Below are positions 1 to 64,000 of a DNA stretch of 64,000 nt, piece by piece (within the stretch, counting starts at the first letter, position 1; the number at the start of each line of letters is the position of its first letter). This DNA comes from Callaeas wilsoni (lineage: Eukaryota; Chordata; Aves; Passeriformes; Callaeidae). Under the pieces are notes generated by a model that saw only the letters and a list, made by a program, of their open reading frames with translations, was not told where the DNA came from and searched no databases. Both the position numbers and the translations under genes were made by a program. Where the stretch lies: contig VWPU01013446.1 in assembly GCA_013398955.1 (NCBI GenBank), positions 46,268 through 110,267 on the forward strand, in the 5' to 3' direction.

Positions 1-1810
1 TTATTTCAAGATGAGATGAACAGGGAAAAATAATCTTTAAAAAAAGGAAAAAGAATGTTTGTATTAGTACTAAAAGCAGCTGTCCTTAATTATCCAAAAT
101 TAAAACAAAATTAATAGGAAAAGATTAAACAAGACATTGGAAGATGACAAAAAAATCCTTCTTGAACTTTTTGCCTTTTTTTTGCCCCTCAAATATTTGC
201 TTTCATCCCCTGATTAAAGACAAAAAAAAGATATTTTGGAGAGGACAGCGTTTTCCATGAAAAGAATGATGTGGGTTTCACTGAATCTCCCAGACTTCCA
301 AGAACTCCTGGAAGGTTATTCCCAAGCAGTCACTTTTGGAGCTCTCACCTCTGATGCTCCTCTCCTTCCCAGCCTCGTAGCAGCACCAGAGGAGCACTTG
401 CCACAAATTCCTTTTGCTGCTTCCTCCCTCCACCAAGCTTGGAGTTCTACTATTCCCACAAAAGTGCCTTCTGTTGGATTTTCCCAAGCACTGACGAGCT
501 GAAGTGCTGCTGCAAAACGGTCCTTTCCTGACCCAGAAATCCAGAGTCAATAGGATATTTTATGGAATTCTTCAGTGGATAAGGAGAAGAGACACCTGGC
601 CTGGTATTTGTGACTGTGTGGAGAAGATGAACCAGCAGGAAAAGGAACTTTGGGAAAGCTGTGGGTTCAGTGTTTTTTTGGGATTGATCCATGAAAAGAG
701 CTTCTGCCTCAGTGCTGATAGGCGAGGAATTCATGCAGTTGGGGTGGAATAATTATATCCCTCTCTAGTTTGGATTCTCAGGATCCGTTCATCTCAACCT
801 TCAAAAGCATCAAGGAATCATGGAGAAGCAGGAAGTCCTCCAGAACTATCCTTACGCTTCCCAGAGGAACAAGTGCATCTCTCCAGGAATTTATCTGCTG
901 GCCAGACTGAGAGGCACAGATACTTTTCCTGTGCCAGGTGCAAAAGGAATGCTTTGGATCGGGATCCAAGAGACTGGAAAAGGGCTGACTTTAGCTCTCC
1001 CATTTGCCCCCCCAAAAAAATCCCAAAACAGTAAAAATCACCCCAGTAAATTTGGAATAAATAGGAAGCAGCAGCAGTGAGCACGACTGTGAAATCTTGT
1101 CCAATTCCTCCTTCTCCCTGTCTTATTCCAATTGCGCAGCTCCACTGTGATGACCCTGAAGGCCGGAGTGTTTCCTATCATCCCATTCCCACAGACTGAA
1201 GGAAAACCGCCTTCAGGTCCTTTTGCAAAGCCGAGGGAAGGGGAGGAGGGGGTGACAGAGGGCAGATTTCCCACTTCCTGGCCTTGTGCCTTGGCTTGGA
1301 AGGGCTGGGATGGCCCCCCAAGTTAGTCCGAGCCTGGAGACGGATCAGGCCGTGCCTGTTGTGAGTGGAACACGTCAAAAGACAAGGGATGCAATCCCAG
1401 CCGTGCCGTTCCCAATCCATGTCATCAATTAACTCATTAAAAAGTGAAATTCAGAGAGCAGCGGGAGACATCAAATGAAAAGATTTGCAAACGAGTCCTC
1501 CCCGCTGTTCCTTTCAGGGATTTCTGGGAGGTCCTTTTGCCACTGTCTGCCTTTCCCACCATCTCCTGTCACTTCCTGCATGAACTCCGTTCCCTCTGAA
1601 TCCCAAAGAAAGTCCCTTTTCTCCGTCACTTCTGAGGCTTCATTGTGGCTTTGCTCCCTGCCAGAGGCAAACCTCCGGCTGCCCTCAGGAAATGTCCCAG
1701 TCTCTCCTCATTCCCTGGGCTCCTGGCCAGAGGCCTCTCTCCCTCTGGTCGTTCCCATTCTCCAGAAGCTTTTCCCAGCTGATCCAGCTCCGGTACTTTC
1801 AGGAAAGAAA
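1..1810. other. Unique non-coding sequence
   Basis: I see no recognisable repeat or gene here. Open frames are short (under about 155 codons), overlap on both strands and carry no domain I recognise. The first 230 bases are AT-rich; the rest is mixed. Confidence 0.5.
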
Positions 1811-2005
1811 ATACCACCTTCCACTATCCCAGGTTGCTCCAAACCCCATCCAGCCTGGCTTTGGGCACTTCCAGGGATGGGGAATCCACAGTTTCTCTGG
1901 AAATCTGTGCCAGGACCTCACCAGCTTTGGTGAAAATCACAGTTAGGTCTCTCCGGAGTGTCCTCTTCTCCAGGATGAACAATCCTTAACTCCAGCTCTT
2001 CAAAG
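1811..2005 (-). mobile_element. CR1 LINE fragment
   Basis: Read on the plus strand it follows the reverse complement of the CR1 3' region: CCTTCCACTATCCCAGGTTG, then a 'cttccagggatgg' block, then 'tcctcttctccaggatgaac'. The terminal GGTTGGAAGGGACC block is missing, so the piece is truncated at its 3' end as well as its 5' end. A 152-codon plus-strand open frame (1475-1933) overlaps it and is a by-product. Confidence 0.8.
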
Positions 2006-5000
2006 CATCATCCAGAGGAATGTTGAGAGGGAAAATGAGGTGCCCTCATGGCAAGGAGAAAGTGGGCAGAGAGGTACCATGGATGCAAATGGGAAACAGG
2101 GAAAAGAAACCTCCAAAGGAATGTTGCAGGGGAAACCCAACCTCTCCCAGTCTCGCTTTCCCCTCACATTTCCACCCGAGGAAGCTGTGGAAGTCTGGCT
2201 GTCGGAAGGACTTCGCGCTCCTTTGGAGTAAACACTGGCAATTTGGCAGGAATTAATGATCCCAGAATGGTATCCATGGCATCCCCGGGGCAGGACTGGG
2301 AGCTGTTTATGTCTGTTGGCTTGATCATGCCCCGCTTGATGCCAAATCTTTGCCACTGACTGACTCAGGCACTAAAATTCCTTTTTTTTTTTTTTTTCTG
2401 CCAGATGTTTTTTATTTGGCACAGAACCTGCCGGGGTGTCTTTCAAACATTCCCGCTCTCCATGATCAGTTCCTAAAGAAAATTCCTTCTGCTCAGTTTT
2501 CTCCCTCTAAACCGTCCCAAAATATCCCAGCGTGGTGCGTGGATATCCTGTGGAGAGCAGCCGAAATCTTGGGGATGGTTCTTGTCTTGCCCTGAGCACT
2601 TGGAAATGTAGGAAAACAGCCTAAAATCCAAGGGACTGTGTGTGGAATGGAGTGTGAAGGAGCAGGAAGGGCTCTGGTATCCACGTGGAGACACAGGATC
2701 ACTCTCCCTCCCTGGAGACTCATAAATTAACTGGATAAAAATAAGGATTTACAAGGATCAGCCACCACTTTTTAGATTTATTTTTTCCTGTGCCACACCA
2801 GTGGAATCAACAGAGCTGGGATTGAAGAACACTGGGACAAATATATTCCAAGGAATGGGCTCAGAAGACACAAAAAATAAGGGATGGGGGTATTTTTCCA
2901 TATGGATTGAACATGCATTCCTCTTCCTAGAAGGGAGAAACGCTGGTAATTATTTTCAGGACAAATCTGTCAGCAATAGGGTGGAATTGTTCTTTGAAAC
3001 CCATGATTGATGATCCAATAAATCTCTATCCCAAGGACTGGGAAAGGCGAGGAAAGATTTGCGGACTAGAGATAGCTCAGACTCATCCACGAGTTATGAA
3101 CCCTTGCGTGATAATCAGGCTTGGGAATACTTTAAATCCACCAAAATTCCTGGCTGGCAGTGCCACACCTCCCGTGGGGATTGATGGGTCCTCCTCTCCC
3201 ATTTGGCTCCCCTGATGATTTTCCCAGAGTCGGTCACTGGGTTCAGTGAGCTTAAAGCCTCTCCCCTTCCATGGCTCTGGAATTTCTTCCTGGCACAGAG
3301 ACAGGATTGCTCTTTGCCAGTGACTCAGAGCTGGCAGGAGGGAAGCGACTTCCTGAAAAACACATTGCACGTGTCCAGCCGGGCAAGTTATCCACGAAAA
3401 CTTTCGCCGCCGGGCATCAGGGACAGGGTTGGGAATCTAGAAAGGGAAGAGGGAGGTAAATTCCAGATATTACCAGATCTGTTCCTGGAGCTGGCCTTGG
3501 TGGAGAAAAAAAAAAAAAAGGAAAAAAACTCCAAATTCTGTTCTCCCACTGACAAAAGGTGGGATAAACAGATGGTGACATGATAAGGAGTGGAAGGAAA
3601 AGGTTAGGAGTCGGATTGTGCCGGAAAAACACAAGGATGGCTGCCATCACATCTGGATATGGCTCTGGAAGCGGCAGGGTTATCCATATATTTTAAGGGG
3701 GTTGGAGTAGGAAGCATAAGTTGAGGTCAGTCCCCACCATTTCGAGATAACACACTGGGAAAAATCCCTTAAATACCCCCTTAACAAACCCATACATTCC
3801 TTAACCAGACATGGAACTCCCTCTTCAGTATTCCCAAATTCTCTGGGAATCTTTTACTTTCTGCATGTGGATATCATCGTCATAAAATTGAAGCTTTCTG
3901 CAAAATTTCTGTAAAATTCAAGTTTCTCCATACCCCATTCCTCGGTCTGGTGGATTCCCGATAGAGAGCTGAATTGTGGGATACATGGGATTTATCTTTT
4001 AGGATATTTCTGGAATGCTGGAGTCACAGACAGGAGATAGCACAGCCTTCGCTGCTGCTCTTCAAGAGACTTCCTTGAATTTGTCCCATGCCAAGAGGTT
4101 TGCTTTCCTCGGCTCCTGCTTGGAATGCAGCTGTCTCCGGAACATTCCTGGGAAAGTACATCTGGATTCCCCATGGAGGTATCCCGAAGCACCACCGTTG
4201 GTGTCAAAGACACCATTCCTGACCCAAGTGACCTCTGGAATTGGGCTCACACACTGATGAATACCCACGAGTTGCCTTGCCATGGAAAAAAAACCCCTTT
4301 GGATTCTTGCACTTGGCTCATCCCGATCCAGCTCCCTGTTTTGGCAGCGATTCCTGGGTGAAGTTGCCTTGAGGGAATCATTCCACTCCTTCCCTTGGAT
4401 TCTCCAGCAAGGAAAATCCCAGCCCTCACCCAGAGAAATGTGAACCTTAATGAATGAATGGTCCCAAAGCAGCTTGGCATCCTCACATTCCACAGGCACG
4501 GAATGCTATGGATTGTTGGGATGAACGTGCTCCCTCGCCTTCAGTGTGTTCCACAGAGCTGACTGGGGGGGAAATCAAGGAAAATCAAGGAAATCAGGAA
4601 AGCAGGTGGGAACAATCTCACTCAGGATGAGGAGACGCTTAATAAAACCATTTAAAAGTGTTGAAAAATATGTTCTTTCTTTTTTTTTTTTTTGTAGGAT
4701 TTGGTCCTCCTGAAATGGAGGTTTTTAGGAAGCAGCGGAACAGAATTCCAGACTTAGGCTTGGAATTACCCAGCAGTTCACGAGTCAGCGTAAGAGCGTT
4801 GAGAAATACAGCACTGACAAGTGCCAAATTCCTAAAAAATCCCCACTCTCTCCAAAATAAGAGGAAGCAAGGGAGGAAGTGAACCTCAGGAAGATGTTTC
4901 GGAATCTCTGCGTCTCCCGGGACTCCTCATGGAATGGTGTCTCCTGTCCTCATCCTCTTTCCCTCAGGGATAATCCAACCTGAGGGGGGAAGTTCATGGA

Positions 5001-5021
5001 GGAAGAAGGAAATGGAAAAAT
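2006..5021. other. Unique non-coding sequence with homopolymer runs
   Basis: There is no CR1 signature and no convincing open frame. Simple runs include poly-T at 2382-2397, poly-A near 3507-3521 and poly-T near 4680-4694. Confidence 0.45.
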
Positions 5022-5075
5022 AATTTTTCCATTTAATTTTTCCATTTAATTTTTCCATTTAATTTTCCCAATTTA
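5022..5075. repeat. 13-bp tandem repeat (AATTTTTCCATTT)n
   Basis: Three perfect copies of AATTTTTCCATTT occupy 5022-5060. A decayed copy follows to about 5075. This is a short AT-rich minisatellite-like array. Confidence 0.9.
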
Positions 5076-7313
5076 ATTTGCTTCTCTGCTGGGAGAAAGG
5101 AAAAATAAAGCACTGCAGCTGTGAGAGACTGGAATCAATCGGGAGACTGGGCTTGGATTTCCTTGGAAAAAGTTGGCAGCTGCTGTTGACTTTCAAGCAT
5201 TTCAAATGAAGCAGAGGAGGCCAAATTGAATTTGAAATGAAAAATCCCATGAAGGTGCTAAAACCCTGGATTTTATATGGAAAAATGGCACAGGAATGAT
5301 CCTGCTACAGGTGAATGCAGCATGGAATTCTCTTAGCCATGAGCTTCCCGACCTGCACCCCCTACCTGAGGCTCAAACTCAACGTTTACAGGGATGATCA
5401 ATAAAACAGGGAAAAGCCCATTTCCAGCACCAAAAACGAGCAGGATAATCTTATGTCCGTAAATCTAAACTCTCTTCCATCCCAACCCAGCAAATTCCCG
5501 GTGGGAAACTGCCTGGCTCTGCTCCGCGTCCCACAAAAAAGCAACCAGAGAAATTCCAAATTCCTCCTCCTATCCCAGCAACGGGAGCTGGGATCTCACT
5601 CCCACGTCCTTGCTGTTTAAAGCTGTTGTGTGATTCCAACCCATCCAAATCCAGAGCCGGATCAAAATCCACACTCTGGGAATTCATGGGAAGCTCGGCG
5701 TTTTCACAGCTCGAGCAATCGATTGGAGTGGAAATGGTTCAACCTCCTCTTCAAAGGCTACAAATTTGGGATTCTCTCCTTCATGGACCTCAAAAATCTA
5801 AAATAGTGACATACTTCAAACACAAAAATTTGGAGGAGAAAAGTGACATTTTTTTCCCCAAAATTTGGATGAAATTTGTTTTGATTGCGTCCATTTTGAC
5901 CATAATTTCTTCTCATTCCGATATTGTATTTTGATTGTTGATTCCAATTCAAAACTCTAAGTTTCAATCAATGGAAATGGAAGTGTTTCGAATAGAATCA
6001 AACTTTTTCTAAGGAGGGGAAAAAATTGATCTCTTTGAGCTTGAGTTTTACCCCAAATCAAGCTGGAATGCTAAAGGAATTCTAAAGGAATTCCAAAGGA
6101 TTGAAATCTTGAGGTGATTTTCTATATCAGCAACAGAATTCTTGGCTTCTATCACTATTTTTTAGGATTTCAAGCACCAAATTCACATTATGAGAGAGCA
6201 AAATTCATAATAGTTTCAAGTATATATCATTAAGGATGTAATTTAATGAGATTTATTTCTTCTCTCACATGAAAGCACTTTAACGTTCAATCCCCTCCTA
6301 ATGAGGAAGGTTAATTTTTAATTCCGATGTCCAACATTTGGTTTTGAGGAGGAAAACGAAAGATTTTGAATCGGCTGCACCAGTTGTCCTTTGTTCAGTC
6401 TTTTATCTCTTTTTGAATTAATTAATCTGATTTTAGAGCAGCTAAAAGAAGCAGATGCGTGCAATTATTAATTTTGAAATCGATGTGCAATAAGTTATAG
6501 TCCACTTTAAGAATATTTAACATACTGGAGATGGATTTCTGTCTATGAATGTTCCAGACACCAAATAAATTTCCTTTAAAGAAACTAATTTTAAAATTAA
6601 ATAAAGAAATAATTTAAGAAGGTAAACAAAAATTTAGTCATTTTTATTTTTATTTTCATTTTTAATTTTTTTATTATTATTTTTGTTTTTATTGTCATTT
6701 TTAAAATTTTTCATTTCTATTGTAATTTTTATCTAATTTCCATCTTTATTTTTCCCCAGCCTGTGCTATGCACAAGGTCAGCCTAAAGAATGCAAGGCCC
6801 GTCTTGACTCAAATCTCTGTTTTCTGGGAAGTCCAATATTAATCCCAGGGATTGTTTGGTTCCATTTCTGACATTTCTTGGCTCTTTCCTATGTGTGATG
6901 CCACCACCCTGAGTTATTTTTGGGAATACACGTCCACCTCCACACCCTGCTCCGTGTGAAATATGGGCAGGATTGAACCCTGAGGAGATGATCCGTGAGC
7001 TTCCAGCAGGAATGGTTCATTCCTGTGTTCCCATGGGAAAAATTCACCTCACAGCCACGGAAAAGGAGGTGTCCGCTTGTCAAAAGGAACCTCAGCTCTC
7101 CTCATAAATCACTGGAGGTCATCCAGCAAAGCCAGTGGGATCCGAAGAGCATCCAAAAGTGGGAATGTCATTTCCTGCTTTAACCGACTGCTGGCTGGGA
7201 TGAGCCGAGATCTCCCCAGCGTCGGCTCAGGCTGGAGGACACGAGGCCGGATCTAAAGGAGCCTTCGCGCTGCTCAGGAGGTCCGTGAGGGCCAAATGAG
7301 GTGTTTTGGAGCC
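5076..7313. other. AT-rich non-coding sequence
   Basis: This is largely AT-rich unique DNA with no gene and no CR1 piece. 6638-6755 is low-complexity T/A sequence made of short T runs broken by single A, G or C bases. Confidence 0.5.
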
Positions 7314-7432
7314 CATGGAATCATGGAAAGGGTTGGAAGGGACCTTCAAGATCGTCTCATTCCAACCCCTGCCACAGGCAGGGACACCTTTCCTGGCTGC
7401 TCCAAGCCCTGTCCAACCTGGGCTTGACATCA
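7314..7432 (-). mobile_element. CR1 LINE 3'-end fragment
   Basis: It starts with CATGGAATCATGGAAAGGGT, continues into GGTTGGAAGGGACC, then 'caggcagggacacctttcc' and 'tgctccaagccctgtccaac'. That is the reverse complement of the CR1 3' tail, so the element lies on the minus strand and is 5'-truncated. An A-rich stretch follows at 7438-7450. Confidence 0.9.
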
Positions 7433-7774
7433 AATGGAAAAAAAAAAATTAAATCCAAGGAATGAGTGCCTTATCTCACTTATAAACCTAAATTTACTGT
7501 TCTATTCCCAAACCTCACAATGAGGGATCATTTTTCCTCCATTTTATCCAATCTACTGGAAAACATCAACATTTGTCACCTTCACCTGCCCAAAATTGCA
7601 CCAAGCAGCCAGAGCTGCAGCTCCTCTGTGCACAATGAAATCCAGGGGTTGCTGCCAGCTTTTCCCTGTCCTCATCGATCCAGCAGGAAACTTTTCCAGT
7701 GGGAATCAAGTTTGGGCAGGTATGAGCCCTCCTGAAAACCTCATCCACTTTCCTGGGTCTTCCAAGTGAAATCC

Positions 7775-7902
7775 TGTGCGGAAAATCCCGCTATGAAAAG
7801 CCAGTGTCCGAAACGGAGACAGAGGAATCCTGCAAATTTATTTGAATAAAGGGAGCGAGGCCACTGGGGGTTTTCTCTCTCGAGGTTTTGGAGGGCGCAG
7901 CC
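7775..7902 (+). repeat. Compound inverted repeat, segment A (copy 1)
   Basis: This segment is the inverted partner of 8210-8352. Shared landmarks, read on opposite strands, are TGTGCGGAAAATCC, 'gagacagaggaatcctgcaa', 'gaggccactggggg' and 'ttttctctctcgaggttt'. It differs from its partner by substitutions and by the absence of a GC-rich insertion of about 13 bp (near 8246-8258). It is the leftmost of four blocks ordered A, B, A-inverted, B-inverted. Confidence 0.85.
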
Positions 7903-7930
7903 TCGTTCTGACAGGGAAAATATCTTCCCA

Positions 7931-8209
7931 AACAATTCCATGGGTGAGGGGACGGCTGTTAACGCCTTTGAGACCGGGCTTAATGTCTCTATTAATTTCA
8001 AGCAGCAGCTTTGTTGCAGAGCCCGGACAGTCTGACTCCTGAAACAGCGAAATGGGGCTGCACGAGCAGGAGTTTCTAAACTTTGGGGGAAAAGGACAGG
8101 TTCAAGGAGGGATACGGGGTAGGCGGTTTGGGAAGGCTGCACCTTCCTGGTACCTCAGCAAAGGGGGAAGGAGGAGGGCAACGTGCGGCCGGGAGTTTGG
8201 GATAAAAGG
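7931..8209 (+). repeat. Compound inverted repeat, segment B (copy 1)
   Basis: This is the inverted partner of 8353-8622. Shared landmarks are AACAATTCCATGGGTGAGGG, 'gaaacagcgaaatgggg', 'tttgggggaaaa', 'gctgcaccttcctggt' and 'gggagtttgggataaaag'. By eye the arms are about three-quarters to four-fifths identical, and best over 8085-8209. The block abuts the inverted A copy at 8209/8210 with no spacer. Confidence 0.85.
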
Positions 8210-8352
8210 AGGCCGCGCCCTTCGAAACCTCGAGAGAGAAAACCCCGCGGGCGTGTCCCCCAGTGGCCTCTCTCCGTTTATTCGAATGAAGTTGCAGGAC
8301 TCCTCTGTCTCCTTTATGGACACCGCCTTTACCCAGCAGGATTTTCCGCACA
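8210..8352 (-). repeat. Compound inverted repeat, segment A (copy 2, inverted)
   Basis: This is the inverted copy of 7775-7902, lying exactly between the two B blocks. It is CpG-rich (GGCCGCGCCC, TTCGAAACCTCGAG, CCCGCGGGCG). It carries an extra GC-rich insertion of about 13 bp relative to copy 1. Several overlapping open frames cross it on both strands (for example 8052-8459 on plus and 8076-8468 on minus). Their similarity to each other comes from the inverted symmetry, not from a gene. Confidence 0.85.
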
Positions 8353-8622
8353 CTTTTATCCCAAACTCCCAGCTGCGCGTTGCCCTCTCCCTTGCCCCAT
8401 GGGCTGAGGCACCAGGAAGGTGCAGCATTCCCGAACCGCCTGCCCCATATTCCCCCTAAACCTGTCATTTTCCCCCAAAGTTCAGAACCCCAGCCTTGCG
8501 CGGCCCCATTTCGCTGTTTCGGGAGCCGAACCGTCCGGGCTCTGGAACAAACCCGCGGCTGGCAGTGGGGACAGAGGTTAAGCCCCTCTCAAAGCCCATC
8601 CCCTCACCCATGGAATTGTTTG
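8353..8622 (-). repeat. Compound inverted repeat, segment B (copy 2, inverted)
   Basis: This is the inverted copy of 7931-8209. It begins CTTTTATCCCAAACTCCC and ends CCCATGGAATTGTTT. Together with 7931-8209 it could fold into long double-stranded arms around 8210-8352. Confidence 0.85.
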
Positions 8623-9884
8623 TAAGGACACCAGCGCGCATCTTCCCTATCACTCCCAAAATCCCCGCCCAGGTAGGTGGGTGAGCGGGGGTCACATCAC
8701 ACAAGGGAGTCACTCCCAGTCCTCCCAGTGCATGGATTTGCTGTGCATCCAAATAATCCCATTTCAGGTGATTTCTGCACCTTGGATGAAACAGATTCCA
8801 TCCACAGTGGCCTTAAATCAGGATAAATCCATGAAAACGCTGTGAACGCTGTAGGAATAAAAAAGGACATCACAAAATTAACCCAGCTGCCAGCAATGTT
8901 GGCAGAGTCCGAAATCGAATTGCTGCTGTTTAATTTATACTTTAAACTGTTTCCTAAATTAAGACTGGGAAGGGAGATTAAAAATTAAAACAGTTTTCAA
9001 CACTGAAATGAGAAAAAAATTTAAATTATGATCCATTTTTTTTTTTTCTAAAATAGCACTTCAAGGAGTAAGAAGCAAATTGGTTAAAATTCAGGTGCCA
9101 AAAGCACAGGAGAACCCAGTAACTGTGAGAATTAATAAAATCTCCGTGAGGTTTTTGCTTTTTTCCAATCAGATAAAAGTGGGAACACGCAGAGGGAAAA
9201 TCTGAGCCCTCATGTACAACTTTGTCACTTCTCCAAAGTGTCACCACAGAGATCCTACAAAACCAACACTCATGGAAGTGAGGATGAACGTCTGAGTCAG
9301 TGCTTCAGAGCCAGGACATGGGGAGTGTCTGCCAGGATCAAATCCCTGTCTCTGGAGTCTGGAAAAGAAGGGAAAAAAATTGTGGGCATGCTGGAATCAG
9401 CCTCTTCCCTTCTGAAATGGGATTCACTTCGAAAATGGAATATAGACCTGGATCAATCCACCTGTTTCCTGGAGATGCCACTTTCTCCAGTGAAACGGTT
9501 TAATTTGTAATTATGAGGCCTAGGAAAACGGAGGGAATTTTGTCTCAGCCCCTTTGGAGCCGAAGGAAGAAGGTGAGATGTGTGGATGAATTGCTAAGCT
9601 GGGGTTTGGGATTCTTGGCATTTTCCATGGGCACCCCCAGAGTCTTAATTCCAAGGAAATCTCATCTTCAGCACTTCTGAAACTCTGCCTACACCGTGTG
9701 ACACATCCGGAAGACAAATTGAATGGCTGGACCAAATCCCAGCACAAATCCCAGTTTTTATCTGGCATCTGTTTCTGGGTTTGCTCCTTGCCTAAGGTCA
9801 TACCAGCCCAAATTAATTCCGTTGAAACCTTCAGAAATCATCGGAGCTCCTGTTTATTTCTGTCTGAAAACAGCATCCAAAGTC
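8623..9884. other. Unique non-coding sequence
   Basis: There is no CR1 signature or convincing gene. 8870-9050 is AT-rich and ends in a poly-T run near 9037-9048. Confidence 0.45.
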
Positions 9885-9885
9885 A

Positions 9886-9945
9886 TGGATGTAGAATTTT
9901 AAGGCTTTGGGATCATCAAGTCCAACCATCAACCCAAACATATCT
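9886..9945 (-). mobile_element. Possible CR1 tail remnant
   Basis: The phrase GATCATCAAGTCCAACCATC followed by 'aaccca' is typical of one CR1 3'-end subfamily read in reverse complement. The preceding tail is badly decayed. It sits directly upstream of the 61-bp tandem repeat. Confidence 0.5.
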
Positions 9946-9954
9946 GGATAAGAC

Positions 9955-10137
9955 AGAACCATCCCTACATCCCTGAGCAATCCAACCTTTGCTGTCTTGC
10001 CTCATCTGGTGTTTCAGAACCATCCCTACATCCCTGAGCAATCCAACCTTTGCTGTCTTGCCTCATCTGGTGTTTCAGAACCATCCCTACATCCCTGAGA
10101 AATCCAACCTTTGCTTTGTTACCTCATCTGGTATTTC
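9955..10137. repeat. 61-bp tandem repeat, three copies
   Basis: Copies start at 9955, 10016 and 10077, each beginning AGAACCATCCCTACATCCCT. Copies 1 and 2 are identical. Copy 3 differs at a handful of sites in its second half. The first bases of a fourth copy (AGAAC) follow at 10138. A 202-codon open frame crossing it (9989-10597) is incidental. Confidence 0.95.
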
Positions 10138-10915
10138 AGAACTGTTGATTTATCCCAAAAAATCCCCATCATTTTGGGAAAATTTCATTGCAAAAAGAGG
10201 ACGATGCCCTAAAAGGGAGATGGAATTTTCCATTTACCTGGAAATATCACCCAAGCTTGTACAGGAATGCGCAAACGATCCCGCCAGAGAACACACACAG
10301 CTCTTCCCACACCCAGCGCTGCCGCTATCCGTCTTTTCCTGGACATGTTTTCAGACCGGAGCCTCTGAAGATCCCAACCTGTGCCGACCTCCAGGGATTA
10401 CTCATGGAGCTGTCACAATTCCAGGGAAACAAACACATCTTAAAACCAGCTCAGAGCCCAGATCAACCCTTCATCTTAAGATTCACATCCATAAATTTCA
10501 GCCTGTCGCGGACATCTGGAACTTTTGGTTGCGTCCCTGCCTTTTGTTTTTCTATATTTATGGAATGTACGGAGTTCATTTTTCCTGTGCATGGTGACCA
10601 CAGGGCGTTTTCTCTCTTTGGGAGCGAGATCCCAGCTGGACACGCTGCAGCCAGGACAACTCCTTTGCCTGTTGGATTTGTGAGCCATTCCCTGAAGTTT
10701 TCCATCCCCAGATATCTCATCCCAGACAGGATTTCACCTGAAAGGAGAGTTTAGTAGCACCGGCAATTAATAATCAAACTGAGGACAATTCCCAGTAGCT
10801 CCTTGTCTGAAATCCTATAAACCATTGGAAAAAAGTGTCTGTTTATCAACTTTAAAGCAGGGCCTCAGCACTGAAGGAGCTACATTTAAAATTTACGTTT
10901 ATTGACCTAATTAAT

Positions 10916-10944
10916 CTTGTGTTTATTAATTAAATAAACACAAG
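10916..10944. promoter_or_regulatory. Perfect palindrome with forkhead/homeobox-like core
   Basis: Perfect 12-base arms (CTTGTGTTTATT and AATAAACACAAG) surround a 5-base loop AATTA. Each arm contains TGTTTATT, which resembles a forkhead-factor site; the centre TTAATTAA resembles a homeobox site. The sequence match is seen directly; a regulatory role is inference. Confidence 0.3.
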
Positions 10945-11798
10945 CCTTGTTCCAGAGTTATCTGAAAATTTTAGGAGTCTTCCCACTGATTTCGACAGAT
11001 TTGGGTCTTGCTCTAGAACAGCTGTGTATCCAGTGAAATTGTGGTATTATTTAATGAATATTAAATATTCTTTAATGAACTTATTAAAATTTAACACATT
11101 TGGTTACCATGGCCTGCATTATTCTCTAGTTCTTGTTGTCATCATTAATGGGATTTTGTAACAACAAACTTGAGTTTTACTGATGAACTTCTGAGCTCAA
11201 GAAGCTCCTTTCCTTGTAGATCCACAGTTCTTCCCTCTACTTTTTTGATCCTTAATCCTCTGCCCAAAGTGATGATTTTTTGTAGTTTCTTCTGTTTATT
11301 TTCTGGCTCTTTGCTCCCCCCATTTCTCTCTCTAGCAGTGACTTGATCTAAAATTTAATTTAGTCATTAGTTAATTTTCTCTCTCAATCAAGTGTTTATT
11401 TTTATTACACCAGGCTGTAAATAAAGGTCAAGAAGGGAACACATTCATAATTAGGCTGTTCTTCAACCTAGCATGGAGGGAAATTTTGGGAATTAGGTGC
11501 AGCTCTCCATGGTGTTGCTGTGGCAAAGCTGGGAATGTTGCAAAGGAATCACAGCAAAACTTTTAGGAAAAAAACCCAATTAAACAAGGAACCATCTTGT
11601 CTGATTAAAAGGATTATCCCATCCTTGTTTCACCAGGATGCTGATTTTGACAATTCCCATGTTCTGATTTGGGTTGAGCCACCAAAAATAAAGGATTTGA
11701 GTGCTGATGTTTGTCTGATAACACCTGAACCAACTTCCTGATGTTCGTCCGTCCTCATTCCAGAGGGTGTGGAAATCCGCAGTGAGCGCTAATTTCCT

Positions 11799-11836
11799 TT
11801 TTTATTATTATTTTTTATTATTATTATTATTTTTTG
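11799..11836. repeat. (TTA)n microsatellite
   Basis: TTATTA triplets are interrupted by short T runs. Confidence 0.9.
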
Positions 11837-12611
11837 GATGTGTCTGCATCAAACAAGGACTAAAATAGTGAAACCCACACATATGCTGGGTGGGGGGGGA
11901 AGCAGGAGAGAGCCTGAGCACGGATGGGAGTAAATCCCTCAGAAAAGCCAAGCCAGGATTTTGGAATAAGTAAAAAACCTCTTGTAGCTCCTGGAAAACA
12001 CAAGTTTTATCATCCAGAACCAGCTCTTTGCCCATTTTTTCCAAACAAGAAGAGTTGCCCCTAGGAAAATACCTGCATCCATCAAAAACTTCCATCTCCT
12101 ACCTGGCTCAACCCGCAAAAATCTTTTTTTTGTTTTCTGTTTTCCCTCATCTCTTGGGTCCCGTGGGACAATCCCTGGGAATGAATCGCCGCCGCTCTCA
12201 GTAATCCCAGCGTTGTTCCTGGAATTGTTTCCCGGTGCCTGCTGTCATTTGACACCGATGGTATCACGCTGTAATTACCGGCAGCTGAGGGCAGGAGCGA
12301 GCGATGCAATCCCAACAGAGCTTTCCAACTCCTTAAAGGGAAAAAAAAAAACCCCAAACAACCCAGAATCACAACTTTCTCAGAGTTATTAGCAGGTATT
12401 TTATTAATGAAACAATTAATGATGGCATCACACCACAGACGGAGTGTTTAACACTCATCCTGATGGGGAAAAAAATCCAATATAAAATAGGGAAAATGTT
12501 ATTTCCAGGCAAAAAGGGGGAATGTTGCTTGAGATCACACAAGATGTTTGTAAAAAGATGGAAAACGGATAACACCAAGATTGTGGTATTGATCCCTGTC
12601 TGGCCCATGCA

Positions 12612-12662
12612 TTAAATTTGGACTCGATGATCCTACTGGATTCCTTTCAGCTTGGAATGTCC
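12612..12662 (+). mobile_element. CR1 LINE 3'-tail remnant
   Basis: The sequence 'ttggactcgatgatcc' followed by 'tggattcctttcagcttggaatg' matches the 3' end of the CR1 group also seen at 43487-43690 and 48774-49015. Only about 50 bp remain. Confidence 0.6.
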
Positions 12663-14388
12663 TGATGTGATTCATCCCAGCGTACTTGGCTATTCCACAT
12701 ATCCTGATGTGATTTCTGTGACTGAATTTACAGTGGATTCATTTTTAGTGCTTAAAGCCCACACTCAGTTTCAGTTTGATCTTTGCGGTGTTTTTTGTTT
12801 TGTTTTGTTTTGTTTTTTTAATTTGGTTTTAAACTCTGAAGAGTGTGGGCTTCACTTCTATTGCACAGAGCCCTTGCGGGTAATCCGTGGGACATCGGGC
12901 ATCTCCAAATGCCAGGCTGAAAAAGTGGGATTTCCCACTTCGCACCTGCTGATCCCCAGGGAATTCTCCGGCTTTCATTCCATTTCAGTAGCACCCTTAA
13001 AAATAGAGCTTGTGGGAAGCGTGGAAGTATTTGTGGAGGTAAGGCCGAGCTTTGGGAGCGCTGGCAGAGGCCAGGCAGAGGTGACCACGGCAGCCCGGCA
13101 GGAAGTCGTAGCTAAGCCGGCCCCAGTTCCCACCTGTTCCCTGCAGTCCTTTCACGGCCGCTAATAATAAAGGGTTTGCGTTTCCCCGGAGCCCTTCATC
13201 CCTCGTGATCCCAAAGCACTCCGCAAATGACACCTCCAAAGGTCACATCCACGGGGGCTGGAATCCAGCCTGGCCCGGCCACAACAACGGGAAGGGAGGA
13301 GAGGCATGTCCAAGGACGACGGGGTGAATTCCCACTTGTGCGAGATGTGCTTTTCAAGGTCCATCCGCGGCAGTCGGGAGCTGGGCTTGTGAAGCAGTCC
13401 AGGGTGTTACGGGGTGCTAATAATCCTTGGATTGAAGCCTTGGAAGGAGGAAAAGAGGTGGGAAAAAAGGGAGAAAAAGGTTAACAGGACTAACGACAGC
13501 ACTTCGATTCACTGCCGTGGTTCCAGAGAGGCTGCACAGTTTCAATCTGGTGCTCAGCCTGTTAATCCATCCCCTCTAGTGCCCTTTCCCCGGATTAGTT
13601 GTGCTGTTTATCCATTGTTTCAAGGCAATGAAATGACTCACACCGAGCCTGTTCCCAGGAAATCTTGCCGGGTGAGGGAGGGTGACATTTACTGGGGGAC
13701 CTATTAACTGGAGTCCGCCCTAATAACACAAACAAAACAGAAATCTCGGGTCCTGCGTGGCCCAAGCTTTATCCTTCCATCTCCGGGAAGCACCGTGTGC
13801 CTGTTCCACTGGGCAACCCCAAACAATCCCCTCTCACAGCTCCTTCAATCAAGGAAAGGCCAAAGGGTTCCCAAAATGGAATATTCAATAGCTCTGGGAG
13901 GGGTCACGGAGAGGGAAACTCATTTTCCCAGGAGATAAAGCCAAGCATTCGTCCCTTAGGAAGCCACTGCACCTTTGCAGGTTGGGAAGAACTCCGTGGG
14001 AAGGCAGGGAAGGGATTCACAAACCCTGCTGCTCCCTTCCTGTGTCTCCTGTGCCAGGAGCGAGCCCCAGGGTGGTATCAGGTGGTGGCAGCTGGAGATC
14101 CATCAAATACTGGCCCAAGGTGCAGAGGTGCTCTTAGGTCTGCTGCCTCTCCTCCCTTTTCTGAGTCCAGGAGAATTTATTTCCCAGGATTTACAGGTGA
14201 AAACAGTGGAAAAAAGGGGCAGTCACTGTTCTGTGCCAGAATTAAAGCGGATCCAAGGAATATTCCTTTGGATGTGACTCGTTCGCTTCGGTACGAGTGC
14301 TCAGTGCTACACATCCATCCCTGAGTGCTGGAGAGCCCTTGTTCCTTCCTGTTTATCCTTTCAGACAGGAATGCGGGGACGTGGAAGC
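12663..14388. other. Mixed unique sequence, partly GC-rich
   Basis: A (TTTTG)n run lies near 12789-12818. 12840-13480 is GC-richer than its surroundings and carries a 170-codon plus-strand frame (12652-13164). A possible exon within it is listed separately. I recognise no gene. Confidence 0.4.
12989..13038 (+). other. Candidate 50-bp exon (splice signals only)
   Basis: It is preceded by a strong acceptor-like tract (CTTTCATTCCATTTCAG) and followed by a good donor (GAG|GTAAGG). In one frame it reads A-P-L-K-I-E-L-V-G-S-V-E-V-F-V-E without a stop. I cannot link it to a known protein, and such splice pairs occur by chance. Confidence 0.15.
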
Positions 14389-14743
14389 TGGTCCAGAGGG
14401 AGGCCAGAGGGATGGAACACCTCTCCTAAGAGGAAAGACTGGGAAGTTGTTCAGTCTGGGGAATTCTCCAGGGACAACTTCTTGCTGCCTTTCAGAGTTT
14501 AAAGGGAGCCCAAAGAAACGCAGGACAAACTTCTTAACCAGGATCTGTCACAGCAGGATAAGAAGTGATGGTTTCAAACTAAAAAAAAAAGACAGAATTA
14601 AATTAATTTGTATTGGGAAATATTTTTTTATGTTGAGTGTGGTGAAACACTGGCACAGGTTTCCCAGAGAGCTGGCGGGTGCCCCATTCCTGGGAATATT
14701 CAAGGTCCCTTCCAAGCCAAAGTACTCCATGATTCCGTGATCC
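14389..14743 (+). mobile_element. CR1 LINE 3'-end fragment with internal deletion
   Basis: It follows the CR1 sense strand: 'gatggaacacctctcct', a decayed middle containing an A-rich expansion at 14581-14590, 'ctggcacaggtttcccagag', then GGTCCCTTCCAAGCC and a CATGATTCCGTGATCC tail. The usual block between 'tattcaagg' and 'ggtcccttcc' (roughly 90 bp in other copies) is deleted. Open frames here are remnants or chance. Confidence 0.85.
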
Positions 14744-15233
14744 ATTGTTCTGCCAGTCGTGTGGTCATCCTTGTTTGACTTGGGAATTTGCTGTTTTCAT
14801 TATTCTCCCTGCCTTGTTTTCCTGCATTCCTATTGAGGGGTTCTGTCCAGATTTTAGGTTTTCCTACACCAGGAGCAGATGCAACTTTATTATTATGTGT
14901 TAAATTATTTATATATAATAGGGAACAGCATGAATGGAGCCAATTTTAATAATTAGAGGCTAAAATAACTCGGGGCATGGAAGGTTGGGATGGAAGAACC
15001 CATAAATCCAATAACCTATATAGGGTAGAAGGCCTCCCTTTAGGGCTTTCCAGTCAGGATTTTGAGCCTTAGTTTGGGTGTATTTGGTGTAAAGATTTTC
15101 AGGCCAAGGACTTGGTTTTAATGTGTATAATTTTCTGCCTTGTACAATGGAATCTTCAGGATTTCATCTCCCACCTTTTTTTTTTTTAAAGCCTAGTAAC
15201 TTACTGGAATCTTCTTCCAAGGAGGAAATCTAA
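14744..15233. other. Unique AT-rich non-coding sequence
   Basis: I see no gene and no repeat except a poly-T run near 15178-15187. Confidence 0.5.
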
Positions 15234-15375
15234 ATCATAGAATCAGAATGATTTTATGATTGCAGAACCCCAGACTGATTTGGTTTGGAAAGGGCCTTAA
15301 AGCTCATCCCGTTCCCCCCTGCCATGGGCAGGGACACCTTCCCCTATCCCAGGTTGCTCCAAGCTCCATCCACCC
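15234..15375 (-). mobile_element. CR1 LINE 3'-end fragment
   Basis: It contains ATCATAGAATCAGAATG, 'ggtttggaaagggcctta', 'gccatgggcagggacacctt' and 'tatcccaggttgctccaagc'. The element is on the minus strand and 5'-truncated. Confidence 0.85.
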
Positions 15376-15981
15376 AGTGAAGACCAGGAATTACAGATAT
15401 CACAATTTTGGCCCTTTGACCAAGTTCTTTTAAATTTCCACCTTAGCCAATGCTGAAGATCAGCTAGAGATTAATTGTAACTAAAAGCTCAGGGCAGCAG
15501 AAAGTCCAGTCTTTTTTTTTCCTATATCAGTTGAAATATTTGGGTTGTCCCAGATGCCACCAAAACACAGGATTGGAAGCAAAGGGAATGTGGCTGACAA
15601 GGAATGTGGTTGTACAGAAATATGGAGAGCAAGATAGACGGAGAGAGCCAAAAATTAAAGCAGGGAAGGACTCCCAGAGTGTTGGAGAAGGCTTAGAACA
15701 ATCACTTTTGCCACTGTAGGGGAAAAGAAATAGAAAATAAAGGAATAATAATTTTAAAAAGCCCCCCTCTGCCTGGTAGGGAATTACAAAACATACCGAT
15801 GCTGAAAGCCAACCTCCAGATCCAATTCCACTTGTCTTCGCAGCCAAAACCACAGGGGAACAAATAAAATCCCTCTCCCAAAGCCAAAGGCTTCTTTTAG
15901 GGATCCGTCAGATCTTTGGGAGTGGTCTGTGTCCCACCTCTGTAATGTGCTGGTGTCCCTGCTCCAGCCCCGTGTCCTCAC

Positions 15982-16005
15982 CTGATTCCTGAGCTCCAAA
16001 TGCAC
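15982..16005 (-). other. Candidate 24-bp micro-exon (splice signals only)
   Basis: On the minus strand a pyrimidine-rich acceptor (CGTCCGTCTCTCCTCAG) is followed by 24 bases and then the donor CAG|GTGAGG. The 24 bases preserve frame and read V-H-L-E-L-R-N-Q. Micro-exons of this size are known in vertebrate neural genes. There is no linked exon I can prove. Confidence 0.15.
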
Positions 16006-16515
16006 CTGAGGAGAGACGGACGAGTGAAAATGAGGGAATTCGTCCCAGACAGAAGTGGGCAGAGGATAACAATCTTTCTGGAATGAAAACGAGACATTTT
16101 CTGTGGTCAGCAAAACCTCTGCGATGGCTGGGACTGCTCTGAATCCATCACGGCCCAGCAAGGGGAAAAAAAGGGATGAACCTTTATGGATAAAACCCCT
16201 TCCTTTCAAGCAGCGGTTCCCAAAGTGCCAGAGGTGCTTCCCTACACCTCCTGACGGAGCAGCCCGGGGATTGTGAGGTGCACGTGTCTGTTCCGGGAGG
16301 TGCAGGGGTCATTGCAGCAACAGGGACGGAGAAAAGATCCATGAGATCTGCTGGATTCCACAGGAGGAAAGGGACAACTCCCCTCCTGGGAGGTGAGGAA
16401 CTCGAGCGTGGATCACTGGAGCTGATCCCCCAGGAATCCCTTTGCACACGGATATTTGGGAAGGGCTCAGTCATGCAAGCACCTTTGTTTGTGGCACTTT
16501 GGGTGCATCCCTGCC

Positions 16516-16845
16516 TCATCTGTGGGCGTCTGCCGCAGGAAAGGCCCGGATCTCCTCCGTGTCCTCCATCTGGCAGATGTCCTGCATTCCCAGGGGATCT
16601 CCAGGAGTACGGGATGCCAGTGTTTGTGCAGGCGAATCATCCCTTTGGGGAGCAGTCCGTCTTCCTCCCTCAGAGGTACGCAGGGGCTCATCCAGCTGCC
16701 TAAGCACGAGTCTCTGCTGGAATTTGAGCTGTCCGAAACGATCCCATTTTGCCTCCAGCTGCAGCTCCAGCAAGGCACAGGCCCCTCGCAGTTGTGGTGT
16801 CACATCTGGCAGAGCTGTGCAGATGTGCCAGAGCCCTCCAACATC
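16516..16845 (-). other. Unresolved minus-strand open reading frame in a GC-rich block
   Basis: The frame is open for about 109 codons from just after a TGA at 16846-16848 to a stop at 16516-16518. The first half reads like a charged helix (segment L-E-L-Q-L-E-A-K-W-D-R-F, then further Q, K, R and L-rich residues). The second half is acidic (Q-M-E-D-T-E-E-I-R). I recognise no family. Other frames on both strands are also open here, which is usual for GC-rich DNA and weakens the case. It could be a terminal exon, a pseudogene piece or chance. Confidence 0.2.
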
Positions 16846-17195
16846 TCACTTGGCTCGAGGTGCCTGGAGGTGTGCAGCTAAACTGAGCTTAAAATTCCTT
16901 CTTTGCAAATGTTTAATCTGTCCTCAGCCCAGGGCCTGGAGCTGCAGGAGTGGGGGTCGAAGTTAAACCCCCTCCTGCTGGTACCTGTGCTTGGCCTCCA
17001 AGGAAGAGGATTTATCTCCCAGGATTCCAGGGTAGTGTCCAGTTCGCTGAGTGTCCTAAATTTGGGTTCGACATGTGGGAATCTCCTCATGGCAGCTGGA
17101 ATCAGTGCAGCTCTAATCGCCTGAAATTTGGGATCTGGTTCCGGGCCAAATCAACTCCAAGACACCCAAATGAGGCTGAATGTGACACAGGAGCT

Positions 17196-17580
17196 TTGGG
17201 AGACCTGGAGTAGAGGAGGTTCCAGGGAGAAGTTAGAGCCACTTCCAGGGCCTAAAGGGGCGCCAGGAGAGCTGGAGAGGGACTGGGGACAAGGGATGGA
17301 GGGACAGGACACAGGGAATGGCTTCCCACTGCCAGAGGGCAGGGACAGGTGAGATATTGGGAAGGAATTCCTGGCTGGGAGGGTGGGGAGGGGCCAGGAT
17401 GGAATTCCCAGCAAGCTGTGGCTGCGCCTGGATCCCTGGAAGTGCCCAAGGCCAGGTTGGATGGGGCTTGGAGCAGCCTGGGACAGTGGAAGGTGTCCCT
17501 GGGATAGTGGATAGGTGGCAGTGGGGGAATTAAATGACCTCTATATCCCTTCCAAGCCAATCCATTCCACGATTCCATGA
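17196..17580 (+). mobile_element. CR1 LINE 3'-end fragment
   Basis: CR1 sense-strand landmarks occur in order: 'agagccacttccagggccta', 'gagagctggagagggact', 'cactgccagagggcaggg', 'gatattgggaaggaattcct', 'ggccaggttggatggggc', then CCCTTCCAAGCCAATCCATT and a CGATTCCATGA tail. The 'cttcccactgccagagggcag' version resembles passerine CR1 subfamilies. The antisense 267-codon frame (17252-18055) is largely an artefact of this element. Confidence 0.9.
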
Positions 17581-18426
17581 ATGGTCTGAAGGCTCCTGGC
17601 ATCAGGTAGGATCTGTCAGAACTGATATAATTCCAAAGCCATTCCAGGATGGCTTGGACAGCCCTGAGAAATGGTTCCTTCACCTCCTTCACTGGAAGGG
17701 ACTGGAGGGGTCCAGATGGACCCTTTGGCAGAGCTGTCATCAGGTGGATCCCACTTGGTGACCTGGTTTGGGACACGAATGTGGAGGCCTGGAAAAAGCT
17801 GTGACACCATGGAAGTGGGAATTTGAGGTGCAGCTGACCGAGGTCACACCAGGACGGCCGTTCCCTAAAAGCCATGGATGGAATGGCCAGGGCTTGGCAT
17901 TTGGGTGGCAAAGGGAAGGAGCTGGCTGCTCCCCACCTGAAATGTAAAAGGAACAAATCCATCGCCTGAGGAACTTCACGAGCAATTTGCCAAAACAAAC
18001 AAACGCCGAGCCACGGCTTTTTCTTCTCCCTTCTCCTTAATGCTGTAGGAAGCAAGGCAGGAATACATTTCAGTTGCCATTTAGGGGGTAAATGTGTAGA
18101 ATTTTACTTTCGGTTTACAACTGGGAGATATTTCAAGCCAGGGAACACCAGTTTGGACTATCCTAAGCCACATCAGGCCTCTAAATAAAATGCTTTTTAA
18201 AATTTTTGCCGCTTTGCTTTGCCCTATACCTCTAATCAGGAGGAGGAATTTATTTCCCGTAGGTCCTGTACAAATCCTGAGATATTTTTGTGCTCCTCCT
18301 TCTGAGCTCCCAGGCCGATAAATCGTTATCTGATATAAATTTAGATGCCTGAGTGTGATTTCTGTCCCTGCCACTCAATCACTTAAAGATCAGGAGGAAA
18401 AGCTCCATTGAACCTTCCACATGCAC
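17581..18426. other. Unique non-coding sequence
   Basis: There is no CR1 signature. The only long frame is the antisense extension from the neighbouring CR1, with no domain I recognise. Confidence 0.45.
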
Positions 18427-18624
18427 AGTCATGTCAGGTTTTGCATTTATTCCTCTCATTCCTTTTTTCTAATGACTGGAAAGGATGATTTGATTAAGGC
18501 GACCTCTAATTAAGCGAACATCCAGCTGGAGCCAGGGCGTCTCACACATGAAAAGGAACTAAGAAAGTTGGGATAAATTGTCCCTCAGTTCTTCTTGAGT
18601 CGTGTTAAACAATCCTGTCTTGTC

Positions 18625-18665
<41 letters not shown>

Positions 18666-18685
18666 AGTAAAAAAGTCATGTCAGG
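18427..18685 (+). mobile_element. Retroposon-like insertion with target-site duplication (copy 1)
   Basis: A body at 18439-18623 is followed by a clean (TAA)n tail (18627-18665) and TAGTAAAAAA. The whole insert is bounded by a perfect 12-base direct repeat, AGTCATGTCAGG, at 18427-18438 and 18674-18685. That is the footprint of target-primed insertion of an RNA copy. The body matches 20431-20615 at 184 of 185 positions. I recognise no CR1 sequence in it and cannot name the family. Confidence 0.75.
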
Positions 18686-19295
18686 ATTTGGCTTCATGCT
18701 TCAACAGAGGAGTTTTTCCAGAATATTCTTTTCCTATAGACCCAGGCAGAGGACTCCAATCCCAGAGTTGCCAGCACTGCATCCTACAAGTTTTCCTCAG
18801 CGGCTTCCCAGTCTCGACCAGACAAATCTCTCACTGTGTGAGAACTGATGAAACTCCACCCAGCTGTGGGAAGTTACGCCAGAATCCTTGGATTAAAAGG
18901 AGCCAGTTTTTAGGGATGCACTGATGAACAAATGTCTTTAAAGGCTGGTGGGGTTGTGAAGTTAAATATCACTCATCCTCTTGGTTTTGGCCAAAACACC
19001 CCTCCTTTGGTGGAGAGGCACCAGCAGCTCCCCCACTCCGTGCCGTGGGCACGTTCTGGCGCCAGTAACACGAGCCAGGGAGCTGGCATCCCATTCCCAC
19101 ATCCCAGGGATTCATTTGGCTGCTGCCAGAGGGGAAGCAGCCTGACAGACATGAAAGGCTGAATCAGGAGCTCTGTGCCGTGTGCTGAAGGAGAAAACTC
19201 AGTGATGTGACAAGGGAAGAAGTTCTGCAGAGCTGCATCCCTTTCCCTGAGGGAGAAAGGAGCTCTGGCTTTTTTCTCCCAAACTTTGACAGAAA

Positions 19296-19377
19296 GGGAA
19301 GGTTTGGAGGGAGAGAAGGTCTGGAGAGAGAGAAGGTCTGGAGAAAGAGAAGGTCTGGAGAAAGAGAAGGTCTATCT
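19296..19377. repeat. 17-bp purine-biased tandem repeat
   Basis: About five units of AGAAGGTCTGGAGAAAG occur with period 17 (unit starts at 19314, 19331, 19348 and 19365, plus a diverged unit before them). Confidence 0.85.
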
Positions 19378-19466
19378 GCAGTGACAGACAGAGTCTGAGA
19401 GGAGCAAAAGGTGCCCAAGCAACTCTTTTCCTCTCAGAACAAATAAGGATTTTCAAAATCACGAGG

Positions 19467-19600
19467 TCCCAGAATGGTTTGGGTTGGAAGGGACCTTAAA
19501 GCTCATCAGCCCCTGCCGTGGGCAGGGACACCTTCCACTGTCCCAGGGTGCTCCGAGCCCCGTCCAACCTGGCCTTGGACACTCCCAGGGATGGGGAATC
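19467..19600 (-). mobile_element. CR1 LINE 3'-end fragment
   Basis: It shows AGAATGGTTTGGGTTGGAAG followed by 'ggaccttaaagctcatc', then 'gtgggcagggacaccttcc' and 'ctggccttggacactcccag'. Minus strand, 5'-truncated. Confidence 0.9.
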
Positions 19601-20253
19601 TGCAACTTTTTATTTGCACAGAAATTCCAGAATCCACGTGGGTGCCTGTGTTTTTGTGCGAGGAAGGAGGAAAAGTGATCAGGACAGGAGCCGAGGGGAG
19701 AAGGAGATGGGGGCAGATGGAATGGCTTTGGCCCACGGAAAATCTAAAGGATCCCTTGCCCACACTGCAGCATTCCTTCCTGAAACGTGGCCAAGCAGCC
19801 CAGGAGGGTGGGATAATTGAAAAGCAAGAGTGGGATGGGCTTTAGATGGGGTTTTAATCTTTCCACAAAAACTCATAAAGCCTGAATGGCCCTCCCGAGG
19901 CCCCATTTTATTGCCACAAATTCCCATTACGTCCCTGGGAGAAGTAGCTCACACATTAAAGCTCCCTGTGAGTCCAAGGAAAAACAAATTCCTTCAGCCA
20001 CCTCCTCAGAGCTGCCAGAAACCCTTATTTCCCCAGCAACTCCCATTTTTCCTTCTCCAGGCCAGAGCACTTCATTTGCCAGGAGAGCCAGTGGCTCCAC
20101 CAAAACTGAGAGTGGGATTTGTGACCTCCTTCCTGCAGCCTTTAGGGTTAATAACGATACATAACATGTAATTCCTTACGTAAATTCCCATTTTCTGAAG
20201 TTTTCAAGTCCTTTGGATGCAAATCTTCACAAAATGATTTGATTTCCCTACTA

Positions 20254-20345
20254 AAATAGAATTATAAGGTTGGAAAAGTCCTCCAGGGTCATCCATTCCA
20301 AGCTCCAGCCAAATTCCACCGTGCCCAGTAAACCACACCCCAGAG
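20254..20345 (-). mobile_element. CR1 LINE 3'-end fragment (diverged subfamily)
   Basis: 'agaattataaggttggaaaa' leads into 'gtcctccagggtcatcc' and 'ccaagctccagcc'. This is the GGTTGGAAAAG variant of the CR1 tail, on the minus strand. It lies just upstream of the second copy of the retroposon-like unit. Confidence 0.65.
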
Positions 20346-20430
20346 CGAAATGCTGATATTTCAGCCCGCTGCCCACTCCTCCTTCCTCTGGGATAAAGAA
20401 ATTGTGGATATCTGAACCCTCGGGATTAAT

Positions 20431-20686
20431 TTTTGCATTTATTTCTCTCATTCCTTTTTTCTAATGACTGGAAAGGATGATTTGATTAAGGCGACCTCTA
20501 ATTAAGCGAACATCCAGCTGGAGCCAGGGCGTCTCACACATGAAAAGGAACTAAGAAAGTTGGGATAAATTGTCCCTCAGTTCTTCTTGAGTCGTGTTAA
20601 ACAATCCTGTCTTGTAGTAGTAATAATAGTAATAATAATAATAGTAATCATAATAATAGTAATCATAATATTAATAATAATAGTAA
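20431..20686 (+). mobile_element. Retroposon-like unit (copy 2) with imperfect (TAA)n tail
   Basis: The body at 20431-20615 is 184/185 identical to 18439-18623, with the single difference at 20444 against 18452. It is followed by a TAA microsatellite broken by TAG and TCA triplets (20616-20686) and TAGTAAAAAA. I find no clear target-site duplication, so this may be the source locus or an insertion whose 5' part extends further left. Confidence 0.7.
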
Positions 20687-21047
20687 AAAATTGCTATGGA
20701 GGTGTGACTTGAATATGAAAAATCACATTCCAAATACACTTAAAAAGGGTCTGGCAGCTTGGTGGCTCCCGGAACTCTTTTCTCACTAGGAAATCCATGT
20801 TTGCTGCCCATCTGCAGATCCCAGGAAAATCTTCCTGCATAATCACGGACCACTGGGAATATTTGGGATGCTCTTCATTGCCACTCACTGCATACATGTT
20901 AAATTCTCAGTGGATAAACAGAACAGAGGTGACTTTCCCCAGCAGGAGTTTTTGATACCTGGAAGTCAAGATGGAAATTTAAGTGGTTGTTCCTTTTATC
21001 AGATAAGATCCGCATTACCAGTGTGAGTGTTGGTGTTAATGTCCAGG

Positions 21048-21355
21048 GAATCATGGAATTCCGCAATGGTTTGGGTTAGGAGGGACCTTAAAGCTCATCC
21101 CATTCCACCCCCAGGGACACCTCCCACTATCCCAGGGTGCTCCAAGCCCCAATGTCCAACCTGGCCTTGGATAATTCCAGGGATTCAGGGGCAGCCACAG
21201 CTTCTCTGGACACCGTGTGCCAGGGCCTCCCCACCCTCCCAGCCAGGAATTCCTTCCCGATATCCTATATAAGCCTGCCCTCCCACAGTCTAAAGCCCAT
21301 TCCCCTTGTCCTGTCCCTCCATGTCCTTGGGAAAAGTCCCTTTCCAGCTTCCCGG
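21048..21355 (-). mobile_element. CR1 LINE 3'-end fragment
   Basis: It begins GGAATCATGGAATTCCGC, then 'ggtttgggttaggagggacc', 'cactatcccagggtgctcc', 'cagccacagcttctctgg', 'caggaattccttcccgatat' and 'cattccccttgtcctgtcc'. About 300 bp of the CR1 3' region remain on the minus strand. It is of the type common in passerines. Confidence 0.9.
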
Positions 21356-21476
21356 GGGAGTGACAGCACAAGTCAGCTCCATTTGGGCCACTGAGCCAAA
21401 GCCGTGATTTCCTTGGAGCTCTAATCCAAGTATGGATTCCCTTGGTAGCTGCAGATCCCTAGGGCCAGTGAGAAGA

Positions 21477-21900
21477 TTCCCAGATATCCATAGGGGGATT
21501 CCCAGATATCCATAGGACTTATGCAACTAAGGATTTTTGGGAGAAGGGGATTCCTGGACATCCATGGGATTTACACAGAAAAGGATTTTTGGAAGAACAA
21601 GGATTCCCAGACATCCATGGGATTTATATGGAACAGGACCCTTGGGAGAACAGGGATTCCCAGACATCCATGGGATTTACATGGAAAAGGATTTTTGGGA
21701 GAACAGGGACTCCCAGATATCCATGGGATGTATATGGAAAAGGACCCTTGGAAGAACAGGGATTCCCAGATATCCATGGGATTTATATGGAAAAGGACCC
21801 TTGGGAGAACAGGGATTCCCAGACATCCATGGGATTTATATGGAAAAGGACCCTTGGGAGAACAGGGATTCCCAGGTATCCATGGGATTTACAGGACAAA
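21477..21900. repeat. 53-bp minisatellite
   Basis: Seven units run from 21531 to 21900, one of 52 bp and six of 53 bp, starting at 21531, 21583, 21636, 21689, 21742, 21795 and 21848. Each holds GGA(CCC/TTT)TTGGGAGAACAGG and ATCCATGGGATTTA. Short precursors (CCCAGATATCCATAGG, twice) lie at 21479-21514. A partial eighth unit starts at 21901. The 53-bp unit is not a multiple of three, so open frames across the array show the same motif cycling through three frames and are not genes. Confidence 0.95.
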
Positions 21901-22189
21901 GGAATTTTGGGCAGATTGGAGTAACAGCTGAAGGCCAGGTGAAATCCCCCAGGCCATCCACATGCAAATCCCAAAATTCGGCTTTCTTTACCTCTGAGCG
22001 GAATTCCTGTCTGGAGCTGGAGCTAATCCTACCCCATATGAAGCATAAAAAATCCAATCCTTCCAAGTATTCCTGGTCCAATCAGACCTGGGATCTATTC
22101 TTAGCCTGGCCTTTGAGCAAATTGCTCTGGTTTTATTCAGGTTTATCGATAATCTGGGCCCCCCGCGAGCGAGACGAATTCGACTCAAA

Positions 22190-22212
22190 GACCTTTGCAA
22201 TTTGCAAAGGTC
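22190..22212. promoter_or_regulatory. Perfect palindrome with nuclear-receptor-like half sites
   Basis: Two 11-base arms, GACCTTTGCAA and TTGCAAAGGTC, surround a single T. The right arm continues to CAAAGGTCA, which resembles an HNF4/COUP-TF/ERR-type half site. A CpG-rich patch (CCCCCCGCGAGCGAGACG) lies just upstream at 22160-22177. The palindrome is seen directly; binding is inference. Confidence 0.35.
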
Positions 22213-24743
22213 ATCTTTAATCTGGACTTGATAAATCCACATTTTCGAGTAGGCACATTCCTAATATTATCAGGGAAGGAAGGAGAAAATAGGATAAGAA
22301 AGAGAAATGACCCAGCAGAGCTCAGGAAAACAGGTGGAGAGGGGCCAAATCCATTTTCATGGGAATGTCGGGCAAAGAGCCAGGGATAGAAGGGATGGAA
22401 GGGCAGCCTGGGAAAGTGAAGAGACGATCCGTGGTACAGGGACAACATTCCACTGGGATATGGGGACATCAGCTTCCTGCCAGCCCAGGGAATGTGGGCA
22501 AAGGGCTTTAGAAGCTGCTGATTTGGAACAGGGAAGGGCAGGGAGAAGAGAGGAATCATATGAGGCTTAAGTGATATTGGAGATTTCTGGGATTAAAAAA
22601 TAACGCTCAGAGTTCTTGCATTCCAAAAAAAAACAAAGACAAAAACAAAAAAGCCAGGGATTGGTGATTGGTGAAATCAGGTTTGGGTACACAGCTATAA
22701 ATTGCCCCAAAAATCAATTAAAATGGTCAAATAATTCAAGGCAGTTTCTTTTCCCTTTCATCATCATGTCAAAATCATCAATCCCATGCACAATCCCTTT
22801 GGGATGGTTTTCACCATTAATTTTTCAACCCAAAGAAACTGAGGGAAACAACAAACCTGGAACCGGGGAATCTGATTTGATGGCCGCAACCTCAGATCCA
22901 CCAAACTCCGTTTTAGTCGCTGAGGAAACTTTGGATTTGCTGAAAAAGCCCTTTGACTTCGGGCTTCATCATCTGTTTGTTATTTGAGGAATGGGTTCTC
23001 AGCAGGAGGAAAAGTGCAAGTGTTTTCCCTCTGGGATTGATGCCTTTCCCTTCCAGTGAGCAGACTTTTTTTTTTTAAAGGCCAGGGAAAAATAAACAGA
23101 AGGGAAACCCGACACCACATCCCTAATCCAGAGACAGTGGCACTGAAAGAAAATAAACCCAGCTCCCTGCCCACTAAGGATGGGATAAGAGACCTTGGCC
23201 TTCAGCTTCACTCAGGGAAAGTCCGTCTGGAAAATGGGAGCGAGGGATGGAATTTTGTAATGGAATTTTTTAATGATAAAAGTAATGAAAGAGTGGAGTG
23301 GATGTGGGTATTTATTGACTTGCTGGTGTTAAGTTAGCTGTTCCCTTCTCGGGAGACAAAGGGAATGTCGAGATTGCCCCTGATCCCCGTTTTTTGGGAT
23401 ATTTTAATTTGCATTTTATCCCAGGAGAAGATCAGGAGAGCAAATTCTGCCTCAAGCCCAGCCCTTTGCTGGAGGTCACACTTCCAAAAGCAGCTCTAAA
23501 AGAGATGTCACCAACAAAAGGCCTTTGCCACTGGAATTCCTGGGAGACTTTCAGAGCTTGGAGGGCTTTCCAAAGGGATTTGGAAGTGATCCGGAAAGAA
23601 ATTGCCGCTTAATTTAGGAGGATGACATCATTAATGACAGAATGTGTCACAAAAAGCAGGAGGAGGATGTTGCAAAACCTTCTGGCCTTAAACTGAGTCG
23701 GTATGTTGGAAATTATATAATTTTCTAATTAATTTTAAATTATTTTAAAATAATCATTACCAGGATATTAATTAGAAGCAATGTGTTAGTCTTAAATCAC
23801 TTTTAGCCACGTAGCTGAGTATTTTTGCACAGATTTTATCAGGAAAATCACTGAAAATTCAAGTTTTTCTAAACAAACCCCGAGGTGCTTCAATCAGCAA
23901 GGCCTGGGAGAGGGAAAAGGACTGTTGGAAATGGATACAAGGAGTGCAGGATTTATGGAGCATAAGGATATTTTGTAGAAAGCAGAAGATAAAGGAGAAG
24001 GTAAAAAAACTCGATATATTTGTGTCCAGAGGAAAAAGATACAGCAAAGATTAAAAAGATGGACTAATTAGCACGAACAGCAAGAAATCAATAACGAATA
24101 AAGGACAGGATACCAATCGATTAATTAAAGAGACTTATGTAATTTAGAGCCAATGAGTATTAACTTCTTGCTTTGCTAAAAATGCAGGAATAGTTGGAGA
24201 ACTTCTGTGTCAGTGTCCGTGCAGAGGCTGGAATTCCGTTGGCCGCAGGAATGGGATTTCAGAGCTGATGGAAAGGAACTTTGTGCTCGGGGCAGGACAG
24301 GGACAGAACAGCTCTAGCTCAGGACAAACACGAACACCTCGGGTGGCACCATCTCCTCCGAAACCGGAGAGACCCATGGAGCAGCAGGAGAGGAGGAGAA
24401 AAAGAAAGGAAAACTGGGAAGGACAGTCTCCGAAAGGATGATCTGGGGTGTAAAATGAGGCAGAACAAAATCAGAACCGGGCCTGACGTGAGTGAGAAAA
24501 AAGCAGGAAGAGTGGGAGCGGGAGCAGACGCAGCCCGGTGAGGATGGGAAGGGGTCTGGGGACAGGGAATGTGTGGCTGGGAGGGCACGCAGAGTGATGT
24601 GAGCGTGGGTCACGCCTCCAGCAGGGTTCCCTGAGCCTTTCCAACCTCGGAATGCACACGGGATCCTCCAAATGTGCTCAGCGCAGGACTGAGCCAGGCT
24701 CGTGGTTTTTGACAGACACCAACGGCCCAAATCCTCAAAATGA
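22213..24743. other. Unique non-coding sequence
   Basis: There is no CR1 signature and no convincing gene. An A-rich run lies at 22625-22651 and an AT-rich stretch at 23705-24180. Confidence 0.45.
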
Positions 24744-24960
24744 CCATGGAATCAGAGGATGATTTGGGTTCGGAGGGACTTTTGAGGTCACCCAGCCCCA
24801 CTCCCCTGTAGAGAGCAGGGACATCTTCAGTCTATCAGGCAGCTCAGTCCAGTTCATCCCTCGAGTATTTCCAGGGATGGCGCATCCAGCCCTGGAGGGC
24901 AGTAAGGCCACTCTGAGGTCACTTCCAAAACGTGCTTCAGCCTCTCCTGGGATAAGGAGA
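24744..24960 (-). mobile_element. CR1 LINE fragment (diverged)
   Basis: 'catggaatcagaggatgatt' and 'tgggttcggagggacttttg' correspond to the CR1 tail in reverse complement. Further on, 'gagtatttccagggatggcg' and 'agcctctcctgggata' match internal CR1 positions. Confidence 0.65.
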
Positions 24961-25134
24961 TCAGCCAGGTGTCCTGCTGTCCATCAGCTCCTGTTGATGG
25001 AGGTGATTTTGGTCAGATCTGAGCATCCTGAGGAATGAGTGAGACGAATCTGGGCTCAGGGGTTTTAAGACATTTTTCTGTATTTGTTTGCGGACACCAC
25101 AGGATGTGGAATTTCCTCCGGCCAGTTTGGGACC

Positions 25135-25530
25135 TCTGCCCCAGCTGTGCCATGTCCCAGCTCTGCCATCTCCCCGCTCCCTGTGTCCTCTCACCCTCCT
25201 TGTGCCGTCCCAGCTCCCTGTGTCCTCCCAGTTGTGCCATGTCCCAGCTCTGCCATCTCCCCGCTCCCTGTGTCCTCTCACCCTCCTTGTGCCGTCCCAG
25301 CTCCCTGTGTCCTCCCAGCTCCTTGTGTCCTCCCAGCTCCCTGTGTCCTCCCACCCTCCTTGTGTCGTCCCAGCTCCCTGTGTCCTCCCACCTGTGCCAT
25401 CTCCCAGCTGTGCCATCTCCCAGCTCCCTGTGTCCTCCCACCTGTGCCATCTCCCAGCTGTGCCATCTCCCAGCTGTGCCATCTCCCAGCTGTGCCATCT
25501 CCCAGCTCCCTGTGTCCTCCCAGCCTCCTC
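25135..25530. repeat. Compound CT-rich minisatellite
   Basis: Two related short motifs, CCAGCTGTGCCATCTC and CCAGCTCCCTGTGTCCTC (16-18 bp), alternate. On top of this an 87-bp higher-order unit is duplicated (starts at 25147 and 25234). The array stays open in several frames on both strands (up to 239 codons), giving low-complexity predicted peptides that should not be taken as proteins. Confidence 0.92.
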
Positions 25531-28500
25531 CCTGCCAGGGCAGCGTGAGGAGATCCAAAGTTCTTGTCTTGGTGCCAGCACTGCAACCACCAAACCACCA
25601 CCGTGTCATCCACTTTATTCTCATCCTAAATCCAAAGCGCGGCACCAGAACAATTTCCAGGAAGGAAATGAACTCTCCTGGCCAAAGCCAGTGTGCAAAG
25701 AGACAAATTTTTACCTTCAGATGGGATCTGCTTCATGCCTTGGCCATGCTTTGAGATGCTTCAGCATCTCCTGGCCAGAACGTGGCCGTTGCTAAAACAG
25801 GCACAACGCTGGCTTAAATAAAGCCTGGTTTATCTCGGGCTCTGGCTGCCAGCCAGGGAATTTTGTGTCTTTCCAAAAAGTCTGGATAGTTCTACACCTT
25901 TTCTTTTTTCCCCCCCCCATTCCCACAAAACCACCCTGGGAGACTCCCATGGGATTTTGGTAACTCTGGAGCTTGCCGTGTCTCGTGTCTCTTTGAAACC
26001 GGATTTGGCAAAGAGAGAGGCGGAGAACTCCTCGAGGTCATCTAGATGTGGCTTTTCTCCTCGTGTTTCAGAGAGTGCAAGAGCAGGAAAGGATTTCATC
26101 TGGCTCTGAAAATCTTGTCTTTATTCAGTTATAAAATTTTGGGACCCTGGGAAGTTGATTTTCTGCCATTTTCGCTTAAATATTTTTGTTGGGGTCTGTA
26201 AAGAGATTTCTGTGGGCAAATGATTCCACCTCACCAGAAATATTTCCATATTTAATAGACAAAGACTTGAACTTCCACGGGGCAGCAAGAAATCAAATGG
26301 GACTGTCCAAAAAATGGACATTTAAATTAAATGGATAACATAAAAGAAGGGATTAAGAAAGAGGAGAACCTCAGGTGATTCCAGCATGGAAGAATTTGAT
26401 TCATCAAGACCATCAACATGAATAAAGTGAAGTGGAAAAAATGCTGTGAGGATTTTCCACACCTTATTCACCTCTATGGACTGATAAAGTAACAGGAAGA
26501 AAGGCTGGAAGGGATTTCTGGAGATCATCTGATCCATATTTTTGACCTGGCATTTTAAGAGGGAATTGAACATTTGGCCCAACTGACTAGGCAGAGCCAG
26601 CACGAGAAATTAAATTTTAATGTTACATGGAGTGTGAAAACTCAAAGTCACCACACCCAGGTTGCCACAAATCTTGATGCAGCATCCCAGAAATTATGGC
26701 TCCGACTTCCATTATTTTAGCGATATTTTCAGGATCATTTTATTTTCCTTCTGATTTGGAGCCTTTCACAAAAAAATATTTTCAAGCCTTTAGGCAACAA
26801 ATTAATCTTATAATATGTCTTTAAAAAAAGTCATGATCCTAGGAAAGGAATTTAATGAGAAAATATCAATTATCCTTTGTATTTTCCCAAGTTTAGGTGA
26901 GTTAAAAGGATATCAAGGGAGGAAAATGCAGTATAAGCCCCTCCTAGATAGGCACAGAAAAAGGAATCGTGTTTGAAGCAGAACGAGGCGTGGGGAGATG
27001 AAAAATGACAGAAGGAAAACGAGGGCTGATGATTAGGAGATATTTCCTGAAAACCGCAAGCACCAGATGACGGCGGCTTTCCCAAGGGAAAGGGTGGGAA
27101 ATCTCTTCCTTTTGGCTTTTCGTGCTGGATAAAGCCCTGAGGGACAGTTCCAGAGAGCCCGCTCTCATCGGTGCCAGCTCAGGTTATCACTTCTGGCCTG
27201 GGAATTCTTGGCCCGGGCGACGTTTTGTGTTGGATTTTGTATTTCGGCAATGATTTTCCCAGCTTGCATAAGAGCATTTCAGCAGCTCCTGCCACCTAAT
27301 CCTCCAAAGACGTTTTCCCAAATGTTTGGCTATTAAAATCCACCCAGTAAAACCCTTGCTGGAAGAAATAAAGATTCCAGTCCAGGAGATCCTTTGCTGG
27401 GGCAGTGCTTTGACACTTTAACCTGCTTTAATGCCAATGATAATGGCAGTAATAATCACTTTACAGTTTAATTTTTCAATTATTTTATATCCCCGAGAGA
27501 AACTGAATGTTATTAAGATACCAAACCTCACACAAAGGCCTCTTCCAGACGGCATTTTGCATTTTATTCATATTTTCTCTTTCCAAACCTCTGCTTCCCT
27601 TTCCCTGGGAAATGCCATGCTTTTCTAAAGGTCAGCTGGAGAAAATAAAAGGCTTTTTATTAAATGCAAACCGTGTGGATTTTCACTTTTGCTGCACAAG
27701 AATTTGCCTGTCATTATGAAGTGGAATTAAATCTTTTATAAGGTAAAAGGAGTTAATATTTTTCGGATGGCGAACGACAAATATGTCCTGAACCAGATTC
27801 GTGGGCTCTTAAAAAGCTCTGCTGATTTTAACTCCAGTTCCTGGCCTTCATTTCTTTTCTGACTTGTTTTTCTTCATTATTTTGGGAATACAGCGGGAAT
27901 CCCATCCAGGTGGTGACCACACCGTCTTTGATGTCACAAATTTCCATAACTGGAAATATTCCCTGTGTCCAACACTTTAGAGAGGGAGTTATCTCTTCTC
28001 CGAGATGTTCCTAAATTCAGAGTCCTGCTTTTTATAATATTTTATATTTCCTTCAGTATTTAATGAAGAAAGAGGCAGCTTTAGGAGAGCTTCGCTCATG
28101 TTTAAGCCCATGATTCTCGACATACATTTTTGAGGCAGTTTGGCCAAATTTTGGCCAAAAATTCATCACAAAACAGGAGCAAGCAGCCCATGGAATAAAG
28201 CCTGGAATTAAAACCTCCCTCGTTTGAGGGAAACCTGGAAAACTCTGCTCAGGATTTATTCTTCCCAGCCATCTGCTCCTCCATCCCAAATGTCAGTGTG
28301 CTCTGACCTCCCAGGCTAACCCCAGAGACCCTGCCATGGTTTCAGTCTCTGCTGAGCCTCTATTTTGGTGGATTTTGGTGGATTTTGGTGGTTAGGACAC
28401 TGCAGGCTGGGGGAACTAAGAGTATTTTGGAATCCAGACCCTAATTCCCAATGGGAAGGTTAATCCAGCACCTCCAGAGAGGAGAGACTTCAGCTGCAAA

Positions 28501-28704
28501 AACAGGCGTTGGTTTGTGCTTAGTGCATCTATTCAGGACAGGAGCTGGTTCTGCTCTCCTTAATTCCATGTGGAGGCTTCTCCTCCTCAGGAAAAGGAAA
28601 TTTGGATTTATGTTGCTCTTGAAGTGAAATTCTCTCCGTTTGAATATTTTTTCTCTGAATGAGGCCTTAAGAAAATTCATTCCTGGCTGCCAGGGACAGC
28701 AAAG
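25531..28704. other. Unique sequence with one short CR1-like remnant
   Basis: Nothing gene-like. 26498-26545 (AAAGGCTGGAAGGGATTTCT, 'ggagatcatctgatcc') looks like a decayed minus-strand CR1 tail. A 10-bp tandem repeat (TTTTGGTGGA, about three copies) lies at 28363-28391. 27400-27760 is AT-rich. Confidence 0.4.
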
Positions 28705-28752
28705 AGAACCATAGAATAATTTGAATTATAAGAGACCTTAATGATCACCTAA
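28705..28752 (-). mobile_element. CR1 LINE tail remnant
   Basis: 'gagaaccatagaataatttg' followed by 'aattataagagaccttaatg' and 'atcacc' is a decayed CR1 3' end in reverse complement. Confidence 0.5.
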
Positions 28753-30762
28753 ATATTGTTAAACCTTGGAACGGGCAAAAAAGTGATTTATTATCTCCTC
28801 ATCTCTTCCTCTGAAGAAATCTTGTCTTACCTCTCATTCAGCATCTCTATCTGTGCAGTTAATTAGCCCTGCCTCATAATTAGCCCTCTAACCTCAGCCA
28901 TCAGAAAGTTCCAGTTGAAACTGATCAGCTAGACAATGGACAATGGAGGAAAAAAAGAAAAATCATGATTTTCGGTTTCCTGGCATCCAAAGATAGGTGG
29001 GATGCATCCAGAGGAAGTGTCTGGATGCCCAGAGGGGCCTTGCCGGGGGTTAAACTGGACACCTCCTGCTCAGAGGCAGCAAAAACGTTCTGAGTGGAGT
29101 AGAATTCTATCGGCCATTGAACCCCACCCAAGATTCCTCCCAGTTTTTCAAGCTCCTATTAAATTTTATCCTGTCCTAAAATGTCCTCCCAGCTCCTGCC
29201 GACGTGGGGCTGATTTCAGAGGCTTTGAGGGCTGAATTTCGTTCTTTAGGGTTATCAGCACATCCAGCCTGCTGGAGAGAGGGCTTCATTCCCAAGCTGC
29301 CCAATTCTATGGATGTACAGAAGCAAAAAAACTCCTGTTCCCAGAGAGTTTTGCTTTATTTCAAGCTCTATTAAGACTCTGTTATTAGATTTTAATTGTC
29401 TTGAGTAATTAACGATCCCGACTCGGTCTCTCCTGGATATTTTTGTTGATGGTTCTGCTTTCCAGAGGGTTCACAAAACTCTGTGGTGTGTAAACGGGGT
29501 TTATCCCACCAGGGATGGAAGGATTTTGCCATAATCCATCGTTCCCACCCCATTTTCTCTGCACTCCCCTGCAGCTCTGGCCAACCTTGGAGTTTTCATG
29601 AATTCCCATTTGTAGCATCAGTTTGATCCATCCGCTGGTTTGTCTCCATCCCTCCTAAAACTGAAGAAATGTTTGATTTATAAACTTTACAAGGAAAATT
29701 TTAGGATATTCCACATGGTGGGGAATTAAAATTACGGTGTCTTTAGGATGTTTCAAGGATGAGGCAAAATGGGATCTGGATATTTTGGTGATAAAAGAGA
29801 TTGGAATTCCCTCAAAATGGAGGGCAGGGAAGTACAAAGGTGGCAATTATTTAGGAGTATTTATTTTGGGAATTAAGTTTAATAACCCAGAACCTCCCCA
29901 CTGCAGCTAAAGAAAAGTTCATGTTCACAGGTATGGAAAATAGAGATTTTCCCTGCTGTAATGCCAGAAACAGGGAGACTTTTGACTCCTCAAAAGCCAA
30001 CTTATTCCCTATGGATTTGTGGTTTGGGGATCCTTTTGGCACCTCAGAACATGGGCAGAAAATTGCTCTTACAAAGCACTGAGGTCGTTTCACACTAAAA
30101 GCTTGATCTGCGGTGGTTTTGCTGTCCTGCGAATTATCTTCTTTCCATTGGAGGCATCCAAATCCAACCTTAACCAGCCACAAAAAACTGAGTCTGAAAA
30201 TTAATAGGACTGGGAGCCCCTGTGGGACCTCCCCCTCTTACCTAAATATCATTATCTTTTATTTATGGCCCCTCAGAACCTGCAAGGCCTGAGGGATATT
30301 TTGGCCATGTTTATCCTACACGCTCCGTGTGTTGTTTTTTAAATCCTGTCATGTCCCATATAATTGCAAGCTGTCTCCTGAGAATCCAGGCTCTGTTTTC
30401 ATACAATTTCCCATTATTTTTGCTCAGGGTATGCATCGATACCTTTTTATTTCTCCTTTCCAAACGAACAGCATAAACAAAATAAACCCTGCCCTGCGCA
30501 GCACTTTGTTGGCATCTTCTCCCAAAGTCACACTAGGAATAAATTTATTTTTCAGGCCAGGGTAAAGCAAAAAGTTTTTCTGTAGAGAAAGGAGTCAGCA
30601 CTTTATATTTTACGCTTCATGAACGTTTTCCTGCTGGAATTTGGGATAGCTCTGCTCAGAGACTTGCTTCTTTTAAAGGCTAGGATTCAGTTTTTCACTT
30701 CAGGCAGAAGTGTCTGGCTCAGGACGTTTTTCTTGTGTCACTGCAAAGGTCTCCTCTCGGAT
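28753..30762. other. Unique non-coding sequence
   Basis: I see no repeat signature or gene. Composition is moderately AT-rich. Confidence 0.45.
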
Positions 30763-30975
30763 TCGGGTTGGATATTAAGGAAAAAAATTTCTTCCCCGAA
30801 AGCATTGAAACAGAGATCCCCGGGAAGTGGTGGAATCATCATCCCTGGAAGTGTCCAAAAATGAAGTGGATGTGACACTTCACACCACGGGATCGTGGGC
30901 ATGGTGGGATTTGGTCAAATGTTGGTGACTTTGTGCATTTTTCCAGCCTTAATTATCCTGTGATTCAATGATTCC
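30763..30975 (+). mobile_element. CR1 LINE 3'-end fragment (diverged)
   Basis: Sense-strand CR1 landmarks: 'gggttggatattaagg', 'aaatttcttccccgaaag', 'gggaagtggtggaatcatca', 'tccctggaagtgtccaaa', and a terminal 'cctgtgattcaatgattcc'. It belongs to the same group as 50930-51344 and 58010-58339 but is more decayed. Confidence 0.75.
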
Positions 30976-33900
30976 ACTTCCTGTGTCATATTTCCATCGT
31001 CCGAAACATCCCCCAGGTATCTTCCCTCAAATCCCATCACATTTTCAGTGAAATCTCCCAGATCAGGCCCGGGGATTGATCCCACCCTGCTGCAGCCAGC
31101 CGCGCTCGTTCAGCTGGGCGATTTGCCATCTCCACTGGTCAAACCACGTCAATGCCACCGATCACCAACAACAACTCGGAATTAATTGCCACTAATTCCT
31201 GCTCCTAAGGGAGCCCAGATATGTGCAGATATGGGCCTTGACGTCCTGATTTGCCGAGCAAATCCCGCTGCCGTGTTGGAGCTGCACTGCTCAGCTCCCA
31301 TGTCAGAATTTACAAGAGTGAGATGAATTTCACACCGACTGAATAAGTTGTAGTCAGATTTAATAAAAACCCACTTAATTATGTGTTTTATTTGGGGCGC
31401 TCTGGGGCTATTTCGGCTTCCAGTGGCTCCCTGCAGACATCTGGGCCAGCCCCTCATCTGGTGTAAATGGATAATCCTGCACTGGTTGTAATTAGAGGCT
31501 GAATTGTTTAGGACAGCTGAAATTCAGGCTCTAAATAAAAATATTTCTGCCTCAGCTGAGGCGAGAGAATGAGAAAATTCTGTGCTTGGTTCTCTTTCCA
31601 AAATGTGGGGGTTTAAATTTCTGTTGTTTTGTACAGAAATCAGTCCCTGACCTTGGTATAAATCAAACATTGTCAGAAAGATTTAAGGATGATAGATTAG
31701 GAAAAATCTCCATTCTAAATTAGAAAAATTTCTTTTCTAAAATTCTGTTTTTCTCTCTTTTTGGCTGGATCATAAACTCAGTGGAACTTTTAAAGCTTGA
31801 AAAATCGATATGAAGATATGGGAAGGGAAAAAAAATGCCCCTTAATTTGTAAGGAAAAAAGTGCCCTGCTCCTGAAAGAAACAGTGTAAGAAATCTCTTT
31901 AGAATGATATTGATGTGGAAGCACAATTCCACCTGTCTTCCTGACTCTCCTCACTTTTGTTAGGGGCTGCATTCCTCAGAATTTTGGAGAAGGCTGGGAA
32001 TATTCTTCTGCTCACATGCACAGGTTGGATGCCTGTTCAAGGTTTCCCGGGAAAGCCAGAGCTGGAATTTGAACGAGTCCAGCCGCTCCTGGTCCAGCCC
32101 CTGAACCACCCCAGCAGTGCCGGCCGCAGCAGCTGTGGGAATTTGCCTGGACAAGAAGGGAGGGAGAAGGAAGCAGTGAGGGGGAGGGAAATGAGGGAAA
32201 ATACAGGTCCATGATGCTATTTTGTGTTTTAGCTGAGGGACAGACCCGTAGCTGGCAGAACAATCACGAAAAGGCAGCCAGGGCTGGGGCTGTCAGGAGC
32301 TGTGGTCACTCATGGAATCAGAGCCAGGACACAGCGCTGGCAAAGGGATTTATCGTTTCCTGAGCTTGCTGGGCTCGGTGCCATGAAGTGTCACTGGAAT
32401 CAGTGTGGCAGCTCCGTGTCACTCAGTGGCAGCTCCGTGTTTACGAGCGCAATTAGGATCCCCGGCGTGGAGAAAATTTGGGATTCAGAGGGGTTCAGAT
32501 GCTCTGGGTGGTTTGACAAGTCCCTCTCCTCAGCCTCGCGCTGCTGAGCCTAATCTTTCCTGAAGGACTGGCGTGAGATCCCTGTTTCCTGACGGGAGAT
32601 AATCCACTGGCGTCACTGGGATGGGAGGCAGCGTTCCCGGAACGAGGAGGCACAAGAGGTGTTGCCGTGGAATCAAAGACGAGCCCATCCCTTCCAGCAC
32701 CCCCTCTCCGGGCGGAACAGATGTGCTGCTCAGCAGGGCACGCAGAGCACAGCTCGGGGAAACACTTGGAGACAGGGCTGGGTTTTCCCTGCCTTTCAGA
32801 GGCCAGGACAAAATGATAATTAATGACTGTCCATAATTCATTGGGAAAGTGGATCCTGGGAGACAATGAGGGATTAATGTGTGGATGGCTGTTACAATAA
32901 AAAGACAATTAGAGATCCCAGGTAGAACAAATCTCACCTAATTTTTTAGCTGGATCTTAAAACTTCAGAGTACCTTAGACTCTCCTTTTTAATTACTTCA
33001 AAACTCAATAATTAATTTCATTCCAACGTGGGGAATCCAAAACAGCCTGGATTATTTTGCTTTTCTCAGGGGCATTTTCCCTCATACAACTTCCTTCCAC
33101 ACAACTAAAGATAGATAAGCTCCATCCCACCTCTTCTTGCCCTTGAATCCAACAAAATTTGGATTCAGACATCCCTTTGTGGGCGCAGTCCTTGTGTGTT
33201 AAAGTGGAGAAGGATTCTCCGGACAGCAGGGACAGGATCAGTGTGCAAGAGGTGACAAACCACCTCCTCTGCCTGTGCTGAAGGGGCAGACAAGGTGAAT
33301 TTTAGCTGATCCCACTTTCACCTCTTTCCAGCACAACTGGAATCCCCTTGGAAAGAGGGATTGGGTCCCGGCCTAGCCTAACTCTCCCCTGGCCAGTGGC
33401 ACCACCCAGCACCCCTGAAAGCCTCCTGCAGGTGCCCAGACCCTGCCACCCCTCCCTGGACAACATCTTGCCTCAAAATCCCTCAGCCACCGCTGAAACC
33501 TGAGTTTGGAGCGCTGGGAGGGGACTCTGGCTCCACGAGCAGTGACAGCATCATCAGTGCTGGGGCCTCCGAGGGAGCAGCGACTGCCTGTGCTGGAAGA
33601 GCAGCCCAGCCACCCTCAGAGTGCAATGACTTTTAGCCTGGGGACATTCTAGGTGTGTTCCAAGGGCCACTGATGTCAGCAGGAAAAGACCTTTTGATTT
33701 CCATGTGCCTTGGAGGAGACCCAGCAGGAGCAGTGAGCGAAGTCAGGGCTGCTCTTTCTCACACAGCTGAAGCCGAAGCCTCGAAATCCCTGGTATTTGC
33801 TGAGCAGGAGTGCGCGTGGGTCAGGAAGGCGGCTGAGCTTTCCTTTCCTCTCGAACTGTTTGTCTTGCTCGGCAGCCTAAAGCAATAGAGTAATTCCATG

Positions 33901-34948
33901 ACAAAATTCAGGCCCAGGGAAGCTGACAGAGCAAAAATCGTGACCGATAGGGAACTTTCAGGAGCTCCTCCAAGTTTAGGAATTCCATTTCTGTTGCCTG
34001 GCTTAATTCAAGCCCTGCCAGTGGTTTACTTGAAGTGCTCTGCTCGGGTTGGTGTGGGTTGGTTGTTGTCCTTATCAGCACCTTGAACCCTGCATTCATC
34101 CAGAGGAAACCAGAAGTGACCACATCTGGGCTTCGTTATTCTGGATTCCTGAGAGTGGGATAGCCAGGAAGGACGGTCCCAGGGATCCATTTGGTTTAGG
34201 GATGTTGCGTTTAGATCCGGTTGTGCTTTGCCCTTGAAGAAGGTGATTTAATGTCCTGCGATCTCATATTCCCAGAAAGCCTTTGGAGCACTATAATGGG
34301 ATATGGCTTCCCAATTTCCACCTCAGCCCAGGGCCGAACTCCTCAACAGACCCGTTAATCCCATTGGGGAGGTGATGGATTGGGACAAACATCCCTGTTC
34401 TTCCATCAGCCACCCAGGTTTTGGGATATTGTTTGAAGAACCACATCGGTAGAACTGAACTCAGAGATTCCTTCTCCTGCCAGGAGCCACCAGTGCTGCC
34501 TCAAGCAGTTTTCCCTTCTTTTAAGGCTGGACGAAGTGATTCCTGGAGAATGTTGTCCTTATCCACTGTCAGCTCTGCGTGGAGCCCTCTGGAATGTGGA
34601 CAGAAGCGCTCGTGGAACCAGAAGGGACAGATGAGGTCCCACTGGTGAGGGGCACCAACGCCCAGCTTCCGAAGGGTGTTTGGAGCCCCAGCGTGCTCGG
34701 TCCGGAAATACAAATCCCTGGATTGTCACCGCGGATCCCCGCAGGGTCCATTTGACACCGTGGTCCCGTTTTGAATCCCAGAGGGACGGGGAACGTTTAG
34801 CACAACGGGAAAAGGAGTTCCTCTGCCCCGCAGGACCCGGAGCAGGGTCAGTAAAAGGGTCTGAACGCTGCACTGCTCTCTGCTCCGAGTACGCTCAAGG
34901 GGACGCGACATCGCAGAGTCCTCGTCACACTGAGGGCAGGGAAGGCAA
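30976..34948. other. Mixed unique sequence
   Basis: No CR1 signature or recognisable gene. A 21-bp unit beginning GTGGCAGCTCCGTGT is tandemly duplicated at 32404-32440. 32500-32800 and 33250-33900 are GC-rich with short overlapping frames on both strands and no domain I recognise. Confidence 0.4.
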
Positions 34949-35150
34949 AATCAGAGAATCCCAAAGAGGTTTGGGTTGCGGGGACCTTAAAGATCATCCA
35001 GTTCCATCCCTGCCACGGGCAGGGAGACCTGCCACCATCCCAGGGTGCTCCAAACCCCAATGTCCAATCTGGCCTTGGATACTTCCAGGGATCCAGGGGC
35101 AGCCATGGCTTCTCTGGGAAAGCTCTTCCAGGGTGCCCATGGCTCTGCTG
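34949..35150 (-). mobile_element. CR1 LINE 3'-end fragment
   Basis: 'aatcagagaatcccaaagag' then 'gtttgggttgcggggacc', 'caccatcccagggtgctcc', 'ctggccttggatacttccag' and 'cagccatggcttctctggg'. Minus strand. Confidence 0.88.
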
Positions 35151-36209
35151 ACCCAACAAGACCTGCCCAAATGTGCCCAGAAAGGGACAAATTGGGCCCC
35201 CAGGAGGTAAAAGATGGTCACGTCTCATTTTGTGACACAAGGAAGGTGTGATTAAAGCTCTGTAGAGCACATGAGACTTTGCCAATCAAACTCATCACTC
35301 CCACAAGACATTAAATTGATTAATTGACCGCTCTCCAAGCACGCAGACCCACATAAAGTGACTTTCCCTAATTCAGGCTGCCAGATTTTCCACCCCATAA
35401 CAGTAAAATCCCGAACAGAGCAGGCCAGGAGACACCACCTCTACGGAGTGGTGACACCTTCTGCCCGACGCCACAAGAAATGTCCAAAGATTCTCCTCAT
35501 GGAATTTTCTACCATCCATGGGACCTGCAAGGATTTGAGGAACCCTGACCTTCTGAGGTGTCCTGCCCTCTTTCCTCCAGAGCAGAAAGGTCTGACTGCA
35601 CTGGGACGAGGAGCTGGGCATGTGGAATGTTCCAAGCCACCCCAAAAACTTCTTAAGCACCAGCACCAGTCAGATTAGGAGCCACCACCACTTTCTACTT
35701 ATTTTTTTCTGCAGCTTGCCATGACTTCTAAAGATCCAATTTTAACAAAATCCTCCTGGACGAGGCTTGCTTGGCACGGAATGGTACATTAATCTAATTT
35801 CTTCCTTTTTTTTTTTTTTTAATCTAATTTTTTCGAAGATGGATGTGCAGGCTTGTAACCAGGAAACCGGATTCCTAAAAAAAATCGCTATATTTCTCTA
35901 TATAAAAATATATATTTATGCAAATGGGTACATGGATGGTTTTAATATATATTCTTAAAAAATGAAACTGCTCTGACCGCCCGTTTTATCAGGAATATTT
36001 TGTGTTTTGCTGGGATAGTTGAGTTGCTGCCCTGGGATGGTTTGCACATAACTCCTGTCTCATGCTTTGCCTGCCTGATGTTGGTGTATTTGGCATTTTG
36101 CTTCCCCAAGCAAATATTTTCCCTTGCTGATGATTTCCAACTGCTGGAAACAAGAGGGGAGGGAATAAATATCTTTATCAGACTCCTGAAAAAGGGGAGA
36201 ATCCAATGT
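35151..36209. other. Unique non-coding sequence
   Basis: A poly-T run lies at 35806-35820 and a TA-rich stretch at 35890-35960. No gene. Confidence 0.45.
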
Positions 36210-36350
36210 GAGGTGTTCCAGCCCAGGTTGGACGGGGCTTGGAGCAACCTGGGCTAGTGGAAGGTGTCCCTGCCCATGGCAGGGGGTGGAACTGGATAAC
36301 TTTTAAGGTCTTTTCCAACCCAAACCCTTCTGGGATTCTCAGATTCTTAG
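36210..36350 (+). mobile_element. CR1 LINE 3'-end fragment
   Basis: 'gcccaggttggacggggctt' then 'ggagcaacctgggctagtgg', 'aaggtgtccctgcccatggc', 'aaggtcttttccaaccca' and a decayed AGATTCTTAGAT tail. Plus strand, only the last 140 bp. Confidence 0.9.
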
Positions 36351-37770
36351 ATGCTTCCTGAGCTAAAAACCAGCGGATAAAGATCCCATCCCTAAAGTTA
36401 ACGTTTTTTTGCAACAGCCCCTTTCTTTACCCTAAATACAGACATTTACTGACATTGATTTCTACAGCTCGGTGCTGATTTACACCAGCAGAAGGTTTGC
36501 TCTGGAGCCATGTGGGGTTTCCTAATTTTATAAGGATTTTGTTGTTGTTTTTCAGTGATACAGGGAGAAAATTTCAGCTCCAGGCCAGCAACAAAAATTT
36601 GCCCTTGTGAACAGGGAAAAGAGGATGGAACAGCTGAGGGGAGGGGGAACTCAGCACTTTTTAAACTTTCAGGTTAAAGTGAAAACCGAACAAAACAACC
36701 CAGCTGGATGACAGAGGGGAAAAAAAAAGAAAAAGAAAGGAGGGGGGGAAAGGACACAAACTCAGCAAAGTTGCAGTGTCCTCTGAAGATTGCTGATGCT
36801 CAGAGGTTGAGAGAGCCCAGATTTCATTCCTTGGCAGCTCAGCCAAGAGGGACGACCCCCAAGGAGCAGCTCCGGCTCCAGAGGTGAGTAGCCAGAGGTT
36901 TATCCCGAAGGCTACTGGGATGTTGGCATCCTTTCAGCAGGAAAGACGGTAAAATATGAACACTTTTAAAAGCTCCCAGAGCCATAAATCCAAGCTCTAT
37001 CACGGGCCCAGCGCTGATAGAGACAGATGTGTGAGGAGCTCTTTTATGCACACACAGGCAAACAGAGAGTGGGCCAAAAAGGAAGGAATCTTTCCAGGCT
37101 CAGCCATTTGAAGCCTACGGCTCCCATAAATCTTCCAGGCAGAGGGTTCAGGCCAGATCTTCACTGCTGAGTTTTTTGCTTCTTGCCTTTTAGTGAAGTA
37201 ATTAATATCTGGCCTAAATGGATTTAAGAAAATGAGCAAAAAATAAGTGGGGGAAAAAGGAAAAGTCTGCGTTTTGTTGAAGTGCAGGTGCCAGAATGAA
37301 CGAGAATCGACATCCAAGTGGGAGGTGGGTCTCTCCTGCCTTTCTGTGACCCTCCAGATTTTATGGAAAACATGTCAGGAAAGGTTTCTGCTCTGCTTTC
37401 CTAAGGAAATTAACTTGCACAAGATCGAGCCTACTTTAGGCCTAGTTTAAATCTCTTATCCAATTTGAACCAAATTTGACATCTGAGACGTGTGGATCTG
37501 GGAAATTAAGGATGGAAAGATCTGTTTGGAGAGCAGGTTGCTTTTAGAAGAAGAAGTTGCACCTCTCTACAGGTACGGATAAAAAGCCTTTCTTCAGAGG
37601 AGAGCCGCAAAACTCCTGTCATTTTTTGAGCACCAGAGGGTTGGGATGTGGCTCTGGAAGTCTGATCATGTTCCTATGGATCAGCCCCTTAGGATCAGCT
37701 GTTCTTTGCTTGATCAGCATCTTCTCGTGCTTGAACATCTCACACAAATCCTCCTGGATGCTTTGGAATT
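36351..37770. other. Unique non-coding sequence
   Basis: Purine-rich DNA lies at 36715-36755. A candidate exon inside is listed separately. No other feature. Confidence 0.4.
36838..36883 (+). other. Candidate 46-bp exon (splice signals only)
   Basis: The acceptor ATTTCATTCCTTGGCAG and the donor CAGAG|GTGAGT are both close to consensus. All three forward frames are open; one reads S-A-K-R-D-D-P-Q-G-A-A-P-A-P-E. No protein match is claimed. It could equally be a non-coding RNA exon or chance. Confidence 0.2.
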
Positions 37771-37975
37771 GTAGGGACACCTCCCACTGTCCCAGGGTGC
37801 TCCAAGCTCCGTCCGACCTGGCCTTGAACAATTCCAGGGATGGAGCAGCCACAGCTGCTCTGGGAATCCCATCCCAGCCCCTCACCATCCTCACAGCCAA
37901 GAATTTCTTCCCAATATCAAATCTAAACCTTCCCTGTTCCATCTTAAATCCATTTCCCCCTGACTCTCCCAAAAG
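37771..37975 (-). mobile_element. CR1 LINE fragment
   Basis: 'gtagggacacctcccactgt', 'cccagggtgctccaagctcc', 'tggccttgaacaattccagg', 'cagccacagctgctctggga', 'agaatttcttcccaatatca' and 'tctaaaccttccctgttcc' occur in CR1 reverse-complement order. The extreme 3' end is missing. Confidence 0.88.
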
Positions 37976-39182
37976 AATCCATTTGCTATGGAAGAGCTGC
38001 CTGGGATTTTATTTGAGGAGAGAAACTAAAAACAAATTAAAAAATCAATTTATCAGTGACATCAGAACCGTCTTGACCAGCTCTGTCCGTGCTGCTCACA
38101 AGTGTTGAACTGAGGGCTTTTCATGGATTTCAGCCAAAACAAACCCAAGGAAACCAAAGAACTCAACCTTTGCTCCCAGGAGCTGCTTGGGAGTGGCAAA
38201 TGTCTCTGTGGGCAGTCACTAGAGAGCACCAAACATCCACACTCCCTCCAGGTGGCTGCTGTGGCGTGGGAATCACGGATGTGGGAAGAGGTTGGGACTC
38301 CCCGCTTGTCTCTGCTCACCTCCACGAGCCTCCCTAGGCCTGGGCTCCAGCATTCCAACGGGGTTTTTTGGGCTGTCTTCTGGTGGGAGTTGTTCGGAGG
38401 TGGTGGAGAAAAAGAACAGAAAGTAACATGGTTTAAGGGAATATTTTAGAGCAACTCAGGCCCTTGTGCCACAGAATTGCTGGCAATGAAGGGAAACAGA
38501 GGAAATTAAAGATTTCCTTTACTCCCAGGGTGCATTTGGGCTTTGTGCCAGGCGAAGACCCCTCAGGTACTGTCTCACCTCAAGCCTCGGCTCCTTGGCA
38601 ATTGACTGATTCCTTCTGACCCATGAAGTTCTCCTGCAGCTTTCAGAACTTAGAGCAGCCTCACCAATCCATGACTTCGAGGTATTTGCTTCCTTTCATG
38701 GCATCATCGGGCCTTTTCTCACTTCTTCCATTGTTGCCACCTGTATGGAGAGAGGGAAATGGCTGTGTCTAAAGCACCCGTGAAGTTACGAAGCAGCTGT
38801 GAAATTAAATATTTGGAAACCAATGAACGCCAGCTCTGCCCTTCTCCTGGTCTTGCTTTCAGTACCTTTTTGTGCCACGTTTTATCACTCATTAGCAGCA
38901 TCACAGCATTTAATTATATCAATCTTATTTAGTGCAGGAAAGGAGCTTGGCTTCAAGTGTGTTTAGGAACTAAAATTCCTCTGGGATATCTCACCTCATT
39001 TTTAAATATATGGGTTGGGTGTGCTGCAGAAGGGTCAGCGAGGGTCACTCGTCCCAATCCCTCCTGCTCCTGTGCATGGATACATCTTCCTCTTTCCCTC
39101 TTTCCCAATCTTTTTTTCCTACAGAAATTGTTACTTGGGCCAGCCTGTGAGCGAGATAAAGAATTCCACTGGTGTTCTCCGG
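37976..39182. other. Unique non-coding sequence
   Basis: I see no repeat or gene. Confidence 0.45.
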
Positions 39183-39362
39183 AATTAGAATGGTTTGGGT
39201 TGGAAGGGACCTTAACGATCAACCCATTCCACTGCAGGGACACCTTCCACTATCCCAGACTGCTCCAAGCACAATCCAGCTGGGCCTTGGGCACTTCCCG
39301 GGATCCAGGGGCAGCCATAGCTTCTCTGGGAAAGCTGTGCCGGGGCCTTGAGCCCAACCGCT
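39183..39362 (-). mobile_element. CR1 LINE 3'-end fragment
   Basis: 'agaatggtttgggttggaag' with 'ggaccttaacgatcaaccc', 'caccttccactatcccagac', 'gggccttgggcacttcccgg' and 'gcttctctgggaaagctgtg'. Minus strand. Confidence 0.9.
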
Positions 39363-39805
39363 TCCAAGATGAGCTTTGTGGGGCACCGCAGAAATGCTCA
39401 GCACCAAAATCTGTGCTGCAGGTGATGACAAAGAGGGAGCTTCCCAGAATCACAAAAAAAAAAAATCACAGAACCGTGACCCAGGCGACAGAATAACAGC
39501 GAAGGTCGCGGAAGCGCGACACAGGTCACAGACTGTCACCTCATTGCTTCTGTTTCCCCCATTTGTGAGCTGGAGGCTGCCATCCTTCAAAACACACTTT
39601 CCCGAAAGAGAGCGGGATGGATTTAGGGTTGGAATCTTCTGGGGATGGAAAGGAGAAGGTGCTTTTAATGAGAAGTGGGCAGAGCCCAGGAGCAGCCTCA
39701 CGCGCCCAGCTGGCCCCTCCCTGTGGCCCAGGAAAAGGCAAAGTTCCTGCATTTCCACCTGGGAAGGTGCACCTTGGATTCACTTCTGCCTTTGGTACAG
39801 GATGC

Positions 39806-39880
39806 GGAATCATGGAATTTTGTAGATTGGAAATAACCTTTAAAATCATCAAATCCAACCATAAACCCAGCACTGCCAAC
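39806..39880 (-). mobile_element. CR1 LINE tail remnant
   Basis: 'ggaatcatggaattttgtag' and 'attggaaataacctttaaaa' followed by 'tcatcaaatccaaccataaa'. This is a short minus-strand CR1 tail of the GATCATCAAGTCCAACC group. Confidence 0.7.
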
Positions 39881-41136
39881 TCCCTTGGATTCCTTCTTTG
39901 GTTAGTTTATAGGAAAAATTAAAAAAGAAAGGCTTAAGAGAACTTAAAAATATCAAACCTAAACCAAATTAAATTGATTTTACACCACTAGTCCTTGCAA
40001 ATGAAAAAAAATATCGGAACTGAAGCTAAATAGGTAACCCAAAAAGTTGATAAGTGTTTTTCGGTGGGATGAAGGCAGAATTATCACAGGTTTTCAAGCA
40101 GGAGGATTAAAAACCAAACGCTTGGATTTGTTCAGAACTTCTGGTTTAAATATTTTTCCTCGTCTAAGATTAAAGACATTTCATAGCCTGGATACCAGGC
40201 ACTATGAAAAATCTCAAAGTTTTCCTCTCAAAATATGTAAACGAGCAGTTTTGAAACATCTCTCCTTCTTTCTTGACTGAAAAATTTTGTCGAACTGGAA
40301 ATGAATTCCACAGCTATGTTTTGTTCCCTCCTCCACATCTTGGACATGGAATTTTAGCAGATTCTTTTCAACCAAAAACATGGGGTCGTGTTCCTGCATT
40401 TCTTTCCGGATTTGTCTGCTCCATAGGTTTGGGTATGGTTAGAATTCCCATTGGCTTGGGTAGGGATTAAATTCCCCTTGTTTTGCTGAGTGTGTTGCTT
40501 ATACGTGCACTGCATAGGTATTTTTATTTACTGAAGGTTTGTTGTAAACTGAGGAAATTTAAAATTTTTTAAGAAAGCCTTAAATTTTTTTCTTTAAATT
40601 CCCAGTGATTTGCAGAAGCTCTGAGAGATCCCGTGGGGCTGAGTAGGACTTTTAAGTCTGATTTAACATTCTGCAGCTGAAATCCTTTATAACCCTATGC
40701 AAATCTTTATCACGCGCCCACAAGAAAGGATCAATTTCTCCCTAAAAAAGGGACTCAGTTTCTCCCTAAGAATAGGAGTCCGTCTCTCCCCAGAAGAGAG
40801 AAAGGAGTGGAAAAATGAGGTTCTCCTTTCTCTCTAGAAGAAGAAGATTCCATGACTCATTCACGAATTAAATGTGTGTGTTTAGAAATTAAAAAAAAAA
40901 ATAAATAAATGAATAAAGGAATAAATAAATAAACCTTTCCTTGTCCCAAACCTTAATCAGAACAGAATTTTCCTTCCCTTCCCTGTGGTTTCTGGTTTGT
41001 CCCAGGATCAAAGAGCAGTGACCTTTATTAGGGAGGAAAAAAATAAAAAAACCCCAAACATCTGCCTGCCCAATATTTACAAAACAATGCAAACCGGGCA
41101 AACAAAGCAATCCAGAGGCTGAACAATTCCATGTTA
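39881..41136. other. AT-rich unique sequence with simple repeats
   Basis: A 24-bp imperfect tandem of TTTCTCCCTAA lies at 40728-40801 (about three units). An (AAAT)n microsatellite lies at 40888-40934. No gene. Confidence 0.5.
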
Positions 41137-41217
41137 TCATGGAATCATGGAGTGGGTGAGGCTGGAAGGGACCTCTGCAGATCATCTGGTCCAGCTCCCT
41201 GGCTCAAGCAGTTATTT
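41137..41217 (-). mobile_element. CR1 LINE tail fragment
   Basis: 'atcatggaatcatggagtgg' then 'gaggctggaagggacctctg' and 'cagatcatctggtccagctc'. This is a different CR1 tail subfamily (GCTGGAAGGGACCTCTG), on the minus strand. Confidence 0.8.
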
Positions 41218-41505
41218 GGGAAAGGCTCTTTAATTCCACTCTCCCGAAGTCCTAAGGCAAACCCGATTTTTCCATAGATTTCCATTAACTTTGAAGATAA
41301 AGGAGCCACGTCCTTAAAGATAAGGCTGGAATCAGCTGGTTAAAGCTTTAGACTCATTTAATCAGATTTTTTTGGTTTTTGAATGGTGTGGAATGAGCCC
41401 TTTTGGTGTAATATCTCTAATATTCCTTGGGGAAATTATCCGTCTCTTCTGCTGCATCTCCAGACAAGAACCACTAAGTTGATTACAGGATTTTCCTATA
41501 AAAAC

Positions 41506-41720
41506 AGCCTGGGAGAGTTGGGATTGTCCAACCTGGAGAAGAACAGGCTCCATGGAGACCTCAGAGACACTTCCAGGGCCTAAAGGGGCTCCAGGAGAGC
41601 TGGAGAGGGACTTGGGACAAGGGATGGAGACACAGGACACAGGGAATGGCCTTAAAGCGGAGGAGGGTGGGTTGAGATGGGATATTAGGAAGAAATTCCT
41701 TATTATAAGGATGAACAAGG
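41506..41720 (+). mobile_element. CR1 LINE fragment
   Basis: 'cagcctgggagagttgggat', 'tgtccaacctggagaagaac', 'aggctccatggagacctcag', 'cacttccagggcctaaaggg', 'gagctggagagggacttggg' and 'gatattaggaagaaattcct' occur in sense order. The last 150-200 bp of the normal 3' end are absent. Confidence 0.88.
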
Positions 41721-42940
41721 TGTTCTCCATGGCATTTGGGACATAATAATGTTTTCAGGGACATCAGCTCTCTCTGCGCATGGAATTGTACAGGAAGATC
41801 CTTCAAAGAATCCCCGCCTTGACCCTTATCCGCTGCTGGAATTCTCCTCATGAATCCCATCTCCGGTCATAGAGGCCTGGGAATCCTGTCGGAAGATTAA
41901 GGCAAGGAAGAGGTTGGGTGTCTCAGCCTTATTTGTGTCAGCTCTTTCTAAATCACCCACCCCGCCCAGAAACAGGCACAAACTTTCCTTGGCCATCCTT
42001 TTATTATTAATTTATTATTAATTATTAAAAGCTCTGGATACCCTTGAAAGTGTCAGCTCTACTTCAGCCAACTTTTCCTCGCACCATCCATCCGTGTCCA
42101 GTCCTTCCCGCTCTGCAGAAGTGAGATAAAATCTTGTTTTTCTTCATCCCAGCTCTCAAAAGTGACTCATTAATGTTCTCCTGTGGCTTCAGGTCTTGAC
42201 AAAAATAAATCAAGTGAACAAAGAGCAATTTTCCATCCTCGGCCTCTGTCTCTCCCTCTCTGCCTGCTTTTATTTGCTTTTTCTCTTGGATAAACTATTT
42301 GGAAAACATTGCAAGAACACTTAATTTGGATGACATGAAAGCAAATTTGCCTGGCTGATTAAGGGATGTTTTCCCTTCAGGAACACACGAACAAATTTGG
42401 GGATAATTTTCCTATCAAAAGACAGAATGTTTCAGCTAAAGGGAGAATTTGCCCCAGCCTGGATTCCAAGGACAATGTTGTTCCCAGATGTTGGCGGGAA
42501 TGAAGCTGTGCAGGACACGGAGGCAGTAGCCGAGCACAGGGAATGAAAAAAACCTCACCAGAGCTGCCCTTCGGGGTTTCGAACCTTTCATCTCCACTGT
42601 TCCACTCTTCCAATGTGGAAGAATTTTATATTCGGTGACGCCTTCCAGAGAAAATCTGAAATCCATTTTCCGAGAAGCGCTGGTCTCACATAAACGGGGC
42701 TGTGCCTTTTTTGTGCTTCGTGGCTGCAGTGTGGGAGCAGGGAGCTGAAAATCCTTGGGCTCCTCATAAGCCAAAGGAATGGTTCTCCACGGACACTCTT
42801 TTGAAGGGAATGTCTCAGTTTTAGGACACTTGAGCCACTTTATGCTTTGCACGTTTCGTCTCCTCTCCATCGTATGGCTGAAATCATTTGCGGATGAAAG
42901 GGAATAATCAGGAGAGCCTGACTGGTGCTTACCCCAAGGA
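41721..42940. other. Unique non-coding sequence
   Basis: A TTA-rich stretch lies at 42000-42030. Possible polymerase III box-like motifs on the minus strand (42545-42615) are discussed in the findings. No gene. Confidence 0.4.
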
Positions 42941-43204
42941 AAAGGAGTCTCAGACCAAAGGAGGTTCTCCAGGAAGGAATTTTGTGTATTTTCCTCTTTC
43001 TTTTTGGGAAGAAGAGAGTTTTGACTCCAAAAGGAGTCTCAGACCAAAGGAGGTTCTCCAGGAAGGAATTTTGTGTATTTTCCTCTTTCTTTTTGGGAAG
43101 AAGAGAGTTTTGACTCCAAAAGGAGTCTCAGACCAAAGGAGGTTCTCCAGGAAGGAATTTTGTGTATTTTCCTCTTTCTTTTTGGGAAGAGGAGAGTTTT
43201 GACC
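42941..43204. repeat. 89-bp tandem repeat, three copies
   Basis: Copies start at 42941, 43030 and 43119 with AAAGGAGTCTCAGACC and contain 'aggttctccaggaagg' and 'tttctttttgggaagaagag'. They are almost perfectly identical; the third has 'gaagaggagag' instead of 'gaagaagagag' and ends early. The unit is not a multiple of three, so the 104-codon frame across it (42888-43202) reads the same DNA in three frames in turn. Confidence 0.97.
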
Positions 43205-43486
43205 AACTGGAATTCACAGGTTTATGTTAACGTATAAAAAACAGTGGTTGTGCAAGAATTGGGTGTTGGGGCAGGGGCTGGGGTGGATTTTCCCTGACGG
43301 GATCCTGTGGGATTCCCCATCCTGCAGAAGATCTGACCCTTCCCAGCATCCCAGAGCCCAGCTCACACACCAGCATTTTCCAAAACCCTGCAGACAAATT
43401 ACTTGATTGATTTTGATCCCTCAAGGAATGTGTGGACATGGAAAACGGGAGTTAAATGTTTTAAAAATTAAAATTAACAGCATGGA

Positions 43487-43690
43487 GCTGTGCCGGGGGG
43501 GGTTAGGTTGGATATCAGGGAAAGGTTCTTCCCCCAGAGGTGGGCACCGGACCGGCTCCCCAGGGAATGGTCACATTCCCAAGGCTTCCAGAGCTCCAGG
43601 AGCGTTTGGACAGGGTGAGATTTTTGGGATTGTCCTTTGCAGGGCCAGGGGTTGGAATCCCTGAGGGATCCTTCCAGCTCAGGATATTTT
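43487..43690 (+). mobile_element. CR1 LINE 3'-end fragment (CAGCTCAGGATAT-tail group)
   Basis: 'ggttggatatcagggaaagg', 'ttcttcccccagaggtggg', 'ggctccccagggaatggtca', 'gccaggggttggaatccc' and 'ccttccagctcaggatattt' occur in order. It is the same subfamily and same orientation as 48774-49015. Confidence 0.85.
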
Positions 43691-46600
43691 CAGGAGTCAC
43701 CAAAGACACAGGGAACCAGAAGGATCTGATTGACAGATCTTAGGAAAACATTTTCCCGGATAGATTAGAAAAGGAGATAAAACCAATGCTCTGCTCCCAT
43801 CTCTTATTAGCTTATTACAGCTCTTTTCCTTCCTGCAGCAATTCCAGATATCCTCTGGTTCTGGGAGGGGGAATCAGGAATAGGAATGGTTATTAAATTC
43901 TGTTGGCAGCCAGTCAGTGCCGGACACTCCTCGCTTCTCCGAATTTCGATGTCACAACGACGTCTCACTCGCCTTCCGTCATAATCTAACAGGTCCCCTG
44001 CATCCTATAGGGCATATTTGGGATGCTCTTCCCAAAAATACTCCTGCACAATGAAGCAACCACTGGTAATCCTGAGGCTGTGACTCCTCTTCCCCTGTTC
44101 AGCTCCTCCTTTCACAGGAATGTCCCTTCCAGTCGGTCAGAGAATCACAGAATCATTAAATTGCGAAAGATCTCTCGGATCCTCAAATCCAAGCTACGAT
44201 TCTGTGATTCTGTGGCAACATCCGGAAATTCTGAATGCTTGCAGACCACCTGAGTTTTGGGGGGCTTCATAATTATGACATTGAGCAGCACCTCCAAAAT
44301 CCTGGATAGAGATCTTGGCTCTGCTGCGGGAACTTTGTGACATCAGAAACACCTGTAAATATGTTTTTACCTAATTTTAACTACTTAAACCACAGTCTTC
44401 CAGCTTGGCTTTGGAGTTAAAGAGAGACACAAGTTATTTCCCATCCTGAGAGGGAGAATAAATTCCTTTCCGGATATTTTTATTCCTCTACAATGATTTC
44501 AGGGGGTGACAACACAGATAAAGTGAACTGAAATCAGTCCCACCCTTCCTTCCACAGCATCCAAGCTCTTCACTTTGAAGCTCAGATTAATCCTTGTCCA
44601 TCCAGGCTCTGACACCTCCACGTGCAGGAGCCCTTTTAATGAATATTTATGTAAAGGTTTTACTCCTTTAGAGCTTGGAGTTAGCAGAGGCATTCACGTA
44701 CCAGCCTAATGACCAAAAACTCCATAAAATAGGGGCAGCACTTGTGATAAGGTTTTACCCAGAATAAGTCTTTTTGCTGGTGTTACAGCCCTGATCTATC
44801 CAGCGGGGTTTTTTGTTTCATTTTGTTTTGTTTTTTCCTTGAATTCCCATTCTTTCAACACCAAATTTCCTCTGCTGTTTTAACAACGCGGCAGGGATTG
44901 ATTCCATGCAGGAATCTGGTGGCACGTTCGTATTTCTTGTGTCTTTTTTATTAGGGCTGACTGGGGATATGGTACAATTTAAGGGCAGCTCTGTAATCAC
45001 TTGCACATGATGGCTGTAGGAAGGGATGCCTTGTTCTTACCTTCATCCAGCTCCAAAAATGGGGGAAAAAAAGGGAGAAGGGGAAAAAAAATGTTAATAA
45101 TTTATTTCTGCTTCAAACATGTGCAAATTCCATATCTGGGGAGGGCCCGGAAAAAAAAATGCTGTGGAAAGGGTAAAAAAACAACTGTCCCTCTCCCAGA
45201 GGGATAACAAAGAACACAGTCCCTGGAAAAGGTTTGTCTAAACAAAATAACAATAAAAAGGAGCGGCAAACCCAAACCAAAACACAGGGAAGAAATCAGA
45301 ATAAAGCCTGGAGGACTTCAAAGCCATCTGTGCGTGTGTGGGGTGGGAGGATGTTGTGTTTTTGCAGCCACTCTGGGCTGAGATCAGTGTCAGATGTGGG
45401 GACAGAAGGACGAACGGTCACTTGAGTGACCAGCGGGGGTGGGAGGAGGACAAGGCTTCGTCTGCACCGGCTCTTCACCCAGAGAGAGCAGGACAAGCCG
45501 CAGAACCACGGAATCACAGAATTCCTGAGCCGGAAGATGACCCACAAGGATCATGGAGAAAACTCCTGAAGATAAGAGCGCCTGGCGGGTCTCGGAGATG
45601 GGACGCACGGAGGATGGACCCAGAGGTGTGAAATGTAGGAAAAAGGGGGGAATCCCCCCAAAATGCATCACTGGAAGGGGCTGTAAGAGGGGAGGCTCCT
45701 GCAGCTGAGCAGTACCACCAGTGGTGTGCCGTGGGAGCTCGCAGGAGCAGCAGCCCGTGCTCTCCAAGCCCTGGATTCAGTGGATTCACTCCCGGAGACA
45801 GCACTGAGGTGGTGGGAATCCCTCCTCACGTTTGGCAGCGTTCGGGTGAAGGATGCGGACGGGAAGGCCTTGATTTGTGTAACATTACTTCAGTTTTTCA
45901 GCTGAAGCTTCTCTTCTGCCACCCCTGATTGCAGCACGACAGCTCAGCCACCCCCAAACGCCCAGGAATTTGGGGTGACAGGACTTGGGGTTTAAAAACT
46001 CAGCTCTGCCCATGGCAGGGGGACCAGACCTGAGCTCTCTGTGAGCAACACACCAGTCCGGTGTGATTGCCAAGTGCAGGTCCCCCAGCGGTGCCAGGCC
46101 GAAAAACTCCGAGAAAAATCTGGACTTTATCAACTTCTCCAGATCTTTGGATCTGTCCACTGGGAAGCGATTTTTCCTGGGATTATACACATATGAACAC
46201 GAACACGTGTGTGTGACAGGCTCACTCTGTGAGAGGATTTTGCTGAATCCTTGCTGTCTGTGCTCATTAAAAGGGCAGGTGGAAGTTCCTTGTATCAAAC
46301 AGGAATCTAATTTTCACTTCTGCCTTGTTTATCTTCCCTAGGAATAAAAACATTCTCTGTATCCAGAAGGGAAGATTGACCAGATACAGATTTAAAGGGT
46401 GTTTTCCATGATTTCAGCTTCCCTCATCAATGCAGCAACACCGCAGAATCAGCTCCAAATTGATTTCAGTCTGCTCTCACCTGATGGTTTCCAAAATCTC
46501 ACGAGAACAGCCTCACTCCTGAAATCTGCCTTTATTTTGGGTTGTTTACATGGATCTCCATGATTCCACAGCTGATTGAAATAAAAGTTACTTCCCTGAC

Positions 46601-46976
46601 TTGCACTGAGCAGTGATTTATCAAATTTGAAGTTTAACCCCAGTGAACCACAATCTGCTGTTTTCTGGTGGTAACTTAAAGCAGGAGGCAAAATGCCAAA
46701 GAGATACTGAGAGCAAAACAAGAAAGACAATGGCAACATTTTTTGAAGAAAAAAACCATTAAATTGTGTGTCTTTTGGTGAACATCAGGTTGTAAATCAC
46801 ATTCTGAGCTGCGGTTGCTCTTGAGAACTTCCTTTAGAGTTTAGGCCCGGTTTAAATCATGGGAGTGTTGAGAGAAGGGAGTAGAATTTTCTCTTTTTGG
46901 ATGCTGTGCTGAGATCCTCCCATCAGCCAAAATGGGGTTGTTGGATGTGCTGCAGGAGTGCAGGCAGGTCAAGAGA
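43691..46976. other. Unique sequence with short CR1 tails and simple repeats
   Basis: Two minus-strand CR1 tail remnants lie at 44139-44195 ('cagagaatcacagaatcatt') and 45506-45575 ('ggaatcacagaattcctgag', 'ccacaaggatcatgg'). (TTTTG)-type and poly-A runs lie at 44808-44838 and 45061-45090. 45400-46100 is GC-rich with short frames on both strands and no recognised domain. Confidence 0.45.
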
Positions 46977-47375
46977 GAATCCTGGAATCATTTGCGGTGG
47001 GAATGATGCCTAAGATCACCCGGTCTGCCCTGCCAAGGTCACCACCGCCCCATGTCCCCAAGTGCCATGTCCACATGGCTTTTAAATCCCTCCAGGCATG
47101 GGGACTCCACTGCTGCCCTGGGGTGGACAATCCTTTCCATAAAGAATATTTCCTTAATATCCAGCTTTAACCTCCCCTGGCCCAGCCTGAGGCCGTCCCC
47201 TCTCCTCCTGTCCCTGTTCCCTGGGAGCAGATCCCGATTCCCCCCCCGGCTGCCCCCTCCTGTCGGGGAGTTGTGCAGAGCCACAAGGTCCCCTCTGATC
47301 CCCCTTTTCTCCAGGCTGAGCCCCTTTCCCAGCTCCCTCAGGAATTCTCCAGCCCCTTCCCATCTCCGTTCCCAC
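46977..47375 (-). mobile_element. CR1 LINE 3'-end fragment
   Basis: About 400 bp follow CR1 in reverse complement: 'cctggaatcatttgcggtgg', 'ctaagatcacccggtc', 'tccaggcatggggactccac', 'cctttccataaagaatattt', 'ccttaatatccagctttaac', 'gtcccctctcctcctgtccc' and 'ctgatccccctttt' leading to 'ctccaggctgagcccctttc'. Long frames on either strand (up to 177 codons, 47039-47585) are by-products. Confidence 0.9.
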
Positions 47376-48048
47376 ATGGTCACCACTGTGTCTTCCACAG
47401 GTGAACCAGAAAAGAAAAGATATTTTCCAGAGTCATTTCCTCCCAGCTTTGGAGTGTCCCTCCGTGTTTCCCAAGGACAGGAATTGCAGCGTGACCCTGA
47501 GGACTCGATAAGGGCGTCACAAAACCACCGCAGTTGGGGCGGATCTAATTTCATCTCAATTCTCAGAGTACTTCGGAGACAATAATTTTTGAATTGTCAC
47601 CGTGCTCTGAAAGACCTTTTTAACAAAAGGTTTCTATCAAATCAGATTGAAAAGAGTCTCGTTCCTGCAATTTTCCTGCTCTAAATGAAAACAGCCTGTG
47701 TAGGCTTTGGATGACATGCAATGGAAGGGTCTTGCCTGTCAGCTGCTCATAATTAAACAAATCTCTTTTTTGCAAAATAATCCTCTTTTTCCCCCACCTC
47801 ACATGCAGAATCCTGCCCAAATCCTCTTTCCCATTGGTATAACCCAGATCGTCTCTACTGTCAGGAATTTTACCACCTTCCAAGGAAAAGCCCTGATGAA
47901 GAAATTTCTTTTCAGCCCTCTCTGGGATCGGGTTTTCTGCCTGAAATTCCAGCCCCCTTGCTGATTCACATTCATGACTTGAAAGCGTGAGCTGGCTAAT
48001 TCAAACAATAATTGAAATATTAATTAAAATGCAGACATAATTCCAAAG
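47376..48048. other. Unique non-coding sequence
   Basis: I see no repeat or gene. Confidence 0.4.
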
Positions 48049-48233
48049 CAGCCGTACCAAACAACTCCAAGTTTCATTTCTAGACAGTTGTTTTGAGGCT
48101 GCATTTTTTTTTGTACCGAGTTTTGAATGGATTTGGGGCTTTCGTTGTTGTTTCTGGAGGATTATTTGTTCTTTTTCACTTCCATTTGATCTGGAATCTT
48201 TGTCTTTCATTACTGTAAAGCCATTTCCTCCCG
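48049..48233. repeat. Local duplicate, copy 1
   Basis: It matches 49752-49934 in the same orientation with about seven substitutions and a small T-run length difference. Shared landmarks are CAGCCGTACCAAACAA, 'gtttcatttctagacag', 'ttttgaggctgcat' and 'ttcattactgtaaagccatt'. Similarity stops sharply at both ends. I do not recognise the family. Minus-strand frames through both copies share a peptide (A-S-K-Q-L-S-R-N-E-T-W) that comes from the duplication. Confidence 0.9.
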
Positions 48234-48773
48234 CTGCTCGAGCCCTTGAGTTGATTAAGTGGTACAAAGCATTCCTGGGACACTCAGTAAATAACAATGC
48301 AAACATGTTTATGTAACACTTTCATGTGCTAATGAGGTTTTTATGCTGGAGTTGAACGCTCTGCTGTCCCGGAGTCTGGGGCTCTTCAACTCTGGGCTCT
48401 TTGATGTGAAGGGAGCACATTCGGTTTTCATTTTGCCGAGATGAAGCTGCTGTTTACCCTCGGTGCCACTTCTCCACGAGGGAATGCTCCAGATTCACGG
48501 CGGCGGCTGTGGCTACGCCACAAGCCGGGACTGAAGGGAAGGAGGGAGGTTTTTATGGAGTCCCCACGTTTGGGACTGCAATAGGCTCTCCAGGAGAAAA
48601 CTCCTGATCCAAGCTCGGTGAAGCCATTTCAGAAGGTAAATTTGAGCTGCCTTCCATGGGTCGTTGGGATAAAATATTCATGGGCAGAGATTTAGGTCAT
48701 TTTTCCTGTCCATCTGAGTGATGGTTTCAGAAGTGGAGAGAACAAGCTCTTCCCTCTGCTCACCTGGCAGGAA

Positions 48774-49015
48774 GCTGTGTCGGGAGATGTTTGGGTTGGA
48801 TTTCAGGAAAAGGTTCTTCCCCCAGAGAGTGCTGGGGCACTGAACAGGCTCCCCAGGGAATGGTCACATTCCCAATGCTGCCAGAGCTCCAGGACCACGC
48901 TCCCGGGGATGCACGGGGTGGGATTGCTGGGGTGTCTGTGCAGGGCCAGGGGTTGGATCAGTGATCCTTGTGGATCCCTTCCAGCTCAGCATATTCTATG
49001 ATTCCATGATTCGCT
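48774..49015 (+). mobile_element. CR1 LINE 3'-end fragment (CAGCTCAGGATAT-tail group)
   Basis: 'tttgggttggatttcaggaa', 'aaggttcttcccccagag', 'ctccccagggaatggtcaca', 'gtgcagggccaggggttgga' and 'cccttccagctcagcatatt' with a CTATGATTCCATGATTC tail. The tail is well preserved, so this is one of the younger-looking copies. Confidence 0.9.
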
Positions 49016-49751
49016 GACTTCCATCTCGGGCACTTCCACATAAATTCAGCCAAGGACTTCCTTAAATTGAAGAAAAAAACCCCACAAATTGTTACAACCT
49101 GAGCTATAAGGAGGAAAATGTCTAAAATTCTAACAAATTAGTGTTTTTCACAAAGTAGGCATAGAGGGAGAGTTATCACACACATACCCCCCCTCTACCT
49201 CCCCTCTCCAAAATAATTTAGATTTGGACTTTTCCTAAATCCATCAATGTTGGAGGCAAGTATTGGCCACGTGGAATGGGTCTGGTCCAGGCTGAAAATT
49301 CCAAGGACACCTAGAAGGCAATTTATGCCAGCAAATTCCACGTTGGCCTCTGAGCCCCACCCAAACCCTGGGTCTGTATTAAAAGTTTTTCTTTAATCCC
49401 TCCTAATGCTAAAGAGTACAATTAACATGAGGAGTAGTATGGCAAAAATAAAGCTTTATATGACAGAATGGTAGTAATTAGGTATTAAGAAATTAATGTG
49501 ATATTTTATGTTGCCAGACCAGCCAATGGGAATTTTCTTTCCCATTCCATTCTATGAAGTGGTGGCAAAAAGCTTGATCTGGTAGAAACAGAACACAGGA
49601 TAATGAATATTATTTGTGACAAATGAGGGCCATGAATCAAAGCTTCTGAACTCCACTGGTAATCGTTGGGAGTTACGACAAACTTTGGCATCTGGAACCA
49701 AATCTTGAGGATCCATTGCTCAGGACAAGTCTTCCTTTGACCAAGAACCTT
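49016..49751. other. Unique non-coding sequence
   Basis: A C-rich stretch lies at 49180-49207. No gene or repeat signature. Confidence 0.4.
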
Positions 49752-49934
49752 CAGCCGTACCAAACAATTCCAAGTTTCATTTCTAGACAGCTGTTTTGAG
49801 GCTGCATGTTTTTGTACCGAGTTTTGGGTGGATTTGGGGCTTTCATTGTTGTTTCTGGAGGATTTTTTGTTCTTTTTCACTTCCATTTGATCTGGAATCT
49901 TTGTCTTTCATTACTGTAAAGCCATTTCCTCGCG
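49752..49934. repeat. Local duplicate, copy 2
   Basis: This is the partner of 48049-48233 (offset about 1,703 bp). No target-site duplication is obvious at either copy. Confidence 0.9.
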
Positions 49935-50929
49935 GTTCCCTTTCAAAAGGGAAGCCTTTGAGGAGCAAACCCCAGGGCTGATAATCAGCGTGATCGTGGC
50001 TCCTGGGGAACAGGCCACATTGAGGGCAGTGATGAAATCCTTGCTCCCCTCCAAACCAAATCTGGTCTCAATTTCTGGAAATGGGAGTATTCCACAGACA
50101 TGCTTTAAGGGCGATCTGCTCGTTTAGTGAGAATTATCCCACAGGAAGATCCGAACCTGGAGCTCAGCTGCCACACACTGGGAACCCCCAGCTCACCTCA
50201 GGCCAGGAAGCCAAGGGGACTCTCCTGGAGAGAGACTCTCCTGCTTTACATCACATTTATTTCTGCTGGCCATGATTTCACAACAGGCAGGTATTTATGG
50301 AAAATATGTTTCCCAGCTCTGCTATCTCTGCTCTGGGCATATTTTTCTTCCACTCTGTCATCTTCAGACTCCGGAGGGTTGAGGGTGGTCCCTGGAGTCT
50401 TGCTCCTGAGACAGATGGCAGAAGAGGAGGCCGAGCTTGGTGCCATTTGGTGTAAATGAGCTACAAACGGTTCTACGCCCTCACAGCAGCATTTTGGAAT
50501 GTCTGCAAGGTGACAAAAGCCTCTAAATAAATTGTTGGCCTCAGGACCTGGCAAAGCAAGGAGAGGGGAAAGGTCATTCCAACCCACCTCTGACAAGCAG
50601 GGAATGAGGCAATGTCCTCCGTGCTTGGTGATCTTCTCCTTGTCACTTATCTCATCTTGATTTACCCACTCAGCACTTCCCAGAGCACCCAGCTGGTTTC
50701 CAGATCCCATTCCTGGGCTTTATTCCTGTGCGAATTGGCTGGTAACACTTTGCAGGTGTTCTGTTGTCTTCCAGGTGATGGGGAAGGTATTTTGTCTGAC
50801 ATTGCGGTGGATTCTTTGTGTTCCTGTCCCTTGCGGTGGATTCTTTGTGTTCCCAGCTTTTCCCAGTCTGAATAAATGGACAACCACACCAACACCTGTC
50901 ATCAAATCCAGAGGTTTTCCCTAATTTAG
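49935..50929. other. Unique sequence with one short tandem duplication
   Basis: A 29-bp unit starting TTGCGGTGGATTCTTTGTGT is duplicated in tandem at 50802-50856. No gene. Confidence 0.5.
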
Positions 50930-51344
50930 GGGCTGGAAAACTTGTCCTATGAGGAGCAACTGAAGGAGCTGGGGGTGTCTAGCCTGGAGAAAAGGAGGCT
51001 CAGAGGGGACCTTATTGCTCCTCACAAGTCCCTGGAAGGACGCTGTGGTGAGGTGGGGGTTGGTCTCTGATCACAGGTAACAAATGACAGTACAAGAGGC
51101 CTCAAGTTGCACCAGGGGAGTTTTAGATCAGATGTTAGGAGAAAAGAATTCATGGAAAGCGTCGTAAAGCATTGGAACAGGCTGCCCGGGGCAGTGGTGG
51201 GATCACCATCCCTGGAAGTGTTCAAAAAATGGGAGGATGTGGCATTTGGGGACATGGTGGTGGTGGTGCTGGTGCTTGGTTGACAGCTGGACTTGATGAC
51301 CTTAAGTCTTTTCCAACCTTAACAATTCCACGATTCTCTGATTC
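50930..51344 (+). mobile_element. CR1 LINE 3'-end fragment
   Basis: 'ggctggaaaacttgtcctat', 'gaggagcaactgaaggagct', 'gcctggagaaaaggaggctc', 'gtgaggtgggggttggtctc', 'cattggaacaggctgcccgg', 'caccatccctggaagtgttc' and 'aagtcttttccaaccttaac' occur in sense order. About 415 bp remain. The 66 bases just beyond its end also match the flank of the CR1 at 58010-58339. Confidence 0.92.
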
Positions 51345-51409
51345 AAGTGTGTGCCCAGGCCTTCTTATCTGGGAAGGCACTGCATTGCTTCCCTGTCTGT
51401 CCTTCCCAG
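51344..51409 (+). repeat. Duplicated CR1 downstream flank, copy 1
   Basis: 'cttcttatctgggaag', 'attgcttccctgt' and 'cttcccag' recur at 58338-58402, directly after another CR1 of the same type. The sequence is beyond the normal CR1 terminus. Confidence 0.8.
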
Positions 51410-54400
51410 AAGAAGAATTCCCTCTCCCTTCCTGTTTCTGGTCACTGTTGCTTCTTTTCGTTTCATCTGGACCTTCTGAGCTCCACGTTCCCCACATCAC
51501 AGTGGGTTTTATCCACCTGTAGAAGACACTGGAAAGGTCAGGACAGGTGGCATCAGGATGACAGAAAACCATGGATATTACCTAGGCAACGGAGACCCTC
51601 CAGGGCAGCAATTTTTAGCAGCAGGGATCCTTGCCTGTACTGGTTTGGCTTGGGGATCTCAGAAGTCTTTTCCAACATTCCAACTGGATTATTTGAGTCT
51701 GGGATTGGCGGGCGGGGGGTGAGGCTGAACTACAGAGCTTTCTCCTCCACCTCCAGGACACTGTGTCTGTTACAGCATTTTAATTTCCGTGGCTTTCCAC
51801 TTGTGCATCCTCCTTATTTAGGGAACAAGCTGGAACTGGGAGGTAAAACAGACACAGCAGGAGTGGTTTTGTTTCTTTGAGAGGTTGAATCATAAGCAAG
51901 GCAAGATTTACGGTGGTAAATATATATATTTTTACACTATCTGAATAGCATCTCTTCCTATAAATATGTCAGGCAGCAGCTTCTCCCTAGAAACGAGGTC
52001 TCAGGGAAATTTCTCTTTCCCATCCAATTCCGAAGTCACAAATTGTCATTGCTTGCTGCTATTATCAGTGTTCCAAAATTCCTTTTCCTTGTCTAAAGAG
52101 AGAGATTGTCTAAGAGATAACACCCATTGTCAGGTGAATTAATTCTTCCTTGAGGCTTTGGTTCAGTCAGCTACATTAAAACACACTAATTAGGTTGCAG
52201 GGGTTATTCCTGACTTTAATTTTCCCCAAAAAATGACAACTGTGACACTCAATCTCATTCCATTTAATTTCTTCTGCTGGCATATGGTTGAGATTTTGTG
52301 CTCGACCACTCGCATGTCAACAGGCAGGAATCTTGCCCAAGAAACCGCTGGGCAAATCTCATCCTCATTTCTCAAATATTTGGTTTAAAACTCATAAAAA
52401 TAAACAGTTGCCTCTTGAATCAGGTCATCCTGTTAAGAACTGGGCTTTCACTCCAGGCTTAGCAACTGCAAGCAGGTTCCCTGTCTTCGAATATTTTGTT
52501 TTCTGAAATAAACCCTGCAGCTAGGCCTAATCATAATGGTAAAAAATAAGGGAAGGAAAATGTTGTCAGAGATCCAAACATACAATTTTATGTCATGAAA
52601 AGCTTTTATTCTGGTTCCTATTCTCGCTCGTGCACAGATTTATTGAAAAAAAAAAAAAGCCTTGACATTTATTCATTTTCCACTTAGATTATTGTGGTTA
52701 AATCAAAAAGAAGTGTCAGGGCTTAGGGAGCTGAAAGCAGCCCCGCTTTTTCCATTGTGACTTGGTCACATGGTTCCCATTTGTTCCATGAAAAACCTCC
52801 TGGTTTTGGTTATTTTCCCTGTCTGGAATGAGATAGAATTCCGCTGCTGCTGCCAAATCTCCTGTATCGCGGAGGAAACTCCGGCATCTTGGGCCGTCTG
52901 CCTGAGTTCAGCATGTTCCGCAAGGGGCTGCTTTATTATTGTTAGTTGTTGTTATTGTTGTTGTTATTATTAAATGTTTCCAACGCCCTCAGGGGAATCT
53001 TGGAGTCATCGTTGGAAACCCTCCTTCGGACAAGAGAGGAGGGAAGGAAGTCTTGGGGACGGTCCCGACACGTGGCGAAGGGGACGTGGAGTCAGCTCTG
53101 GCTCCCGTCACATTGGGGAGATATTCCAGGTTGGAGTACCTCAAAACCCTGTGGAAATCCAAAGAAGGATTTTGGGGCAGGTCACCGGTTCCATCATGCC
53201 CATGTTCTGCTGTTTGCAGCCAGGTTTCAAGGAAGAAAATGGATCTCCCAGCTTTTCCAGAGGGAAGCTGGGCACGGGGTCCGGTGCAGGTAAATTCTGG
53301 CAGCTCCAGGATTTACAACTGGTTGGTCTTTAGTTGTCATCCCACAGGATTTTAGTCCACTCCAATTCCATTTAAAAATGAGTTGATTAAACTTCCGTAA
53401 AGGGAAAACAAGATTGGCTCTGTCCCAAGCAAAAATATATCTGTGATTATGGATTTTGGCCAGTGAGTTCCTTGGGACTGGAATTCTATTGGGAATCTAT
53501 TCAGTGGATCAATAGTGACCACTGAGTTTTAATTCAGAAACTCTCCAGTAAAGATTTCCAAGAAAAGACACAATGAAAAAGGAAGGAAAATAAAAATAAA
53601 ACTGAATACAGACTTAAAGATTGCACTGGATGCATTTAATTTCAATATAGATCTACTTAACAATGCCAAAAATTACTGATGGATTAAGAAAAGATGTTTT
53701 TTATATTGGATTTAACTGACAGTTTGGAATTATTTCCTTTACAATTAGCTGGATGTAATTTAGATTTTATTGACTCCACAGACAGGTCCCTGGAGGGGAC
53801 ATGCCCTCATCAGGTGAGACCAGTCCCACCTAAATTCCAAGAGCTGTTCTTAAACCAGCTGTGAACACGAGAATTCCAAGATGTCATATGTAAACAACAC
53901 TAATTTAAGGAAAATATCGTTCAGAACCAGAGAAATATTTCATTTTATTAGCGTGGAATTGTCACATTTTGACACTGCCAGCAGAAAAATATTTATGAAA
54001 AGGGAAACATCTTGTTCCAATCAAGGGAAATGTTTTATTCCTGCTTTCTCTGTTTGACACATTAGAGCACGAAGTTACTGTTCCACGCATGTGACACCTC
54101 ATGTAAAATTAATAACAATGAAATTGCAAAGTCAGGGAGGGATTTAAAAAATGTTTATTTGGGCGGAATCTTTTTCAACTTAAAATTTGCTGAAGCACAA
54201 ATACTTGGATTTTATTTCTGAAATCTCTCCTGGCTTTAATTCAAAAAAGAGTTTGTGTTCCTCAAAATTCATAACTGGACCAAAATCTGCAGTAGAAACC
54301 TCACCTTCATCTCTCACCTACAACCTTTTCCCCACTTATCTTTTCATATTGTGATAACAAAATCACTGAAAAATGGCAATGCTTGTTGTTTTAAATTACT

Positions 54401-54483
54401 CTTATGAAGCATAAAGAAAAAAGGCTCTTCTAAACAATTAATTATGCAAAAATACTGTGACGATTCATCACAATCATAAAATT
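51410..54483. other. Unique sequence, AT-rich from 53380
   Basis: A (TTG/TTA)n microsatellite lies at 52933-52972. A candidate exon is listed separately. 53380-54480 is AT-rich with no open frame of note. Confidence 0.45.
53220..53289 (+). other. Candidate 70-bp exon (splice signals only)
   Basis: The acceptor CCATGTTCTGCTGTTTGCAG is strong and the donor GCAG|GTAAAT acceptable. Two frames are open; one reads P-G-F-K-E-E-N-G-S-P-S-F-S-R-G-K-L-G. No protein match is claimed. Confidence 0.2.
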
Positions 54484-54752
54484 ATTCGATGGGTTGGGTT
54501 GGGAGGGACCTTCAAGATCATTAATTTCCACAGGCAGGGACACCTTCCACTATCCCGGGGTGATCCAAGCCCTGTCCAGCCTGGCCTTGGACACTTCCAG
54601 GGATCCAGGGGCAGCCACAGCTTCTCTGGGCACCCTGTGCCGGGGCCTCAGCACCCTCCCAGCCAGGAATTCCTTCCCAATATCCCATTTAAAAATCCCC
54701 TCCTTCAGTTGAAGGCCATTCCTCCTTGTCCTGTCACTCCCCGTCCCACCAG
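54484..54752 (-). mobile_element. CR1 LINE 3'-end fragment
   Basis: 'gatgggttgggttgggaggg', 'caccttccactatcccgggg', 'ctggccttggacacttccag', 'gcagccacagcttctctggg', 'ggaattccttcccaatatcc' and 'ccattcctccttgtcctgtc' occur in order. Well preserved, and of the kind common in passerines. Confidence 0.92.
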
Positions 54753-56384
54753 CATGGATGTCACTTGTCTGGAAAAGGCTCCGGCCTGGTTTTGCTGCAG
54801 TCGGAGGCAGGATCTTCCCAAATAATCTCTGAACACAGAGAATATTGGTTTGGAGCTCAGCCCTGGGAAGTGCTGCCTTCAGAAGAGCATTCGAGGTTTT
54901 CCAAGGGCACTTTTCCTTCTGACGCAGGAGGAAACACCACCTGGCAAACATTTTCCATTAAAAACCAGTGAGGTGGGATGGGATAATCCGGAGCATTCCA
55001 CCTCAAATGTGAGAAACCCATAGGCGCACAATGTATTTGGAATTATTTATTGGTTCTCTCCATTATTTCTCTATAATCCTCACCTCCACGTCAACCGCCG
55101 TGAAAATTTAGGAATAAATAATTTTCTCCCAAGTATTTCCATATTTTGTCGTAATAATTTTTCCCTGTGATTTCTCAGCCAGCTCCTGCACCAGATAAAA
55201 TCTTCTCCCATGTGTAATCCATGCTTTGGAACGAGATTTTCCGCGAGTTTCAGACTTGTTTGCACGTGTTCCAATGTTCGCTTGTTGCCACGTTCTCGCT
55301 TCACTCCAAATCAGAGGGGGAAATTTCGTAACACCAGAAGCTCCAACAGCTACTCGAAGTCAGATTTGCATTCTGTCTCCGTTTTTCCTAACGAAGATTG
55401 ACTGGGAACTTGGAAAGAGAGAATTTTTTGGATTTGGTTTTGTTTGGGTGTTTTTTTCCCTCCAGTCTGGAGCTCAAGAATATTCAAACAACAGGAAAAA
55501 CCACTCAGGAAATACTTAGAGATTTCCAGCAAAAATCAAAGGAAACAAATACATTTCTTTAAATTATTTCTGGGGCTTTGGCACTGTAGAAAATAATCTC
55601 TGATATTTTAGACTGGAAAAAATAAATAAAAGTCTTCTCCCTTCAACATTCTTATCTGCATTTATAGGAGCTCTTCCAGCAGAAAATTTAAAGATGGTAT
55701 CTTCGATTCATGCAAAATTATGAGTTATCTTTAATTCATCTTTATTTTGAATTTTAAATCTAAATTTTAACTTTTAAATCCTATTATGAATCAGGAGTCA
55801 TCCTTATTTCATCTTCATCTCGATAAACTTCCTAGCATCAAATTCATTTCAGGAATTTTGAATTTTTTCAGGGTCACAGCCCTGACCTGAGACTTTGCTC
55901 ATCATCCCACTCTATCCCCTTCCGACAGCTCCAATCTGGAGCAACGAGTGTTCATAAACTCAGTTTAATTTAAATTATTTTATTATTAATATTATTTTCT
56001 CTGCTGACAGTGAGGAACATCGAGCATTCCTTGAGGAATCCATCGTGCATTTTTATTCCGCTTCCTCTCCGTACCGGCGATGACAGAAACCGTGCCCAAC
56101 TGCCTTTTTCCGTAACCGAGGGATGAGACTTGCTCCTGCAGTTAAGCAGAACCGTGGTCCCATGCGGGATCCGCAGTCCAGATTTCGGTGTTCCGGCACA
56201 CGTCCCAGCCTATGGATAACCCTCTACATGCTCTGATGGGGACATCCCTCCCTTCCCCGTCCCTCCTTCCCACGGAAAGGAACACAGATATCCAGTGCCG
56301 AAGGGATATTTGAGAGGCGGGAGAAGACAGAAAGATCCCGGTTCCTGAACACGGGGTGATCCCACTGTGCAGCAAACGGGAAAG
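54753..56384. other. Unique non-coding sequence
   Basis: AT-rich at 55540-55990, with no repeat signature or gene. Confidence 0.45.
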
Positions 56385-56853
56385 AGTTACAGAATCATGG
56401 AATCACTACGCATCTAAAAGACCTCCAAGATCATCAAGTCCAACATTTGAACCATTTTGGAAGTGCTAAATCTGCCCCTTTTTTTAATGCTTCCGGGGAT
56501 GGTGACCCCACCCCTTCCCTGGGATGCCTGTTCCAATGCTTAATCATTCTTTCAGCGAAGACATTTTTCCTGATCTCCAATATGGCACGGCTTGAGGCCA
56601 TTTCCCCTTGTCCTGTTGTTCCCTGGGGGAAGAGGCTGATCCCTGCCTTGCCACTGGCTCCTTTCAAGGAGTCGCAGAGAGAAATAAATTCTCCCCTGAA
56701 CCTCCTTTTCTCCTCCTCGGGCTCCTGTCCTTTCCCCAAATTTCATTCCCTTCTCTGGACACGCTCCGACCCCTCAGGGTCTTTCTTGTTGTGAGGGACC
56801 CAAAGCTGATCCCAAGATTTGAGGTGCGGCCTCACCAGTGCCCAGCACAGAGG
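56385..56853 (-). mobile_element. CR1 LINE 3'-end fragment, the longest in the window
   Basis: About 470 bp of CR1 in reverse complement: 'acagaatcatggaatcacta', 'aagatcatcaagtccaacat', 'gatggtgaccccaccccttc', 'cctgatctccaatatggcac', 'ggccatttccccttgtcctg', 'ccttttctcctcctcgggct', 'ttcccttctctggacacgct', 'gagggacccaaagctgatcc' and 'gaggtgcggcctcaccagtg'. Minus-strand frames here (56434-56739, 101 codons) are in CR1 sense orientation but lie in its 3' region and contain no recognisable enzyme domain. Confidence 0.93.
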
Positions 56854-58009
56854 ATGTGGAAAAGGCTTCGATTCCTGGCAAAATAACTCCTGCACAGACC
56901 TTTTCCAAAGGGAATCCTCCGTGTGTGGATGAAAGTGAGACCAGGCACGAGTTTCTACCTCAGGAACACATCTTCAGGAACACACTAACTCATGTTGCTG
57001 TTTGCAGAAGAGGAGACACAGCTCATGGGTAGGTTGGTTTTCCACGGACGGATTTCTGGGACCTTAAAAAGTCACTTCACATCTCAGCTCTGTATCTGCC
57101 CAGCGGGAACAGGGCTTTTTCTTTTACTCTGGTTTAGTCCCTTCTCCGCAGTGAGGGTCTTGCTCCTCCAATGTGCGCAGAGCGCATTGGGGTTAAAACC
57201 TGGCTGAGACTTCCATTTGCTGCCCTTAAAATAAAAAATCTTCATATTCCCACTGTTGGCACCAGTGGGAGCTGATGGAGCTCAGTGGAATCTCCAACGT
57301 GAGCTCAGACTCTGTTAAAACTTGGGCCGGTGGCTCAAACTCGTTTGGACCCAATTTGGTAAAGGTGCAGCTGTTGGGAATAAAGATTCCCAACAAATCC
57401 TTGTGTCTGTCATGTTCCTTACAGATTCTCTTCTGGTGCTGGATTCAAACACCTCCTGTGCTGGGACTTCCACAATTACTCCAGGATTATCCAAAGAAAC
57501 TTTTCTTACGCCCAACGGTATTCCCAGGTTTCCAGCTGCCCTTTGGCTCCAGCGGCAGGATAATGCCCTTTTCCACCACCAGGTTATCTGACCTGCCTGA
57601 TAACAACCCAAATCATCTCAGCTTGTCTCGGAGCCAGCCTCCCGCTCTCTTTGTGCTGATAAGTTAAATGATAACGGATATTTAACCACTAACGGCTTCC
57701 CAAAGGTGCAACTGGAAAATGGATTCTTTGGAGCTAAGGCATCCAAGAGGGAGCATATCTTAAGACAAAAACATGCAGTTTATAAGAGCCAAAGCAGATG
57801 TTAATTCAACATTTAGTGATCACCTGTGTTGGGATAGTGGAAAGGCTTTGTCAGTAACATCTCTGTAAATCCTTAATTAAGGAGTTAATTAAGGAATTAA
57901 GCTAATCTTTGTTTTTTTGAGTGCTTTAACCCGGCAATATCCCACTCTGACACAGCCCAAAAAAGGGGAGAGACTGTTGGGAGCTGATGGCTTTGTCCAA
58001 CATCTTTCA
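56854..58009. other. Unique non-coding sequence
   Basis: A 12-base palindrome CCTTAATTAAGG lies at 57871-57882, followed by two partial repeats of the same motif. No gene. Confidence 0.4.
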
Positions 58010-58339
58010 GCTCCCTGACAAGAGGTCGCAGTGAGGTGGGGATCGGTCTCTTCTCACAGGTGACAAGTGACAGGACAAGAGGAAACGGTCTCAAATTGCA
58101 CCAGGAGAAGTTTAGATTGGATATCAGGAAAAATTTCTTCACAGAAAGGGTGGTCAAGCACTGGAACAGGCTGCCTGGGGAAGTCATGGAATCAGCATCC
58201 CTGGAGGTGTTCTAAAACCATGTGGATGTGACACGTGAGGACGTGGTTTGGTGCTGAACGTGGTGGTGGTGGTGCCAGGCTGACGGTTGGGCTTGATGAT
58301 CTTGGAGGTCTTTTCCAACCTTAATGATGCTGTGATTCC
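58010..58339 (+). mobile_element. CR1 LINE 3'-end fragment
   Basis: 'gcagtgaggtggggatcggt', 'tgacaagtgacaggacaaga', 'ttggatatcaggaaaaattt', 'cactggaacaggctgcctgg', 'cttgatgatcttggaggtct' and 'tttccaaccttaatgatgct' with a TGTGATTCCA tail. It is the closest relative in the window of 50930-51344. Confidence 0.92.
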
Positions 58340-58402
58340 AGTGCGTTCCCAGATCTTCTTATCTGGGAAGTCGTTTATTGCTTCCCTGTTTGTTCTTCCC
58401 AG
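58338..58402 (+). repeat. Duplicated CR1 downstream flank, copy 2
   Basis: It matches 51344-51409 beyond the CR1 end. It ends in a strong acceptor-like tract (CCCTGTTTGTTCTTCCCAG); a GTAAGG donor-like site follows at 58432, which would bound a 29-bp segment. Confidence 0.8.
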
Positions 58403-58900
58403 AGCTCTGCTGCATCAACTCATTCCCACAGGTAAGGTTTATAACCCCAATAAACAATGGTCTCCTCTCACTTTCCAGACCACAAAATAACTGTTTCTCA
58501 TTATTCCAACCTTTCCCAAGCAATGACGCTGGCTAAAATCCTGCCGTTCCCACCAGCATCCTGCCCCATCTCGAGTGGCTCCTGCTCCAGCAATTTTTCG
58601 GAATTTCCCTATTCAGATAGGCTATGGGCCTTCGGAAGGAAAAACAACAAACCCTGCACACCCTATTCGGATATCACTCCCCTGTTCTGTGCTGAATTAA
58701 TTCTCTTTGCTTTCTGGAAGCCTCTCCTCGAGTGTCTGCAGGCTGTTTCCAGGTTCCCTGTGCTGCGCTTCCAGAGCCAAGCCATTCATCTTTACATGAC
58801 TCAGAGGCTACTTTCCTCAGCCAATTAATCATGGAATTGGGTTTCCCCCATGGTGCCTTCACTGGCTCATCTGTATCTCTGTGGAAATGAAGGGCCTGGG
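58403..58900. other. Unique non-coding sequence
   Basis: This is the left flank of the 20-bp minisatellite. The 123-codon frame at 58457-58828 shows no recognised domain. Confidence 0.4.
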
Positions 58901-59560
58901 AGTGAGTGCAGCATCCCGGGAGTGACTGCAGCATCCCGGGAGTGACTGCAGCATCCCGGGAGTGACTGCAGCATCCCGGGAGTGACTGCAGCATCCCGGG
59001 AGTGACTGCAGCATCCCGGGAGTGACTGCAGCATCCCGGGAGTGACTGCAGCATCCCGGGAGTGACTGCAGCATCCCGGGAGTGACTGCAGCATCCCGGG
59101 AGTGACTGCAGCATCCCGGGATTGACTGCAGCATCCTGGGAGTGAGTGCAGCATTCTGGGAATGAGTGCAGCATCCCAGGGGTGAGGGTGGCATCCCGGG
59201 AGTGAGTGCAGCATCCCGGAGGTGAGTGGTGCATCCCGGGAATGAGTGCAGCATCCCGGGAGTGAGTGCAGCATCCCGGAGGTGAGTGGTGCATCCCGGG
59301 AATGAGTGCAGCATCCCGGGAGTGAGTGCAGCATCCCGGGAGGGAGTGCAGCATCCCGGGAGTGAGTGCAGCATCCCGGGAAGGAGTGCAGCATTCCGGG
59401 AGTGAGTGCAGCATCCCGGGGGTGAGTGCAGCATCCCGGGATTGACTGCAGAATCCCGGGAGTGAGTGCAGCATCCCAGAGGTGAGTGTGGCATCCCGGG
59501 AGTGATTGCAGCATCCCGGGAGTGAGTGCAGCATCCCGGGAAGGAGTGCAGCATCCTAGG
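58901..59560. repeat. 20-bp minisatellite, 33 units in perfect register
   Basis: The unit is AGTGACTGCAGCATCCCGGG. Ten identical copies run from 58921 to 59120. The remaining units vary by substitution only, with no insertion or deletion across 660 bp. A 60-bp higher-order repeat (GGTGAGTGGT-type, AATGAGT-type and AGTGAGT-type units) is duplicated at 59221-59340. Most units carry a CCCGGG. On the minus strand all three frames are open for 230-367 codons and read the same 20-residue cycle; these are artefacts of the repeat. Confidence 0.98.
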
Positions 59561-60211
59561 TGTGCTCTCTCCAGACCATGAGGGGGATGAAGCTCCTCTT
59601 CCTGCTCCCTCCCATCATTCCAAGGGCATCCAGCCCAGTGACGGCCCAGCAGTGCCCGAGAATGCCCCCGTTCTGCTCTCTGTCCATGCTCACACCAATC
59701 CCTTTCCCAGCATAACTTCATTACCTGCTGGTGGGGAGTTGCTTTCACACTTCCATGCCCAAAGGAGATGGATAAACTGCTTTTCCAGGCTCCATCTCCT
59801 GTGATTTCTCCCTTCTTTGTCCATCTTTTCTTCCCTGCTCTGTTCCACCTCTCGCCTTTCCCAGCGTTTGCTGATCCTGCTCTCCCCTCCCCGATCCTGA
59901 TAACCTCATCCCAGACCACATCACTCCATTCATTCTCTTTAACACCACCACACACCTTCTTGGCAGCCACCCCGGGGGGAAGCAGAGGAAAGGTTTTAAC
60001 AAAGAGTTTTTACAAAGCTTTTTCCAACCTTTAGTCCCAAACCTGACCTGCTCCAGTGATTCCCTCCCAGCAGGAATTATGGCAGCAGGTTTTCCCTGAA
60101 CCTGCCTAGGGCAGAATTGTTCTGCTAAAGAACCTCTGCCTCTTTCTGTTTTGGGATTTTTCCCGGTGTGCCAGGAGCATCAGGATCCCTTCTCAAGGCT
60201 ACACCCACTCC
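59561..60211. other. Unique non-coding sequence
   Basis: This is the right flank of the minisatellite. No repeat or gene is recognised. Confidence 0.4.
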
Positions 60212-60298
60212 ATGGAATTAGAATCCCAGAATTCTAGGATGGGTTGGGTTGGAAGGGACCCTAAAGACCATCCAGTTCCAGCCACCCCAGGGACACTC
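60212..60298 (-). mobile_element. CR1 LINE 3'-end fragment
   Basis: 'ggaattagaatcccagaatt', 'gatgggttgggttggaaggg' and 'accatccagttccagccacc' are the CR1 tail in reverse complement. Only about 90 bp remain. Confidence 0.85.
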
Positions 60299-60603
60299 AC
60301 ACAACCAAATTGTAGTGCATTATCTGAGGAACTGCAGAGAAATCACCCCAAACTCTGCCCCGATTTCCTTTATCTGCTCATTCCAGTTGGGAAGCAGCTC
60401 TGGAAGCACCTCCCACGGGTTTCCCCTGCAGTGGGGTGTGCGGGGTGTGAGCACACGGGGCATGGACAAGCGTGAGGACAGCCAGAGGCCTGGGAAAGGT
60501 GACAGAACAAAACCAGGAAGACAACGTGCCCTCAGCAGGTTTCCCGTCCTTAATAAAATTCTCCAATAAAACGTCACACCTATCTTCAAAACTGCACACC
60601 ACC

Positions 60604-60687
60604 TTTTTTTTTTTTTTTGTTTTGTTTTTTTTTTTTTTCCTTTTTTTTTTTTTGTTTTTTTTTTTTTTTTTTTCCCTTTTTTTCTTT
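60604..60687. repeat. Poly-T tract of about 84 bp
   Basis: T runs are broken only by single G and by CC or CCC. It may be a slipped homopolymer or the poly-A tail of a minus-strand retrocopy. The sequence beyond 60700 is not recognised as a retrocopy. Confidence 0.95.
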
Positions 60688-62141
60688 AGGGTTTATATTT
60701 CTTTTCCTTCCAGCCCATGAATGTTGAAGATATGAGACCCTTAACAGACGTCCAAGTGCCTGGGGAGCATTAAGCCACCTATAATCACTTCTCGCAGGTC
60801 ATAGGATGTAAATCACCTGATAATTTTCTGTCCTTCCCCTCGGACACCTTCCCTCGATCCACACTTTTTATCTGCCCTTAACGGGAGTGTTTATGGAGGA
60901 TAACACCATTCCAAGCACTTCCTGCCTCCATGTGTTCCTCATTTGGAATATCCCACACAAACATCGCTTCACGTGGCATTCCCAAATAAAAACCTCATGG
61001 GGCTGGCTCTGAAATGCTGCAGAAAGTCCTACCCTCGTGGTATTTCAGGGAAAGAATTGATTTTTTTTTTTAACCTTCTTTTCTTTGGGCACGAGGACAA
61101 AATCCTACTCTGGATTTTATTACCTGAACCTCTCGAGAAAAATCATCCCAAAATGGCCTCTACCTGGCCATGATGTACCAAATCTGGGCTGATTTGGAGT
61201 TTAGGTTGATGCCTGCTCAGTAATTTTCCCTCCACTTCCCTCTTTCCATTCCAGGTGACGCCGGCTGGGTGTTTATCCATAAGATCCAAATAAATGGGGA
61301 AACAAACTCATTTTCATCTCTGGAAACAGCATCCAGATCCCCACCACTTCCAGGGCACTTCATCCCTTCAAATCCAGTGGGAATAAAAGAGCCTCAAAGC
61401 AGGAGAAAAGTGATTTTCTTCCCTCTGTGCATCATGATATCCTGGCTATCCTGATAGAAAACAAAATAATTCCAAGCATTTGAAATAAAACGTATAATTT
61501 TTTTAGAATATTTAAAAATATTCGTATTTTATTAACCATAGTTAATAAACACCATGAAATAATTAGTACTGTGTCAAAAAAAAAAGACTTAATCCTATTT
61601 TTTCAACTCATTTTGTAGTAGTGGTACATTTTCTACTCTTTTTCCTAAGAATATTCTCTACTTGCAGTTGATTTAATTGAGCTGATTGATAACAAGGGAT
61701 TGTTTAAGAGAGTTTAGTTCGTTTTTCCGTCTATTTTTTCCTTTCTTCCCTTTCTGAGTCTATTTCTCTCTCTAAAAAGACTTTCTCTTGTTTCCTCTAA
61801 GATTTGCAGCATTTCTCCCTCATTACAGATATGCAGATGCTGTGTGAAGACAACTCAGATAATCAAGATATTCGCTGAAAAAATACAAATAAACCAACCT
61901 GAGAATAAAGAGATTTCATTCTTTCCTCTTTTTCTTTGTTTTGATTTTTTTTTTGTTTTGTTTTGTTTGTCTGTTTTGTTTTTTCATGATTTATTCTGAG
62001 TTTTCCCTTGAAAAAAAATGCTGGCAAATTTAGAAATCCTTCTGTTAAATTTTTTTTTTTTGGTCCAGATGTTCGGCCAAATCCCCTTTCTGAAATGACA
62101 CACATTAGAAATTTTTAGAAAATAGATTGAGTTCATTACAG

Positions 62142-62231
62142 TTCTGTGCCTCGGAAGCACCAAAATGTCACTCAGCCACAGGAAGATTTGAGACAAATCC
62201 TTCTTCATTGCCCCAAATTTCTGTGCCGCAG
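62142..62231 (+). other. Candidate 90-bp exon (splice signals only)
   Basis: The acceptor GAGTTCATTACAG is moderate; the donor CCGCAG|GTGAGT is near-perfect. The 90 bases preserve frame and one frame is fully open (ending S-L-P-Q-I-S-V-P-Q); a second is also open. No protein match is claimed. Confidence 0.2.
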
Positions 62232-64000
62232 GTGAGTGGGGGAAGGGAAGAACTGACCTATAAATCAAGAAGATTTTCTTTTTAGAACCAATAGAAACGA
62301 GATCATTTTTGTCTGTCCTCTGCCATGCAACTTGACCTTTTTTTCCGTAATCACAAAAAAAAAAAAAAAAAAAAAAAGGCAAAATTTTTGGTTAAATAAT
62401 AATCTAAAATTTAGGAACTCATGTGAGTCCAGCAAATGGAATTTGAAGGAGGAAAAATAATTCCAGACTCATGGTAAGTTCCCTGCAGGTGTCTTCTCTA
62501 CCAGGGGTGGTCATATTTAATACAGAGAATTTTAATGCATGAAGAGCTGAACTCATCTTCAAATATTTATGGAAAATCTGTGGTGGAAAAGCCTCTTGGA
62601 GTCCTTGGCTGGGGAATTCCTGTTTTGGACGAGAGGAAACTGCAGTGAAAGCAGAGCAGAGAAAATTAAAAGGATGTGAGGTTCAAGACTTTTCTCTTTG
62701 AGATGAACTGACCCTCAGAGATGTCACTACACCCCTTCCTCACTGCTTCCTTTGTGATAACCTCGTCCTGCTTTCCTGGAAAGTTATGGCATTTGGAGTT
62801 TTACTTATTTAGACTTTTTTTTTTTTAAACTTACTCTTCAGCTGTGTGTGGACACAAGGAGGGAGTAAGAGCTTCCCACAGCAATTGTTTTGCAGCTGCC
62901 GGGAGCTCGGTGCTGTCTCTTATCTCCGCCTCCTTTTCCCTCTGAATTTAGGAGCCTTTCGGGCTGCAGAGAAGCTTTTTGTGGCTTGTGGTATGTGCAG
63001 GGCATTCTAGGGATTTTGTCCTGGTCCATTCGGAAGTTTGAGATGGCAGGAGACTGGACTCAGAGGATCTCAAGGACTCCTGCTTTTCCTATGCTCCGAA
63101 TTTGATTCGTGTCCAGAACATCCAAAAGGGAGAATCTGCTCATCCTCTATTTTTGGAATTAAGGTCTATTTACAGTTGCTCTGGAGTCTTGAGTCAGTCC
63201 AGAGTGTTTTAGCAGATGCTTTCTGAGGTCTTTGAACTCTCGCAAGCCACGAGGGAAGGAAAAAAAGCAGAGGATTTCTGCGTTTTAAGGCCAAGGGCTT
63301 TTCGGATTATTTAAAATCATCTCCAACGTAAACCAACCGCACGATTTCCATCCAGTTCCTTCTGTCCTGAGCTCAGCTGCTGGTGTCAGAGATGCCAAGC
63401 ACTTGGAGATGATGACAGGTGAGGGAAAGAGCTGCAGATGGATAAAACATCTCTGGTAGCATCCGGATGCTGCCTATGGAACGGGACAAGCAATGCTGTA
63501 ATGGAAGAGTGGCTGCTGTTCCTTGGCTCCGGAGCATTGGTGGTCCTTCCAGAAGCTCCCTGGAGGATTTGTCTGGCATTTCCAGCCTCAGGCTTGGTAA
63601 CGAGAGTCCTTGGTGGCCTTGGAGAAACATGGAAATGTTTCAGATTCCCGTTGGCCGCAGAAGATTGGGGATTACGGTGTTTGCCCAAGAATCAGCTCTG
63701 CAGAAGCGTCGCGTTCCCCAGGGGACGCCGACGGCAGCACAGCTGAAGTGGAGCTTGGCCTTTCCAACTTGCCTGTGGTCAACCACACAATTTGTTTGTT
63801 ATGCTGAGCCTGAGGAAGTTCCCAGCCGGAGCCAGCAGCAGCTTTGGCCTGAGAGGTGATATAGGACACGATTTTGGGGGAACACCAAGAGAGACATGGC
63901 CCCCCTGCTGATGACACGGCACTGGGAACTCTGCTGTGCTTTGATGCAAGCTGGGCTGAGGGCTGGCTGCCCGTGGGACATCCCTCCATCCCTCCATCCC

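Follow-up and report, generated by a model that had tools for sequence, protein, structure and literature searches.

LTR retrotransposons can be nested, one element interrupting another, as in the maize case. In chicken, seven nested LTR elements have been reported (PMC5006616), and complex LTR elements are described as arising by template switching in reverse transcription (PMC1950507). Long terminal repeats tend to carry a set of common motifs, namely TG and CA ends, an AATAAA signal and a less conserved TATA box (PMC3601003). For songbirds, TG...CA ends in combination with a 4-bp target-site duplication have been used as a rule that assigns an LTR to ERV1 (PMC6523648); duplications of this length are produced by gammaretroviruses and spumaviruses (PMC4358916). 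Nested LTR elements are generally known; among the titles listed in our literature searches on them, none names the exact arrangement described below.

Here, we analyze an interlocking inverted repeat in a 64,000-nt stretch of DNA (the window). We find it to be almost certainly explained, judging from the sequence of the locus and its relatives, by two solo LTRs of a single ERV1-like family of endogenous retroviruses, one lying inside the other in opposite orientation.

Results

Comparing positions 7400-9000 with the window by blastn revealed two interlocking inverted diagonals. Block A (7775-7907) pairs in inverted orientation with A' (8352-8206; 147 columns, 77.6% identity, E value 1e-30) and block B (7929-8208) likewise with B' (8622-8353; 281 columns, 78.6%, E value 5e-62), both pairs being ~78% identical. 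This bears out the order A-B-A'-B' claimed in a sequence-only reading of the same DNA, whose block coordinates prove correct to within a few bases. In the stretch it had left unassigned (7903-7930), A comes to its end, four bases follow that are presumed to be a target copy (7905-7908), and the inner element begins at 7909 with diverged sequence. B', confirmed as a block, extends to about 8652 rather than ending at 8622. The region was also rightly called CpG-rich, with observed/expected ratios of 0.68 for the inner and 0.66 for the outer element as compared to 0.33 for the window (GC contents 0.545, 0.57 and 0.46, respectively).

Reverse-complementing B A' gives A B', so the locus can be read as A [B A'] B'. 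That is, it consists of a unit A B', hereafter E, with an inverted relative of E at a single point between A and B'. Within the 64,000-nt window there was no further copy of E, the one match being 20 bases long with an E value of 0.57.

The window contains several other repeats. A 232-bp direct copy (97%) is found 2 kb apart at 18439-18670 and 20431-20662, as if copied by retroposition or templated repair; the former is flanked by the 12-bp direct repeat AGTCATGTCAGG (18427-18438 and 18674-18685), which the edges of the latter did not show. A 185-bp direct repeat (94.6%; 48049-48233 and 49752-49934) has differing 15-base flanks, and a diverged repeat (66–75%) occurs in both orientations at 51048-51410, 58031-58403, 47040-47341 and 56461-56713. 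At 58898-59556, a 20-base unit is repeated 33 times in tandem, with several minus-strand frames open, and the CpG ratio of 54900-56800 (0.60–0.71) is among the highest in the window, at only 36–50% GC.

To place E in the host genome, we searched a 1.00-Gb assembly (G000, the window lying on its contig C7507) with positions 7760-8640 as the query, and scored 40 of 731 first-look candidates. The size of this assembly, together with CR1-like ends, suggests that the genome is that of a bird. Apart from the window itself, all 39 places among the 40 scored candidates (of 731) cross the B|A' junction at 78–86% identity. B and A' occur together and dispersed in the host genome, which supports the above reading of the locus. 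The matches fall within positions 144-605 of the 881-base query (window 7903-8364), some ending ~30 bases before the 3' end, and further partial places lie beside two of the copies (C9794:62840-63009 and C10251:48001-48163). In C10251:48001-48871, a partial copy of the LTR lies inverted relative to another, ~320 bp away, and the two may form a second close pair; the fetched copy L024 covers only 48310-49070 of this region.

After fetching the 39 copies, we retained 26 as complete at both ends (homology ending no more than 6 bases from the 5' end and no more than 2 from the 3' end, a rule fixed after a preliminary look) and dropped 13; one of the 26 (L045) lies near the fetched edge, rendering its 5' flank unreliable. 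An exact 4-bp target-site duplication flanks 15 of the 26, and the 4-base flanks of the others agree at three positions in six copies, at two in three, at one in one and at none in one. By comparison, lengths of 3, 5, 6, 7 and 8 gave exact duplications in 0/26 copies each, and 16 shifted positions in 0–2/26. Most complete copies start with TG (19/26) and end with CA (24/26). The TATA-like box GATAAAAG is present in 17/26 near position 300 (290-308) and AATAAA in 22/26, all but one occurrence falling at 369-392 and mostly near 385, so that the promoter box precedes AATAAA, in LTR order. Seven copies for which up to 1.5 kb of flank was compared (some limited by contig ends) have only ~455 bp in common (at an E value of 1e-5). 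The idea that two copies 5 kb apart on contig C9538 flank a single provirus was rejected: both look solo, a separate 4-bp duplication surrounding each of them (CCCT and GCTC).

Behind two copies, L028 and L036, similar sequence continues past the ends (32 bases at 78%, E value 0.003). The first ~230 bases behind L036, which we refer to as the leader, recur at 28 other places, and for the 18 of these whose match starts no more than 12 bases from the leader start we fetched the upstream DNA. A relative of E was found upstream on the same strand in 18/18 cases, on the opposite strand in 0/18 and in 0/112 control pieces of the window of 551 bp. Aligned lengths of these leader-linked relatives range from 39 to 449 columns. 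Since only three of the 18 extend as far as position 438-444 of 444, at most 6 bases short of the 3' end of E, with 13 stopping at 412-414 and two at 274-276, most of the leader-linked LTRs belong to a related subfamily. Together, the ends of the dispersed copies, their duplications and the leader-linked relatives indicate that E is an LTR, or very near to one with a proviral leader. Given that the duplications of the family are 4 bp long, E would qualify as ERV1-like by the duplication rule. A DNA transposon with terminal inverted repeats was also considered and rejected, as TGATAGGG or TGACAGGG at the start and TGTGCGG, the end in reverse complement, have, by eye, little in common beyond TG.

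Searches for coding capacity and for known families returned little. One 2.5-kb piece behind one copy contained no open frame of more than 82 codons. A search with translated sequence from part of the inner LTR matched, as one of three candidates, an open frame in a public contig (P0002; 80% over 56 residues) that follows U3 collinearly, from close to the 5' end of the outer LTR through the TATA-like region; P0002 as a query in turn led to P0003, a second open-frame relative in public contigs. Four short DNA patterns had no match in viral_contigs and one had none in genome_contigs, and the P0002 scan of viral_contigs yielded eight pattern matches, none of which was confirmed. In the window, there were no Rfam families at gathering scores and no tRNAs according to ARAGORN, and Pfam applied to ten of its open frames gave a single match, which was under the cut-off.

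With the family copies as a guide, the parts of the nested pair can be assigned. The inner solo LTR (B then A'; 7909-8352, plus strand, 444 bp) starts with TGACAGGG and ends with CCGCACA, and thus carries both TG and CA termini, its limits coinciding with those set in the dispersed copies by TG/CA ends and 4-bp duplications. Its U3 part comes first and R-U5 follows behind the TATA-like box GATAAAAG (8201-8208), with the U3/R border being inferred; at 8285-8290, AATGAA corresponds to the poly(A) signal in decayed form. The outer LTR lies on the minus strand. Its U3 part (B', 8353-8652) is collinear with the inner LTR up to and including the TATA-like box (8353-8360), directly behind which the inner LTR begins, and its end at 8652 is the counterpart of the TGATAGGR start of the family copies. 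The R-U5 part (A, 7775-7904) ends with CA on the minus strand and retains an AATAAA poly(A) signal (7837-7842).

At the point corresponding to this junction, all 26 complete copies are uninterrupted by eye, L038 and L041 each having gained one base. Relative to the inner LTR, the outer LTR has four extra bases here, which is the length of the family duplication. These (GTTC, 7905-7908) represent the presumed left target copy of the inner LTR, the right one being CTTT (8353-8356), which is at the same time the end of the outer TATA-like box. The two agree at two of four bases, and the presumed duplication around the outer LTR, ATCC (7771-7774) and CTCC (8653-8656), at three of four. The duplications at this locus may have decayed; neither is proven there, and 11 of the 26 family copies likewise lack an exact one. 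An exact 6-bp repeat, AAATCC, also surrounds the outer LTR (7769-7774 and 8659-8664). It is most likely due to chance, an exact repeat of this length being seen at 5/4482 TG anchors as well, and a misfit for a family with 4-bp duplications. A first model, in which this repeat was the duplication of an outer LTR starting with TGGGAG, was dropped, given that family copies start with TGATAGGR and have 4-bp duplications.

How do the two LTRs relate to each other? Of 419 aligned sites, 348 (83%) are identical (K2P distance 0.19), the 71 differences consisting of 41 transitions and 30 transversions; for this comparison, the outer E was aligned as 440 bp, of which 6 bases are judged to be outside the LTR. 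Among 41 aligned sequences, the distance between inner and outer LTR is 0.191, as compared to a mean of 0.178 over all pairs. Eighteen of the 39 copies are closer to the inner LTR than the outer LTR is, and four are closer to the outer than the inner is, a ranking biased by the choice of the copies for their likeness to the window, the inner count more so than the outer. Tree supports near both LTRs are low (0.03–0.2). On these distances, the two look like separate members of the family.

A single local event, in which template switching during replication left copies of A and B in inverted orientation and swapped order, could also yield inverted copies without spacers, and template switching over short ranges is known to occur (PMC7954356). 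However, the switch points would have to fall together and, in addition, match the ends of a repeat that is independently dispersed, and the inner and outer LTR each have closer relatives elsewhere. We thus regard this alternative as highly improbable. Nesting, by contrast, accounts for all four junctions with a single insertion point: An inverted relative at one point of an LTR yields the order, the missing spacers and the four extra bases, leaving neither a template-switch rearrangement nor a circularly permuted insertion, two of the origins previously suggested for the locus, with anything to explain. Even less credible is a self-contained transposon or satellite unit A-B-A'-B' that is mobile as a whole. 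The strong predicted fold described below would suit such a unit, but none of the 39 other scored places (40 of 731 scored) spans the query, their matches being confined to positions 144-605 of 881 plus the expected cross-matches. The third suggested origin, a transposon with long inverted arms, fails on the same places, which consist of B A' with no inverted arms. What stands of the earlier interpretation is hence the geometry and the mobile nature of the DNA, and none of the three origins as worded. Finally, an assembly or collapse error deserves equally little credence, as copies that differ at 71 of 419 aligned sites are not assembly-made duplicates of each other and the junctions agree with LTR ends.

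Might the inverted repeat act at the RNA level? Predicted fold energies are far below those of shuffled sequences (z of -16 for the plus and -22 for the minus strand; 20 shuffles per strand), so the repeat is not due to chance. The predicted fold is a B:B' hairpin with A' in its loop, drawn by a program that does not draw pseudoknots. On the plus strand, G.U and A.C mismatches are balanced in both pairs (5:5 in A and 14:12 in B), and with no wobble bias, there is nothing here to point to selection for pairing in RNA.

Discussion

What sequence of events could have led to this arrangement? A provirus would have integrated with its LTRs on the minus strand and been reduced to a solo LTR (7775-7908 plus 8353-8652). 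The integration of a second family member would then have followed, this time on the plus strand and immediately past the TATA-like box of the first LTR, with a duplication of 4 bp; this member, too, would later have been reduced to a solo LTR (7909-8352). The dispersed unit with its ends, the 4-bp duplications of the family, the leader-bearing relatives and the uninterrupted site in the other copies are observed directly; for both LTRs, we infer the full-provirus stage, the LTR-LTR recombination and the order of events, the outer LTR coming first because nesting requires it.

Is there a physiological role for the locus? Double-stranded RNA or a pseudoknot, as proposed in the sequence-only reading, would be possible in principle. 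A read-through RNA could form the predicted B:B' hairpin, with A:A' excluded from the nested fold. Taking this further, read-through across the nested LTRs might produce an imperfect duplex of ~270 bp as a substrate for a small-RNA or editing pathway directed at the LTR family as a whole, a scenario which we consider very unlikely. The promoter of the outer LTR is probably broken, with the inner LTR separating the outer box from the downstream part. Most likely, the locus is inert and the interlocking palindrome a by-product that requires no function.

More generally, any LTR or other repeat hit by an inverted relative will assume the order A-B-A'-B', so that plain nesting can look exotic. Where this order is encountered, nesting should be the first thing tested, ahead of any appeal to template switching or a new element. 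The present case is most likely an ordinary nested insertion of a known type of element and not a new kind of element.

How, then, does the locus compare with described systems? Like the solo LTRs of avian ERV1 elements (PMC6523648), the family has TG...CA ends, 4-bp duplications, a length of ~450 bp, a TATA-like box and AATAAA, and the seven copies with longer flanks have no flank in common. With the complex LTR elements of PMC1950507, the locus has in common that two related elements are joined at one site. Unlike in those, one of the two here lies inside the other, dividing it with a gain of four bases, and they seem to be separate family members. As in nested LTR retrotransposons, one element interrupts another. 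In contrast to these, however, it is here two solo LTRs of one family that meet in opposite orientation, and it is this that turns a simple nesting into an interlocking inverted repeat.
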